NCBI GenBank assembly: GCA_903876765.1
Contig: CAIRBH010000003.1
Location: forward strand, 20,921 to 84,920
Source of the DNA: an uncultured Pseudomonadota bacterium
GTDB lineage: Bacteria > Pseudomonadota > Gammaproteobacteria > Burkholderiales > Methylophilaceae
Direction of reading: 5' to 3'
DNA: 64,000 bases
A model generated the notes under the pieces. That model was given only the letters and a program-made list of their open reading frames with translations, made no database searches and was not told the origin of the DNA. The position numbers and the translations under genes are program-made. Every line of letters begins with the position of its first letter. The first letter of the stretch is position 1. Positions 1 to 64,000 of the stretch are shown piece by piece.

Positions 1-325
1 GTTTAACATTCAATACGGGCAAGTCGCGTACAGAATAATCAATATGATGCGCAGTTAAATGCGCCTCAGTGACAGGCATATCGGTACAAGTAAATGAGAT
101 GTGGTCTATGGTAGTGAGTACATTGGTGAGCGGCGCGCCCTCGCCACGGTATTCCGCCAAATGCATGACATGCCTATCGCCAATATAAAGCCAGAAACCA
201 CGACTGGTAAAACCCTCTCGCGGCCCAACTTTTAAACCCACCACGTCGCAATAGAAATCTTTAAGCTTGAGCATCACCTCATAAGGCGTGCGCAGATTAA
301 CGTGGTTGAGTTCGGTGACTGGCAT
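1..325 (-). CDS. VOC/glyoxalase-family protein, truncated by the window edge
   Basis: Minus-strand translation MPVTELNHVNLRTPYEVMLKLKDFYCDVVGLKVGPREGFTSRGFWLYIGDRHVMHLAEY... resembles a VOC-fold domain; the ORF runs off the window start. Confidence 0.75.
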   Translation of the reverse strand, partial: MPVTELNHVNLRTPYEVMLKLKDFYCDVVGLKVGPREGFTSRGFWLYIGDRHVMHLAEYRGEGAPLTNVLTTIDHISFTCTDMPVTEAHLTAHHIDYSVRDLPVLNVK

Positions 326-341
326 TAATATTCTCTAGTGA

Positions 342-761
342 TTACAACCAAGGATTTAACAAGTTTACGCCACTAGCTTCTACATCTTTTGTATTGCGCG
401 TCACTAGCACCATGTCTTGCACAATAGCTATAGCGGCAATCATGCTATCAATCAATGGCAATGGCTTGCCTTGCATTTCGGCTGCGGCTTGTAACTTGCC
501 CCATTGCAACGCCTCACTCACAGTTACGCCGATAATTTTTCCTGTAAATCGCTCGCGCACATCTTTTTCTAACCAAATTTGCAAATCATCTTTTTTGGGC
601 GAGCTTGGTAATTTACTCACACCTTTTTGAATCTCGCCCAAAGTGAGGCTACTAATATAAAGCGTGGCATGGTTTTGCTGCTGCACCCAATTTACCACTG
701 AAGCGTTACCCTGTTTTTTTGCCAGTTCAGAAATCACGCAGGTATCTAGTAAGTAATTCAT
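342..761 (-). CDS. PIN-domain ribonuclease toxin (VapC/FitB-like)
   Basis: MNYLLDTCVISELAKK start and LPLIDSMIAAIAIVQDMVLVTRNTKDVEASGV end carry the PIN acidic residues; preceded by an antitoxin ORF. Confidence 0.88.
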   Translation of the reverse strand: MNYLLDTCVISELAKKQGNASVVNWVQQQNHATLYISSLTLGEIQKGVSKLPSSPKKDDLQIWLEKDVRERFTGKIIGVTVSEALQWGKLQAAAEMQGKPLPLIDSMIAAIAIVQDMVLVTRNTKDVEASGVNLLNPWL

Positions 762-766
762 AAAAA

Positions 767-1027
767 TTACAAACCACTTAAATCAATGTCGCGTGGCAAC
801 TCCTGGCTACGCGTTAAATCAAGCTCCACAGCATACATGGGCGAATCTTGAAAAAACTGAAATAAGTTTTTTTGTGGTTGCTTCATGCGCTGGTATTCTT
901 CAACCGACATCACCACTACCGCTTCGCGCCCATGCTTAGTCACGGTTTGCGGACCATGCTTAATCGCTTCTTCCACCACTTCACTAAAACGGTTTTTTGC
1001 TTCTTGTAATTGCCACGTCGCTGTCAT
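767..1027 (-). CDS. Phd/YefM-family antitoxin
   Basis: TWQLQEAKNRFSEVVEEAIKHGPQTVTKHGREAVVVMSVEEYQRM is typical of Phd/YefM; adjacent to the PIN toxin. Confidence 0.88.
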   Translation of the reverse strand: MTATWQLQEAKNRFSEVVEEAIKHGPQTVTKHGREAVVVMSVEEYQRMKQPQKNLFQFFQDSPMYAVELDLTRSQELPRDIDLSGL

Positions 1028-1134
1028 TATACACCTCTACTCTGTCTAGTCTAGCCAGAATAGGCTTTTTTTAGGGTAAATGCAAGGGGGATATTAATCA
1101 ATAAACAATACTAGAGTTGCGAACTTAATGCACC

Positions 1135-1365
1135 TCAAAAAGGATAAAGTTGGCGATATTTAGCCAGCTCTTGATTCAGGGCTAATGCTTGAATTTCACC
1201 ATAATAGTATGCAGTTAAGGGACTTTCTGCGTCACTTACCCATAACCCATCAATGTTAGCATCAGGCTTATCTACCTTAGCAAGCAAAGCATCTATTAAC
1301 TCAATTTTCTCAGTAACAGGCAGCGCATTAGCTTGCTCAATAATAGTTTGAGTGGTTGTGTTCAT
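1135..1365 (-). CDS. Putative addiction-module component (PF09720/TIGR02574-like small protein)
   Basis: ALPVTEKIELIDALLAKVD...LWVSDAESPLTAYYYGEIQAL resembles the 'W..EaexR..ay..Gei' pattern of that family. Confidence 0.6.
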   Translation of the reverse strand: MNTTTQTIIEQANALPVTEKIELIDALLAKVDKPDANIDGLWVSDAESPLTAYYYGEIQALALNQELAKYRQLYPF

Positions 1366-1438
1366 ACAAAAGTCTCCTTTACTTTATTGTTAAATACTTA
1401 ACGCAAAAAGTAGACCGTATGCAATACGGGCTTGCTTG

Positions 1439-1951
1439 TTATTTCATCTTATCAATTTTAATGAGCTGCTCATATAACTTTTCTATTACTTCAAATATTG
1501 GAGTTAGCTGAAACGACTCGCCATAAAACTTATATATATCGCCATCCAAAGCTCTAAGAAAAACCTTTTCAGGGAATCCTTTTGCACCAGTAACAATGTT
1601 GTTGTCAAAAAATGCATGCCCATGATGATTTAAAACCCAAGTATCCAGTCTTTCATCAAAGTGCTCTAGATGATTTCTAAGTTTTCTTATCGGCTTTAAA
1701 TCTAGCTCTAGTAACTTAGAAAAACTTCTTAAAATTTCTTCTCTGTCTGAACCAGCCTTAGCATCAAATAATTTATCTACATTCGTTACATGAATAATAA
1801 AGTGATGAAGGTTATAAAAAACTGAAAAAGTGTCATTAAGTTCTTTAGCCTTTTGGAATTCAGAGTAGCTTCGTTTTGCGTACTCTAACTGACAGATGGC
1901 TTCTCTTAAATAGAATCGCCACTTTTCCACTTTACTTAGTCCAAAATACAA
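1439..1951 (-). CDS. Hypothetical alpha-helical protein, candidate HEPN-like domain
   Basis: 170-aa ORF with RKLRNHLEHFDERLD, matching the R-[ND]-x3-H HEPN RNase motif; family assignment not verified. Confidence 0.5.
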   Translation of the reverse strand: MYFGLSKVEKWRFYLREAICQLEYAKRSYSEFQKAKELNDTFSVFYNLHHFIIHVTNVDKLFDAKAGSDREEILRSFSKLLELDLKPIRKLRNHLEHFDERLDTWVLNHHGHAFFDNNIVTGAKGFPEKVFLRALDGDIYKFYGESFQLTPIFEVIEKLYEQLIKIDKMK

Positions 1952-2041
1952 TTCGCGATACGAGAACTAGGCACATCCGCGCAGACATTACGAGTAGTAA
2001 GGCAAGCGGATGTAACAACGTTATCGTGAAGCGAGTGCATT

Positions 2042-3826
2042 TTATGCCGCCAGATTTTGTGAGCGAACGCGTATATGCAACTCCCGAAGTTGCTTCTCAT
2101 CCACCTCATTCGGAGCATTAGTCATCAAGCACTGTGCACGTTGTGTTTTAGGGAAGGCAATCACATCACGAATAGATTCTGCGCCTGTCATTAAGGTCAC
2201 CAAACGGTCTAAGCCAAAGGCAAGGCCACCATGCGGCGGTGCGCCGTATTGCAAGGCATCTAGCAGGAAGCCGAATTTTTCTTGGGCTTCTTCTTTACTT
2301 ATTTTTAGCGCGTCGAATACTTTGGATTGCACGTCTTGCTTGTGAATACGTACTGAGCCGCCGCCTACTTCCCAGCCATTAAGTACCATGTCATAGGCTT
2401 TTGAAAGCGCCGCACCTGGGTTGCTGGTGAGCAAATCTTCATGGCCGTCTTTGGGTGCGGTGAACGGATGATGCAAGGCAGCCCATCTATCATTTTCTTC
2501 GTCGTGTTCAAACATAGGGAAGTCTACTACCCATAATGGCGCCCATGCGCGGCCATCAACATGGCCTTTATCATGGCCGACTTTAAGACGCAAAGCACCT
2601 AATGCTTCATTGACCACTTTGCTTTTATCTGCACCAAAAAACACGATGTCACCATTTTGTGCGCCGGTGCGGTCTATAATGGCTTGTAATGCTGTGGCAT
2701 GAATGTTTTTAACGATTGGGCTTTGTAGGCCTTCTTCGTTCAATTTTGTCACATCATTAATTTTGATGTAGGCCAAGCCTTTAGCGCCGTAGATTTTAAC
2801 AAATTCAGTATATGCATCAATCTCGCTACGGGCAATCGCCGCGCCATTAGGTACGCGCAAGGCCGCCACACGGCCACCTGCCATATTGGCAGCACCAGCA
2901 AATACTTTAAAATCAACGTCTTTCATCACGTCTGACAACTCGGTAATTTCTAGCGTCACGCGCATATCTGGTTTATCTGAGCCGTAACGTGTCATAGCTT
3001 CATGAAACGACATACGCGGAAAAACTGCTGGCAAATCTACGTTTTGCACCTTTTTCAGCATTTGTCGTATCATTTCTTCAACGATATCCATAATCTGATT
3101 TTCGGTCATGAATGAGGTTTCAATATCTACTTGGGTGAATTCTGGCTGGCGGTCTGCACGTAAATCTTCATCACGGAAGCATTTGGTAATTTGGAAGTAG
3201 CGGTCAAAGCCAGACACCATCAATAGCTGTTTAAAAAGCTGCGGTGATTGTGGCAAGGCAAAAAATTGCCCAGCGTGAACGCGGCTAGGTACTAAGTAAT
3301 CGCGCGCACCTTCTGGCGTTGAACGGGTCAGCATGGGTGTTTCGACTTCAATAAAGCCATTCACATCCAAGTAGTCACGCAGGGTTTTAGAGACCCGATA
3401 GCGCAACATCATGTTTTTTTGCATGGCTGGGCGGCGTAAATCAATGTATCTATGCTGCAAGCGCACGGTTTCGGTCAGACTTTCATCGTCCAACATAAAA
3501 GGTGGCGTAAGCGAGGCGTTCAGCACTTCAATTTCAGTGGCTATCATTTCAACTTCGCCTGTAGCTAAATTGGCATTGACCGCGCCTTCAGGACGGGCGC
3601 GCACTTCACAAACCACTTTGAGCACGTATTCACTGCGCACGCTTTCGGCGATGGCGAATGCCGCTTTTGCATCTGGGTTGACGACAATTTGTGCCATGCC
3701 TTCACGGTCACGCAAGTCGATAAATATAACGCCACCATGGTCACGGCGACGGTGCGCCCAACCACATAAAGTAACAGTTTGGCCGATGTGTTCGCGGTTT
3801 AAATGACCGCAGTAATGTGTACGCAT
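2042..3826 (-). CDS. aspS: Aspartyl-tRNA synthetase
   Basis: [43 protein letters not shown]...; class II motif [15 protein letters not shown]. Confidence 0.98.
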
Positions 3827-3915
3827 AATATGTAAAGTCTTGTTAAATAATCAGTTAAATTGAATGGTTAGCTTGGTAAATTAAGTCATGTTTTAATAGG
3901 GTGTGGCTATCATTG

Positions 3916-4527
3916 CTAGTGCTTGGATTGCTTGATTTTATCAACTGGGGCGACTACGCCCATGCTGATGATATATTTGAGTGCCTCATCCACGCTCATA
4001 TCGAGCTCAATGACTTCTGCGCGCGGCATCATTAAAAAATAACCGCCTGTAGGGTTTGGTGTAGTAGGCACGTAAACGCTGACATAATCACTAGGCAAAT
4101 GGTTGGCAACATCACCGCCTGGCTTGCCAGTGACAAAGGCAATCGTCCAAGTCCCCAACTTAGGGAATTGTACTAAAACTGCCTGACGGAACGCATTGCC
4201 AGAATCTGAAAATAAGGTGTCTGACACTTGCTTAACGCTGGCGTAAATAGATTTGACTACTGGCACACGTGCCAGCATGGCTTCCCATAATAAAATTAAT
4301 CGCTTACCGAAAAAATTAGTGGCGATTAGCCCTGTCATAAAAATAATTAATAGGGTTAGCAGCGCACCTACCCCTGGGATTTCTAAGCCCAACTGGGCTT
4401 TGGGACGCCAATTTTCTGGTAGCAATAATAAGCTTTTATCCATGGTGCCGATGAGGCTGGATATCACCCAAACCGTAATAAACAAAGGCACTAATACCAG
4501 CAAACCGGTAATAAAATATTTTTTCAT
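3916..4527 (-). CDS. DUF502 family membrane protein
   Basis: MKKYFITGLLVLVPLFITVWVI...; LGTWTIAFVTG, YVSVYVPTTPNPTGGYF motifs. Confidence 0.92.
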   Translation of the reverse strand: MKKYFITGLLVLVPLFITVWVISSLIGTMDKSLLLLPENWRPKAQLGLEIPGVGALLTLLIIFMTGLIATNFFGKRLILLWEAMLARVPVVKSIYASVKQVSDTLFSDSGNAFRQAVLVQFPKLGTWTIAFVTGKPGGDVANHLPSDYVSVYVPTTPNPTGGYFLMMPRAEVIELDMSVDEALKYIISMGVVAPVDKIKQSKH

Positions 4528-4572
4528 GTGTTCAGTTGTATCAGTTGATGGATATTAAACATAAGCCCAAGC

Positions 4573-4893
4573 TTAGTGGCAGGCACAACCTGTTGCACAG
4601 GGTGCTGCTGTAGTTGCAGTGTCTGAGTTTGGCGCAGCACTTGTTGCGGGCGTGCTGGCTGACGGCGCACTTGCATCAGCCTTGCCAGTGCTAGCAGCTG
4701 TCTTGGTGTTGCCGTTTTTAAAGTCTGTGGCGTACCAGCCACTGCCCGTTAGTTGAAAGCTAGGCGCAGACAGTTGTTTGCTAAAAGTTTCGGCGCCACA
4801 AGCTGGACAAGCCTCAGTGCTGGCAGCACTGATTTTGCGCATCACTTCTGCCTTGTGGCCGCAACTTGCGCATTGATAATCATAAATAGGCAT
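4573..4893 (-). CDS. FmdB-family zinc ribbon protein
   Basis: MPIYDYQCASCGHKAEVMRKIS...CPACG with Ser/Ala/Thr-rich tail ending CATGCACH. Confidence 0.92.
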   Translation of the reverse strand: MPIYDYQCASCGHKAEVMRKISAASTEACPACGAETFSKQLSAPSFQLTGSGWYATDFKNGNTKTAASTGKADASAPSASTPATSAAPNSDTATTAAPCATGCACH

Positions 4894-4935
4894 AAAACCA
4901 CCTTTAACATCAATTAAATAACCGTGGATTATACC

Positions 4936-5967
4936 TTATTTGGCGCTAGCGATACTTTGCAAGACTGATTGAATAGCTAGGCAATTCTGTTTAGCGTCAT
5001 CTGTATTTAATAAGGGTGCTTTATCATTGAGTACACAATCACTAAAGTGCGCTATTTCTAAAATAAAATGATTGCTTGCTGCCAAGCGCTCTTCGCCACA
5101 TCGGCCATCTTCTAGCGCCCAGCTAATTACGGGGTGGTCTTGCTCAAATACCCAAGCAGCATGGCATTTTATCCAACCTAGGGTGCCAATAATTTCATAT
5201 TCAGATTTGCGGCTACGTTCAAAACTAATATCAAAATGACCAAAACGGGCACGTCCTTGTGCATCTGCGCCAAAATCTAATACGCCACTGCTGACTATGT
5301 CAGCACCATGCTCATTGAACTTGGCCTGGGCGACTACTGCAACAGGTTGTGCAGGCTTGCCGTTTTGCGCAAAACACCATCGCAGGGCATGGATGGCATA
5401 AGGGCCTATATCCCACATTGCACCGCCACCATCGGCCATACTGCGATTAATGCGGTATATACGTGCTGGCTGCATTAAAAATGAAAAAGAAGCCCGTGCA
5501 GACAACACATCACCGATTAAGCCAGCATCAATCATGGCTTGTATGCGTGCATGTTGTGGATGAAAGCGGTACATAAAGCCTTCCATCACTTTTACCTTAT
5601 TGTTAATGGCGGCCTGCGCTATGGCCTCAATATCTTCAACTGTGGTTGTCATGGGCTTTTCAATTAAGATATGTTTACCTGCATTGATGGCCTTTAATGC
5701 CCATGCGGCGTGCTCTTCATTGGCCATTGGGCAGTATATCGCTTCTACATTGGCGTCATCAATTAAGCTGTTCAAATCGTCATAACAGCACACATCAGCG
5801 CTATAAGATGGCGCATATTTTTCTAGTGTAGCTTTTGCCGCCCCGGCACGACGACTAGCAATCGCAACTAATCTGGCATTAGGCGCATTTATGATAGCCG
5901 GTAGTAAACGCTCATTGACCCTTGCCGCGCCCAAAATACCCCAGTTTAACTGTCTGATCTTATCCAT
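4936..5967 (-). CDS. Gfo/Idh/MocA-family oxidoreductase
   Basis: NWGILGAARVNERLLPAI and IEKPMTTTVEDIEAIAQAA; EGFMYRFHPQH. Confidence 0.9.
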   Translation of the reverse strand: MDKIRQLNWGILGAARVNERLLPAIINAPNARLVAIASRRAGAAKATLEKYAPSYSADVCCYDDLNSLIDDANVEAIYCPMANEEHAAWALKAINAGKHILIEKPMTTTVEDIEAIAQAAINNKVKVMEGFMYRFHPQHARIQAMIDAGLIGDVLSARASFSFLMQPARIYRINRSMADGGGAMWDIGPYAIHALRWCFAQNGKPAQPVAVVAQAKFNEHGADIVSSGVLDFGADAQGRARFGHFDISFERSRKSEYEIIGTLGWIKCHAAWVFEQDHPVISWALEDGRCGEERLAASNHFILEIAHFSDCVLNDKAPLLNTDDAKQNCLAIQSVLQSIASAK

Positions 5968-6035
5968 CTCAACCTCTTAAATAGCATTGTTATTTTCAAA
6001 CACATCTGATTTTAGCCAACTATGGTTTTGCCAAA

Positions 6036-6590
6036 CTATGGGCTAGCCCACTTAATACTACAGCCTATACTGGCAAATTGCTGCCTAGGGCCTAAATCTG
6101 TCTCGGCAATCAGCTTCATGGCATGAAATAGATCTCGCGTACTGTGGGGCGCGGCTTCTTTGCGGCTCTCATCAAATCTGCCACGATATTGCAATTGCCC
6201 GTGACGATTAAAGCCAAAAAAGTCTGGGGTGCAAACCGCATCATAAGCTTTGGCTACCTGCTGAGTTTTGTCTAGCAAATAGGGAAAAGGAAAATCAGCT
6301 GCCAGCGCGACTTTTATCATATTGTCAAAACTATCTTCTTGATAGTCTTTGCTGTCGTTAGACATGATAGCCACGCTATTAATGCCTAGCATTTTCAGCT
6401 CGCGGCAATCTGCCAGTAAGCGCGGTAAAATGGCCTTCACATAAGGGCAGTGGTTGCAAATAAACATTACCAATAAGCCATTTTTACCCATTATTTGTGC
6501 CAAAGAAATCATGCTGCCATCTATATTGGGTAAATTAAAGTCGGCGGCTTGCCAACCAAAATCACATACAGGTGGGTTTAAACTTGCCAT
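6036..6590 (-). CDS. Thioredoxin-like (AhpC/TSA superfamily) protein
   Basis: FNLPNIDGSMISLAQIMGKNGLLVMFICNHCPYVKAILPRL. Confidence 0.85.
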   Translation of the reverse strand: MASLNPPVCDFGWQAADFNLPNIDGSMISLAQIMGKNGLLVMFICNHCPYVKAILPRLLADCRELKMLGINSVAIMSNDSKDYQEDSFDNMIKVALAADFPFPYLLDKTQQVAKAYDAVCTPDFFGFNRHGQLQYRGRFDESRKEAAPHSTRDLFHAMKLIAETDLGPRQQFASIGCSIKWASP

Positions 6591-6645
6591 GTTTTACTCC
6601 AATGTTGTCTATAATTTAATCTTATCATTTTAACTTGCAGGCATC

Positions 6646-7380
6646 ATGTCTAACTTTAGATTTTATAGCGCTGAAAATTTACACCTAGGCGCTACCGTCA
6701 AGTTATCTGACAACGCCGCCAGCCATGCCACGCGAGCCTTACGTTTAAACTTGGGGGATACGCTACATCTGTTTAATGGCGATGGTGTGGACTATGCGGG
6801 CGAGCTCATCAGCGTTAAAAAGAACGAGGTGTTAGTCAAGCTCAGCACTAGCCAAGTGATAGAAAATGAATCCCCACTTAATATTACATTGCTACAAGGC
6901 ATTTCTAGTGGCGATCGCATGGATTACACCATACAAAAAGCCGTAGAGCTGGGCGTGGCGGTTATTCAGCCTATCGCTACCGAGCGCAGTGTAGTCAAAC
7001 TGACGGCAGAACGCGCGCAAAAACGCTTAGAACATTGGCAAAATGTGGCGATTTCGGCCTGCGAACAATGCGGACGTGCGACTGTGCCAGCATTGTTAGC
7101 GCCAGTGAGTTTATCAGTATGGCTAGCGTCTAATCAGCAAAATAACGCTATGCGCGTATTGCTCAACCCGCTGGGCGCAAAGCGCCTGTCAGCATTGTCC
7201 GCTGCGCCGCAACACATACAATTGCTCATAGGCGCAGAGGGCGGTTTAACGAGCGCAGAAATCGCTTTGGCCATCCATCACGGCTTTCAATCGGTGATTT
7301 TAGGGCCACGTATTTTACGCACCGAAACCGCCGCCCTAACTGCTATTTCTGCCATGCAAACGCTTTGGGGTGACTTCTAA
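6646..7380 (+). CDS. rsmE: 16S rRNA (uracil1498-N3)-methyltransferase
   Basis: LLQGISSGDRMDYTIQKAVELGV..., LLIGAEGGLTSAEI, ILGPRILRTETAALTAI. Confidence 0.96.
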   Translation: MSNFRFYSAENLHLGATVKLSDNAASHATRALRLNLGDTLHLFNGDGVDYAGELISVKKNEVLVKLSTSQVIENESPLNITLLQGISSGDRMDYTIQKAVELGVAVIQPIATERSVVKLTAERAQKRLEHWQNVAISACEQCGRATVPALLAPVSLSVWLASNQQNNAMRVLLNPLGAKRLSALSAAPQHIQLLIGAEGGLTSAEIALAIHHGFQSVILGPRILRTETAALTAISAMQTLWGDF

Positions 7381-7382
7381 GA

Positions 7383-7442
7383 CAAATATATTTGCTTATA
7401 TTACAAATATATTTTATTATTTTGTAAATTATACAAAATAAT
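7383..7442. promoter_or_regulatory. Cluster of palindromes and direct repeats upstream of the HTH-argA fusion (candidate operator)
   Basis: Palindrome CAAATATATTTG (7383-7394); near-identical ACAAATATATTTG/T at 7382 and 7403 (21 bp apart); inverted repeat ATTATTTTGTA-AATTA-TACAAAATAAT (7416-7442); ATG at 7448. Confidence 0.6.
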
Positions 7443-7447
7443 ACCCG

Positions 7448-9040
7448 ATGTCACTCGCACATTCTCTTCGTCAGCGGCGCAAGTCGCTAAAAATGACACT
7501 GCAAACACTGGCCACGCAAGTGGGCGCAGATGCTGGCAATTTATCGCGCATTGAACGTGGCGAATTAGGCATTAGTGAAACACTGTTGCGTAAAGTAGCG
7601 GCGGCGCTAGATTGCAGCCCAGCCTATTTGTACGCACAAAGTGAGCTTAACCCAGCCCATTTGAGTGCAGCAGCGCATGGCTCTGCCCCCGCCTTAACAT
7701 ACATACAGCCCAATAATGCCAAAGATTTTGTGCAATGGTTTCGCTCTGCTACGCCTTATATTCACGCATTTGGTGGGCGCACCTTTGTCATTGCTTTTGG
7801 CGGGGAGGTGGTGGATGAAAAACAATTTGTTGCACTATCACACGACTTAAACCTGCTGGCCAGCCTAGAAGTGCGCCTAGTATTGGTACACGGCGCACGC
7901 CCGCAAATTGAGCAGCGCTTAAAGCGCGATAAATTAAATGCTAAATATGTCCTCGGCCTGCGCGTGACTGATGATGCAGCAATGGAAGCCGTTAAAGAGG
8001 CGAATGGCGCAATTCGGGTAGAAATAGAAGCGTTACTTTCTATGGGGCTGGTCAACTCGCCGATGGCGGGCGCAGATATTCGGGTGGCCAGTGGCAATTT
8101 TGTCACAGCAAAACCCATGGGCGTGCGCGAAGGGGTTGATTTGCAGCATACTGGCGAAGTACGCAGAATAGATGCCGTCGCCATACAAAAGCGCTTAAAT
8201 GAAGGTGAATTAGTCTTGTTATCGCCGCTGGGCTATTCGCCAACGGGCGAAGCCTTTAACTTAAGTTTAGAAGATGTGGCGGTGAGCGCGGCCATTGCAC
8301 TAGATGCAGATAAATTGATTTTCTTGATGGATTCTGCTGGCGTGCATAATTTACGCGGTGAGCTACTGCGTGAAATGACCGCAGAAAAGGCCAAAAACTT
8401 GCTGCGCAATGTCAGTGAAAACGAGCAAGCAATCAATGTGTCAGAAGACGTGAATTACTATCTACCAGCTGCGGTCCGCGCTTGTGAGCAGGGCGTTGCA
8501 AGGACGCATCTTATTTCGCGCCATATTGATGGTGCAATTATACAAGAGCTGTTTACCGTTGAAGGCATAGGCACTATGGTCACAGAGCTAAGCTTAGAAA
8601 GCATGCGGCAAGCCCATATTGACGATGTTGGCGGTATTTTAAAACTGATAGAGCCACTAGAATTAGAAGGCTTTTTAGTTAGGCGTGGGCGAGAGCGCAT
8701 AGAAATGGAAATTAATCATTTTTATGTGATGGAACATGGCAACCGCGTGATTGGCTGCGCGGCACTTTATCCGTTTGTTGCTGAGCGTACCGCTGAATTT
8801 GCCTGCCTAGCCATAGACCCCGCCTACCGTGGCGCAGGGCGTGGTGATAAATTATTTTATTACTGTGCCAATCAAGCCAAAACACTAGGCTTTAAAAGCT
8901 TATTTTGCCTGACCACCCGCACCGAACACTGGTTTTTAGAGCGTGGTTTTATCGAACAAAATGTAGAAAAACTGCCCGCTGAAAAACAACAACTTTATAA
9001 CTATCAGCGTAAATCTAAAGTTTTTAGCAAAACCTTATAA
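7448..9040 (+). CDS. argA: N-acetylglutamate synthase (amino acid kinase + GNAT domains) with N-terminal XRE-type HTH domain
   Basis: Residues 1-70 SLRQRRKSLKMTLQTLATQVGADAGNLSRIERGELGISETLLRKVAAALDCSPAYL are HTH_3-like; then ArgA-like FVIAFGGEVVDE...LVLVHGARPQIEQRL and GNAT motif CLAIDPAYRGAGRGDKLFYY. Confidence 0.93.
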   Translation: MSLAHSLRQRRKSLKMTLQTLATQVGADAGNLSRIERGELGISETLLRKVAAALDCSPAYLYAQSELNPAHLSAAAHGSAPALTYIQPNNAKDFVQWFRSATPYIHAFGGRTFVIAFGGEVVDEKQFVALSHDLNLLASLEVRLVLVHGARPQIEQRLKRDKLNAKYVLGLRVTDDAAMEAVKEANGAIRVEIEALLSMGLVNSPMAGADIRVASGNFVTAKPMGVREGVDLQHTGEVRRIDAVAIQKRLNEGELVLLSPLGYSPTGEAFNLSLEDVAVSAAIALDADKLIFLMDSAGVHNLRGELLREMTAEKAKNLLRNVSENEQAINVSEDVNYYLPAAVRACEQGVARTHLISRHIDGAIIQELFTVEGIGTMVTELSLESMRQAHIDDVGGILKLIEPLELEGFLVRRGRERIEMEINHFYVMEHGNRVIGCAALYPFVAERTAEFACLAIDPAYRGAGRGDKLFYYCANQAKTLGFKSLFCLTTRTEHWFLERGFIEQNVEKLPAEKQQLYNYQRKSKVFSKTL

Positions 9041-9061
9041 GCAAATTTTAGTTACAATTAG

Positions 9062-9985
<924 letters not shown>

Positions 9986-9986
9986 A

Positions 9987-10631
9987 TTGGCGCAGCAAAG
10001 CCACGCTAAAGTCTGGATTTTTGACCTAGACGATACGCTGCACAATGCCTCAGCTCACATCTTCCCGATGATGAATCAGGCCATGACGCAATACATCATG
10101 GAATCGCTGGTTTTAGATGAAATAGCAGCCCATAGATTGCGGCAACATTATTGGCGCGTCTATGGGGCAACGCTAAAAGGCTTGATGCGTCACCATGGTG
10201 CCGACCCCCACCATTTTCTAAATGAAACGCATAAATTAGACGACTTGCCTGACATGGTACTTGCAGTAAAACGCTTACGGCATATGCTAAATAGCCTTAT
10301 AGGAAGAAAGTTAGTGTTTACCAACGCGCCACGTAACTATGCATTACGGGTGCTAGCCCTACTAGGTATTAGCGATTGTTTTGAGTTGGTATTTAGCGTT
10401 GAATCCACCAAATTTCATGCCAAACCGTCAGTGCGTGGCTTTCAATTGTTGCTCAAGACCATCAAAGTAAAAGCCAGCGATTGCATCATGCTAGAAGACA
10501 ATTTGGCGGCTTTAATGACGGCAAAAAGATTAGGCATGAAAACGATTTGGATAAGCAAAAAGTTACAAAAACCAAATTTTGTTGATTATCGATTAACTCA
10601 CGTGTTAGCACTTACTCACCTTCAGTTATAA
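9987..10631 (+). CDS. HAD-family pyrimidine 5'-nucleotidase
   Basis: VWIFDLDDTLHNASAHIFPMMNQAM; HAD motifs. Start codon is TTG. Confidence 0.9.
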   Translation: MAQQSHAKVWIFDLDDTLHNASAHIFPMMNQAMTQYIMESLVLDEIAAHRLRQHYWRVYGATLKGLMRHHGADPHHFLNETHKLDDLPDMVLAVKRLRHMLNSLIGRKLVFTNAPRNYALRVLALLGISDCFELVFSVESTKFHAKPSVRGFQLLLKTIKVKASDCIMLEDNLAALMTAKRLGMKTIWISKKLQKPNFVDYRLTHVLALTHLQL

Positions 10632-10675
10632 TTTCTACTCATAGAGTTAAAACCACAATTAGCGAGGAGCAAAAA

Positions 10676-11239
10676 ATGGCAGGCGAACGCAAACAGCAAA
10701 TTTTAGAAACGCTAGCGAAAATGTTAGAGTCTCCTAAACGCGAAAAAATTACCACAGCCTCACTCGCAGCAAGACTAGACGTGAGTGAAGCCGCGCTGTA
10801 TCGTCACTTTGCCAGTAAAGCGCAAATGTTTGAAGGCTTAATAGTCTTTATAGAAGAAACCATTTTTGGCCTCATCAACAAAATCAGCACGGAAGAACCC
10901 GATGGCCAAAAACAAATTCAACGCATTATTTCTATGCTGCTGGTATTTGCCGAAAAAAACCCTGGCATGGCACGTGTGCTGATTGGCGATGCGCTAGTCA
11001 ATGAAGATGAAAAATTACTATTACGCATCAATCAAATGAACGATAGGATAGAAGTCACACTCAAACAGAGTCTGCGTATTGCTGAAACGCAAACTGGGCA
11101 TAAAGTTGATGCGGAAGCGCAGGCCAACTTGATGCTTTGTTATGTGATAGGTCGCTGGCATCAATTTGCTAAAAGCGGTTTTAAACGCAAACCTATGGAA
11201 TTTGTACAACAGCAAATGACATCACTGATTAACCACTAA
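10676..11239 (+). CDS. slmA: Nucleoid occlusion factor (TetR family)
   Basis: MAGERKQQILETLAKMLESPKREKITTASLAARLDVSEAALYRHFASKAQMFEGLI. Confidence 0.95.
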   Translation: MAGERKQQILETLAKMLESPKREKITTASLAARLDVSEAALYRHFASKAQMFEGLIVFIEETIFGLINKISTEEPDGQKQIQRIISMLLVFAEKNPGMARVLIGDALVNEDEKLLLRINQMNDRIEVTLKQSLRIAETQTGHKVDAEAQANLMLCYVIGRWHQFAKSGFKRKPMEFVQQQMTSLINH

Positions 11240-11262
11240 ACACCGCATAGAGGGGACGCAAC

Positions 11263-11487
11263 TTGCAAGGAACGATATTTGGTTTTACAGAAGTGCAGAT
11301 TACCGATTTTGGCATGACCTACGGCGTAGGCGGCCTAATGCTACTCATGATATTTATTGTAGGCCACCTTGCTTGGGAGTCCAAGGCCGGGAAGTTTGGC
11401 ACCTTTGCCTTGTTTCTGGGGCTGACCTTTGGCATGGTAGGCTATGTGGCAAAATACATTATCAAATTCAAACTAGGCATACATTAA
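11263..11487 (+). CDS. DUF2788 small membrane protein
   Basis: FGMTYGVGGLMLLMIFIVGHLAWESKAGKFGTFALFLGLTFGMVGYVAKYIIK. Confidence 0.85.
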   Translation: MQGTIFGFTEVQITDFGMTYGVGGLMLLMIFIVGHLAWESKAGKFGTFALFLGLTFGMVGYVAKYIIKFKLGIH

Positions 11488-11499
11488 AACCCCTAATCC

Positions 11500-12720
11500 C
11501 TAGCCCCTGATTCCTAACTCCCGCTTCACCGCCTCTAATCTAGCGGCAAATACCGCCGCCTTAATCTGCTCGGGCTCATTATAAACGCTAGCTACCGCAC
11601 CAGCATCCACATTGATCGCCGCCATCAATACTTTTTCTAATAGCTCTGCTGCTGGCGTTGGGTGGTTTTCTAAGCCAGTTCTGCCTCTAGAATCTGCTTC
11701 ACTCGCTAGCAAAAAATCCTTAAACCTTACTGGTTGGCGTATCGCATCCAGCTCAATCAAAAAGTCCAGCAATGTACTGGGTTTCATCTGCATGACTTGA
11801 TGCAGCTTGCCATGGTATTTAGCCACTACCTGCGCCAGCTCTTTGCAGTCATTAGGCACTCTTAAGCGCTTACATAGCTCTTTAACAAGATAAAGGCCGC
11901 GTGCTTCATGCCCTATATGTTGAGGTAGTGATTCGGCAGGGGTGATGCCCTTACCAAGATCATGCATCAGCGTGGCAAAGCGCACCGCTAATGAATAATG
12001 TTGTCGTGCCGCATAATCAATAGCTAACATCACATGCAGCCCTGTATCAATTTCTGGGTGATACGCTACGGGCTGCGGTACACCCCACAGTTTATCCAGC
12101 TCAGGTAGTATTTTCTGCAATGCCCCACAAGCCCTTAGTACCTCAAACATACGACTGGGCTTATCTTCCATCAGGCCTTTGGCCAACTCTTGCCATACCC
12201 GCTCGGCCACCAAGGCATCCACCTCGCCAGCTGCTACCATTTGTTGCATGAGCTCAATGGTGGCTGGCGCTATTGAAAAGTCTTGAAATCTTGCTGACAG
12301 CCTTGCTGCGCGTAATATTCTGACGGGGTCTTCGGCAAACGCCGCGCTCACATGACGTAAGGTTTTAGAATGAATATCAGCTAAACCGTTAAAGGGGTCT
12401 ATGAGCTTGCCTGTGGCGTCTTTGGCGATGGCATTGATGGTTAAGTCACGACGGGCTAAGTCTTGTTCTAAGGTCACGTCAATTGATGCGTGCACCACAA
12501 AGCCTTTATAGCCTTTGGCAGTTTTGCGCTCGGTACGGGCTAAGGCATATTCATCATGGGTTTTGGGATGCAAAAATACTGGAAAATCTTTACCAACAGC
12601 CTTAAAGCCAGCGGCTATCATTGCATCTGGCGTGCTACCGACCACGACGAAGTCTTTATCTTTTACTGTAAGGCCAAGCAGTTCATCGCGCACCGCACCC
12701 CCAACTAAATAAACTTGCAT
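11500..12720 (-). CDS. cca: Multifunctional CCA tRNA nucleotidyltransferase
   Basis: MQVYLVGGAVRDELLGLTVKDKDFVVVG; RRDLTINAIA; HD motif LMHDLGKG. Confidence 0.97.
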   Translation of the reverse strand: MQVYLVGGAVRDELLGLTVKDKDFVVVGSTPDAMIAAGFKAVGKDFPVFLHPKTHDEYALARTERKTAKGYKGFVVHASIDVTLEQDLARRDLTINAIAKDATGKLIDPFNGLADIHSKTLRHVSAAFAEDPVRILRAARLSARFQDFSIAPATIELMQQMVAAGEVDALVAERVWQELAKGLMEDKPSRMFEVLRACGALQKILPELDKLWGVPQPVAYHPEIDTGLHVMLAIDYAARQHYSLAVRFATLMHDLGKGITPAESLPQHIGHEARGLYLVKELCKRLRVPNDCKELAQVVAKYHGKLHQVMQMKPSTLLDFLIELDAIRQPVRFKDFLLASEADSRGRTGLENHPTPAAELLEKVLMAAINVDAGAVASVYNEPEQIKAAVFAARLEAVKRELGIRG

Positions 12721-12733
12721 GGCAACAGCCTAT

Positions 12734-13681
12734 TTACCTAGCAGCCGCACGCCGAAAGCGATCGTAAGCGCCCCGTGACGTTTCATCGAGCAAATATTGG
12801 GGAATGATGGTTTCTAGCGAGCTTGGCGTTATATTTAATAGTGCTGGCAAAGTTTGCTCGCTAACACTATCAACCTGCATAGAGAGAATATTGTCGCGCG
12901 ACATCAATTGAATGGGCAACAGCTCCATCATCCAAGCTTGTGCATAAGACAAGCCATCCGTTAAGCCTATGATAGGCCGCTGAATCTGTAGCGTATCCAT
13001 CACTGCCTGCACCAGCTGACGAAAGCGATACACCTTAGGGCCAGCTAATTCATAAGTTTGGCCATAACTCGCCCGATTATTCAGACATGCCACAAAGCAG
13101 CTGGCGACATCTTCTACCCAAATCGGCTGAAATTTAGCATTGGGCTTAGCTAACATGACTAGCGGCATGACTTTGACTAGGCTTGCAAACAAGTTAATAA
13201 AACTATCGCCCCGACCAAAAATAATGGACGGTCTAAAGATAGTGATATTCAACTCTGCCGAATATGCCAGCAGTGCCGCCTCACCGGCTGCTTTAGAGCG
13301 TAAATACTGGCTGGGGGCATTTTTATCTGCGCGCAAACTACTCATGTGTACCAAGCGCTTAATATGCAGGTCTTTGCAAATGCCAGCTAATTGCGCTGGC
13401 AGCGCATGGTGCATGTCGTTAAAGCTTGTGCGACGGCTTTGATGCAAAATACCTAGCAAATTAATCACCGCATCTACCCCTGCTAGGGCACTAGTCAAGG
13501 CTTGTTTATCAAGCACATTGCATTCAAGCACTTGCACTTGGGGCAGTAGCAGTAAATTTTTAGCATGATCTTTGCGCCTTGTAAGCACCTTAACGCTGTA
13601 ACCCGCAGTGGCCAATTTAGCGACTATGGCACTGCCAACGAAGCCTGAACCACCTAATATACAGATTTGTTTTATGAGCAT
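12734..13681 (-). CDS. NAD(P)-binding epimerase / complex I NDUFA9-like protein
   Basis: ICILGGSGFVGSAIVAKLATAGYSVKVLTRR; IFRPSIIFGRGDSFINLFA. Confidence 0.9.
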   Translation of the reverse strand: MLIKQICILGGSGFVGSAIVAKLATAGYSVKVLTRRKDHAKNLLLLPQVQVLECNVLDKQALTSALAGVDAVINLLGILHQSRRTSFNDMHHALPAQLAGICKDLHIKRLVHMSSLRADKNAPSQYLRSKAAGEAALLAYSAELNITIFRPSIIFGRGDSFINLFASLVKVMPLVMLAKPNAKFQPIWVEDVASCFVACLNNRASYGQTYELAGPKVYRFRQLVQAVMDTLQIQRPIIGLTDGLSYAQAWMMELLPIQLMSRDNILSMQVDSVSEQTLPALLNITPSSLETIIPQYLLDETSRGAYDRFRRAAAR

Positions 13682-13728
13682 GGCTATCCTAAATCATTAA
13701 TTGTTATATTTTGGCGCTTCATTTGCAC

Positions 13729-15735
13729 TCACTCGAGTGCAACAGCTTCCTCAACCTCTAATTCTGGCTGACCCGTACCTGGGATCATACCTAAGCGTGA
13801 CTTTAAAGTTTGGATCTTAATACTGTTATTTTCAGCCACCAAGCGCGGCGCATAAATTTGTGCGTTGGCCATCACTTTTTGTACATAAGTTCTGGTCTCA
13901 GCAAAAGGAATAGTCTCAATATAAATAGCCGCTTCTAAGGGTTCAGTTGCCATCCATTGTTTGGCTCTGCTAGGGCCTGCATTATAGCCCGCCGTTGCCA
14001 TCACGGTTTGGCCTGCCATCAAATCTAATACGTAGCGCATATAGTAAGTGCCAAACTCAATATTGGTATTCAATTCATGGATCATATTGTTGCTATAGAC
14101 ATTCAAGCCCATGCGTTTTGCTACCCATTTGGCGGTAGCTGGCATCAATTGCATCAGCCCTGCCGCGCCGACACCAGATTTTGCATAATGGATAAAATGG
14201 CTTTCTTGCCGAGTAATGCCATAGACCCAGGCTTCATCAATACCCGCATCTTTGGCCGAGCTGCGGAATAGGTCGCGGTATGGCGTTGGATAACGCAAAT
14301 TAAAATTATGCGTGAGTTTGGTGTTATCAGCAGTCTTAATGGCAATGTCATACCATTTTTGCTGCATGGCATATTCTGCCGCCGCTAATAGTTGCTTATC
14401 ATCAAATTGGCGCGTGGCCCAAGCCCATTCCAATTTAGCTTCCCAGCGCATATCCAAGCGCTGTAGCTCTAGCACTCGCATCATCGCCGTTTGACTGGCT
14501 ATGGCGTTGACTTCTGTAGCAGTCACTTTGTAGTCAACTGCGGGGTTAGTCATCATACTGTCTAGCTCTTCTGCCGCGAGTAGGCCGTAATAATGCCGCT
14601 CTGTTGAAAGCTTGCTGAATATAGCATTGGCTTCTAAGGCATGACTGGGCTCATTTTGCGCAGTTTCTTTAAGTGCTCGCGCCCGCCAATAACGCCAAGC
14701 GCTTTCTTCTAACTGTTTGGCTGGCATCGCTGATGTCGCTTTCAGTACGGCCGCCCAATCTTGAGCGCGTAGCGCAGCACGGACTTTCCAAGCCTGTTGG
14801 GCGTTATCCAAAACCACACCCTCAGCTAGCGCATAATAATTGAGCGCCTTAGGTTGGTGATGTCGCGCGGCATGGTAAGCGATGCGCCCCCAAGCAAAAG
14901 CCCGATTTTCTGTGCTAAACAGATTTTGCACGCCTGTTAGTGTGCTGATGGCGTCATCTAACTTGCTTCGTGCCAGCCTATCTAGGGCATATAAATTGAC
15001 CTCTGCGCCAAAGCGCGTTTTAAATGGGGCGGTTTTTTTATCCAGCATGACTTGTGGTAATTGATTAGCCCTATCTAGCAACTTAACTGCGGCAGGGTCT
15101 ATATTGGCTAAGCGAGATATCACACTTTTGGCTAAACTGAGCTTATCGTCTTGTAAAGCCAGTCTAAATCTGGCCCAAATATCCTCTGGGCTTAATTCGC
15201 CGCTGTTTTGTAGTGCATCAAAAACTGCATTACAGTTACTAGGCAGATCGGCGCTGGTCATCCACAAGGCTTTAACTTGCGCCGTCACTGCGATATCCCC
15301 TAATTGCTGATGACCGAGCAAAGCATAGCATTGCACTACTAGATCATCTTGCTGATAGAACGCCAGCTCATCAAAAAATGCAGCCCAATTTTGTTGTTTA
15401 GCTAATTTTTTTAGCCATTCGCCGCGCAGACGTTCCACAAAGGGCATATCTATAGATTGCGCTAAGAAATTTTGCACTTCTTCATCTCTGGCTTTATCTA
15501 GTTTAAGCAACATCAGCCAATATTCTGCATAAGGCGCTAACAAATATTGTTGAGTTTTAAGCTGGGTAACATCCTCAGTCAGGGCAGCTTCATTTTTTGC
15601 GCTGTAAGAAGCGCGCGCATGTTGAAACAAAGCTTGATCAGATAAGGCAAATGCCTGACCTGATATTAAGATAGCGACTAGCGCTAATGTAAGGCGAATA
15701 TACTTCATGGCACGCCCTTTTTGCTGACTAGCCAT
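13729..15735 (-). CDS. slt: Soluble lytic murein transglycosylase
   Basis: EAWVYGITRQESHFIHYAKSGVGAAGLMQLMPATAKWVAKRMG SLT domain; repetitive helical N-terminus. Confidence 0.94.
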   Translation of the reverse strand: MASQQKGRAMKYIRLTLALVAILISGQAFALSDQALFQHARASYSAKNEAALTEDVTQLKTQQYLLAPYAEYWLMLLKLDKARDEEVQNFLAQSIDMPFVERLRGEWLKKLAKQQNWAAFFDELAFYQQDDLVVQCYALLGHQQLGDIAVTAQVKALWMTSADLPSNCNAVFDALQNSGELSPEDIWARFRLALQDDKLSLAKSVISRLANIDPAAVKLLDRANQLPQVMLDKKTAPFKTRFGAEVNLYALDRLARSKLDDAISTLTGVQNLFSTENRAFAWGRIAYHAARHHQPKALNYYALAEGVVLDNAQQAWKVRAALRAQDWAAVLKATSAMPAKQLEESAWRYWRARALKETAQNEPSHALEANAIFSKLSTERHYYGLLAAEELDSMMTNPAVDYKVTATEVNAIASQTAMMRVLELQRLDMRWEAKLEWAWATRQFDDKQLLAAAEYAMQQKWYDIAIKTADNTKLTHNFNLRYPTPYRDLFRSSAKDAGIDEAWVYGITRQESHFIHYAKSGVGAAGLMQLMPATAKWVAKRMGLNVYSNNMIHELNTNIEFGTYYMRYVLDLMAGQTVMATAGYNAGPSRAKQWMATEPLEAAIYIETIPFAETRTYVQKVMANAQIYAPRLVAENNSIKIQTLKSRLGMIPGTGQPELEVEEAVALE

Positions 15736-15753
15736 TAAAAGCTAGCTGGTAAA

Positions 15754-16683
15754 TTAATAAATCGGTTGTAATAATCTTAGTTTTTCTTGCGTCAAATAGG
15801 TCGCTGTAGCGTCTTGCTGATGGTCAAAAGTCACGTATTCCCAAGCGCTAGCATCCTGCATCAGCGCTCTGATGAGTTGATTGTTGAGCGCATGGCCAGA
15901 TTTATACGCCGAAAAAGCGCCTAAAATGGGATGGCCTAACATATACAAATCGCCAATCGCATCGAGTATTTTATGTTTAACAAATTCATCGTCGTAGCGC
16001 AGGCCGTCAACATTGAGCACGCGATATTCATCTAACACTATGGCATTATCTAAACTACCGCCGCGCGCTAGGCCATTTGAGCGCAAATATTCAACCTCAT
16101 GCATAAAGCCAAAAGTGCGCGCACGGCTGATTTCTTTAATGTAAGAATCCGCAGCAAAATCTATGCTGACATGACTGGCTGACTCTTCAAATACGGGGTG
16201 ATTAAACTGTATGGTGAAATCAATCTTAAAGCCTTGATAGGGCTCAAAACGCACCCATTTATCGGCATCAATCACTTCAACCAGTTTTTTTATACGTATA
16301 AATTTTTTAGCGGCAGCTTGCTCAGCTATCCCCGCTTCTTGCAACAAAAACACAAACGGCCCCGAACTGCCGTCCATAATCGGTATTTCAGAAGCGTTGA
16401 CTTCAATATAAATATTATCTATGCCTAAGCCAGCAAGCGCAGACATAATATGTTCAACAGTAGCCACGCGCGCGCCATTGGCCTCCAATGCAGAACACAT
16501 ACGGGTATCTTGCACTGCATTCGGGCTGGCTAAAATTTCATTGGGTTGAGGCAGATCAACCCGCTTGAAAACTATCCCAGTGTTGATTGCAGCAGGGCGC
16601 AGGGTAAGAGTAACCTTTTCGCCGTTGTGCAAACCAACGCCAGTGGCGCTAATCGCTTTTTTTAATGTACGCTGCTTTAACAT
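15754..16683 (-). CDS. lpxC: UDP-3-O-acyl-N-acetylglucosamine deacetylase
   Basis: [46 protein letters not shown]. Confidence 0.98.
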
Positions 16684-16839
16684 CTTTAGTTTCAGTATCC
16701 CTCATCACAAAACTTTAAGCTTATTTTCAGGCTAAATTTAAGCTTAAAAATCAAGCAAATAGTAGCATATCTATTTTGCTCATCAGTGCAAGCCAGATGA
16801 CTTTATTTATCTAGTGATGCTCAAGCCTGAACCTTGTTG

Positions 16840-18018
16840 TTAGTCTGCTTGTTTGCGTAAAAATGCAGGGATATCATATTCATCAACCCCAGACATTTTC
16901 ATCGCTTCTACTTGCGCACGACGGCTATTGGAACCAAACACTTGCGGTGTGTCATCACTAGCGGCAGACTCAAACCCAGCACCCGCAACATACACAGGCT
17001 GATTAGTCGTGCCATCACGCACAATTTGTTGTGGTACTAATACCGGTTTTTGTGGGCGGCGTGCTGTGCCCGTTAAGCCTGTCGCTACCATAGTCACGCG
17101 CAAGCCATCACCCATCGCCTCATCAAACACATTACCGACTATGACTGTTGCATCATCGGCAGTAAAGGCTTTAATGGTGTTCATCACATCATAATACTCT
17201 TTCATTTTGAAAGAAGCTGAGGTTGTAATATTGACCAATACGCCGCGGGCATTTTGTAAATTAACACCTTCTAGCAATGGGCTTTCTACCGCCTGTTCTG
17301 CGGCAATACGAGCGCGATCTGGTCCTGTGGCAATTGCTGAACCCATCATCGCCATACCCATTTCACTCATCACGGTGCGCACGTCGGCAAAGTCAACGTT
17401 GACCAAGCCTGGGCAATTAATGATTTCGGCAATGCCAGACACGGCATTATGCAACACATCATTGGCCGCCCTAAACGCCTCCAAAAATGGCACATCCTCG
17501 CCTAAAACTTCCATGAGCTTTTCGTTAGGAATCACAATCAATGAATCCACATACTTAGACAATTCTTCTAAGCCATCTGCCGCCACTTGCGTACGTTTAC
17601 CTTCAAAAGCGAACGGCTTTGTGACCACGGCTACCGTTAAAATACCCATTTCTTTTGCCACTTGAGCGATCACTGGCGCTGCCCCTGTACCTGTGCCGCC
17701 ACCCATACCAGCGGTAATAAACAGCATGTCCGCACCATCAATTAATTCTGCAATTGCGTCACGATCTTCAAGCGCTGCTTCACGGCCAATTTCTGGCTTA
17801 GCACCTGCACCTAAACCTTTGGTCATGGCGATACCCATTTGCAAGATGGTTTTTGCTTGGCTTTTTTTCAAAGCTTGCATATCCGTATTAGCGCAAATAA
17901 ATTCCACGCCACCGACATTTTTTTCTATCATATGCGCCACTGCGTTGCCGCCGCAGCCGCCTACACCGATCACCTTAATGACGGCCTCTTGCGAACTTCT
18001 TTCCATAATCTCAAACAT
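16840..18018 (-). CDS. ftsZ: Cell division protein FtsZ
   Basis: [23 protein letters not shown]; Met at 18018 ([21 protein letters not shown]) fits better than the upstream ORF start at 18090. Confidence 0.97.
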
Positions 18019-18140
18019 TGTGTATCTCCTCTTTTTTAAAAAAATGTAGTGTATAGCCCTTAATTTCCCGCAGTGAATTGATGCTCGCAACTCACCCCAT
18101 AAACAAAACTAATGACCAACTACCAACTAACGCCTACCAA

Positions 18141-19382
18141 CTAAAAATTACCCTGAAACCAACTTTTCATCTTGTCCATAATCCGCCCAAATGAGCTAGA
18201 TTCCATTTGCCCGCTTAAATGTCTTTCTAATTGCTGCTTGCCCATTAAGACCAAGCCCACCCCAGTTGCATAGCGCGGATTGCCTACCACTTCTGACAGA
18301 CCGCCGACATAACGCGGTAGCCCCATACGCACTGGCATGTGAAAAATCTCTTCGCCTAGCTCTACCATGCCACGCATCATGGCCGAGCCGCCGGTAATGA
18401 CGATGCCTGAGGCTATCATCTCTTCCATACCGCTGCGGCGCAATTCGTTGAGCACCATCTCATAAAGCTCAACCACGCGGGGTTCTAGCACTTCAGCCAA
18501 GGTTTGTACTGAAAGCTGACGTGGCTCACGACCATCTACCCCTGGCACTTCAACAATTTCTCTTGAATCTGCCAGCTGGCGTAGCGCGCAACCATATTTC
18601 ACTTTAATGTCTTCGGCTGACTGAGTCGGCGTTCTAAATGCCACCGCAATATCATTGGTCATTTGGTCGCCAGCGATCGCCACCACCGCCGTGTGACGGA
18701 TAGCACCTTGTTTAAATACCGCAATATCGGTCGTGCCTCCGCCTATATCTACCAAACACACGCCCAGCTCTTTCTCGTCTTCAGTGAGCACTGCCAAACT
18801 AGAGGCCAGTGGCTGTAAAATCAAATCACTCACTTCTATGCCGCAACGCTTAATGCATTTCACAATATTCTGTGCGGCCGCCACTGCACCAGTGACGATA
18901 TGCACTTTGACCTCTAACTTCATGCCGCTCATGCCCAGCGGCTCACGCACATCCTCTTGGCCATCAATAATGAATTCTTGGGTCAAAATATGTAAAATTT
19001 GCTGATCCGCTGGCAAAGCAATTGCCCTCGCTGTTTCTATCACACGGTCAACATCCATTTGTGAGACTTCGGCATCTTTAATTTTGACCATGCCGTGTGA
19101 ATTCAAGCTCTTAATATGGCTGCCAGCAATGCCAGTATAAACATTGTTGATTTTGCAATCAGCCATTAGCTCAGCTTCTTCAAGCGCACGCTGAATTGAC
19201 TGCATGGTCGATTCAATATTAATCACCACGCCTTTTTTAAGACCTCGCGAGATATGCTGCCCCAGTCCGATGACTTTCACCGTCCCCTCTGGCTGCAATT
19301 CGGCAACTATGGCCACAATTTTTGACGTGCCTATATCTAGGCCTACAATCAAATTCTTATCTTCTCTTACTCTACTCATCAC
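18141..19382 (-). CDS. ftsA: Cell division protein FtsA
   Basis: LIVGLDIGTSKIVAIVAELQPEGTVKVIGLG; CLVDIGGGTTDIAVF. Confidence 0.98.
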   Translation of the reverse strand: MMSRVREDKNLIVGLDIGTSKIVAIVAELQPEGTVKVIGLGQHISRGLKKGVVINIESTMQSIQRALEEAELMADCKINNVYTGIAGSHIKSLNSHGMVKIKDAEVSQMDVDRVIETARAIALPADQQILHILTQEFIIDGQEDVREPLGMSGMKLEVKVHIVTGAVAAAQNIVKCIKRCGIEVSDLILQPLASSLAVLTEDEKELGVCLVDIGGGTTDIAVFKQGAIRHTAVVAIAGDQMTNDIAVAFRTPTQSAEDIKVKYGCALRQLADSREIVEVPGVDGREPRQLSVQTLAEVLEPRVVELYEMVLNELRRSGMEEMIASGIVITGGSAMMRGMVELGEEIFHMPVRMGLPRYVGGLSEVVGNPRYATGVGLVLMGKQQLERHLSGQMESSSFGRIMDKMKSWFQGNF

Positions 19383-19408
19383 TTACTCCCCCCGTGTGGT
19401 TGCACGGC

Positions 19409-20254
19409 TTATGTCTTTACTATTGATAACTTATGTTGAATTACGCCACCTGAACTAGCTGGGCTAGGCTGGGGTTTGTTCGATTTTGTATTAGCTAAAT
19501 GTGGGCTACTTAATTTAGCCCCAGCAACTGATTTAGCCTTGTTAGCCACAGGCGTTAAAGCCTCTGGCCTACGCACGGCAAATCCATTTGGGTAGCGTAA
19601 ATCCGCATAGCTCACTTTTACATTAAGGCCTGCAATGGTGCGGCTATAAACGCTGACAAACTTATCCAATCTAGCCAACATTTCTACTCGGCCCAGCTCT
19701 ATTTGCATACCGTTTGTGGTTGTCACTTGCCAAGCGCGTCTTGGCGTGAGCGCTAAACTAGCGATTTTTAAATCTGCCTGCTGCAAAGCTTTGCTAACTT
19801 CAAGGTATTGCGAGGCAACTTCGATAACACCATCGCCAGGCCCAAAAAACACTGGCAAATCACTGTTTGACGCGGCATGAAACAGCTCGCCATGCGAATT
19901 GACCAAGGCAATACTGCCCCATCTGGCTAACTCTTGGTGCTCCTCAATCACGACTTCTAACTTATCTGGCCAACGGCGACGCAGACTCACATTGCGTGCC
20001 CAAGGCAATTTTTCAAAGGCATTACGCGCGTTAATCAGGTCTAGCGTAAAAAAGTTACCTTTTAAATGTTTAGCCACTATCAATTTCACTTGCTCTCGAC
20101 TGACGTGACTTAATTGCCCTTCTACCAACACTTCGCGTAGCGGAAAAATGGGTAGATGGACTACGGCAAAGATCGCCGCATAGAATGTCGCCACCGCACT
20201 CACGGCAAATAGCAAGTTAGCCACCCAATTTAATAATGTAGGCTTATGCCACAT
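19409..20254 (-). CDS. ftsQ: Cell division protein FtsQ
   Basis: POTRA-like [36 protein letters not shown]; between ddl and ftsA. Confidence 0.95.
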
Positions 20255-21164
20255 CGGCCAGCTCCAAAATACGCACTACTAATTGCTCAAAACTAATCCC
20301 TGCCGCCTTTGCTGCCATAGGCACTAAGCTATGATCTGTCATGCCTGGGCTGGTATTCACTTCTAAAAAATAATGCCGACCTGCATCGTCCATTAAAAAA
20401 TCTACCCTTCCCCAGCCCTTGCAACCAATGGCTTTAAAGGCCAATAGGGCTTCTTGCTTGATGATCGTTTCTTTTTCAGGGCTTAAGCCGCTCGGGCACA
20501 AGTACTCGGTATCGTTACGCAAATATTTCGCCTCATAATCGTAAAACTCATTTTTTGGGACGATGCGAATGATAGGTAACGCCTGCAAATCACCTAAGGC
20601 ATCGCCAATAATGCCTACCGTGTATTCCCCTGCGCCAACAAATTTTTCTGCAATAACCAGCGGGTCAGATTGCGCGGCAATCTGGTAAGCGGCCTGCAAA
20701 CCACCAGCCTGCTTGACTTTGGTAATGCCTATGCTAGAGCCTTCATTGGCAGGCTTGACAAATAAAGGCAGACCCAACTGGCGTTCTATGGCGGCAAAAT
20801 CACTGTTGGCTGTGACTTGTGCAAAATCAGGGGTTATTACTCCCATGGCGCGCCACAGTAATTTTGTACGCCATTTATCCATGCCTATGGCCGATGCCAT
20901 CACGCCACTGCCTGTGTAAGGAATATGTAACATTTCAAGCGCACCTTGTATGCAGCCATCCTCACCAAAACGGCCATGCAAATTGATAAATACCCGATCA
21001 AATGCTTCTAAGTCATGTAATGGCTGATCACGCGGATCAAAGCCCTGTGCATCTATGCCTTGCGCCTTAAGTGCACTCAATACCGCCGTACCACTTTTAA
21101 GTGATATTTCCCGCTCATCCGAATTACCACCCAGCAATACGGCTACTTTGCCAAAATTACGCAT
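20244..21164 (-). CDS. ddlB: D-alanine--D-alanine ligase
   Basis: [36 protein letters not shown]. Confidence 0.98.
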
Positions 21165-21199
21165 ATTGAGCTCCTGCCTTATATTTCACCAAACTAGTT

Positions 21200-22099
21200 T
21201 TATGCATACTCGCCTATCACTTTCACTTCTTGCTGCAAAGCCACGCCATTTTTTGCCAACACCGTTTCATACATGTGCTTAATCAGCAATTCAATGTCCA
21301 GTGCGTTTGCGCCACCAATATTGACAATAAAATTGGCGTGCTTCTCTGACACTTGCGCACCACCTATGATGTAAGCTTTTAAGCCGCTGGCTTCTATCAG
21401 TCTGGCCGCATAATCCCCCTGCGGATTTCTAAATGTAGAGCCTGCACTCGGCAAATTGAGCGGCTGCGAAGCTAAGCGTTTAGCCAATAAATCCTTAATT
21501 TTTTGTGTCGCTACGCCCTCATCGCCCGCTTTTAAATTAAGCCAAGCAGCAATAAACCATTCCGTCTGCTCTGGCATCAGCACATGGCGATAACTAGCTA
21601 CAAATTCTTTGGCATCACGCTGATTTAATTCGCCGCGCGCGTTAATTGTGATGACTCTATGCACCACTTGCCAGGTTTCGGCGCCATAGCAACCTGCGTT
21701 CATCGCTAGTGCACCACCTAATGTGCCTGGTATGCCTGCAAAAAACTCAGCGCCCTGTTTGGCAGCTTTAGCACAAAATTTAGCTAATTTAGCGCAGGTT
21801 ACGCCAGCTTGCGCATAGACAAGATCGCCATCGACTTTCATTTCTGTCAGCACGTTATGCATCAACACGACCGTGCCCCTTATACCACCATCGCGCACCA
21901 ATAAATTTGAGCCTAAGCCTATAAAATAAATGGGCTGACTAGCATCGGTGCTTTTTAAAAATAAGCGTAAATCAGCTAGCCCCGCAGGTATATAAAGCCT
22001 ATCGGCCTTGCCACCAACACGCCAGCTGGTATAGCGCGACATAGGCTCATTGAGTAGCAATCTGCCCGTGGCTAATGGCGCTGAGACTACAGATGTCAT
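21200..22099 (-). CDS. murB: UDP-N-acetylmuramate dehydrogenase
   Basis: [44 protein letters not shown]. Confidence 0.98.
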
Positions 22100-23520
22100 T
22101 TTGCTTTCACTCCTGCGGCGAGCGCTTTGGTTTTTGCCGCCACTTGTCCTATAGAGCCTGCACCCATCACAATCACCACATCATCGGCCTGGGCCATGTT
22201 TAAAATCGCCTCAGGTAAAGCATCCGTCGTTTCTACAAACAAGGGTTCTACTTCACCTTTAAGGCGTATAGCCCGAATCAGTGTGCGAGTGTCTGCCGCG
22301 ACAATAGGCAATTCGCCAGCTGCATAGACTTCGGTGAGTAAAACCGCATCGGCGCTCGATAACACGCGGACAAAATCTTCAAAACAATCACGGGTACGGG
22401 TATAACGATGCGGCTGAAAAGCCATGACTAAACGACGATTAGGAAAAGCCGCGCGTGCCGCTGCTATCACTGCCTGCATTTCTACTGGATGGTGCCCATA
22501 ATCATCAATTAAGCTAAAAGTGCTGCTTTGCTTGTCATGGCTAGCTTTGACTGGCACTTCGCCATAGCGCTCAAAACGGCGGCCTACTCCTTTAAACTCT
22601 TTTAATGCCTTGATGATGCATAGATCAGGCACATTCAGCTCACTGGCAATGGCAATAGCCGCCAGCGCATTTAACACATAATGATTACCCGGTAGATTCA
22701 AGGTCACGTCAAACGCTGTAGTCACGCCATTAATACGCTGAACGGTAAAGTGCATTTTGCCGCCATCGGCCTGCACGTTGATAGCGCGCACTTTTGCCCC
22801 TTCACTAAAACCATAAGTCATGACAGGCTTGGTGATACGCGGCAAAATCTCACGAATATTGGCATCGTCAATACAAACCACCGCCATGCCCCAAAACGGC
22901 AGTTGTTGCAAAAATTCCACAAAAGCACTTTTGAGCTTGTCAAAACTATGCTCATAGGTCTCCATGTGATCTTGGTCTATATTAGTTACCACCGCCATCA
23001 CTGGCGTGAGATGCAAGAATGAGGCGTCAGATTCGTCCGCTTCTGCCACGATATACTCGCCTGTGCCTAGCTTGGCGTTGGCATTCGCCGCTTCTAATTT
23101 ACCGCCAATCACAAACGTTGGGTCCATGCCCGCTTCGGCTAATATGCTAGCGATTAAGCTGGTGGTGGTGGTTTTGCCATGGGTGCCAGCAACCGCTATG
23201 CCTTGTCTAAAACGCATCAATTCGGCCAACATCAGCGCCCGCGGCACCACTGGTATATTTTTTAGTCTAGCGGCCTTTATTTCTGGGTTGCTTTCGTTGA
23301 CCGCGCTTGAAACGACCACCACATCAGCGTTACCTAGATTTTCCGCAGCGTGTCCTTGGTACACTGTTGCGCCAAAATCGCTTAAGCGTTTGGTTGTGGC
23401 ATTAACCGCTAAGTCAGAGCCGCTCACGGTAAAATCTAAATTAATCAACACCTCAGCAATACCGCTCATACCCGAACCAGCGATACCAACAAAATGGATA
23501 TTTTTGACTTTATGCTTCAT
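22096..23520 (-). CDS. murC: UDP-N-acetylmuramate--L-alanine ligase
   Basis: [40 protein letters not shown]. Confidence 0.98.
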
Positions 23521-24599
23521 GCTGCAAGCTCCCTACAAATAGTTGCAACGCTGCGGGTGGCGTCAGGCTTACCTAAGCTGCGCGCTTTAATCGCCATCGC
23601 CAGGCATTGCTCACGGCTCAAATCTTGTAATAGCTGCGCTACTTTTTCGACGGTAAATTCAGTTTGCGGCATTAATACTGCCGCCCCAGCGTCAGATAAA
23701 TAATGTGCGTTTGAAGTCTGGTGGTCATCCACCGCAAAAGGAAACGGCACGAGTACACTGGCAACGCCTGCGGCAGATAGCTCGGCAATGGTTAATGCAC
23801 CAGCACGACAAATGACAATATCTGCCCAGCTGTACATCTGCGCCATGTCGTCAATAAACGCCCTAGCATCGGCCTCGACTGCTGCGGCCTGGTAATGCGC
23901 AATTAGCGCAGCAATATGTTTTTCACCCGCCTGATGCACCACTTGAGGACGTTGGTTTTCAGGTATTTGCGCCAGCGCTTTTGGTAACACCTCATTCAAT
24001 GCTTGTGCACCCAAGCTGCCGCCAACGACCAGCAAACGCAGTGCGCCAGTATGTTGTTGCAGCCTTGCGCTTGGCGCTGATATTTGTGTAATATTTTCCC
24101 GCACTGGATTACCCACTAATCGCGCCTTAGTCGCTAATGCCGTCTGGCTAGCAAATGCCGCAGGAAAAGCCACCAGCACTTGTTTGGCAATATGCGCCAA
24201 GACTTTATTAGTTAAACCTGCCACTGAATTTTGCTCATGAATGATTAAAGGTTTACCTAATATTTTGGCCATCAAGCCGCCAGGGAAGGCAGCAAAACCG
24301 CCCATGCCCAGCACGACGTCTGGCTGATGTTGGCGCAGCGCCTCGGCACTTTGGCGCAAGGCTTTGAGCAATTTTGCTGGCAATAGCAACCAACCCAGCA
24401 AACCCTTGCCACGCACTCCGCGCATGGTCATCATGGCTTTTTCATAATCTTTATTTGCGATTAAACGGTTTTCCATGCCACCCTCGGTGCATAGCCAAAC
24501 GATGCGCCAGCCCTGATTTTTCAAATAGTCCGCCACCGCCATGGCGGGGTAAACATGACCGCCAGTGCCGCCTGCCATAATCATTAAGGTTTTAGTCAT
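23517..24599 (-). CDS. murG: MurG N-acetylglucosaminyltransferase
   Basis: [37 protein letters not shown]. Confidence 0.98.
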
Positions 24600-25759
24600 A
24601 CTGGCAGACCTTTTTGCAAGCGCCTATTCTCAAAATCTATCCTAAGCACGATGGCCATCGCCACACAATTAACTAAAATGCCACTACCGCCAAATGACAG
24701 TAAAGGCAAAGTCAGGCCTTTAGTGGGCAACAAACCAGTATTCACCCCCATGTTAATAATGCCCTGCACGCCCATCCAAACGCCTAACCCCTGTGCCAGC
24801 AAAGCGGCAAAATAACGCTCATTGGCAATCGCCTCTTTGGCTATGCCAAAAGCGCGTATCACTATCCAAGAAAATAGTGCGATGACCGTCAACACGCCAG
24901 CAAAGCCTAATTCCTCGGCAATCACCGCTAATAAAAAGTCGGTGTGCGCCTCAGGTAAGTAAAGTAGCTTTTCTACGCTTGCGCCTAAACCTACGCCAAA
25001 CCACTCGCCACGGCCAAATGCAATCAGCGCGTGGGATAACTGATAACCTTTACCATACGGGTCTGCCCAAGGGTCCATAAAGCCGATGACGCGCTCCATG
25101 CGGTAGGGCGAACTTTTAATCAGAACAAAAATAGCCACTGGTAGCAGTGCCAGTAGGCCAGCAAAGATTTTGCCGTTAATGCCGCCCAGCCACAAAATAG
25201 AGATGGAAATTGCCGCAATCACAGCGAAAGCGCCAAAATCTGGCTCACGCAGTAATAAAAAGCCAACTAACACCATGACCCCAACCATGGGCATGAAGCC
25301 GCGTCTAAAACTATCCATCACCGCCGCTTTGCGTACCGAATAATCAGCCACATAGATGGCGGCAAATAGCTTCATAAATTCTGAAGGCTGCGGATTGACG
25401 ATGAGCATTTTTAACCAGCGACGGCTGCCGCCCGCTTTAAGACCTATGCCAGGAATCAGCACCAGCACTAGCAAGGCTAAACCTGTGAGAAATAAATAGG
25501 GCGCCATTTTTTGCCACCAGGTAATCGGCACATTAAACGCCACAAATGCCGCACTGATGCCCACTACTATAAACGCAGCTTGGTGCACTAAGTAATAACT
25601 GCTGTTATAGCCTACCGCTTTATCCGCCTCGGCAATAGCGATTGACGCTGAATAGACCATGACCAAACTAAAACCTAACAAACATAACACTGCCCATAGA
25701 AAACCTTGGTCGTAACTGGGCGAGTTAATGCGTTCACGGTCTAACATGGTGGTAATCAT
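24596..25759 (-). CDS. ftsW: SEDS peptidoglycan glycosyltransferase FtsW
   Basis: [48 protein letters not shown]. Confidence 0.97.
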
Positions 25760-27126
25760 GACTGCGCTCCCAATGCTAGCACGTTGACCGCGTCGACAAA
25801 TACTTGGGCACGATGCACATAATTGCTGAACATATCAAAGCTGGCACAAGCAGGTGATAACAATACCGCATCGTCAGCTTGAGCGAGCTTTTTGGCGATA
25901 TTGACCGCTTCAGGCAAATCAAGCGCTCGATATAAAGGGATAGTCGTATTCAATAATGCCGCCTCTATGATTGGCGCATCGCGCCCTATCAACACCACGG
26001 CACGGGCATTGCCAGCAACTGCTGCTGCCAACGGCGAAAAATCCTGACCCTTGCCATCACCACCAGCGATTAATACCACTTTTTGTGGCAGCCCATGCTT
26101 ATACATACCAGCAATGGCGGCACAAGTAGCCCCTACGTTAGTGCCTTTTGAGTCATCGTAATAGTCCACATGGTCTATATTAGCCACCCATTCCACTCGA
26201 TGTGGCAGTCCTTTAAAGTTATACAACGTTTGAATAATATGCGCGTAATCTATGCCGATAGCGCGGCATAGGGCAACCGCGGCTAGTGCATTGGCGGCAT
26301 TATGCAACCCAACGATTTTTAGATCCTGTAAATTAATCAGCTCTTTGTCACCCTCAGTCAACCAAGTGGCTCCATCAAGTTGCTTTAAGCCAAAATCAGC
26401 CTCATCACTCAAGCCAAACGTCACTTGGGCTAAACTAGGCCTAGCCATCATCATGCTCCAAGCATCATCACGGTTAAGTACTTGCAAGCGGGCATGATAA
26501 AAAATATGCGCTTTAGCAATGGCATAATCTTGCAAACTGGCGTAACGATCCATGTGGTCTTCCGACAGATTGAGCATGGTGGCGGCATCAATCTGCAAGC
26601 TGCTGGTAGTTTCTAGCTGAAAACTAGACAGCTCTAACACATACACATCGGGCACTTGCATAGATAAAGTATCGAGTACTGGCAGGCCAATATTGCCAGC
26701 CACTAGCGCTTTTAAGCCGGCCGCCTTGCATATTTCGCCGACCAAACTGGTGACTGTGGTTTTGCCATTAGCACCAGTAATGGCGATCACTTTGGCGCTC
26801 GCTGGGCGATATTGTGCAAATAATTCTACATCGCCGACCACACGAATACCGCGGGCGATTGCCGCTTGAATTTCTGGCTCAGCCAATGGCACGCCTGGGC
26901 TAGCAACCACTAAGTCCACCTCATTAAATAGCATGGCTTTCAATGCGCCAGTATAAATTTGCACGCTAGGCATTTCGGCACTTAAGGCTATAAGGCCAGG
27001 TGGGTTTTCGCGGGTATCTGCGGCAGACAAAAATGCACCTTGCGTGTTTAGCCAACGCAAGGCGGATAGCCCAGTTTCACCTAGGCCTAGCACTAATACT
27101 TTTTTGTCTTTCAATAAAGTTTTCAT
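25756..27126 (-). CDS. murD: UDP-N-acetylmuramoylalanine--D-glutamate ligase
   Basis: [43 protein letters not shown]. Confidence 0.98.
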
Positions 27127-27149
27127 TTACTATTCAATGGGTGACTCAT

Positions 27150-28253
27150 TTATCTTAACTTCAAGCTGGCCAAACCTATCAGCACTAGCATCATGCTGAT
27201 AATCCAAAAACGTACCACCACTTGCGTTTCTTTCCAGCCTTTTTCTTCATAGTGATGGTGCAGTGGCGCCATTAAAAAAATGCGCTTACCTACCCCTGTG
27301 GTTCGTTTGGTGTATTTGAAGTACAGCACCTGCACTGCTACCGAAAAGGTCTCCACCACAAACACGCCGCCCATAATGAATAAGATGATTTCTTGGCGCA
27401 CTATCACCGCGACCACCCCTAATGCCGCGCCTAAGGCCAAGGCGCCAACATCACCCATAAACACCTCAGCGGGGTAGGCGTTAAACCATAAAAAGCCTAA
27501 ACCAGCTCCCGCCATGGCCGCGCAGAACACCATCAACTCGCCAGCCCCTGCCACGTAAGGCACGCCTAAGTATTTAGAGAAATATAAATGCCCAGCCACA
27601 TAGGCAAAAATACCTAAGGCGCCTGCCACCATGACGGTAGGTAAAATCGCCAAGCCATCTAAGCCATCGGTTAAGTTCACGGCGTTACTGCTGCCAACCA
27701 CGACTAAATAGGTCAATACCATAAAGCCCAGTGCGCTCAATGGCAGCACAAGATGCTTAAAGAAGGGCACAATTAAGGTGGTTTCTACTGGGCTGATATG
27801 GGTTTGATATAAGAAAAAAGCCACCGTTACGCCGATTAGGCTTTGCCAAAAAAACTTGGCTTTTGCTGATAAGCCTTTAGGATTTTTATGCACCACTTTA
27901 CGGTAATCATCCACCCAACCCACCGCACCAAAACCCAAGGTAGTGACTAACACCACCCAGACAAAGCGATTGCTTAAATCTGCCCACAATAAGGTAGATA
28001 CTGCAATCGCCACCAATATCAGCGCGCCGCCCATAGTGGGGGTGCCCGTTTTAATCAGGTGGGTTTGCGGGCCATCATCGCGCACCGCTTGCCCTACCTT
28101 ATATTCGGTCAATTTGCGTATCATGCCAGGGCCAGCAATAAATGAAATCGCCAAGGCGGTGAGCGTGGCCAATACCGCACGTAAAGTGATGTAGTTAAAT
28201 ACATTGAAGCCACGAATATCGTGTGCTAACCAACGCGCTAGTTCTAATAACAT
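27150..28253 (-). CDS. mraY: Phospho-N-acetylmuramoyl-pentapeptide transferase
   Basis: [42 protein letters not shown]. Confidence 0.98.
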
Positions 28254-29629
28254 GCTTGATTCTCCAAGATGACTGTTGCACTCAATTTTTCTTCTAGCAA
28301 ATCGACCAGTATTTCCATCTTCATAAAGCGCGAGCCTTTGACTAATACTGTGCTGCTCTCTTTTAACAAGGGCTTGAGCGCCTCGGCGATAGCCTTAGGC
28401 GTCGCATAATGTGTCGCGCCCTCGCCAAAACCGTTGACCATTTCGTGGCTTAGCTCGCCTAGGCAATACAATGCTTTAAGGCCAGCGGCTTTAGCATAAG
28501 CACCAATTTCTCGGTGTAGGCGCTTAGCATCCATCCCCAACTCCCCCATGTCCCCCAACACTAAAAATTTCTCGCCTGATAGGCTAGCTAGCACGTCTAT
28601 GGCCGCTTTCATTGAATCTGGATTGGCGTTATAGCTATCATCAATGAGCTGCGCACCATGCCAGCCTGCTTTAACTTGCAAGCGACCCTTGACCGCAGAA
28701 AAATTCGCTAATCCGCGTGCAATATCTGCATTGCTAACCCCAAGCGCCACAGCTACCGCACTGGCGGCCAGTGCGTTGCTGATGTTATGCCGACCTAAGA
28801 CTGTTAGGTTAAAGCTCACTTTGCCTTCAGGCGTGGTTAAATTCACCAGGCTTACACTGCCATTTGCTTGATAACTCGCGCTCACATCGGCTGGTTTAGT
28901 CAGGGCAAAAGTGATCATTTTTCTACCTTGGTTCAGCGATTTCCAATAATCTGCGTATTCATCATCTGCATTAATCACCGCCAGCCCATGCTCGGCAAGC
29001 CCTGCAAATATCTCTCCTTTTGCTTGGGCAATATTAGCGAATGAGCCTAGTTCGCCTATGTGGGCTGCGCCAGCATTAGTAATCACTGCCACTGTAGGCT
29101 TGGCGATACGTGTTAAATAATCAATCTCGCCCAAATGATTCATGCCCATTTCGATGACCGCATATTGATGCTGGGCGCGCAACTTAAGTAAAGTGAGCGG
29201 CAGACCTATATGGTTGTTTAAGTTACCTACGGTGGCATGTATGGCCTGCTGACTGTGAGCGGTTTCTGCCAAAATCGCGCTAATCATTTCTTTGACTGTG
29301 GTTTTGCCATTGCTGCCAGTAATGGCAACAAGCGGCATAGTCAATTTTGCACGCCAATAGGCGGCAAGCCTGCCCAAGGCTAAATAGCTATCCTCTACTA
29401 CTATGGCGGGCGCTAGGCCAGATTTTTCATGGCTAATCAGCACTGCCGCCGCGCCTTGCTGTAAGGCTGCTGCCGCGTAATCATGTCCGTCAAAGTTTTC
29501 ACCTTTTAAGGCAATAAATAACTGACCTTTTACAATGTTACGGCTATCGCTGCCTACGCTAGTAAACGGCACATCTTGCCCAACTAATCGGCCTTGCATG
29601 GCGCTTGCCGCTGTCGATAGTAGCATCAT
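28244..29629 (-). CDS. murF: UDP-N-acetylmuramoyl-tripeptide--D-alanyl-D-alanine ligase
   Basis: [40 protein letters not shown]. Confidence 0.98.
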
Positions 29630-31092
29630 GCTAAAGCCCCCATCGCGTGGCTGACTGAATATTGTGCAAGTGCGCTTTGTGCAATTAACGCATCATCAAA
29701 AGGGTATTTAACTCCAGCAATTTCTTGATAATTTTCATGGCCTTTACCTGCTAACAACACAATATCGCCCAATTTGGCCGATAACACGGCTTTGTTGATG
29801 GCAAGCGCGCGGTCGATTTCAACTTCATAGCTCACTGTCATGCCTTGAATCACATCATCAATAATCTTGGCTGGGTCTTCGTTGCGCGGGTTATCTGAGG
29901 TAACAATGACTTTATCGGCCAACTGACTAGCAACACTAGCCATCAGCGGCCGTTTGCCTGCATCACGATTACCACCGCAACCAAATACGCAGATCAACTG
30001 GCCTTGCACTTGTTCGCGCAGCGTGCTGAGTACTTTTTCCAAGGCATCTGGCGTATGCGCATAATCAACCAGCACCAGTGGCAAATTTGCACCGCCCAAT
30101 TGCTGCATGCGGCCGACCACTGCTTTAATTTTGGCTATGGCCGCTATCGCATCTGCTAGGCTGATATTTAGCGCTAGTAGCGTAGCTAACACCGCCAATA
30201 GGTTATAAGCATTAAAGCGTCCCAATACTGGTGCCGATAATAGGGCCGCGCCTTGCGGCGTATTGACCTGCATAGACAACCCTGCATCATGTAATTGCAA
30301 GTTACTTGCACTGATATCTAGCTGTCTGGCTGGGTCAGTGGCAAACCCGTAAGACAAATATGACTGCTGCTGGGCTAGTCGCATATTGATGAGCTCGCGC
30401 CCAAAATCATCATCCGCATTGACTATGCAAGTTTGCAAGCCATCCCACATAAATAATTTTTGTTTGGCGGCAGCATAAGCTTGCATATTGCCGTGATAAT
30501 CTAAGTGATCACGGCTTAAATTGGTCAATACCGCTACATCAAACTCAACACCATTCACACGGCCTTGGTCTAAGCCATGAGATGACACTTCCATCACCAC
30601 CGCCGTAGCTTGCTGGGCGACATAATCTGCCAACATGGCTTGTAATAATAGGGCATCAGGCGTGGTATTGACTGCGGCTGTTTGCGCCGCTAAAAAACCA
30701 TTGCCTAGCGTGCCAAGAACTGCTGTTTTTTGGCCTAGTGAAGTTAAACACTGCGCCAGCCATTGGCTAACCGAGGTCTTGCCGTTGGTACCAGTGACGC
30801 CTATCATTTTCAATTGACTAGATGGGTAGTGATAAAACTCTGCGGCTAATTGGCCTACTTGCTGTTTTAAGTCTGCAACAGCAAGATTTTTTACCTGCCA
30901 ATCGCTACGCCAAGTAAATTCATGGTCATCCCACAATATAGCTGTGGCGCCCGCTTCAATCGCCTCTGGAATAAAATCACGGCCATCAACACTAGCGCCA
31001 GGATAAGCCAAGAAAACTCCGCCCGCACTGACTTGACGGCTATCTGCCGTAATAGCGCTGAATGTTTGATTGAGGGCGCTTAGTATGCTCAT
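29626..31092 (-). CDS. murE: UDP-N-acetylmuramoyl-L-alanyl-D-glutamate--2,6-diaminopimelate ligase
   Basis: GVTGTNGKTSVSQWLAQ; VDYAHTPDALEKVL; TSDNPRNEDP. Confidence 0.98.
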   Translation of the reverse strand: MSILSALNQTFSAITADSRQVSAGGVFLAYPGASVDGRDFIPEAIEAGATAILWDDHEFTWRSDWQVKNLAVADLKQQVGQLAAEFYHYPSSQLKMIGVTGTNGKTSVSQWLAQCLTSLGQKTAVLGTLGNGFLAAQTAAVNTTPDALLLQAMLADYVAQQATAVVMEVSSHGLDQGRVNGVEFDVAVLTNLSRDHLDYHGNMQAYAAAKQKLFMWDGLQTCIVNADDDFGRELINMRLAQQQSYLSYGFATDPARQLDISASNLQLHDAGLSMQVNTPQGAALLSAPVLGRFNAYNLLAVLATLLALNISLADAIAAIAKIKAVVGRMQQLGGANLPLVLVDYAHTPDALEKVLSTLREQVQGQLICVFGCGGNRDAGKRPLMASVASQLADKVIVTSDNPRNEDPAKIIDDVIQGMTVSYEVEIDRALAINKAVLSAKLGDIVLLAGKGHENYQEIAGVKYPFDDALIAQSALAQYSVSHAMGALA

Positions 31093-32849
31093 ATACCCTC
31101 TTTCACGTCTTCGTCATTACCTTGCAGCACCACATTATTATTTGGTGCATCTTGCGGTACAGCAAATAAACGTAAGGTATCGGCCATAATGTTACTAAAT
31201 ACTGGTGCTGCCACCGTGCCGCCATAATAAGCGCCATTACTTGGCTCATCTATCATCACCGCTACGATAAATCTGGGGTTAGAGGCTGGGGCCATGCCAA
31301 CAAATGAAGCAACATATTTGTCTTTGACATAGCCATGACCACCCAATTTATGCGCTGTGCCTGTTTTGCCCGCCACTCGATAACCCAATACCTGCGCTTT
31401 AAGAGCGGTACCCCCTGGTTGCACCACCATCTCTAGCATATCTTTTACATGATTAGCCGTTGCCGCAGAAAACACTTGCTGGCCCACTGGCAGCTCATGA
31501 ATTTTTAACAATGAAATCGGCCGCAATTCACCCTCGTTGGCAAATACGGTATATAGCCTAGCCATTTGCAGCAAAGTGACGCTAATACCGTGCCCAAATG
31601 ACATCGTCGCCATTTCAATAGGGCGCCAGCCCTGATAAGGGCGTAATTTACCTGAGGCTTCGCCAGGAAAACCTATGCCCTCAGCGTGCCCCAAACCTAA
31701 TTGGTTATAGGTGTTCCACATAAATTGTTTGTCTAGGGTGAGTGCGATTTTAGAAGCGCCTACATTAGAAGATTTTTGTATTACCTCAGCCACGCTTAAC
31801 AAACCCTGCGGATGACTGTCATGTATGGTGGCAGGACCAATCTTTAAGGTGCCTGGCGCGGTCTGAATTTTAGTGTCTGCGGTGTATTGACCAGACTCCA
31901 GCGCCGCAGCTGCGGTAACTGGCTTTAAGGTGGAACCTGGCTCATAGTTATCAATAACCGCGCGATTACGTGTTTTACCTTGTATATTCACCGGGTTATT
32001 CGGGTTGTAGGTTGGCACATTGGCCATGGCCAGCACCTCGCCAGTTTTGGCATCCAGCACAACCACTGCGCCTGCGATGGCCTTGTTAAATTCTACTGCT
32101 TTGACTAATTCACGATGCGCCAGATACTGAATTCTAAGATCTAAGGACAGCGCCACATCGTGGCCATCTTGCGGCAATACCACTGCTTGAAGATCTTCAA
32201 TAATATGGCCTGATCTATCTTTAATAACACTGCGACTGCCATCTTTGCCAGATAGACCAGTATTCATGGCTAGCTCAAAGCCCTCTAAGCCTTTATCGCC
32301 CGCACCCTTATCACCTGGCCCAGTAAAGCCCACCATGTGCGCCGCAACGTCGCCAGCGGGATAATAGCGCTTGTATTCGCGCTGCAAATCAATTCCAGAC
32401 ACGCCTAACTTCATTACCTTAGCCGCCAATTCTGGAGAAATTCGACGTTTTAAATAGACAAATTCACGCTCACTGCTGGCCAATTTTTGCTTAACTGCAT
32501 CTTCTTTTAAATTTAACAACATGGCCAATTGCTTAGTTTGTGTGTCATTAATTTCTACATCAGGCGGGCTCGCCCAAACCGATTCAACTGGCGAGCTAAT
32601 GGCTAATAGTTCGCCATGCCTATCGGTAATCTTGCCGCGTTGTGAGGTTAAAACCATGTTGCGGGTGTAACGTGCATTACCTTTATTTTGGTAAAACTTT
32701 TTATGAATACCCTGCAAGTAAACCGCACGGCCTAGCAATGCAGCAAAGCCCAGCAAAACCAATACCAATAACAAGCGACGACGCCATGCTGGCAGCTTTA
32801 CCACCACAGGCGTATGAACAGGCGTTCTAATTGGCATGCGTATTGCCAT
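31089..32849 (-). CDS. ftsI: Penicillin-binding protein 3
   Basis: EPGSTLKPVTAAAALESG; KSSNVGASKIA; AGKTGTAHK. Confidence 0.98.
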   Translation of the reverse strand: MAIRMPIRTPVHTPVVVKLPAWRRRLLLVLVLLGFAALLGRAVYLQGIHKKFYQNKGNARYTRNMVLTSQRGKITDRHGELLAISSPVESVWASPPDVEINDTQTKQLAMLLNLKEDAVKQKLASSEREFVYLKRRISPELAAKVMKLGVSGIDLQREYKRYYPAGDVAAHMVGFTGPGDKGAGDKGLEGFELAMNTGLSGKDGSRSVIKDRSGHIIEDLQAVVLPQDGHDVALSLDLRIQYLAHRELVKAVEFNKAIAGAVVVLDAKTGEVLAMANVPTYNPNNPVNIQGKTRNRAVIDNYEPGSTLKPVTAAAALESGQYTADTKIQTAPGTLKIGPATIHDSHPQGLLSVAEVIQKSSNVGASKIALTLDKQFMWNTYNQLGLGHAEGIGFPGEASGKLRPYQGWRPIEMATMSFGHGISVTLLQMARLYTVFANEGELRPISLLKIHELPVGQQVFSAATANHVKDMLEMVVQPGGTALKAQVLGYRVAGKTGTAHKLGGHGYVKDKYVASFVGMAPASNPRFIVAVMIDEPSNGAYYGGTVAAPVFSNIMADTLRLFAVPQDAPNNNVVLQGNDEDVKEGI

Positions 32850-33184
32850 TAATCTGCCACCTTAGCTTGCGCTTGTTGCGGCGACTTAGCTTGTTCTGCC
32901 AGCCCGTTAGGCGCCCCGCTTTGATTGCTTGACACCACTTGCACACGCTTAGCATCGGGCACTTGCATCTGCATTTGTTGCGCGGCAATCTGTTCTATGC
33001 GCGAATGCATGGCCCATGTGCTTTGTTCTAGCTGCAATTGGCCATACTCTTGCTCTATCAGTTTTGCCGTCTGATTAGTCTGCTCAAGTTCAATATACAG
33101 ATTGCGCGCCTTATGCTGAGACTTCACTAGTCCTAGCGCAGAAAATATCAAAGCAAAAAACAAAATGAGATTAAGGCGCGTCAT
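32849..33184 (-). CDS. ftsL: Cell division protein FtsL
   Basis: Short single-TM coiled-coil protein between rsmH and fts[20 protein letters not shown]. Confidence 0.95.
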
Positions 33185-34248
33185 AGCACGTCCGTTCTTT
33201 GCGCCACTCTCAGCACAGCGCTGCGCGAACGTGGATTGGCTTTGATTTCGCCAGCACTGGGTTTAATGCTTTTACCCACCGCGATTAATTTTGGCTGCGG
33301 TAAATCTGCCGCGCGTACCGGAAAATTAGCAGGCAAATCATCGCGATTAGCTTGACTGCGGACAAATTGCTTGACGATGCGATCTTCTAATGAATGAAAG
33401 CTAATGACCGCCAAACGCCCTTGTGGCGCTAATAAGGCCAGACATTGCGGCATGGTTAGCGCAAGCTCCTCAAGCTCTTGATTGACGTAAATCCGTAAAG
33501 CTTGAAATGTGCGCGTGGCAGGGTTCTGCCCTGGCTCAAACCGCGTGACTGCGCCTGCCACGACCTTGGCAAGCTGCCCTGTAGTGGTGATGGCGCGCCC
33601 GTCATTGCGCTCCGCAATAAGCGCCCTTGCAATCTGCTTAGCAAACCGTTCTTCACCATAATTTTTTATAACCTCCGCTAGTTGCTGCTCTGTTGTAGCC
33701 GCAATAAATTCTGCCGCCGTTTGCCCACTACTTTGATCCATACGCATGTCTAATGGCGCGTCATACCTAAAGCTAAAACCACGACTGGGCTCATCAATTT
33801 GTGGTGACGAAATGCCCAAATCCAGCAAAATACCGTCTACTTTGCTAATACCCAGCCGAGCCAATCTAGCTTGCATCCCAGCAAAATGGCTATGCAGCAT
33901 AGTAAAGCGCGGGTCGTGGATATGTTTGCCAGCTTCTATCGCTTTTAAATCTCTATCAAAGGCCAGCAGGCGACCTTTGCTACCTAGCTTCTCTAATATT
34001 TTTCTTGAATGTCCACCACGACCAAAGGTGCCATCAACATAAACGCCATCAGGCTTAATCTCCAAGGCCTGCACAGCCTCATCCAGCAACACCGTAATAT
34101 GGGCGTCTGTGGTTGATGCTGCGGGTAAAGTTGAATTGAGTACAGGCAATGCTAATGATGACTTTTCTAAAATTACAGCGCCTGTTGCTGACGCTTTATT
34201 TGAAGACAATGAGGCTTGATTGGGCGCGCTGCTCACGCCCTTAATCAC
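33181..34248 (-). CDS. rsmH: 16S rRNA (cytosine1402-N4)-methyltransferase
   Basis: [39 protein letters not shown] start overlaps the mraZ stop codon. Confidence 0.97.
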
Positions 34249-34691
34249 AGCGAGAAGCCCTCTAATTCTGCTGGCATGGCTAAATCATTGCCCTCCAGCA
34301 CTTGTGCTAATTGTTGACGCCAAGCAGCCATATCCCATAATTCAAAATGACTACCTTGCCCGACCAACATTACCGCTTTATCTAACCCAGCAAATTCACG
34401 CAATACTGGCGATATCAAAATACGCCCAGCACCATCTAACACAATGTCTTCGGCAAAACCCACCAACAGCCGCTGCAATGCGCTAGATTGCTTATCAAAG
34501 GACGATAACGCCATCATCTTAGTCTGAATTGGCTCCCAAGCCGCTTGCGGATACAACAACAAACAGCGATGCGGATGGGCAGTCAATACTAAATTGCCAG
34601 CACACTCAAGCTGCAAGGCCTCTCTGTGCTTGGTCGGCACCGCGAGTCTATTTTTTGCATCTAAATTTAATGAGGTTGCACCGCGAAACAT
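34245..34691 (-). CDS. mraZ: Transcriptional regulator MraZ
   Basis: [26 protein letters not shown]; two DxxxR/AbrB-like halves. Confidence 0.98.
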
Positions 34692-34867
34692 TTTGTTTTT
34701 ATTTTTCCTAAATCTGATAATTTTTTAAATCAACGCAGCCTTAATATGAAGGCGGCAAAATAAAATAGTGGGGAATTATTCCATTAAGCTTAGGCTAGCA
34801 ACCCTTAGTAGCAAGCAAATCAGCGTTTGAAGATCAATTTTCAACATCACCGCTTAAAGCATAATTC

Positions 34868-34892
34868 CCCACAAAAACCCACTAATTCCCAC
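34868..34892 (-). promoter_or_regulatory. MraZ box (three GTGGG repeats at 10-bp spacing)
   Basis: Minus-strand GTGGGAATTAGTGGGTTTTTGTGGGG, upstream of mraZ. Confidence 0.85.
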
Positions 34893-34910
34893 TAAGTTGA
34901 ACTATAGATA

Positions 34911-34938
34911 AAAAAAAAGGCCAATGCAAGCCCTTTTT
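34911..34938. terminator. Candidate terminator between the rnpB region and the mraZ promoter
   Basis: Plus AAAAAAAAGGCCAATGCAAGCCCTTTTTT; weak GC stem with A/T flanks. Confidence 0.45.
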
Positions 34939-35252
34939 TACTATTTTCTCTTTATTTCTCAATGACTTAGCGCATTTTGCTGTCAAAAATAATATCGTTA
35001 TAAATTAATAACATACGAAATTATATGAATGTAAATTGTGAGGATAATGCTGAAAGCATTTGAATTGTAATTAACGGGGTCGAGGGGTGAAAATAAACAA
35101 GGCATTTAAATCATAAGCAACCGTAAAGGTCTTGCCCTATTGACTACCAGTCCTTGGCATCACCACCAATCTAAAGCTACTGAAGCAGCAAGATTGGTGC
35201 GATAAGCCAATAAAGTGGCTAGTAAAGAGTGTGCCCGCAAGGGGCATTCCCA

Positions 35253-35282
35253 CAGAATAATCTGCTAAAGCAGATTATTCTG
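35253..35282. repeat. Perfect inverted repeat 3' of rnpB
   Basis: CAGAATAATCTGCT-AA-AGCAGATTATTCTG, 14-bp perfect arms. Confidence 0.85.
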
Positions 35283-35292
35283 AGTAAAAAGT

Positions 35293-35668
35293 GAAGCTGG
35301 CCGATAAGCCGGGTTCTGTAGGCTTTATTGCTAAAGCTGACAGTCATTCATCTAGGCGTATGATTACTCATACGCTCAAGCAACCTACCCGCTGGCAACG
35401 CGAGCCACGTCTATGCCAGCCTATTTGGTCTTGCTGCAGATGGAGGTTACCGCGTTTCACCGTAACTAAATACGCTCGTCTCTGTGGCCCTATTCCGCGC
35501 CTTATACCCAGTTACCTAGGCTTTCAACGTACGGCCGTTAGCCGTCATCCCGCTCTGTGCAGCCCGGACTTTCCTCCCTCACTTGAAGGAGACCGCAAGG
35601 GTCTTCCCCAATTTATCATGGCAATAAATTGCCAGATAAAGTGTGACGGCGACTGTCTAGCCAGCTTC
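35293..35668 (-). ncRNA. rnpB: RNase P RNA (bacterial class A)
   Basis: Minus strand GAAGCTGGCTAGACAGTCGCCGTC...GAGGGAGGAAAGTCCGGGCTGCACAGAGCGGGATGACGGCTAACGGCCGTACG...ACAGAACCCGGCTTATCGGCCAGCTTC; terminal stem closes. Confidence 0.97.
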
Positions 35669-35756
35669 AAACGGATTTTACCACGTCGCATCATCAATCC
35701 CGTGAAACATAATGGTTTTGACTTTAATTCCCCTGCTACCGCGCCGAGCAGCGCAA

Positions 35757-35836
35757 CCATTATGGGAGTTTTCGGTAATCGGCTGTTTGAGCCCAAAGAT
35801 TTTATTGGGTGAGTTTCCGATTGCCACCCATAATGG
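35757..35836. repeat. Imperfect long inverted repeat
   Basis: CCATTATGGG (35757-35766) versus CCCATAATGG (35827-35836), with inner partial pairing GGTAATCGG/CCGATTGCC. Confidence 0.7.
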
Positions 35837-35880
35837 CGAGCAGCACAGGAATCAAGCGGGAGGGGGTAGCCTTTTCTTTG

Positions 35881-35914
35881 GTTTCTTTCTTTTGGCTAAG
35901 CAAAAGAAAGAAAC
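35881..35914. repeat. Hairpin repeat GTTTCTTTCTTTTG-GCTAAG-CAAAAGAAAGAAAC
   Basis: 14-bp perfect arms with 6-nt loop; resembles a short dispersed element common in proteobacterial intergenic regions. Confidence 0.7.
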
Positions 35915-35952
35915 TCGCTAGTCGCGCACGAGCGGCTACTTACAAACTAAAT

Positions 35953-36624
35953 TCACCTTGTAACAAAATCCATAACCGGCTTACTTCCTCGCTCGGCATT
36001 ACCATGCAAAAATGCTGCAACAAGATTATCGAATGAATTATGACCACCTTTTCAAGCAGGTTGAATATGGTCTAGCGTTGCGCTAAATCTTGTAAATTGC
36101 TTTTAACAATAATGGCATTTGTACCCATCTCTTTCGAACACTTTATAGCGATTCTCTTGGAAGTTATAAAAATCTAGCTCTTTATGAAGATTGATACTTT
36201 CAACTTGAACAGACAAGGACTTTTCCATCAATGCCTTGCATCCTGCGATTTCATCAGGGATTGATACTTTGTAAAGCGTGCCATCTCTATTTGTATCACC
36301 TACTACAGAAATAACATTTTTTCAAAGGAATCGAGCATTTTCTTAATTACGCCATAACTTAAATCGTCAGATTTACCACTGGCCGACTTAGCAATAGCAC
36401 TCAAACCCCGCGTGCTTGCTCGAACAAATTATTCGCCAGTTTTAACAATAAACTGCTATTTCGTATGGTGTAAGAATTGGATGAAGAAAGTCAACTATTG
36501 CACTAATAATAGCTGGCAACTCTAAAGCATTGTAGTTTTTCGAAAATTGAAGAGCTTCAACGTTTTCAGTGTCGTTTTCAAGTTGGTCAAATAACACTCT
36601 TATTTGTTCTTTTTTTGCATTCAT
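35953..36624 (-). pseudogene. Decayed wHTH-HNH endonuclease-like gene
   Basis: Fragments across frames: LTPYEIAVYC / GLSAIAKSASGKSDDLSYGVIKKMLDSFEK / NVISVVGDTNRDGTLYKVSIPDEI / RYKVFERDGYKCHYC*KQFTRFSATLDHIQPA*KGGHNSFDNLVAAFLHGNAERGSKPV. Confidence 0.75.
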
Positions 36625-36667
36625 GCTTGAAATCCTTCTAAATTCCTAAAATAAAAAAACCTTTTCC

Positions 36668-37720
36668 TTAATTTTCTAGTTTCCACTCCACCATCTGCCC
36701 CGCCCTCAACGGCACCAATACATCCACCCCATCAAACGGCAAGCTTTCTGGCACTTTCCAGCTTTGTTTGACCAAAGTAAGCTGCTGTTGATTACGTGGC
36801 AAACCATAAAAATCTGCACCATAAAAACTCGCAAATCCTTCTAATTTATCTAGCGCATTAGCTGCATCAAACACTTCCGCATAAAGCTCCATCGCCGTAT
36901 GCGCTGTGTACATACCAGCACAGCCGCAAGCTGATTCCTTGCTATGTTTTGCATGTGGCGCGCTATCTGTGCCTAAGAAAAATTTAGGGTTGCCAGAAGT
37001 TGCCGCCTGCACTAAAGCTAGCCTATGCTCCTCACGCTTTAAAATGGGCAAGCAATAATGGTGTGGTTGTATGCCGCCTTTAAACATATCGTTGCGGTTC
37101 AGCAATAAGTGGTGCGCGGTAATAGTTGCCGCCAGATTGCTAGGTGCGTTGGTAACAAAATCTACCGCATCCTTAGTGGTGATATGCTCAAACACGACTT
37201 TTAACGCTGGGAATTTTTTCAAGAGCGGAATCATATGGCGTTCAATGAATACCCGCTCTCTATCAAACACATCAACATCACTATCGGTCACTTCAGCATG
37301 TACCAAGAGTGGCAGACCCAGCCTTTGCATGGCTTCTAGCGCTTTCGTACATTGATCTAAGTGGCTAACACCTGCATCACTATTGGTTGTAGCGCCTGCT
37401 GGATAAAGCTTAACGCCATGTATCAGGCCGCTAACCTTTGCTGTTTTAATCTCCTCAGCGCCAGTATTATCCGTGAGATATAAAGTCATCAGTGGCTCAA
37501 AATGCATGCCTTTAGGTAGCGCCGCTAAAATTCGTGCACGGTATTCAAGCGCCATTTCCGTAGATGTCACAGGTGGCCGCAGGTTAGGCATGACTATGGC
37601 TCGGGCAAATTGGCGGGCGCTATCAGGCAATACTGCTGCTAGCACCGCGCCATCTCTAAGGTGTAAATGCCAATCATCTGGACGAGTGATGGTAAGTGAG
37701 TTTATGGTATTCATGGGCAT
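36668..37720 (-). CDS. pyrC: Dihydroorotase
   Basis: [54 protein letters not shown]. Confidence 0.97.
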
Positions 37721-37726
37721 AGGTGA

Positions 37727-38605
37727 CTATTCAAGTTGTTTTAACTGTAAGGCAAAATCGTACAATATGTTTTTCTTTTCATTGGTAATTTCTGCGGCCA
37801 ACTTCACCGCTTGCTTAAGCGGTAACTCAGCCAATAACAATTTTAATATGCGGATCACTTGCTCAGACAGCGCCGCTACTTCTTTTATAATCGCACTTTC
37901 AACCAGCAGCACAAATTCACCGCGCTGCTGATTAGCGTCGCTTTTCAACCAAGCTTCAGCGTCGCCCAAAGCACAGCTGTGTATGGTTTCAAAGGTTTTG
38001 GTAATTTCACGGGCAATGGTGATGCGCCTATCTGAGCCTAGTACTGTAGCCATATCAATAATGCTCTCTACAATACGGTGCGGCGCTTCATAAAATACCA
38101 ATGTCACGGTCTGTGCGCTTAAAATTGCTAGCGCCTTGCGCCTTGCTGCGCCACTGGCTGGCAAAAAGCCATGGAATAAAAAGCCATTTTGCGCGATCCC
38201 GCTGGCAGAAAGCGCCGCAATGACAGCGCTAGCACCAGGGATAGGTACTACTTTTATGCCCGCCCGCCTGACAAAATCAACCAGCACCGCGCCAGGATCG
38301 CTAATGCCCGGCGTCCCAGCATCAGTCACCAAGGCAATATGCTGCCCCACTTGCAGTTGTAAGAGTAATTTTTCGGCAGATTGCCGCTCATTATGCTCAT
38401 GTACTGCGATTAACTTTTTGCTGATGCCAAAGTGCGACAGCAAGCCCGAGGTATGCCGCGTATCCTCAGCCGCTATTGCATCCACCGCCTTTAAGGTTTC
38501 TATTGCGCGCAAGGTCATATCAGCTAAATTGCCTATTGGCGTTGCCACCACATATAATATACCGTCACTTTTTGCACCAGTATTGTGTAAACTGAATTCA
38601 TTCAT
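37727..38605 (-). CDS. rsmI: 16S rRNA (cytidine1402-2'-O)-methyltransferase
   Basis: LYVVATPIGNLADMTLRAIETLK; LVTDAGTPGISDPG. Confidence 0.97.
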   Translation of the reverse strand: MNEFSLHNTGAKSDGILYVVATPIGNLADMTLRAIETLKAVDAIAAEDTRHTSGLLSHFGISKKLIAVHEHNERQSAEKLLLQLQVGQHIALVTDAGTPGISDPGAVLVDFVRRAGIKVVPIPGASAVIAALSASGIAQNGFLFHGFLPASGAARRKALAILSAQTVTLVFYEAPHRIVESIIDMATVLGSDRRITIAREITKTFETIHSCALGDAEAWLKSDANQQRGEFVLLVESAIIKEVAALSEQVIRILKLLLAELPLKQAVKLAAEITNEKKNILYDFALQLKQLE

Positions 38606-38639
38606 ATTGAAAGTTTAACGCCTAGCTGAGCTATCGCCT

Positions 38640-38993
38640 ATGAAAATCAATGAAAATAATGCTGGATTAGCCGCTGAAAAGCTAGCAGCAGATTATTTAG
38701 TCCAGCATGGCATGAAAATGCTAGAACAAAACTACCATTGCCGCTTTGGTGAAATTGATTTGATTATGCTAGACCATAAAACCAAAGTATTTGTTGAAGT
38801 TAGACTGAGAACTAACCCTGCATTTGGCGGTGCGGCTACTAGCATTACATTGGCAAAACAACAAAAAATCATTGCTACCGCTCAGCATTACTTGCAACAA
38901 CATGCCGATTGCCCGTGCCGCTTTGATGTGATTGTGATGAGCCAAGCGGATGCGAAACACATCGTATGGATACGTAATGCATTTGACGCATAA
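38640..38993 (+). CDS. UPF0102/YraN family endonuclease-like protein
   Basis: GLAAEKLAADYLVQHGMKMLEQNYHCRFGEIDLIMLDHKTKVFVEVRLR. Confidence 0.93.
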   Translation: MKINENNAGLAAEKLAADYLVQHGMKMLEQNYHCRFGEIDLIMLDHKTKVFVEVRLRTNPAFGGAATSITLAKQQKIIATAQHYLQQHADCPCRFDVIVMSQADAKHIVWIRNAFDA

Positions 38994-39062
38994 AAGGCGT
39001 ATCATTCGCAAAAATATATTTTCAGCTTTATATATTGATCTGCCAATTTAAAGGAATCAGCC

Positions 39063-39647
39063 ATGCATTTAAATACTAAAAAAATTGCCCTCTGCCTCAT
39101 ACTCTCAGCCACCCTAGCGACTCAGTTCACCGCTTGTGTGCCAGTAGTAGTGGGTGGCGCTGCCGCAGGTGGTGCGATGGCTGCCGATAGGCGCACATCA
39201 GGTATTTATGTAGAAGATGAAAATATTGAACTCAAAGCCCTCAAACTCATGGAAACTAACTTAGGCGAACAAGCACATGTTAATGTTACCAGCTACAATC
39301 GTAACGTGTTACTAACCGGTGAAGTACCAACAGCCGAGTCTAAAGCAAAAGCTGAAACCTTGGTCAAACAAATCACCAACACGCGCAATATCACCAATGA
39401 AATTGCGATTAGCCCTAAATCAACCATAGGTTCACGTAGCAACGACGGTTATTTAACAGCAAAGGTCAAGGCAAGATTTGTCACTGAGAATAAGTTTCCA
39501 GCTAACTACGTTAAAGTGGTCACCGAAAATAGCGTGGTTTATTTAATTGGCATAGTGACCAAGGCGGAAGCGGAAGCGGCAGCAGAAATAGCCCGAAATA
39601 TCAATGGCGTTACAAAAGTAGTTAAGCTGTTTGAATACACACCTTAA
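39063..39647 (+). CDS. BON-domain lipoprotein (OsmY/DolP-like)
   Basis: Lipobox-like FTAC; two BON modules (VLLTGEVPTAESKAKAETLV; VYLIGIVTKAEAEAAAEIARNINGVTKVV). Confidence 0.92.
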   Translation: MHLNTKKIALCLILSATLATQFTACVPVVVGGAAAGGAMAADRRTSGIYVEDENIELKALKLMETNLGEQAHVNVTSYNRNVLLTGEVPTAESKAKAETLVKQITNTRNITNEIAISPKSTIGSRSNDGYLTAKVKARFVTENKFPANYVKVVTENSVVYLIGIVTKAEAEAAAEIARNINGVTKVVKLFEYTP

Positions 39648-39716
39648 ACTTGCACAGTGCTTTATGGCAACCTGCTAAGAGCGTCACTTTATAAAATTAC
39701 ATGGCAAACCAATCTA

Positions 39717-40034
39717 ATGTCTACAGAGCAAAAAACATCATCAGCACTTGCTGAAATTATCATAGAAAGCAGCACCCGCGCTGGCAAACCGTTTCGCCCG
39801 AGTGACTGGGTAGATCGCATGTGCAGCTCATATGCCACTTTTGGTGAAGATCGCAAGCTTAAATACTCGCCCTATCTCAAACCAAAAGTTGTGAATGGTG
39901 GGCGCTGCTTGGCGGTAGATTTGACGCTGAAAAAAGTCAATCCAGAAGGGTATGCACAATTAATGCACTTCGCTGATGAAAATCAGCTCAACATCCTAGA
40001 TGCTCAAGGCAATGCTATCGCAGCGCCCTATTAA
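39717..40034 (+). CDS. DUF3579 family protein
   Basis: EIIIESSTRAGKPFRPSDWVDRMCSSYATFGEDRKLKYSPYLKP; internal Met at 39717 preferred. Confidence 0.82.
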   Translation: MSTEQKTSSALAEIIIESSTRAGKPFRPSDWVDRMCSSYATFGEDRKLKYSPYLKPKVVNGGRCLAVDLTLKKVNPEGYAQLMHFADENQLNILDAQGNAIAAPY

Positions 40035-40078
40035 GCACCCAATTAAGCGTAGAAGTTAAGAGCAGAATTTAAGCGGCG

Positions 40079-40606
40079 CTAATTTTTGCCTATCATTTTC
40101 TCGATATAAGTTTTAGTAATTAGGCCGCGTTTTATTTTAACCAACCGACCTTGAGGATTATAAATAAAGGTGGTTGGTAGGACGTCAGCCCGTCCAATTT
40201 GGCTAGTCACGCTGTCATCCCCCAATACTATAGGATATGACACCAGCATATCATCTACATAAGCTTTGACCGACTGAAGGTTGTCATAATCAAACACCAC
40301 GCCTATCACCATCAAATCTTTTTTTCGGCGCTGGTCATATAAATTAACCAAGTCCGGCACTTCCTCTAAGCATGGCGGGCACCAAGTGGCCCAATAATTG
40401 ACTAAAACCCACTTACCTTGGTAATTAGCTAAACGGTGTTTTATACCTGCGGTATCTTTTAACACAAAATTAGACTGGACGGCTGTCTCAACATTGGCCT
40501 CAACATTGGTCTCAACACTGGCCTCAGCATTGGCCTGCGGACTAATAGCAATCATAGGTATGACCAAAATTAGGCCCAATAGAAAATGTCGCATTTTATT
40601 TTTCAC
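40079..40606 (-). CDS. TlpA-like periplasmic thioredoxin
   Basis: Signal peptide then NYWATWCPPCLEEVPDL. Confidence 0.92.
   Translation of the reverse strand: MKNKMRHFLLGLILVIPMIAISPQANAEASVETNVEANVETAVQSNFVLKDTAGIKHRLANYQGKWVLVNYWATWCPPCLEEVPDLVNLYDQRRKKDLMVIGVVFDYDNLQSVKAYVDDMLVSYPIVLGDDSVTSQIGRADVLPTTFIYNPQGRLVKIKRGLITKTYIEKMIGKN
40488..40535. repeat. 12-bp tandem repeat, 4 copies, in the TlpA-like gene
   Basis: TCAACATTGGCC / TCAACATTGGTC / TCAACACTGGCC / TCAGCATTGGCC. Confidence 0.95.
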
Positions 40607-40816
40607 TAAATTCAGTTAACTATCACTAAGCTAATTATAATGAGCATCACACGAACTAATAAGATTATTTTGCTGCATATACAACAAGATTAATGAATAG
40701 CTAGCCATGCAAAAAATAACTTTAAATGCATCTTTTACATTTTATACTTCACTAAAACCGTTTTTTTCGTTACGATACACAATTAATTATTAAGCATTAA
40801 TCAAATAGAGGTTTTC

Positions 40817-41143
40817 ATGAGCGAACATATTACACACCTTAACGATGCCGGCTTTGAACAAGACGTTCTACAGTCACAACTTCCTGTTTTAGTGGACTAC
40901 TGGGCAGAATGGTGTGGGCCATGCAAAATGATTGCACCGATTTTAGATGAGATCTCTAAAGAATACGCAGGGCGCCTAAAAATAGGCAAACTCAATATAG
41001 ACGACAACCAACTTACCCCGCCAAAATATGGCATTCGTGGCATCCCAACACTCATGCTCTTTAAAAATGGTAATGTAGAAGCGACCAAAGTAGGGGCATT
41101 ATCAAAATCTCAATTAACTGCATTTATTGACAGCAACATTTAA
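40817..41143 (+). CDS. trxA: Thioredoxin
   Basis: [22 protein letters not shown]. Confidence 0.98.
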
Positions 41144-41167
41144 ACACTTTACGCTGTATACCTTGTT

Positions 41168-41207
41168 ACAAATGCTTGGTTTTAAACACTAACAATCAAG
41201 CATTTGT
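41168..41207. repeat. Inverted repeat between trxA and rho
   Basis: ACAAATGCTTG ... CAAGCATTTGT, 11-bp perfect arms, 18-nt loop. Confidence 0.8.
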
Positions 41208-41278
41208 CATTCCCCTCCATTAATTAAATCAGTAGTTTTCAACCCATCCCCACAAAATTCTTGTTCTAGTGAGCCTCC

Positions 41279-42538
41279 ATGCACTTATCCGACCTTAAAC
41301 ACCTACCCGTTACTGAGCTAGTAGAAATGGCTATCGCCGATGAAATCGACAATGCTAGCCGCATGCGCAAGCAAGATTTAATCTTTGCCATTTTGAAACA
41401 CAAGGCCAAAAAAGGTGAAAGTATTTTTGGCGACGGCACACTAGAAGTGCTACAAGACGGCTTTGGGTTTTTACGCTCACCTGATACCTCTTACTTAGCA
41501 GGGCCTGATGATATTTACGTTTCACCTTCGCAAATCCGTCGCTTTAATTTGCACACTGGCGACAGCATACAAGGTGAAATCCGCATCCCCAAAGATGGTG
41601 AACGCTACTTCGCCTTAGTTAAAGTGGATGTAGTCAACGGCGAAGCGCCAGAAAACACCAAACATAAGATTTTATTTGAAAACTTAACCCCACTCTTTCC
41701 TACCATCCCCCTCACATTAGAGCGCGATATTAAGGGTGTAGAAAACATTACCAGCCGTGTCATTGACATGATTGCGCCTATAGGCCGTGGTCAGCGTGGC
41801 CTGCTAGTTGCCAGCCCGAAAAGCGGTAAAACCGTGATGATGCAAAACATTGCTCACGCCATCACCGCCAACCACCCTGATGTGATTTTGATTGTACTAT
41901 TAATTGATGAGCGGCCAGAAGAAGTGACGGAAATGACACGCTCAGTCAAGGGTGAAGTCGTTGCTTCTACCTTCGACGAGCCTGCAACTCGCCACGTACA
42001 AGTGGCAGAAATGGTGCTTGAAAAAGCCAAGCGCCTAGTTGAACATAAAAAAGACGTGGTCATACTTTTAGACTCTATCACTAGGCTGGCTCGCGCTTAC
42101 AACACCGTTATCCCCTCATCAGGCAAGGTATTAACTGGCGGGGTAGATGCCAATGCGCTACAACGGCCAAAAAGGTTCTTCGGCGCCGCACGTAATATTG
42201 AAGAAGGTGGTTCACTTACCATTATCGCCACAGCCTTGGTAGATACTGGCTCTCGTATGGATGACGTGATTTATGAAGAGTTTAAAGGTACAGGTAATAT
42301 GGAAATCCATCTTGATCGCAAGATGGCTGAAAAACGTCAATATCCTGCTATTAACGTCAACAAATCTGGCACGCGTCGTGAAGAATTACTGATTGAAAAA
42401 GACGTACTTCAGAAAATTTGGGTGTTACGCAAGCTGCTTTACCCTATGGACGACATTGAAGCGATGGAGTTCTTATTAGATAAAATCAAAGCCACTAAAA
42501 ATAATGCTGACTTTTTTGACAGCATGCGCAGAGGCTAA
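41279..42538 (+). CDS. rho: Transcription termination factor Rho
   Basis: [35 protein letters not shown]. Confidence 0.99.
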
Positions 42539-42567
42539 AGTTTACCGACCTAATTTGCAAGCCATCC

Positions 42568-42619
42568 TTGCATAGCTGGGCTAATTTAAATATAATGCTC
42601 GGCTGTTATAAATATGACG
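42568..42619 (+). promoter_or_regulatory. Sigma70-like promoter plus candidate metalloregulator operator upstream of rpmE2
   Basis: TTGCAT (42568-42573) - 17 nt - TATAAT (42591-42596); imperfect palindrome TGTTATAAATATGACG at 42604-42619. Confidence 0.55.
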
Positions 42620-42692
42620 TGCTATTGATGGCGCGCATATATCACGTATACATTTAAGTGCCGTATCATTCGGCAAAATTGAGGCTACTACT

Positions 42693-42935
42693 ATGAAAGA
42701 TGGAATTCACCCAGAATACCGTGACGTTGTTTTTCAAGACATCGGCGCAGATTTTACATTTATGACGCGCTCTACCATTGCAGCCCGTGACACGATCAAA
42801 TGGACTGACGGTAAAGAATATCCGCTGGTTAAAATTGAAGTATCATCAAAATCACACCCATTTTATACTGGTAAACAAATGATTTTGGATACTGCTGGTC
42901 GTGTTGATAAATTCCGTAAAAAATATGGCATGTAA
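42693..42935 (+). CDS. rpmE2: Ribosomal protein bL31 type B (lacks Cys zinc motif)
   Basis: [29 protein letters not shown]...; no cysteines. Confidence 0.96.
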
Positions 42936-42965
42936 TCAGTCTATTTGACTGTTACAGCAAAGACT

Positions 42966-42989
42966 AAAGCAGCTTAGGCTGCTTTTTTT
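42966..42989 (+). terminator. Rho-independent terminator after rpmE2
   Basis: AAAGCAGC-TTAG-GCTGCTTTTTTT. Confidence 0.88.
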
Positions 42990-43113
42990 ATTGAAGTTTT
43001 CACTGCCAATTAAGTTTTCACTCGCAATCTGCCATTAGAGCCTATGGCTAGCAACTGCAATCAGTTAAAATTAGCCCATAAGATAACAAAGATAAATACC
43101 ACACCTGAATATC

Positions 43114-44766
43114 ATGCGCTTTGAACTTGATCATGACTGGCAAGGCAATATGTCCACCCCGCGCGCGCGGGTAGGCGATGGTATAAAAAGCCAGCTTTTA
43201 CTCTTGCTATGCGCCATTTGGGTATTAATTGGCTTAACAGGTCACGCACCTTGGAAACACCTAGAAGCTAACAGCATCAGCATCGTCAAGACCATACTAG
43301 ATGGTGGCAGCATGATTGCCCCCTTGGTCAGCGGTGCCACATCCCTTCAAGCGCCGCCCTTATATTATCTAACTGCCGCACTGGGCGCCAAAATGCTTGC
43401 GCCATTGATGGATATTCATGATGGCGCAAGATTCATGAATGTGATTTGGCTCTCTATTATATTGCTGATGGTTGGTATGACTGGCCGAGAGCTCTGGTCT
43501 CGCGGTGTCGGCCGTCATGCTACATTTATTATGATAGGCACCATAGGCCTAGTTATTAGCGCCCACAGCTTAACGGCCGAAGTGGCTAGCCTTGCCAGCA
43601 CCGCAACTGGCTTTTACGCACTCGCGCTTTGCAAACGCCGACCTTGGCGGGCTAGCGGCCTATTTGCTACGGGGCTTGCCGTAGGCTTTTTATCTTACGG
43701 CTTAATACCTGTGCTGATATTGATGAGCACCGCCTTAATTTTGCCCATACTATTCAAGGCATGGCGTACACAAAGTTTCATGAAGTTTCTTGCCAGCGCG
43801 ATATTAATCGCCAGTCCAGCCATCATCGCCTGGTTAGCGATGCTGCATTACTACCAGCCCGCGTTATACAGCCTTTGGTGGCATAAAAACTTGCACAGAT
43901 TCCACCAAACAAATCATTTGTATTTTTTCCGCATTCTCATTTGGTATGCTTGGCCAGCGCTACCGCTGGCTTTATTGGGCTTGTGGCGCTATCGTCAACA
44001 ACTACTCATCAAGCCAAAATTTCAGCTTATTTTGGCGTTTTTTGCATGCACGATATTGTTATTGGGCTTGGGTGAGGCCGAAAAAGATATTAATGCCTTG
44101 CCCTTATTATTGCCCCTAGTTGCCATGGCGGCAGGGGTGGTTGATCAGCTTAAAAGAGGGATGGCGGCAGCTTTAAACTGGTTTGGCATCATGTTGTTTG
44201 GTTTGATTGGCAGCCTCATTTGGCTAGGCTGGATTGCTATTGTGACTGGCCACCCCGCTAAAATTAAAGAACGCATCGTATTTTTATCTGGTTTGAGTCA
44301 TTTGGATTTTAACTGGCTAGCTTTTGGCATCGCACTGATTGTTTCAGCTATTTGGTTTTTAGTTTGTCTTGGTGGCAAAAAAACCAATAAATCCTCTGTC
44401 AGCAACTGGGCCATAGGCATGACTTTTGGTTGGGGTCTATTAATGACACTATGGCTACCCCTGCTGGATTCTGCTAAAAGCTATCAACCCGTATTTGCCA
44501 GCATGAATAAAGTCATGCCAAAAAATTACAACTGCATCAATAGCTTAAATGTTGAACGGCAACAACGCCTTCTACTTAACTACTATACAGACATTAAGCT
44601 ACAGCCATTTGAACTAACGCATCAACTTAACTGTGATTTATATTTACTGCTTGATACCAAAGGCACGGGCAAAATGCAGCCTGGATCAGAATGGAAAAAG
44701 ATTTGGACGGGAAAACGTGCCGCCGACAGAAAAGAAAGTTTTAGGCTATTTCAACGTGTAAATTAA
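43114..44766 (+). CDS. GT39/ArnT-like glycosyltransferase, integral membrane
   Basis: Multi-TM protein with LTGHAPWKHLEANSISIV, SLQAPPLYYLTAALGAKML. Confidence 0.8.
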   Translation: MRFELDHDWQGNMSTPRARVGDGIKSQLLLLLCAIWVLIGLTGHAPWKHLEANSISIVKTILDGGSMIAPLVSGATSLQAPPLYYLTAALGAKMLAPLMDIHDGARFMNVIWLSIILLMVGMTGRELWSRGVGRHATFIMIGTIGLVISAHSLTAEVASLASTATGFYALALCKRRPWRASGLFATGLAVGFLSYGLIPVLILMSTALILPILFKAWRTQSFMKFLASAILIASPAIIAWLAMLHYYQPALYSLWWHKNLHRFHQTNHLYFFRILIWYAWPALPLALLGLWRYRQQLLIKPKFQLILAFFACTILLLGLGEAEKDINALPLLLPLVAMAAGVVDQLKRGMAAALNWFGIMLFGLIGSLIWLGWIAIVTGHPAKIKERIVFLSGLSHLDFNWLAFGIALIVSAIWFLVCLGGKKTNKSSVSNWAIGMTFGWGLLMTLWLPLLDSAKSYQPVFASMNKVMPKNYNCINSLNVERQQRLLLNYYTDIKLQPFELTHQLNCDLYLLLDTKGTGKMQPGSEWKKIWTGKRAADRKESFRLFQRVN

Positions 44767-44876
44767 TCGAACCGCCACTAGCCGCCCTTATGCTGTGGCA
44801 ATTAATGCCTAGTCATCAAGCCCATCATAACAGGCCATAGCAGGCTTAGCCGATTGCAACACGGGGCAATGTAAAG

Positions 44877-45095
44877 TTAAATCTTTAAATATTTGGCTAT
44901 GGCTTGCTGCACTGGAATATGCAAGCCTAGGCCAGCTTGCTCTTTCACATATTGGGCGATTTGTTGACGCATAGCTAAAGCCCAAAAACGATTAATATGC
45001 TCGGCTATGCCCTGCTGAGCTTGATTTTGATCTGGGTATGACTCGTAAAAGTCACCAATTTGGTTGGCCATTGAAATTAAACGTTTATTATCCAT
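44877..45095 (-). CDS. fdsD: Formate dehydrogenase delta subunit
   Basis: LISMANQIGDFYESYPDQNQAQQGIAEHINRFWALAMRQQI; last gene of the fds operon. Confidence 0.92.
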   Translation of the reverse strand: MDNKRLISMANQIGDFYESYPDQNQAQQGIAEHINRFWALAMRQQIAQYVKEQAGLGLHIPVQQAIAKYLKI

Positions 45096-45123
45096 TTTTT
45101 ATGACTCTCAGCTTTTCTGTCAA

Positions 45124-45951
45124 TTAATTCAAAATTCTATTGCCATGGCTATAAACCACGTAGCGATTTTCTCGTGCAAAGCCTACTAAAGTTAAGCCGC
45201 ATTGCTTAGCCACACGAACAGCTAAGCCTGTAGGTGCAGAAACAGCAACTAGCATACTTACGCCAGCGCTAGCGGTTTTTTGCACCATTTCAAAGCTGGC
45301 GCGGCTGGTGGTAATAATAAAGCCTGTTCTATCCTGATCTTGCTTGGCTAACGCCCCGACCAGCTTATCTAGGGCATTGTGCCGTCCTACGTCTTCACGC
45401 AGCAAGCTTAGTGTGCCATCTGCCAACACATAAGCACTTGCATGAGTTGCGCCTGTTTGTTGCTGTAATATTTGTTGTGCTGGTATCGCCCGTAAACCAA
45501 GCGCTATGCTAGCTAATTGAAACTCGTTTTTTATGCTTACTAATGGCGGATAACGCATCGCCTGCTGCAAATTCTCGGCGCCACACAAGCCACAGCCCGT
45601 TTTGCCGGCCAATGTGCGGCGGCGCTCTTTTAGCACGGCAAAGCGCTCACTGGCAATGTTGCAGTGTAATTCTATGCCGTTATGCTGCTCTTGTACTTCT
45701 ATGCTGTAAAGCTCACTCACATCCTGCACTATGCCTTCACTTAAAGAAAAACCTAGGGCAAAATCTTCTAAATCTTGTGCACTTGCGAGCATGACAGCAT
45801 GGGATACGCCGTTATAAATGAATGCCACTGGCGTTTCTTCGGCCAAGCAATCTTGCTCGACTTGGCGCTGCCCGTCTAAGCATTGCGTAACGCTTAGGGT
45901 ACTTAGGGGTAGGGCTAATACTACATCGTCAGAATCTTGCTGATTAGTCAA
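45124..45951 (-). CDS. fdhD: Formate dehydrogenase sulfurtransferase/accessory protein
   Basis: GKTGCGLCGAENLQQAMR; REDVGRHNALDKLVGAL. Confidence 0.96.
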   Translation of the reverse strand: MTNQQDSDDVVLALPLSTLSVTQCLDGQRQVEQDCLAEETPVAFIYNGVSHAVMLASAQDLEDFALGFSLSEGIVQDVSELYSIEVQEQHNGIELHCNIASERFAVLKERRRTLAGKTGCGLCGAENLQQAMRYPPLVSIKNEFQLASIALGLRAIPAQQILQQQTGATHASAYVLADGTLSLLREDVGRHNALDKLVGALAKQDQDRTGFIITTSRASFEMVQKTASAGVSMLVAVSAPTGLAVRVAKQCGLTLVGFARENRYVVYSHGNRILN

Positions 45952-48880
45952 TTTTTGCGGCTTCTAAATCTCTTCCAGCAAATGCTAATTGCGCCTCACT
46001 AAATGTTTTGTAGTGCAGCTGCCAGTCAGAGAGTTGATTGACACGCGCCACTTGAACTGCCGTGACTTTAAACTCTGGGCAGTTGGTTGCCCAGTCGCTA
46101 TTGTCTGTAGTAATGACATTGGCACCTGATTGAGGATGGTGGAATGTGGTGTAAATAATGCCAGGCTGCACGCGCTCTGTTAGTTTGGCACGCAATACGG
46201 TTTCACCAGCGCGACTCATCACGCCTATCCAATCACCGTCTTTGATGCCGCGTTCTTGTGCATCATGCGGGTGAATTTCTACGATATCTTCATGATGCCA
46301 AGCAACGTTTTTAGTGCGGCGGGTTTGTGCACCTACATTGTATTGCGACAAAATACGGCCAGTGGTTAAAATCAGCGGATATTTAGCATTGACCTTTTCG
46401 GTGGTTGGCACATATTGCGTAATAAAAAACTTACCTTTACCGCGGACAAATCCATCAATATGCATAGTAGGCGTGCCAGTAGGATATTCGTCGTTACATG
46501 GCCACTGTATGCTGCCCAGCTCGTCTAATTTCTTAAAGCTCACGCCTTTAAAGGTCGGGGTAAGCGCGGCGATTTCATCCATAATGTCACTGCTGTGCTG
46601 ATAGTGCATTTCATAACCTAGCGCCTCAGATAGCATGGCGGTAATTTCCCAATCTTCATAGCCTGGGCCATCAACATTATTTTTAGGCGTCATCACGCGG
46701 CGTACTGGTGAAATGCGCCGTTCGGCATTGGTAAATGTGCCGCTCTTTTCTAAAAAGGACGCGCCAGGAAAAAATACATGGGCGAACATGGCGGTTTCGT
46801 TTAAAAATAAATCTTGTACTATCACGCATTCCATACTCTCTAGAGCGTGCGTGACGTGCTGAGTGTTAGGGTCTGATTGTGCAATGTCTTCACCAACACA
46901 ATACAGAGCTTTAAAGCGGCCTTCACCAGCCAAATCTAGCATATTGGGAATACGTAAGCCTGGCTCATCGCTTAATGGTCTGCCCCAAGCCGCCTCAAAC
47001 AAAGCCTTAGCAGCGGGGTCTGAGACATGACGATAACCTGGGTACTCGTGCGGCATAGAACCCATATCACAAGAGCCTTGCACGTTATTTTGCCCACGTA
47101 ATGGATTAATTCCTACGCCTTCTCGACCTACATTGCCAGTTGCCATGGCCAGATTTGCTATACCCATGACCATGGTTGAACCCTGAGAATGCTCAGTAAC
47201 GCCTAAACCATAATAAATAGCGGCATTGCCACCAGTGGCGAATAATCTAGCAGCCTCTCTTATTAATGTTGGATTGACGCCTAATTCATCGGCTAATGCC
47301 TCAGGTGAGTTTTCTGGTTTGGCGACAAAATCACGCCACAATACGAATGAATCCCACTCACAACGCTCTTTAACAAAGTCTTCCTTAACCAAGCCCTCAG
47401 TTACCACCACATGGGCTAGCGCAGAAATCAAGGCCACATTTGTTCCTGGGCGTAAATTTAGATGATAATCTGCGCGAATATGCGGCGAATTTTCAACCAA
47501 ATCTATCGCTCGCGGGTCAGCAATAATCAGCTTTGCCCCCTCACGCAAGCGACGCTTCATTTGCGAGGCAAACACAGGGTGACCATCCGTTGGGTTGGCG
47601 CCAATAATCATGATGACATCAGACTTCATCACAGAATCAAAAGTCTGCGTACCAGCTGACTCACCGATTGTTTGCTTAAGGCCATAACCAGTGGGGCTAT
47701 GGCAAACACGGGCGCAGGTATCAACATTGTTTGTACCAAATACGGCACGCACTAGTTTTTGCGTGACATAGACCTCTTCATTGGTGCAGCGTGATGAGGT
47801 AATGCCACCCATAGCATCTTTGCCATATTTGGCTGAAATGCGCTTAATTTCGCTGGCGGCATATTCTATCGCCTCACTCCAGCTCACAATGCGCCATTCA
47901 TCATGAATGCTTTTGCGTATCATAGGCGTAGTAATGCGGTCTTGATGTGTTGCATAACCCCAAGCGAAACGGCCTTTCACGCATGAATGGCCATGATTGG
48001 CACCGCCATTTTTATTTGGCACCATACGAATCACTTCTTCACCCTTCATCTGCGCATCAAACGAGCATCCAACGCCACAGTAAGCACAGGTAGTCGTCAC
48101 ACTATGCTCAGGCACACCATGATCAATCACGGTTTTTTCTATTAAAGTTGCTGTGGGGCAAGCTTGCACACAAGCACCACAAGAAACACATTCAGAATCT
48201 AAGAAATTATTAATGCCTGAAGCGACTTTAGATTCGAATCCACGACCAGAAATAGTGAGGGCAAACGTACCTTGTGTTTCTTCACAAGCACGCACACAGC
48301 GAGAACAAACTATGCATTTACTTGGGTCAAAACTGAAGTATGGGTTAGATTGGTCTTTTTCTGCCTTGAGATGATTCTCACCTTCATAGCCATAACGCAC
48401 TTCACGTAAACCCACGGCGCCAGCCATGTCTTGCAGTTCACAATCGCCATTGGTTGCGCAGGTTAGACAATCTAAGGGATGGTCTGATATATAGAGCTCC
48501 ATCGTGCCACGACGTATGTCTGCTAATTTAGGCGTTTGTGTATGTACTTTTAAGCCTGCCGCCACTGGCGTTGTGCAGGAAGCAGGATAACCACGACGGC
48601 CTTCAATTTCAACCAAACACAAGCGGCAAGAACCAAAAGGCTCTAGACTGTCAGTCGCACATAACTTGGGCACATTAATGCCAGCCATAATAGACGCTCG
48701 CATAATAGAGGTGCCTTCTGGCACTGTAATTTCTCTATCATCAATGATTAGCGTGACTTGCTTGTCAGATGAACTTGACGGAGTGCCATAATCTAATTGA
48801 TCGTCATAATTTGTACGGCTACGTTCATGCTGATGGTGAGTACTACTATATTTAATGTCATCCACAACGCTCTCCTGCAT
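45944..48880 (-). CDS. fdsA: NAD-dependent formate dehydrogenase alpha subunit
   Basis: 2Fe-2S/4Fe-4S N-terminus, TTCAYCGVGCSFDAQ, NVDTCARVCHSPTGYGLKQT. Confidence 0.97.
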   Translation of the reverse strand: MQESVVDDIKYSSTHHQHERSRTNYDDQLDYGTPSSSSDKQVTLIIDDREITVPEGTSIMRASIMAGINVPKLCATDSLEPFGSCRLCLVEIEGRRGYPASCTTPVAAGLKVHTQTPKLADIRRGTMELYISDHPLDCLTCATNGDCELQDMAGAVGLREVRYGYEGENHLKAEKDQSNPYFSFDPSKCIVCSRCVRACEETQGTFALTISGRGFESKVASGINNFLDSECVSCGACVQACPTATLIEKTVIDHGVPEHSVTTTCAYCGVGCSFDAQMKGEEVIRMVPNKNGGANHGHSCVKGRFAWGYATHQDRITTPMIRKSIHDEWRIVSWSEAIEYAASEIKRISAKYGKDAMGGITSSRCTNEEVYVTQKLVRAVFGTNNVDTCARVCHSPTGYGLKQTIGESAGTQTFDSVMKSDVIMIIGANPTDGHPVFASQMKRRLREGAKLIIADPRAIDLVENSPHIRADYHLNLRPGTNVALISALAHVVVTEGLVKEDFVKERCEWDSFVLWRDFVAKPENSPEALADELGVNPTLIREAARLFATGGNAAIYYGLGVTEHSQGSTMVMGIANLAMATGNVGREGVGINPLRGQNNVQGSCDMGSMPHEYPGYRHVSDPAAKALFEAAWGRPLSDEPGLRIPNMLDLAGEGRFKALYCVGEDIAQSDPNTQHVTHALESMECVIVQDLFLNETAMFAHVFFPGASFLEKSGTFTNAERRISPVRRVMTPKNNVDGPGYEDWEITAMLSEALGYEMHYQHSSDIMDEIAALTPTFKGVSFKKLDELGSIQWPCNDEYPTGTPTMHIDGFVRGKGKFFITQYVPTTEKVNAKYPLILTTGRILSQYNVGAQTRRTKNVAWHHEDIVEIHPHDAQERGIKDGDWIGVMSRAGETVLRAKLTERVQPGIIYTTFHHPQSGANVITTDNSDWATNCPEFKVTAVQVARVNQLSDWQLHYKTFSEAQLAFAGRDLEAAKID

Positions 48881-48911
48881 ACAGCTTAACGCTGCATTTT
48901 AGCTTTTTATT

Positions 48912-50453
48912 TTAAAAATCTTCTGAAAAATGGTTCATGGCACTTAACACTGGATATGGCGTCATTCCACCCAATGCGCATAAGGAGCCATTTAACATGG
49001 TGTCGCTCAAATCTCTGACTAACTTAATATTTTTTGCAACTTCTTTACCGGCAATAATGTTATCCATAACTTCCACACCGCGGGTAGAGCCTATGCGGCA
49101 AGGCGTACATTTTCCGCAAGACTCTATGGCACAAAACTCAAAGGCATAGCGCGCCATTTTTGCCATATCAACCGTGTCGTCAAAAGCCACGATACCGCCA
49201 TGGCCTAATACCGCCCAAATACTTGAAAACGCTTCGTAATCCAAAGGCGTATCAAATTGTGATTCTGGTAAAAACGCGCCTAAAGGGCCACCTACCTGCA
49301 CAGCCCTAATTGGTCTGCCTGAGGCTGAACCACCGCCATAATCATAAAGCAACTCACGTAGCGTAATACCAAAAGCCAATTCAACTAAGCCACCTTGTTT
49401 TATATTGCCTGCTAACTGTATAGGCAAAGTACCTCGTGATCGACCCATGCCATAATCGGCATAATATTGCGCACCTTTATCTAAAATGATGGGCACAGTA
49501 GCCAGTGAAATGACATTATTCACCACGGTAGGCTTGCCAAACAAGCCTTCAATGGCGGGCAATGGCGGCTTAAAGCGCACCATACCACGCTTGCCTTCCA
49601 AACTTTCTAGCAACGAGGTCTCTTCACCGCAAACATAGGCGCCAGCGGCGCGACGAACTTCTAATTTAAAACTATGCTTTGAACCGCAAATTTTTTCACC
49701 TAAATAACCAGCTTTTTCTGCTTTATCTATCGCTTCATTGAGCACTTTTAGCGCATGAGGATATTCTGAGCGCAAATAGATATAGCCTTGTGTTGCGCCT
49801 ACCGCAATGCCAGCTATGGTCATGCCTTCTATTAAAACAAAAGGGTCATTTTCCATAATCATGCGGTCTGAAAATGTGCCAGAATCGCCTTCATCGGCAT
49901 TGCATACAATGTACTTTTGATTAGCCTGGCATGTTAATACTGTGTTCCATTTTATCCCTGTTGGAAAAGCCGCGCCGCCCCTGCCACGTAAGCCTGAATC
50001 TGTGACGGTTTTAACAATATCAGCGCCAGACAGCTGCAAGGCATTCTTGAGGCCTTTATAACCATCGTAGGCAATATAGTCATCTAATGACACGGGGTCG
50101 GTAATCCCCACGCGGGCAAATGTTAAGCGCTGCTGTTGTTTTAGCCAGTTAATCTGCTCCGTCAGGCCTAAATATAGCGGATGTGCGCTTGCATTGGCCG
50201 ATTGGCCATTGAGAAAATCCGCATCAAACAGCCCATTCACATCTTTGGCTTGGACTGGGCCATAAGCAACGCGACCTTGATCTGTTTGCACTTCTACCAT
50301 GGTTTCTAGCCAATATAGGCCGCGTGAACCATTTCGAATAATGTCTATCTGTTTGCCGCGCAGTTTAGCTTGCTCGGCGATGGCTAGCGCCACTTTGTCT
50401 GCCCCCATGGACAGCGCACTTGAATCACGAGGAATATATACTTTAGTTGTCAT
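48912..50453 (-). CDS. fdsB: NAD-dependent formate dehydrogenase beta subunit (NuoF-like)
   Basis: SGLRGRGGAAFPTGIKWNTV; FCAIESCGKCTPCRIGSTRG. Confidence 0.97.
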   Translation of the reverse strand: MTTKVYIPRDSSALSMGADKVALAIAEQAKLRGKQIDIIRNGSRGLYWLETMVEVQTDQGRVAYGPVQAKDVNGLFDADFLNGQSANASAHPLYLGLTEQINWLKQQQRLTFARVGITDPVSLDDYIAYDGYKGLKNALQLSGADIVKTVTDSGLRGRGGAAFPTGIKWNTVLTCQANQKYIVCNADEGDSGTFSDRMIMENDPFVLIEGMTIAGIAVGATQGYIYLRSEYPHALKVLNEAIDKAEKAGYLGEKICGSKHSFKLEVRRAAGAYVCGEETSLLESLEGKRGMVRFKPPLPAIEGLFGKPTVVNNVISLATVPIILDKGAQYYADYGMGRSRGTLPIQLAGNIKQGGLVELAFGITLRELLYDYGGGSASGRPIRAVQVGGPLGAFLPESQFDTPLDYEAFSSIWAVLGHGGIVAFDDTVDMAKMARYAFEFCAIESCGKCTPCRIGSTRGVEVMDNIIAGKEVAKNIKLVRDLSDTMLNGSLCALGGMTPYPVLSAMNHFSEDF

Positions 50454-50454
50454 A

Positions 50455-50949
50455 TTAAGCCTTCGCCAATGAAGCGCCTGCTTCTAACATGAGTGCGTCT
50501 AAATCGGCAATCGAAACACGGCCGTACAATTCTTCATCTAGCATAACCGCTGGTGAGAGAGCACAATTACCTAAACAATAAACAGGCGCTAGGGTAATCG
50601 CCCTATCGTCTGTGGTTTGATGATAATCAATATTTAAGCACTTTTTAGCATGCGCTTCTAAGTTTGCAGAACCCATGGCCTGACAGGATTCAGCACGGCA
50701 AATTTGCAACACATGTTGACCGGGTTGATGCGTTTTGAAGTGGTGATAGAAAGTCACTACGCCATGCACTTCAGCAACCGACAAACTGAGCGCTTGAGCT
50801 ATAGTGGCGTAACAAGTTTCTGGGATAAAACCCGTACTGTCTTGAATGGCATGGAGCAGAGGTAATAATGCGCCTGGCATACTTTTGTACTGGGCCACTA
50901 AGCGATCTATTTCTTTGCCCTGCACTTGTTTTTCTTGTAAATCTTGCAA
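50455..50949 (-). CDS. fdsG: NAD-dependent formate dehydrogenase gamma subunit (NuoE-like)
   Basis: [56 protein letters not shown]. Confidence 0.97.
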
Positions 50950-51034
50950 CTTATTCTCTCCAAAACAACTTACAATTTATTTTTCTAGCTATTAGTATAA
51001 TACACTTGTAACAAGCTAGCCATTCTGACAAGAC

Positions 51035-52048
51035 ATGATCAATAAAGTGCCCCATTCAGCTCATCAATTAATAGACCAATTTGGCCGAGTCGTAGACTAT
51101 ATTCGACTATCGATTACAGATCGCTGTGATTTTAGATGCGTCTACTGCATGGCAGAAACCATGACTTTTTTACCGCGTGATGAAGTCTTGAGCCTAGAGG
51201 AATGTGCCAGATTAGTTAAAATATTCGTAGGGCTAGGTGTCTCTAAAGTACGTATTACTGGGGGTGAACCTTTAGTGAGAAAAAATGCACTTTGGCTATT
51301 TAAAGAAATCGGTCAACTAAAAAACTTAAACGAGTTAGTGCTCACTAGCAATGGAAGCCAACTAGAGAAACATGCGCTTGATTTAAAGAATGCGGGGGTT
51401 AAGCGTATTAACATTAGCTTAGATAGCCTAGATGCGGCGCGATTTAAAAAAATCACGCGTACTGGTGAGCTAGACCAAGTGTTGCGTGGCATACGTGCTG
51501 CCAAAAATGTTGGTTTTGAAAGCATCAAACTCAACACTGTACTGATGCGTGGCGTGAACGATGACGAAGCAATACCACTGGTAAAATTTGCTATTGAGCA
51601 TGCCATAGATATTGCCTTTATTGAAGAAATGCCGCTAGGCGATATCAGCCACGATAGAGAAGCAACTTTCTGTAGCAACCAAGATACCCTTAAAAAACTG
51701 CAAAATCAGTACCCACTTATCGCCAGCACCGAGACAACTGGCGGCCCTGCACGTTATTGGCGAGTGGCCAATAGCAATACTAAAATAGGCTTTATTTCAC
51801 CTCATAGTCATAATTTTTGTGAGGATTGCAACCGCGTGCGCATTACTTGTAAAGGTGAGCTTTACTTGTGCTTAGGCCAAGAAGATAAAATAGATTTAAT
51901 GCCACTGTTACGCGATCATCCGAATGATGATCAAGCTGTGATTCAAGCAATTTTGGCCAGCATGGCGATTAAGCCTAAAGGCCATGATTTTGATTTACGC
52001 CGAGCAAAACCAGCTGTGGTGCGCTTTATGTCGCATACTGGCGGCTAA
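51035..52048 (+). CDS. moaA: GTP 3',8-cyclase
   Basis: IRLSITDRCDFRCVYCMAE; FCEDCNRVRITCKGELYLCLGQ. Confidence 0.98.
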   Translation: MINKVPHSAHQLIDQFGRVVDYIRLSITDRCDFRCVYCMAETMTFLPRDEVLSLEECARLVKIFVGLGVSKVRITGGEPLVRKNALWLFKEIGQLKNLNELVLTSNGSQLEKHALDLKNAGVKRINISLDSLDAARFKKITRTGELDQVLRGIRAAKNVGFESIKLNTVLMRGVNDDEAIPLVKFAIEHAIDIAFIEEMPLGDISHDREATFCSNQDTLKKLQNQYPLIASTETTGGPARYWRVANSNTKIGFISPHSHNFCEDCNRVRITCKGELYLCLGQEDKIDLMPLLRDHPNDDQAVIQAILASMAIKPKGHDFDLRRAKPAVVRFMSHTGG

Positions 52049-52119
52049 ATTGATCATGCTAAGTTTGCCAAAATTCGCTACAGACGGTTTAACGATGAGC
52101 AGCAGCATCGCCAAATAAT

Positions 52120-52707
52120 ATGGTTAAAATGACAGCCTTGATTCTTGCTGGCGGACTAGCCACACGTATGAATGGCGTAGATAAAGGCTTAATGCCGCTA
52201 CAACATAAACCGCTTATTCAACACGTCATCGACCGTTTGAAAACGCAAGTAGATGAAATTATCATCAATGCCAATCGCGCAATCACAAAATATCAAGCCT
52301 TAGGTTATACCGTGCTGCAAGATTATCATCATGACTTTATAGGCCCGTTAGCTGGCTTTAGCTTAGGCTTAGGGCATGCCCAATACGATTACCTACTGAT
52401 AGTGCCTTGCGATTCGCCTTTACTGCCACCAAACTTGGCAGAGCGCCTTTTGGCGGCCATAATTGAGCATGATGCCGAAATTGCAGTGGCAATGAGCACG
52501 GGCGTTACCCACCCAGTATTTTGTCTATGCAAAAAAAATGTACTGCCCACACTGAGCGCTTATTTAGAAAACGGCGGGCGACGAGTCAGCACTTGGCAAA
52601 AAAGTTTAAAGTATATTGAGGTTGATTTTAGTGACTATGAAGACGCATTTATCAACTTAAATACCTTAGAGGACCTAGCTAAGTTAGAATTAAGACCCCA
52701 ACAATAG
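52120..52707 (+). CDS. mobA: Molybdenum cofactor guanylyltransferase
   Basis: LILAGGLATRMNGVDKGLMPLQHKPLIQHVIDRL. Confidence 0.97.
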   Translation: MVKMTALILAGGLATRMNGVDKGLMPLQHKPLIQHVIDRLKTQVDEIIINANRAITKYQALGYTVLQDYHHDFIGPLAGFSLGLGHAQYDYLLIVPCDSPLLPPNLAERLLAAIIEHDAEIAVAMSTGVTHPVFCLCKKNVLPTLSAYLENGGRRVSTWQKSLKYIEVDFSDYEDAFINLNTLEDLAKLELRPQQ

Positions 52708-52734
52708 CTCATCATAGCTAACTGCACAATCCTA

Positions 52735-54012
52735 ATGACGCACACCCTTACTCAATTAGTTGCCAACCCTAGCTGCATGGATGATTACCACCCTGATGCT
52801 ATGCCTGTAGCGCAAGCACGATTATTTATTAAGCAATTTTTAAGCGCGGTCACTCAAACGCAAATATTGCCAGTACGTGAATGTATGGGCCGTGTACTGG
52901 CTGCTGATATTTTTTCAGCGGCCAATGTACCCAATTACGACAACTCAGCGATGGATGGCTATGCATTTAATTCCAAGGATATGCATGCTAAGTCACCTAC
53001 AAAACTCATCATCATTGGCACAATATTAGCCGGAAACACTACAGCCAATAAAATTGAGGCTGGCCAGTGTGCACGCATTATGACAGGCGGCATGATGCCT
53101 CATGGTGCGGATACCGTCATCATGCAGGAAAAAGTAAAGGTTGATGGCGACTACATCACTTTTACTGACGCGCTAAAACCTAACATGAATGTGCGCTTTG
53201 CTGGCGAAGATTTACAAGTTGGTCAAATCGTATTGACCAGCGGACACCTAATACGCGCCGCTGATTTAGGCCTACTTGCCTCACTCGGTATTAGTCAAAT
53301 CAGTGTGTATCGTAAACTGAAGGTGGCGTTTTTTTCTACTGGAGATGAATTGGCCAGCCTAGGCGACACTTTAAAAAAAGGGCAAGTCTACGACAGTAAT
53401 CGCTACTCACTATATGGCATGCTCAGTCGCTTTGCGCTTGAAGTCATAGACATGGGGGCGATTCCTGATGACTTAAAATTACTTGAAGATACGTTGTTAT
53501 CCGCTGCCAAGCAGGCTGACGTCGTCATTACTAGTGGTGGCGTTTCCGTGGGCGAGGCCGACTATATGAAGCTACTGTTAGCCAAACATGGTCATGTCAT
53601 GTTTTGGAAAATCGCCATGAAGCCTGGCAGGCCATTAGCCTACGGCAAAATTGGTCAGGCACACTATTTTGGCTTGCCTGGCAACCCAGTAGCGGTCATG
53701 GTCACTTTCTACCAATTTGTACGTGAGGCGCTACTTATATTAATGGGGCAAACGACGCCCGCACCATTGCCAATATTCAAAGTCATCTGCGCTGAAAATA
53801 TTAAAAAGCAAACGGGACGTACCGAATTTCAACGCGGTATATTATTTTTTGACACGGACGGCACTTGGAAAGTAAAACCTACCGGAGCGCAAGGTTCGGC
53901 TATGTTGAGCTCGATGTCACTGGCTAATTGCTTTATTGTTTTAGACCAAACGGTAGGTAACTTAGATGCAGGCTCACTGGTGTCAGTGCAAGTGCTGCAC
54001 GGCTTAGATTAG
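52735..54012 (+). CDS. moeA: Molybdopterin molybdenumtransferase
   Basis: VPNYDNSAMDGYAF; ITSGGVSVGEADYMKLLL; FGLPGNPVAVMVTFYQFV. Confidence 0.98.
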   Translation: MTHTLTQLVANPSCMDDYHPDAMPVAQARLFIKQFLSAVTQTQILPVRECMGRVLAADIFSAANVPNYDNSAMDGYAFNSKDMHAKSPTKLIIIGTILAGNTTANKIEAGQCARIMTGGMMPHGADTVIMQEKVKVDGDYITFTDALKPNMNVRFAGEDLQVGQIVLTSGHLIRAADLGLLASLGISQISVYRKLKVAFFSTGDELASLGDTLKKGQVYDSNRYSLYGMLSRFALEVIDMGAIPDDLKLLEDTLLSAAKQADVVITSGGVSVGEADYMKLLLAKHGHVMFWKIAMKPGRPLAYGKIGQAHYFGLPGNPVAVMVTFYQFVREALLILMGQTTPAPLPIFKVICAENIKKQTGRTEFQRGILFFDTDGTWKVKPTGAQGSAMLSSMSLANCFIVLDQTVGNLDAGSLVSVQVLHGLD

Positions 54013-54153
54013 CGTCCATCTTGGCATGAAATAAGCCTTCTGTTTAAAAGCAATTTTTAATGTAATGAGGATATGAGTTAGCATGTTGTATAATTTTTCG
54101 GCATTCAAGTTGCTTCAAGTAAAATCAAATTATTTAGTTAGGCTTTTATTGCT

Positions 54154-54879
54154 TTGACCTCTATCACCAGCCACCATAGCGTAGCCCATCATGCTGCGAG
54201 TAACAATACGCTTATTTGGGCGCTTATCTGCTCTGTATTACTACACACATTAGTCACTGTGGCTATTCCTAAGTTTAAGCTTGATGCTAGCCACAAGCGC
54301 GATACGCTAGTCGTAGAATTAACTAAACAGCCTGAACCGCCACCCCCGCCCTTATCGCAGCCCATCACAAAGCCAGCAAAAATTGAGCCGATTAAGCCAA
54401 AAACAGTCAATCAACCTATAGTCAAACCGATAATCCTGCCCACCGAAACAAAAAGTGAGCCTGCCCCACCGCCGCCCACAGATGTTATTGCCGTAGCAGC
54501 CAAGCCAGAAGCTGCACCCTCTACTATGCCGCCTGCGCCTATTGTTGTACCTGAGCCGCCCCAAGCTTTTACGCCACCCGATACTAGCGCGGCACGCGAT
54601 AGCTATGGCAACACCTTGTGGGGCGCGATTGGCAAGCACAAACAATACCCAAGAATCGCACAAATGCGTGGCTGGCAAGGTGAAGCGATAGTAGAGTTGC
54701 AACTGGATGGCAACGGTAGGCTAAAATCAAAAAAAATTATTCAGTCCAGCGGCCACGAGGTGCTGGATAAACAAGCACTAGATATGGTGGAAAAAGCCAT
54801 GCCTTTTCCACTGCCCCCTGAAGTGCTGCGCGGCAGCAGCTTTAGCATTAAAGTGCCTATCCCGTTTAAGCTTGAATAA
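54154..54879 (+). CDS. tonB: Energy transducer TonB
   Basis: N-terminal TM, proline-rich linker, C-terminal MRGWQGEAIVELQLDGNGRLKSKKIIQSSGHEVLDKQALDMV. Confidence 0.92.
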   Translation: MTSITSHHSVAHHAASNNTLIWALICSVLLHTLVTVAIPKFKLDASHKRDTLVVELTKQPEPPPPPLSQPITKPAKIEPIKPKTVNQPIVKPIILPTETKSEPAPPPPTDVIAVAAKPEAAPSTMPPAPIVVPEPPQAFTPPDTSAARDSYGNTLWGAIGKHKQYPRIAQMRGWQGEAIVELQLDGNGRLKSKKIIQSSGHEVLDKQALDMVEKAMPFPLPPEVLRGSSFSIKVPIPFKLE

Positions 54880-54894
54880 GCCAGTTGATGTCAT

Positions 54895-56377
54895 TTGATG
54901 ATTCATCGTCATTATTCTGCCGCAAAAAATAGGTCGTTAAAAGACTTATTGCTGATACATGAAATGGCCTTCATTGTGCTGATTATTTTAGCGGCTACCG
55001 CTGGGGCAATTGGCATACATTTATGGGATAAATCTAGCCAAGAAACCAACCGCATAAGTGCACTAGTCTCAGAAGTGCAGCAAACGCGCGGCGACTTATA
55101 TCGGCAAATGAAAGAATTGTTTGACGCCTACTTTTTAGACGACACAAGCGCTCGCAGTGAATATGCGCACTTTACTGTCTCAGTTGAAAATCACTTCGCT
55201 AAACTAAAAAAAAATCACAGTAGGTAAAGAAGAAACCGCCGCCATCCATGCACTGCAAACTAGCTATGAAAAATTTGTTATCGAAGCGCCAGCGCTTTTT
55301 GAACAATATCAGCACTCTAACAGCAGTGCTACCAAACATGCTCTGAATACAGATATTGAAACTGGCTTGTTTCTGCGTTATGAAGACATCATCGCCCGAA
55401 CAGAAAAACTGCTTAACCAACAGCAACTAGAGCTCAACAAGCAACTTAGCAGCACCAAACTCATCGCCACAATCTTATTGATCATTCCACTATTATTGGC
55501 GGTGTTATTGTTGATTTTTTCACGTGTATTTCTAAAACGTGCCATCGTTAAGCCCATCGCAGGCGTCTTGCAAGCAACATCAGAGATTAGCGCAGGCAAC
55601 CTTAGCCATAGAGCACCAGAGGAAGGTGCAGCCGAGCTTAGCGCTGTTTCAAAAGCCATTAATGATATGGCAGATAAATTGGCCACTAGCCAAGAAACCT
55701 TAGTGCGTACCGAAAAGCAAGCGGCGCAAGGTTTATTGGTGCCCATGCTAGCGCATAATATTCGTAATCCATTAGCCAGCATTCGCGCCACCGCACAAAT
55801 TATGCAAGACCCAGCAGACGACGCTGAAACACGCGAGTATCTGACTGGCATTATTAATACGGTGGATAGGCTAGAACGCTGGACAGGAGCGCTGTTGGCT
55901 TATCTACTGCCACTTAAGCCGCAGCCTAACCACAGCCATATTAAAGACATTGTAGAAGGCGCACTGGCGCCGCTGCAACAAAAAATAAAAAGTAAATCTA
56001 TACAGCTTAGCCTACCAAACTGGCCAAAAAATACTGCTGTTTATACAGATCAGCACTTATTAGAGCAGGTCATCTACAACTTATTACTCAATGCGATAGA
56101 CGCATCAAATAAATCAGGCAGCATAGATATTATGCTGACTATGACCGCAAGAGAATTTACCTTGCAATTATTAGACCGTGCAGGCGGTATGCCATTTAAG
56201 CCAGACCCCAGCGCCATGAGCGCACCAACTACTAAGCGATTTGGCACTGGCCTTGGCATTCCCTTTGCATTTAAGGTATGTGATGTATTAGGCGGGGAAT
56301 TAAAGTTTGACGCTAGGCCAGATGGCGGCACGGTAATTAGCATCATTTTGCCTAAATTTTTAGAATTAGCCACATGA
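54895..56377 (+). pseudogene. HAMP sensor histidine kinase split by a frameshift at an A9 tract
   Basis: ORF 54895-55227 (TM + sensor) and ORF 55367-56377 (TM2-HAMP-HisKA-HATPase) join as ...FAKLKK|ITVGKEETAAIHALQTSYEKFVIEAPALFEQY... if one A is removed from 55206-55214. Confidence 0.85.
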
Positions 56378-56469
56378 TCATATTAAGCACTAAATATTGT
56401 CATTTTCATGACATAGACTATTGCCTTAATCAGCCTTTTTATCAACAATGATGAAACGCCTTAACTTAC

Positions 56470-56937
56470 ATGGAAACCTTCATGCTTAATCATATCGTCC
56501 CAGATTTTCAATTAGCTGCAACGAGTAATACAACTTTTCAATTATCAAATTACCTCGGTAAAAATCTAGTCATTTACTTCTATCCAAAAGACTCAACTCC
56601 AGGTTGCACCACGCAAGGTATACAGTTTAGAGACCACTATGCCGAATTTCAGGCATCAAATACTGAAATTGTTGGCATCTCTCGCGATCACTTAAAATCA
56701 CATGAAAATTTTAAAGCTAAATTTTCTTTTCCGTTTGAATTGCTGGCAGATACCGAGGAATTAGCCTGCGCACTATTTTCTGTCATCAAAATGAAAAACA
56801 TGTATGGCAAGCAAGTACGCGGCATAGAACGCAGCACCTTTGTCATCGACAAAAATGGCATACTAGTAAAAGAATGGCGTGGCGTTAAGGTCGAAGGTCA
56901 CGTTGCCGAAGTACTTAGCTTTATTCAGACACTTTAA
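56470..56937 (+). CDS. bcp: Thiol peroxidase Bcp/PrxQ
   Basis: LVIYFYPKDSTPGCTTQGIQFRDHYAEF. Confidence 0.95.
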   Translation: METFMLNHIVPDFQLAATSNTTFQLSNYLGKNLVIYFYPKDSTPGCTTQGIQFRDHYAEFQASNTEIVGISRDHLKSHENFKAKFSFPFELLADTEELACALFSVIKMKNMYGKQVRGIERSTFVIDKNGILVKEWRGVKVEGHVAEVLSFIQTL

Positions 56938-57011
56938 TTCTGAGCGCTTGAATTAAAATCTAAAAATCCACCCTAACCATTTCATCAAAACTAAACAATA
57001 GAAAGCAATCT

Positions 57012-58409
57012 ATGGCTAAAAAACCGCTCACTAGCACTAAACTTTTTGTGCTTGATACCAATGTACTCATACATGATCCTTCCAGTTTATTTCGCTTTGA
57101 AGAGCACGATATTTTTCTACCCATGGTCACGTTAGAAGAGCTGGATAACAACAAAAAAGGCTTAACAGAAGTTGCCCGTAGTGCCCGCCAAGCCAGTCGT
57201 AATTTAGAAGGCATAGTTGGTACCGATCTAATTGATCTAGAGCTAGGCTGCCCACTTAACGTCAATGGCAATAGGCACCTCACAGGCCGCCTATTTTTAC
57301 AAACTAAAGAAATTACTGTTGAGTTGCCAGGCTTAGCCGGTAGCAAAGCAGACAACCAAATTTTAGGCGTAGTGTTCGATCTACAAAAAAGCCAGCCTGA
57401 CCGCCAAGTCATATTGGTCAGTAAAGATATTAATATTCGCATTAAAGCACGTGCCATTGGAATGCACGCTGAAGATTACTTTAATGACAAAGTGCTAGAA
57501 GATACAGATCTTTTATACAGCGGCATACAAGAGTTGCCCGCTGACTTTTGGGAGACACACAGTAAAGAAATGGAGTCTTGGCAAGAAGCTGGGCGCATGT
57601 TTTATCGCATCCATGGGCCATTATGTAAAACATTTTTAGTCAATGAGTTTGTTTATTACGAATTTGAAAAGCCCTTTCATGCCATAGTGCGTAGCATTGA
57701 GGGCAATTCAGCGGTGCTAGAGATCGTCAAAGATCACCTACAACCTAAGCATAATGTTTGGGGCATCAATGCGCGTAATCGTGAACAAAACTTCGCGCTT
57801 AATTTATTAATGGACCCTGAAATTGATTTTGTTAGTTTGCTAGGGCAAGCGGGTACAGGTAAAACCTTACTGACCTTGGCTTCTGCACTGACCCAAGTGT
57901 TAGATAGCAAAATATATTCAGAAATCATCATGACCCGTGTGACGGTCTCGGTCGGCGAAGATATCGGCTTTTTACCAGGTACGGAAGAAGAAAAAATGGG
58001 GCCTTGGATGGGTGCGCTAGACGATAATTTAGATGTGCTCAATAAAAGTGATGAAGCTGCTGGCGAATGGGGGCGCGCTGCTACTCAAGATTTAATTCGC
58101 AGCCGCATTAAAGTTAAATCGCTTAACTTTATGCGTGGTCGCACCTTTCTTAACAAATTTTTGATTATTGATGAAGCACAAAACTTAACACCAAAACAAA
58201 TGAAAACGCTTATCACCCGTGCAGGACCAGGCACAAAAGTAGTATGCCTAGGCAATATAGCGCAAATTGATACGCCTTATTTAACTGAAGGTAGTTCAGG
58301 GCTCACCTATGTGGTCGATAGATTTAAAGGCTGGGGTCATAATGGTCATATTACCTTACTAAGAGGTGAGCGCTCGCGTCTGGCTGACTTTGCAGCAGAA
58401 GCACTATAG
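57012..58409 (+). CDS. PhoH family protein with N-terminal PIN domain
   Basis: KLFVLDTNVLIHDPSSLFRFEEHD; LLGQAGTGKTLLTLASALTQ; FLIIDEAQNLTPKQMKTLITRAG. Confidence 0.96.
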   Translation: MAKKPLTSTKLFVLDTNVLIHDPSSLFRFEEHDIFLPMVTLEELDNNKKGLTEVARSARQASRNLEGIVGTDLIDLELGCPLNVNGNRHLTGRLFLQTKEITVELPGLAGSKADNQILGVVFDLQKSQPDRQVILVSKDINIRIKARAIGMHAEDYFNDKVLEDTDLLYSGIQELPADFWETHSKEMESWQEAGRMFYRIHGPLCKTFLVNEFVYYEFEKPFHAIVRSIEGNSAVLEIVKDHLQPKHNVWGINARNREQNFALNLLMDPEIDFVSLLGQAGTGKTLLTLASALTQVLDSKIYSEIIMTRVTVSVGEDIGFLPGTEEEKMGPWMGALDDNLDVLNKSDEAAGEWGRAATQDLIRSRIKVKSLNFMRGRTFLNKFLIIDEAQNLTPKQMKTLITRAGPGTKVVCLGNIAQIDTPYLTEGSSGLTYVVDRFKGWGHNGHITLLRGERSRLADFAAEAL

Positions 58410-58414
58410 GGCAC

Positions 58415-59599
58415 ATGAAAAAAGGTTTTTACACGCTTTTAATGGCTCAGTTTTTATCGGCGATTGCCGATAACGCGCTGCTATTTGCCGCCATCAGCTT
58501 GCTCTCTAAGCTACATGCGCCTAACTGGCATGAGCCATTATTGCGTGAATTTTTTATCATTGCCTACATCGTATTAGCGCCCTTCGTTGGTCCATTTGCC
58601 GATGCCCTGCCAAAAGGCAAGGTCATGTTTATTAGCAATGGCATTAAGTTTTTAGGTTGTCTAGCCGCTTTCTTGGGCTTGCCTCCGCTTTATGCTTACG
58701 CCATTGTTGGCATTGGCGCGGCGGCTTACTCACCTGCAAAATACGGCATATTGACTGAAATGTTGCCATCAAGGCAGCTAATTAAAGCGAATGCTTGGAT
58801 GGAAGGCACGACTGTCAGCGCCATTATTTTAGGCCCTATATTTGGCTCAGCCATTTCAGCCAACAACCCTTACTTCGGCATAGCCATTATTGCCGTTATC
58901 TATTTATTGGCGGCGGGCTTTAATCACTATATTCCTAAAGTGCCGATTGATCACCAAATGCCAAGACGTGATTTTGTGTTTCTTTTACATGATTTTTGGC
59001 ATGCCTTCACCACACTGTGGCGTGATACTCAAGGCCAGGTATCGCTAGCCGTCACGACTTTATTTTGGGGCGCTGGCGCAACCTTGCAATTTGTCGTGCT
59101 GCAGTGGGCTAAAGAAATATTACACATGGAACAACAAGCCGCTTCTGTACTGATTGCCATTATGGCCGTTGGTATCGCCATAGGCTCTATGGGTGCATCC
59201 TTATTTGTCAAATTAGAGGATGCTGTCAAAGTCTTACCCGCAGGCATTCTTATGGGGGTATTAGTCGCTAGCATGTCGTTGATACATACTGCTGAGATCG
59301 CCACGGTAGTACTGTTTTGTATAGGCGTGCTTGCTGGTTATTTTTTAGTGCCGCTAAACTCGCTACTACAACACAGAGGGCATGCTTTACTGGGCGCGGG
59401 TCACTCTATTGCCGTACAAAATTTTAATGAAAATATTGGCATATTATTGCTGCTAGGCATTTATACCTTAATGAAACATCAACATGTGCCCATCAATATT
59501 ATGATTATCATTTTTGGTGTTTTTGTGAGCATGAGCATGGCTATAATCTATAAGCTCTATCTTAAGCACACTAGGCAAAAACTTTTTCCACTCAACTAA
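58415..59599 (+). CDS. lplT: Lysophospholipid transporter LplT
   Basis: MFS; GFYTLLMAQFLSAIADNALLFAAISLL; LPKGKVMFISNGIKFLG. Confidence 0.94.
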   Translation: MKKGFYTLLMAQFLSAIADNALLFAAISLLSKLHAPNWHEPLLREFFIIAYIVLAPFVGPFADALPKGKVMFISNGIKFLGCLAAFLGLPPLYAYAIVGIGAAAYSPAKYGILTEMLPSRQLIKANAWMEGTTVSAIILGPIFGSAISANNPYFGIAIIAVIYLLAAGFNHYIPKVPIDHQMPRRDFVFLLHDFWHAFTTLWRDTQGQVSLAVTTLFWGAGATLQFVVLQWAKEILHMEQQAASVLIAIMAVGIAIGSMGASLFVKLEDAVKVLPAGILMGVLVASMSLIHTAEIATVVLFCIGVLAGYFLVPLNSLLQHRGHALLGAGHSIAVQNFNENIGILLLLGIYTLMKHQHVPINIMIIIFGVFVSMSMAIIYKLYLKHTRQKLFPLN

Positions 59600-59670
59600 A
59601 ACTGCACCGCTCAAACGCATTCAGTTAAGCCTATTATGCATTTTTTGCAAAAAATGTTAATGCAGTTTTA
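59597..59670. terminator. Nested inverted repeats between convergent lplT and ndh (candidate bidirectional terminator)
   Basis: Outer arms TAAAACTGCA/TGCAGTTTTA; inner palindrome CATTTTTTGCAAAAAATG (59639-59656). Confidence 0.6.
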
Positions 59671-60994
59671 CCCTAGATTCTGTGCGCTGTGTAATTAAAC
59701 GCGCCAGTGTTTGTAGAGCGGTACTCCAAAAACCGTGCAAAGCCATTAAATGCATTTGATACAGCGATTGATACATCAACCTTGCTACCAAACCTTCAAT
59801 AAATAAGCTGCCACCTGAAACTGAGCCCATTAAATTACCTACGGTAGTGTAACGCCCTAAATTGACTAGAGAGCCGTAATCCAGGTAAGTATATTCTGGC
59901 AAATCGGCTTTGCCTGCCACACGATGTTTGATCGTTTTTACCAGCATAGACGCTTGCTGATGAGCTGCCTGCGCCCTAGGTGGTACAGACTCACCAGCTT
60001 GGCCATGGATGTTAGGGCAAGCCGCACAATCACCAAAAGCAAATATATTTTCGTCTAAGCTGGTTTGCAAGGTGCGCGTGACTATCAACTGATTAATTTG
60101 GTTAGTTTCTAAACCATCAATACCGCGCAAAAAATCAGGGGCTTTAATGCCTGCCGCCCAGACCACTAAAGCTGACGGTATAAACTTGCCCGTATGCGTA
60201 TGAATGCCCTGATTAGTGACTTCAGTCACACGCTCACCACTGTAAAGATGTACGCCTAATTTGCTAAGTTCTAAGGCGACTGAAGCTGAAAGTTTGGGTG
60301 GTAGTGCGGGTAAAACACGCTCACTGGCTTCAACCAATGAAATTTTAATATCTCGATCAGCATCAATTTTATCTAGCCCGTATGCGGCTAGTTCTCGCGT
60401 TGTATTATGTAGCTCTGCCGACAACTCTACGCCAGTCGCCCCTGCACCGACGATGACAACTTCTAGCTGGCCAGCCTGCACGGCAGTGCCTTGAGTTTGC
60501 GCCCGCAAAAGCGCATTGTGTAAGCGTCTATGAAACTTTTCCGCCTGTTCTTGTGTATCTAATGCAATTGAATATTCACTCGCGCCTTTGATGCCGAAAT
60601 CATTGGTGGTGCTACCCACAGCAATAATTAACGTATCGTAATGCAGGGTGCGGCGCGGAATGACTTCAAAGCCATCCTCATCAAAATGAGGTGAAATGGA
60701 TATTTCACGCTTTGCTCTATTTAGACTATCCATGCTGCCTAATCGAAAGGAGAAATGATGCCAGTGCGCTTGCGCAAGATAAACCAGCTCATGTCTTTCT
60801 GGGTTCATACTACCAGCTGCAATTTCATGTAGCAGCGGTTTCCATACATGTGTTTTGCTTTGATCTATCAAGGTAATAGCGGCTTTGCCCTTACGCGCTA
60901 AGGAATCACCAAGTTTGGTCGCCAACTCTAGGCCACCCGCACCACCTCCAACGATCACCACATGATGCAATGCGCCTTTAACTGTATTTTTCAA
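59657..60994 (-). CDS. ndh: Type II NADH dehydrogenase
   Basis: HVVIVGGGAGGLELATKLGDSLARKGKAAITLIDQSKTHVWKPLLHEIAAG. Confidence 0.94.
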   Translation of the reverse strand: MKNTVKGALHHVVIVGGGAGGLELATKLGDSLARKGKAAITLIDQSKTHVWKPLLHEIAAGSMNPERHELVYLAQAHWHHFSFRLGSMDSLNRAKREISISPHFDEDGFEVIPRRTLHYDTLIIAVGSTTNDFGIKGASEYSIALDTQEQAEKFHRRLHNALLRAQTQGTAVQAGQLEVVIVGAGATGVELSAELHNTTRELAAYGLDKIDADRDIKISLVEASERVLPALPPKLSASVALELSKLGVHLYSGERVTEVTNQGIHTHTGKFIPSALVVWAAGIKAPDFLRGIDGLETNQINQLIVTRTLQTSLDENIFAFGDCAACPNIHGQAGESVPPRAQAAHQQASMLVKTIKHRVAGKADLPEYTYLDYGSLVNLGRYTTVGNLMGSVSGGSLFIEGLVARLMYQSLYQMHLMALHGFWSTALQTLARLITQRTESRVKLH

Positions 60995-61063
60995 GAGAAC
61001 CTTTATCCCACTTAGTAAAAAATACTACAGCGACAGCGCTGTAGTCATAAATTAATCGCTTAG

Positions 61064-61627
61064 TTAATTGAGCCAGGGCGTCTCACCACCACCAATATAC
61101 TGCGTGCGCAACCAAGCCATGATTTTTAGTATCGTATCCGTGTCTAGTCCCTCACCTGTATGTCCAGCTAACTGATTGTGCCAAGTTAACATAGAACCCC
61201 ACTCTGGTGGAGAACCATTTGTACCGCCTGCGATTGTTTCAAACATCCCTTTATCGCTGATATGTTTAGCATATTGCCATTTTGCATCTATTAAGCTTGG
61301 GCCCATTAAACCATTGGCATTACCACCATGGCAGCCACTACAGCCTTGATAAGAAAATTGTTTTTTACCCACTTTGGCAGCTTCAGCATCTTTAGCATAA
61401 AGTTTTGTATAAGGATTAATACAAGTTATTAGAAACTCTTTGGCTTGTGGTGTATCCGTACTCAATACTTTAATCACTAAGGGGCTATTATCTTTTGTAG
61501 AAACTAAACTGCAAATTTTTGTTGGCGTTAAATCGGCACTAGTTTGCGCCTTATCATCTTTGCCACAAGCACATAAGCTAAATACTAACATCAATAGTAA
61601 GCATAATTTAGTATTAACCATTGTCAA
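61064..61627 (-). CDS. Lipoprotein cytochrome c, XoxG paralogue
   Basis: Lipobox LCAC; CSGCHGG haem motif; aligned by eye with the adjacent xoxG product. Confidence 0.9.
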   Translation of the reverse strand: MTMVNTKLCLLLMLVFSLCACGKDDKAQTSADLTPTKICSLVSTKDNSPLVIKVLSTDTPQAKEFLITCINPYTKLYAKDAEAAKVGKKQFSYQGCSGCHGGNANGLMGPSLIDAKWQYAKHISDKGMFETIAGGTNGSPPEWGSMLTWHNQLAGHTGEGLDTDTILKIMAWLRTQYIGGGETPWLN

Positions 61628-61674
61628 TCTCCTTTTATCAAATAGGCAATTCAGCAGATCTACTATTACATAAA

Positions 61675-61705
61675 AAAAAGGCTACTGCGTGACGCAGTAG
61701 CCTTT
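61675..61705. terminator. Hairpin between xoxG and the lipoprotein cytochrome gene
   Basis: AAAAGGCTACTGCG-TGA-CGCAGTAGCCTTTT, 14-bp arms. Confidence 0.85.
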
Positions 61706-61786
61706 TCTATTACAAATCTTGACATTAACTATCTTAGCATTAGTTAATTTGGCATTAATTTTATATGCCTTAGTGCACACTAAAAA

Positions 61787-62359
61787 TTATTTTAACCAAG
61801 CTTTTTCGCCATCACCACGGTATTCAGTGCGAATATAGGCTATCAGTCTTAAGATTTCATCATTAGTCAAACCATCACCTACGTGGTCTGGTAAATTGAT
61901 ATTCCACGTTGACATCACACCGCCTGACACCCCTGCTGAACCGCCAGAAATTGTTTCAAACACACCTTTATCAGTCACATGTTTAGCATAAACCCATTTA
62001 GTATCAAATGCGCCTTGACCACCATCTTTTCTTAATGAAGGAGCCATTACGCCCTCTAATTTACCACCATGGCAACCTGAACAGCCGTTGTAGCCAAATA
62101 GCGCTTTACCGCCCTTAGGGCTCTTCTGGGTAATCAGTGTTGGGTCAGCTGCATAAGCTTTAGTGTATGGGTTAATACACGTTTCTAGAAACTCTTTCGC
62201 TTGTGGCGTATCAGTCTCACTAGCTTTAATATTTAATGGTGATCCATCTTTTGTTGAAACAAAACTACAGGCGGCGTTAACTTGTGCGCTTACAACTAAA
62301 CTCATAAAGCCAAGCATTGAAATTAATAACGCTGCCTTAATTGATTTAAAACCTAACAT
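61787..62359 (-). CDS. xoxG: XoxG-type cytochrome c (electron acceptor of XoxF)
   Basis: Signal peptide, GYNGCSGCHGGKLEGVMAPSL; next to xoxJ and xoxF. Confidence 0.9.
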   Translation of the reverse strand: MLGFKSIKAALLISMLGFMSLVVSAQVNAACSFVSTKDGSPLNIKASETDTPQAKEFLETCINPYTKAYAADPTLITQKSPKGGKALFGYNGCSGCHGGKLEGVMAPSLRKDGGQGAFDTKWVYAKHVTDKGVFETISGGSAGVSGGVMSTWNINLPDHVGDGLTNDEILRLIAYIRTEYRGDGEKAWLK

Positions 62360-62512
62360 ATCATCTCCTTATTGTAATGAACTTTGCTACGATTATTGTT
62401 GCAAACACATTACTGAACGTGTATTGATCTAACGTACTTATTATTTACTTGGTTGACTCTGTAATACTAAATTATACGCTAGCACTTAATGGCGCTACTG
62501 CATTGCTTACAT

Positions 62513-62550
62513 AAAAAAACGGCCAATGTGATTATACATTAGCCATTTAA
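62513..62550 (-). terminator. Terminator after xoxJ
   Basis: Minus GGCTAATGTATAATCACATTGGCCGTTTTTTTATG. Confidence 0.75.
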
Positions 62551-62604
62551 TTTATTACAGCATTAGTCAATTTTAGCTGCTTTAACTGGCTGCAAAGCTA
62601 AAGG

Positions 62605-63528
62605 CTACTTATCTGCTGTAGGCTTAGTATTTGCTCCATATTGATTATAAACTTTTTGCAAACTGTCGCCTTCAACCACAGCCACATGCGGAATGCCATA
62701 ATCGTCTAAAATCTTCAGTATTTTATCTTTATTTCTGTCTAACGCACCTTCTATCATGGCGATACGATCTTTATCTTTTTTACGAACACCGACTGAAATA
62801 TTCCAATACTCTTTGCCTTTAGCATTTTTCGTTTCATATTCTGGAATAGGCACAACCATCATAGGTATTTTTGACTGTTTGGCAAAATAACCACCTATTG
62901 GACCCCAAGCAATGGCAATATCAATATCGCCCTTGGCTAAGTCATCAATCATAAAACTAGATGGTAGATTTAAGTCACGTTGAATACGATACGGACGTGC
63001 ATTTGCGATTAGGTTATTGTCATTCATCGGGATAGTTGCAGGGCTATGGTCAATTACGCCAATAAAGCCTTTACGCAAATCTGGAGAACTCCAATCTTTA
63101 ATGTTGTAATTGCTATCTTTACGCCAAACAAACACATGGCCAGCACGATAATAAGGCTTAGAAGTTCTCATCGTATCATTATCGGAGGTCGTCCCTATCA
63201 CTACGTCGCAGCGATTAGCCCCTAATGTATTTCTGAAAAAACCTTGTCTGCTGTAGGCGTAGGTAAATGTTAGTTTTTTACCTAAATCTTGCGCTAAAAC
63301 TTGGGCAATTTTATCTTCAAAGCCCTCTTGTTTTGAGTTTGAAAATGGCATATTTTCAGGGTCCGCGCACACTTTAAACTCTGACTCATCAGGTACGCGC
63401 CTAATTTCACCAATTCTACCTTCATCAGGATTCAGTGTTGGAATCTCCGGATCCGCTGCGAAGCTAACATTTGCTGCAATTGCTAGCAGCGCCACTAGCG
63501 CTAACTGCTTTTTAACATGTTTCAACAT
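62605..63528 (-). CDS. xoxJ: XoxJ/MxaJ-like periplasmic binding protein
   Basis: SEFKVCADPENMPFSNSKQEGFEDKIAQVLAQDLGKKLTFTYAYSRQGFFRNTLGANRCDVVIG. Confidence 0.93.
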   Translation of the reverse strand: MLKHVKKQLALVALLAIAANVSFAADPEIPTLNPDEGRIGEIRRVPDESEFKVCADPENMPFSNSKQEGFEDKIAQVLAQDLGKKLTFTYAYSRQGFFRNTLGANRCDVVIGTTSDNDTMRTSKPYYRAGHVFVWRKDSNYNIKDWSSPDLRKGFIGVIDHSPATIPMNDNNLIANARPYRIQRDLNLPSSFMIDDLAKGDIDIAIAWGPIGGYFAKQSKIPMMVVPIPEYETKNAKGKEYWNISVGVRKKDKDRIAMIEGALDRNKDKILKILDDYGIPHVAVVEGDSLQKVYNQYGANTKPTADK

Positions 63529-63740
63529 TATTTATTCCTTATCGTCAAATAGTCAGCTTATAAATAGCCGCTCACTACTATAGAGTACTTGCCTTATAAA
63601 AAAGTTCTTATCATTTATTAGCTGCCAATTACGAAAATTAAAACAACTCATTATTGTAACTAATTTGCCCTAGCTTAAGGAATTTATATCCAGTTAACGA
63701 GTGGTTTAATATTATCGCCCATAAAATTAACGACCATAAA

Positions 63741-63768
63741 AAAACACCCTGACGAATCAGGGTGTTTT
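63741..63768 (-). terminator. Terminator after xoxF
   Basis: AAAACACCCTGA-CGAA-TCAGGGTGTTTT with T-run on the minus strand. Confidence 0.9.
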
Positions 63769-63823
63769 ATTTACTACGTTTGAACTAACTTGTATTTAGT
63801 TACAATTTAATCTTACGATTAAA

Positions 63824-64000
63824 TTATAGGCTGAATACTGTTAATGCACCGCCGCCAGGAGCAGCGTTGTATTTAGTTAATTCAGCATAACCACCAGCAG
63901 CGCCTAAAGCGTCTGTTGGGTTAGTCATACCAAGGTTCATCGCAACGCCAGCCCAGCCACCGATACCTGATAGCACGCCAACGTGTTGTTTACCTTTGTG
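63824..64000 (-). CDS. xoxF: XoxF-type (lanthanide) methanol dehydrogenase, C-terminal fragment
   Basis: Minus-strand translation HKGKQHVGVLSGIGGWAGVAMNLGMTNPTDALGAAGGYAELTKYNAAPGGGALTVFSL*; runs off the window. Confidence 0.88.
   Translation of the reverse strand, partial: HKGKQHVGVLSGIGGWAGVAMNLGMTNPTDALGAAGGYAELTKYNAAPGGGALTVFSL

Follow-up and report, generated by a model that had tools for sequence, protein, structure and literature searches.

Metabolic enzymes that also have DNA-binding activity are known as trigger enzymes; PutA, BirA and NadR of E. coli are of this kind, and PutA, acting from sites in the putA-putP spacer, is a repressor of its own gene (PMC8249747). In the present work we analysed a stretch of DNA of 64,000 nucleotides (hereafter the window) from an uncultured bacterium of the Methylophilaceae. 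Its argA gene encodes an N-acetylglutamate synthase (NAGS) with an N-terminal XRE helix-turn-helix (HTH). Like PutA, BirA and NadR, the product is a metabolic enzyme with a DNA-binding domain and is predicted to act at its own promoter or at that of its pathway; it differs from them in that the enzyme is an NAGS with an XRE domain, that one clear target is seen, namely its own promoter, and that the binding is predicted. The predicted operators in front of argA are conserved, have a fixed geometry on a conserved promoter, are linked to the HTH-bearing argA and are nearly unique in the genome.

The closest solved homologues of the ArgA HTH are the lambdoid Cro and CI repressors (434 Cro, P22 c2), and the closest solved chain is phage 434 Cro. 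In lambdoid phages, several operators overlapping one promoter give autoregulation, and the 434 operators run ACAA...TTGT. In contrast, the argA half-sites run TTGT...ACAA (17-bp dyads with TTGYA half-sites), and since this orientation is inverse, the contacts of 434 are not transferable to ArgA. Unlike the lambdoid repressors, moreover, the ArgA HTH is fused to an enzyme and there is no divergent promoter switch. The arginine repressors ArgR/AhrC serve the same purpose, repressing arginine synthesis by way of AT-rich dyads in tandem, whereas at argA the protein family, the dyad and the spacing are different and a pathway-wide regulon was not found. In a regulon survey of 2016, ArgR was reported to be conserved in the gammaproteobacteria and missing from other classes (PMC5343134).

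The argA gene (positions 7448-9040, + strand) encodes a product of 530 aa, of which residues 89-530 score 685.6 bits against NCBIfam NF003641 (cut-off 344) and 572 bits against TIGR01890 (cut-off 203). At these equivalog scores the product is a classical NAGS with the AAK and GNAT architecture, and its catalysis is predicted. The kinase-like and GNAT parts are shared with the classical ArgA of Neisseria gonorrhoeae and align end to end with that NAGS (PDB 2r8v, E 4.8e-84); compared with ArgA proteins that have no HTH, the XRE domain and a linker of residues 68-97 are additions. The preliminary description had called the neighbour gene an HTH-bearing enzyme gene, and this was borne out: residues 7-61 (7466-7630, + strand) match Pfam HTH_3 with 36.7 bits against a cut-off of 23, which places the domain in the XRE (Cro/CI) family. 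In a structure model built with 26 family members, residues 1-65 form a five-helix domain (pLDDT 83-92; helices 3-13, 18-25, 29-36, 44-53 and 58-65), of which residues 29-36 are the recognition helix, and the flexible, disordered linker joins this domain to the enzyme. The remainder of the model is of modest confidence, with a mean pLDDT of 65.5. The recognition-helix region, residues 31-38 (NLSRIERG), is invariant in the 26 family members. A DNA-binding domain is thus fused to an enzyme of predicted catalysis, which is the architecture of a trigger enzyme.

After a gap of 60 bp, argA is followed on the same strand by argB, encoding acetylglutamate kinase (9101-9985), and the gene order in relatives makes this a probable co-transcribed second gene: in 28 of 30 relatives argB lies 3' of argA in the same orientation, for the most part no more than about 100 bp away. 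On the other side, rsmE was found upstream of argA in only 47 of 68 cases. Because argB follows so regularly and rsmE precedes so much less often, operators in the rsmE-argA gap belong with argA and not with rsmE.

The gap extends from the end of rsmE at 7380 to the argA ATG at 7448 (7381-7447; 67 bp, 84% AT). The repeats that had been claimed to fill it are all present. The palindrome CAAATATATTTG lies at 7383-7394, and a second copy, CAAATATATTTT, occurs 21 bp downstream at 7404-7415 with 11 of 12 bases matching. The perfect inverted repeat described before the ATG is also there (7415-7443, loop of 5), with arms of 12 nt (7415-7426 and 7432-7443) instead of 11 and an end 4 nt instead of 5 nt before the ATG. 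The reported absence of a clear Shine-Dalgarno holds as well, no core being visible in the last 16 nt of the gap. When the gap was shuffled with dinucleotides preserved, a 12-nt perfect inverted repeat arose in 32 and a 12-nt direct repeat in 45 of 5000 shuffles. Each type of repeat is thus uncommon (0.6-0.9% of shuffles), though not extreme, for such AT-rich DNA, and therefore the window sequence alone could not decide. The same frequencies would suit a reading in which the repeats are chance products of an AT-rich promoter and any conservation reflects only the -35 and -10 elements and common descent.

The upstream DNA of 68 orthologues gave a different conserved unit from the one proposed. 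CAAATATATTTG was found in 1 of the 68 upstreams, that of the window itself, even with one mismatch allowed, and the 12-nt perfect arm of the inverted repeat is likewise unique to the window; the palindrome is real but not conserved, and its direct repeat was rejected as an operator. Nor is the 21-bp (two-turn) spacing conserved. Conservation is instead seen in two 17-bp dyads spaced 30 bp, with the consensus WTTGYAWWWWWTRCAAW. In the window the first dyad, the predicted operator O1, is TTTGCTTATATTACAAA at 7391-7407 (matrix score 16.5), and the second, the predicted operator O2, is TTTGTAAATTATACAAA at 7421-7437 (18.7), the best-scoring site within the 64-kb window. O2 is contained in the inverted repeat, which is conserved only in these inner 17 bp. 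The dyad pair scores above the 99th percentile of shuffles in 65 of the 68 Methylophilaceae argA upstreams; L062 and L048 have upstream scores inside the shuffle range. The starts of O1 and O2 are 30 bp apart in 54 genes, including that of the window, and 29 bp apart in 11.

Circularity was avoided by training the scoring matrix on other genera only and then applying it to the own genus. With this matrix the pair was recovered at the same positions in 47 of 47 own-genus upstreams, and when the window upstream was shuffled 1000 times, the score of the window was never attained. In the reverse training, on the own genus only, the pair was found in 19 of 21 genes of other genera. High scores were also obtained in genomes outside the matrix set (e.g. 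L212, L215, L224, L228, L232, L245, L257 and L268). The information content reaches 2 bits in the sites and is about 0-0.3 bits in columns well outside them. In comparison, all 22 argA genes examined from the same order that have no HTH were without the pair; these controls are more GC-rich, which in itself lowers the scores.

These data bear directly on the chance reading. It can account for the left TTG of O1, which doubles as the -35 element, but the right halves of both dyads and all of O2 are not promoter parts and are nevertheless among the most conserved columns, as is the left TG of O2 in particular, while the flanks are unconserved across genera. Chance is already contradicted by the footprint against shuffles and by the cross-genus matrix tests, and we consider it extremely improbable. 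Footprinting thus upheld the idea of an operator in the gap, the pair being conserved at the fusions, absent from HTH-less argA and usually unique per genome, while the motif and spacing originally named for it were not sustained. Since the dyads lie over the promoter of their own gene and are conserved with the putative regulator, they are predicted to be an autoregulatory operator.

The position of the dyads on the promoter is fixed. With the first base of O1 as 0, the family promoter has a TTG(C/T) hexamer at 1-6 and a TATAAT-like hexamer at 24-29, separated by a 17-bp spacer, and the -10 bases T, A and final T are each present in 49 of 52 distinct upstreams. In the window, the -35 element TTGCTT (7392-7397, + strand), whose TTG is conserved in the family, is inside O1, and the -10 element TATTAT (7415-7420, + strand), supported by family conservation, lies directly before O2. 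A consensus promoter scanner missed this promoter because the -35 element matches in just three bases. From the promoter geometry, transcription is expected to start inside O2 at 7427 (+ strand), about 7 nt after the -10 element. The last element of the gap had been placed where a ribosome-binding site should be; no Shine-Dalgarno is there, and there is more to it than that, as O2 spans the predicted transcription start. With O1 over the -35 element and O2 over the start, the dyads therefore occupy the classical position for a repressor.

The repeats might instead act as RNA, as an argA leader hairpin serving as attenuator, rsmE terminator or start-site occlusion. The gap does fold into two hairpins (-18.7 kcal/mol, z -3.3), and the absence of a visible Shine-Dalgarno in the window would fit such a role. 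However, because O1 is upstream of the predicted start and O2 lies across it, the stems would be untranscribed from the argA promoter. The symmetry across orthologues points the same way: the TG/CA positions match in 90-100% and the core pairs in only 33-61%, and since only TG/CA is strongly symmetric, the pattern is what a protein dimer would give, unlike an RNA stem. The first hairpin was seen in the window alone, rsmE is not constantly upstream, and no terminator-like site was found at the argA gap, so that nothing there qualifies as an intrinsic terminator or attenuator. The position of the promoter and the absence of conserved pairing led us to reject an RNA hairpin or terminator, which we hold to be very unlikely.

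The HTH-argA fusion is present in practically all members examined of the family, which by named records is Methylophilaceae (Methylotenera, Methylophilus, Methylobacillus, Methylovorus and others). Even in the most divergent member, L070, the HTH precedes ArgA, although the search alignment began at residue 90. With the argA products of other families in the order, the alignment to ArgA does not begin before about residue 60-95. When 369 genomes were sampled across the class, among the approximately 155 matches listed none outside the family starts within the HTH core.

Genome-wide occurrence was assessed by pattern searches. The 47-bp pair pattern, with one mismatch allowed, was found in 71 of 150 family genomes, as a rule with a single occurrence per genome and most often at argA; its reversed control was found in 1 genome. 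The own genome has 20 strict single sites, two of them at argA, and the others inspected are mostly intragenic. A separate regulator (a stand-alone XRE protein, a CRP/FNR-like protein or another arginine regulator) might nevertheless own the dyads, the ArgA HTH doing something else, as TTGYN7RCAA dyads resemble the sites of several regulator families and operators by themselves do not name their binder. Such a regulator would normally have more conserved promoter sites, its own included, which does not agree with the mostly intragenic single sites seen elsewhere; further, the pair goes with the HTH-bearing form of argA and is usually the sole such pair per genome, and ArgR was not found in 121 related genomes. 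On this evidence we consider a separate regulator unlikely.

As for the classical arginine repressor, the argA dyads resemble ARG boxes, which are likewise AT-rich dyads in tandem, about 18 bp long and marked by TG/CA close to the ends. Paired ARG boxes are, however, usually 2-3 bp apart, and the gap between the two dyads is 13 bp. ArgR (PF01316) scored over the cut-off in none of 121 related genomes, while 8 of 14 control genomes were over it. We rejected binding by ArgR/AhrC because ArgR was not found in the 121 genomes, and its probability is in our view negligible. Sites at other arginine genes, suggested earlier as a place to scan, also speak against ARG boxes: none of the other arg genes was found to have an operator pair, and the starts of argC, argJ, carA and argG are without a site. 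Therefore no regulon is available for testing specificity, and a regulon across the arg genes was rejected, argD having one weak site only.

This single site, CTTGCATAAGTTACAAA on the gene strand (score 9.7, with a G in its core), precedes argD, the first gene of an argD-argF-argG cluster, and lies 48 nt before the ATG (L122 3703-3719; G000 C14). It is located directly before a terminator-like hairpin, and argD is a possible second target. At pyrB, a site of score 9.7 occurs about 120 nt before its match. A single operator-like site (L112 849-865 / L127) lies about 62 nt before an arginase/agmatinase-family gene and is shared by no genomes beyond the three closest. An agmatinase-like gene (G000 C34) was rejected as a target, its site being kept in the three closest genomes only. 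Within the window, the operator-like sequence TATGCATTTTTTGCAAA (59635-59651, score 17.9) lies between convergent genes without promoter context. A second recurring pair, in genus g19 and a few others, is apparently conserved coding sequence, NVNITNIRPDFALITK.

Half-sites of the argA operators are of two types, TTGT and TTGC, according to whether base 4 is T or C. Of the loci whose protein has Leu40, 48 of 49 have 0-1 C-type half-sites, and 16 of 17 with Gln40 have 2-4. When the tree is built from the enzyme part only, this correlation amounts to about two independent changes, and a test by independent pairs does not reach significance. The joint change of residue 40 and half-site is consistent with co-adaptation, and because there are just about two changes on the tree it falls short of proof; a statistical proof of coevolution between operator and recognition residue was given up for the same small number of independent changes. 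Methylophilus has kept the HTH with Ser30 and mostly Ile40, and the right half-sites of both its operators are degraded, a point against binding by ArgA; loci of this type are natural candidates for altered or lost autoregulation. The combination of Ser30, Ile/Val40 and degraded right half-sites was seen in L233, L234, L237, L238, L241-L243 and L250, which are mostly Methylophilus.

We infer that ArgA itself is the binder, that its binding represses and that argB is co-regulated. Judged from the sequences, it is probable that HTH-ArgA binds at O1 and O2 and thereby represses its own promoter, argB being a probable passenger. An XRE-domain dimer at the N-terminus of ArgA would bind each dyad. 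As the half-sites of each dyad are about one helical turn apart and the dyads, at 30 bp, about three turns apart, one ArgA oligomer could hold both. The bound protein would cover the -35 element, flank the -10 element and cover the start, and RNA polymerase would thereby be excluded. Transcription of argA, probably together with argB, would be repressed in this way, and the promoter would be free when ArgA is scarce.

How arginine enters is more speculative. Arginine is the allosteric ligand of this enzyme family and has been reported to reshape the hexamer of the Neisseria gonorrhoeae homologue (review PMC10464499). For this reason, and because ArgR was not found in the 121 genomes, arginine is the likeliest candidate for a co-repressor, which would strengthen repression by changing the oligomer. 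An extended form of this idea, to which we give somewhat less than an even chance, is that in Methylophilaceae, apparently without ArgR, ArgA, which as the first enzyme of the arginine pathway is subject to feedback inhibition, has itself become the arginine-sensing repressor; a single arginine-binding event would inhibit catalysis and lock the XRE domains onto O1 and O2, shutting off argA-argB and perhaps argD-argF-argG. A complete argJ is present alongside argA in G000 (C6:33290-34468; L270), and ArgA may therefore serve an anaplerotic role in the recycling pathway.

The principle of an enzyme acting as autorepressor is already known, and its HTH-ArgA member appears to be undescribed: no report of the fusion was found in the open literature searched, outside which most subscription journals lie. 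If the proposed autoregulation is true, an allosterically inhibited amino-acid biosynthetic enzyme joins the short list of trigger enzymes, and the control of entry into arginine synthesis has a likely answer in a family without detectable ArgR. The predicted 47-bp operator is precise and can be cheaply tested in cultured, harmless methylotrophs, e.g. Methylotenera mobilis, and the diverged operators and recognition helices of the family, among them the decayed Methylophilus sites, form a natural series. Elsewhere in the window, at 342-1027 on the - strand, there are two adjoining small genes which by eye resemble a PIN-domain toxin (139 aa) and a Phd/YefM-type antitoxin (86 aa).
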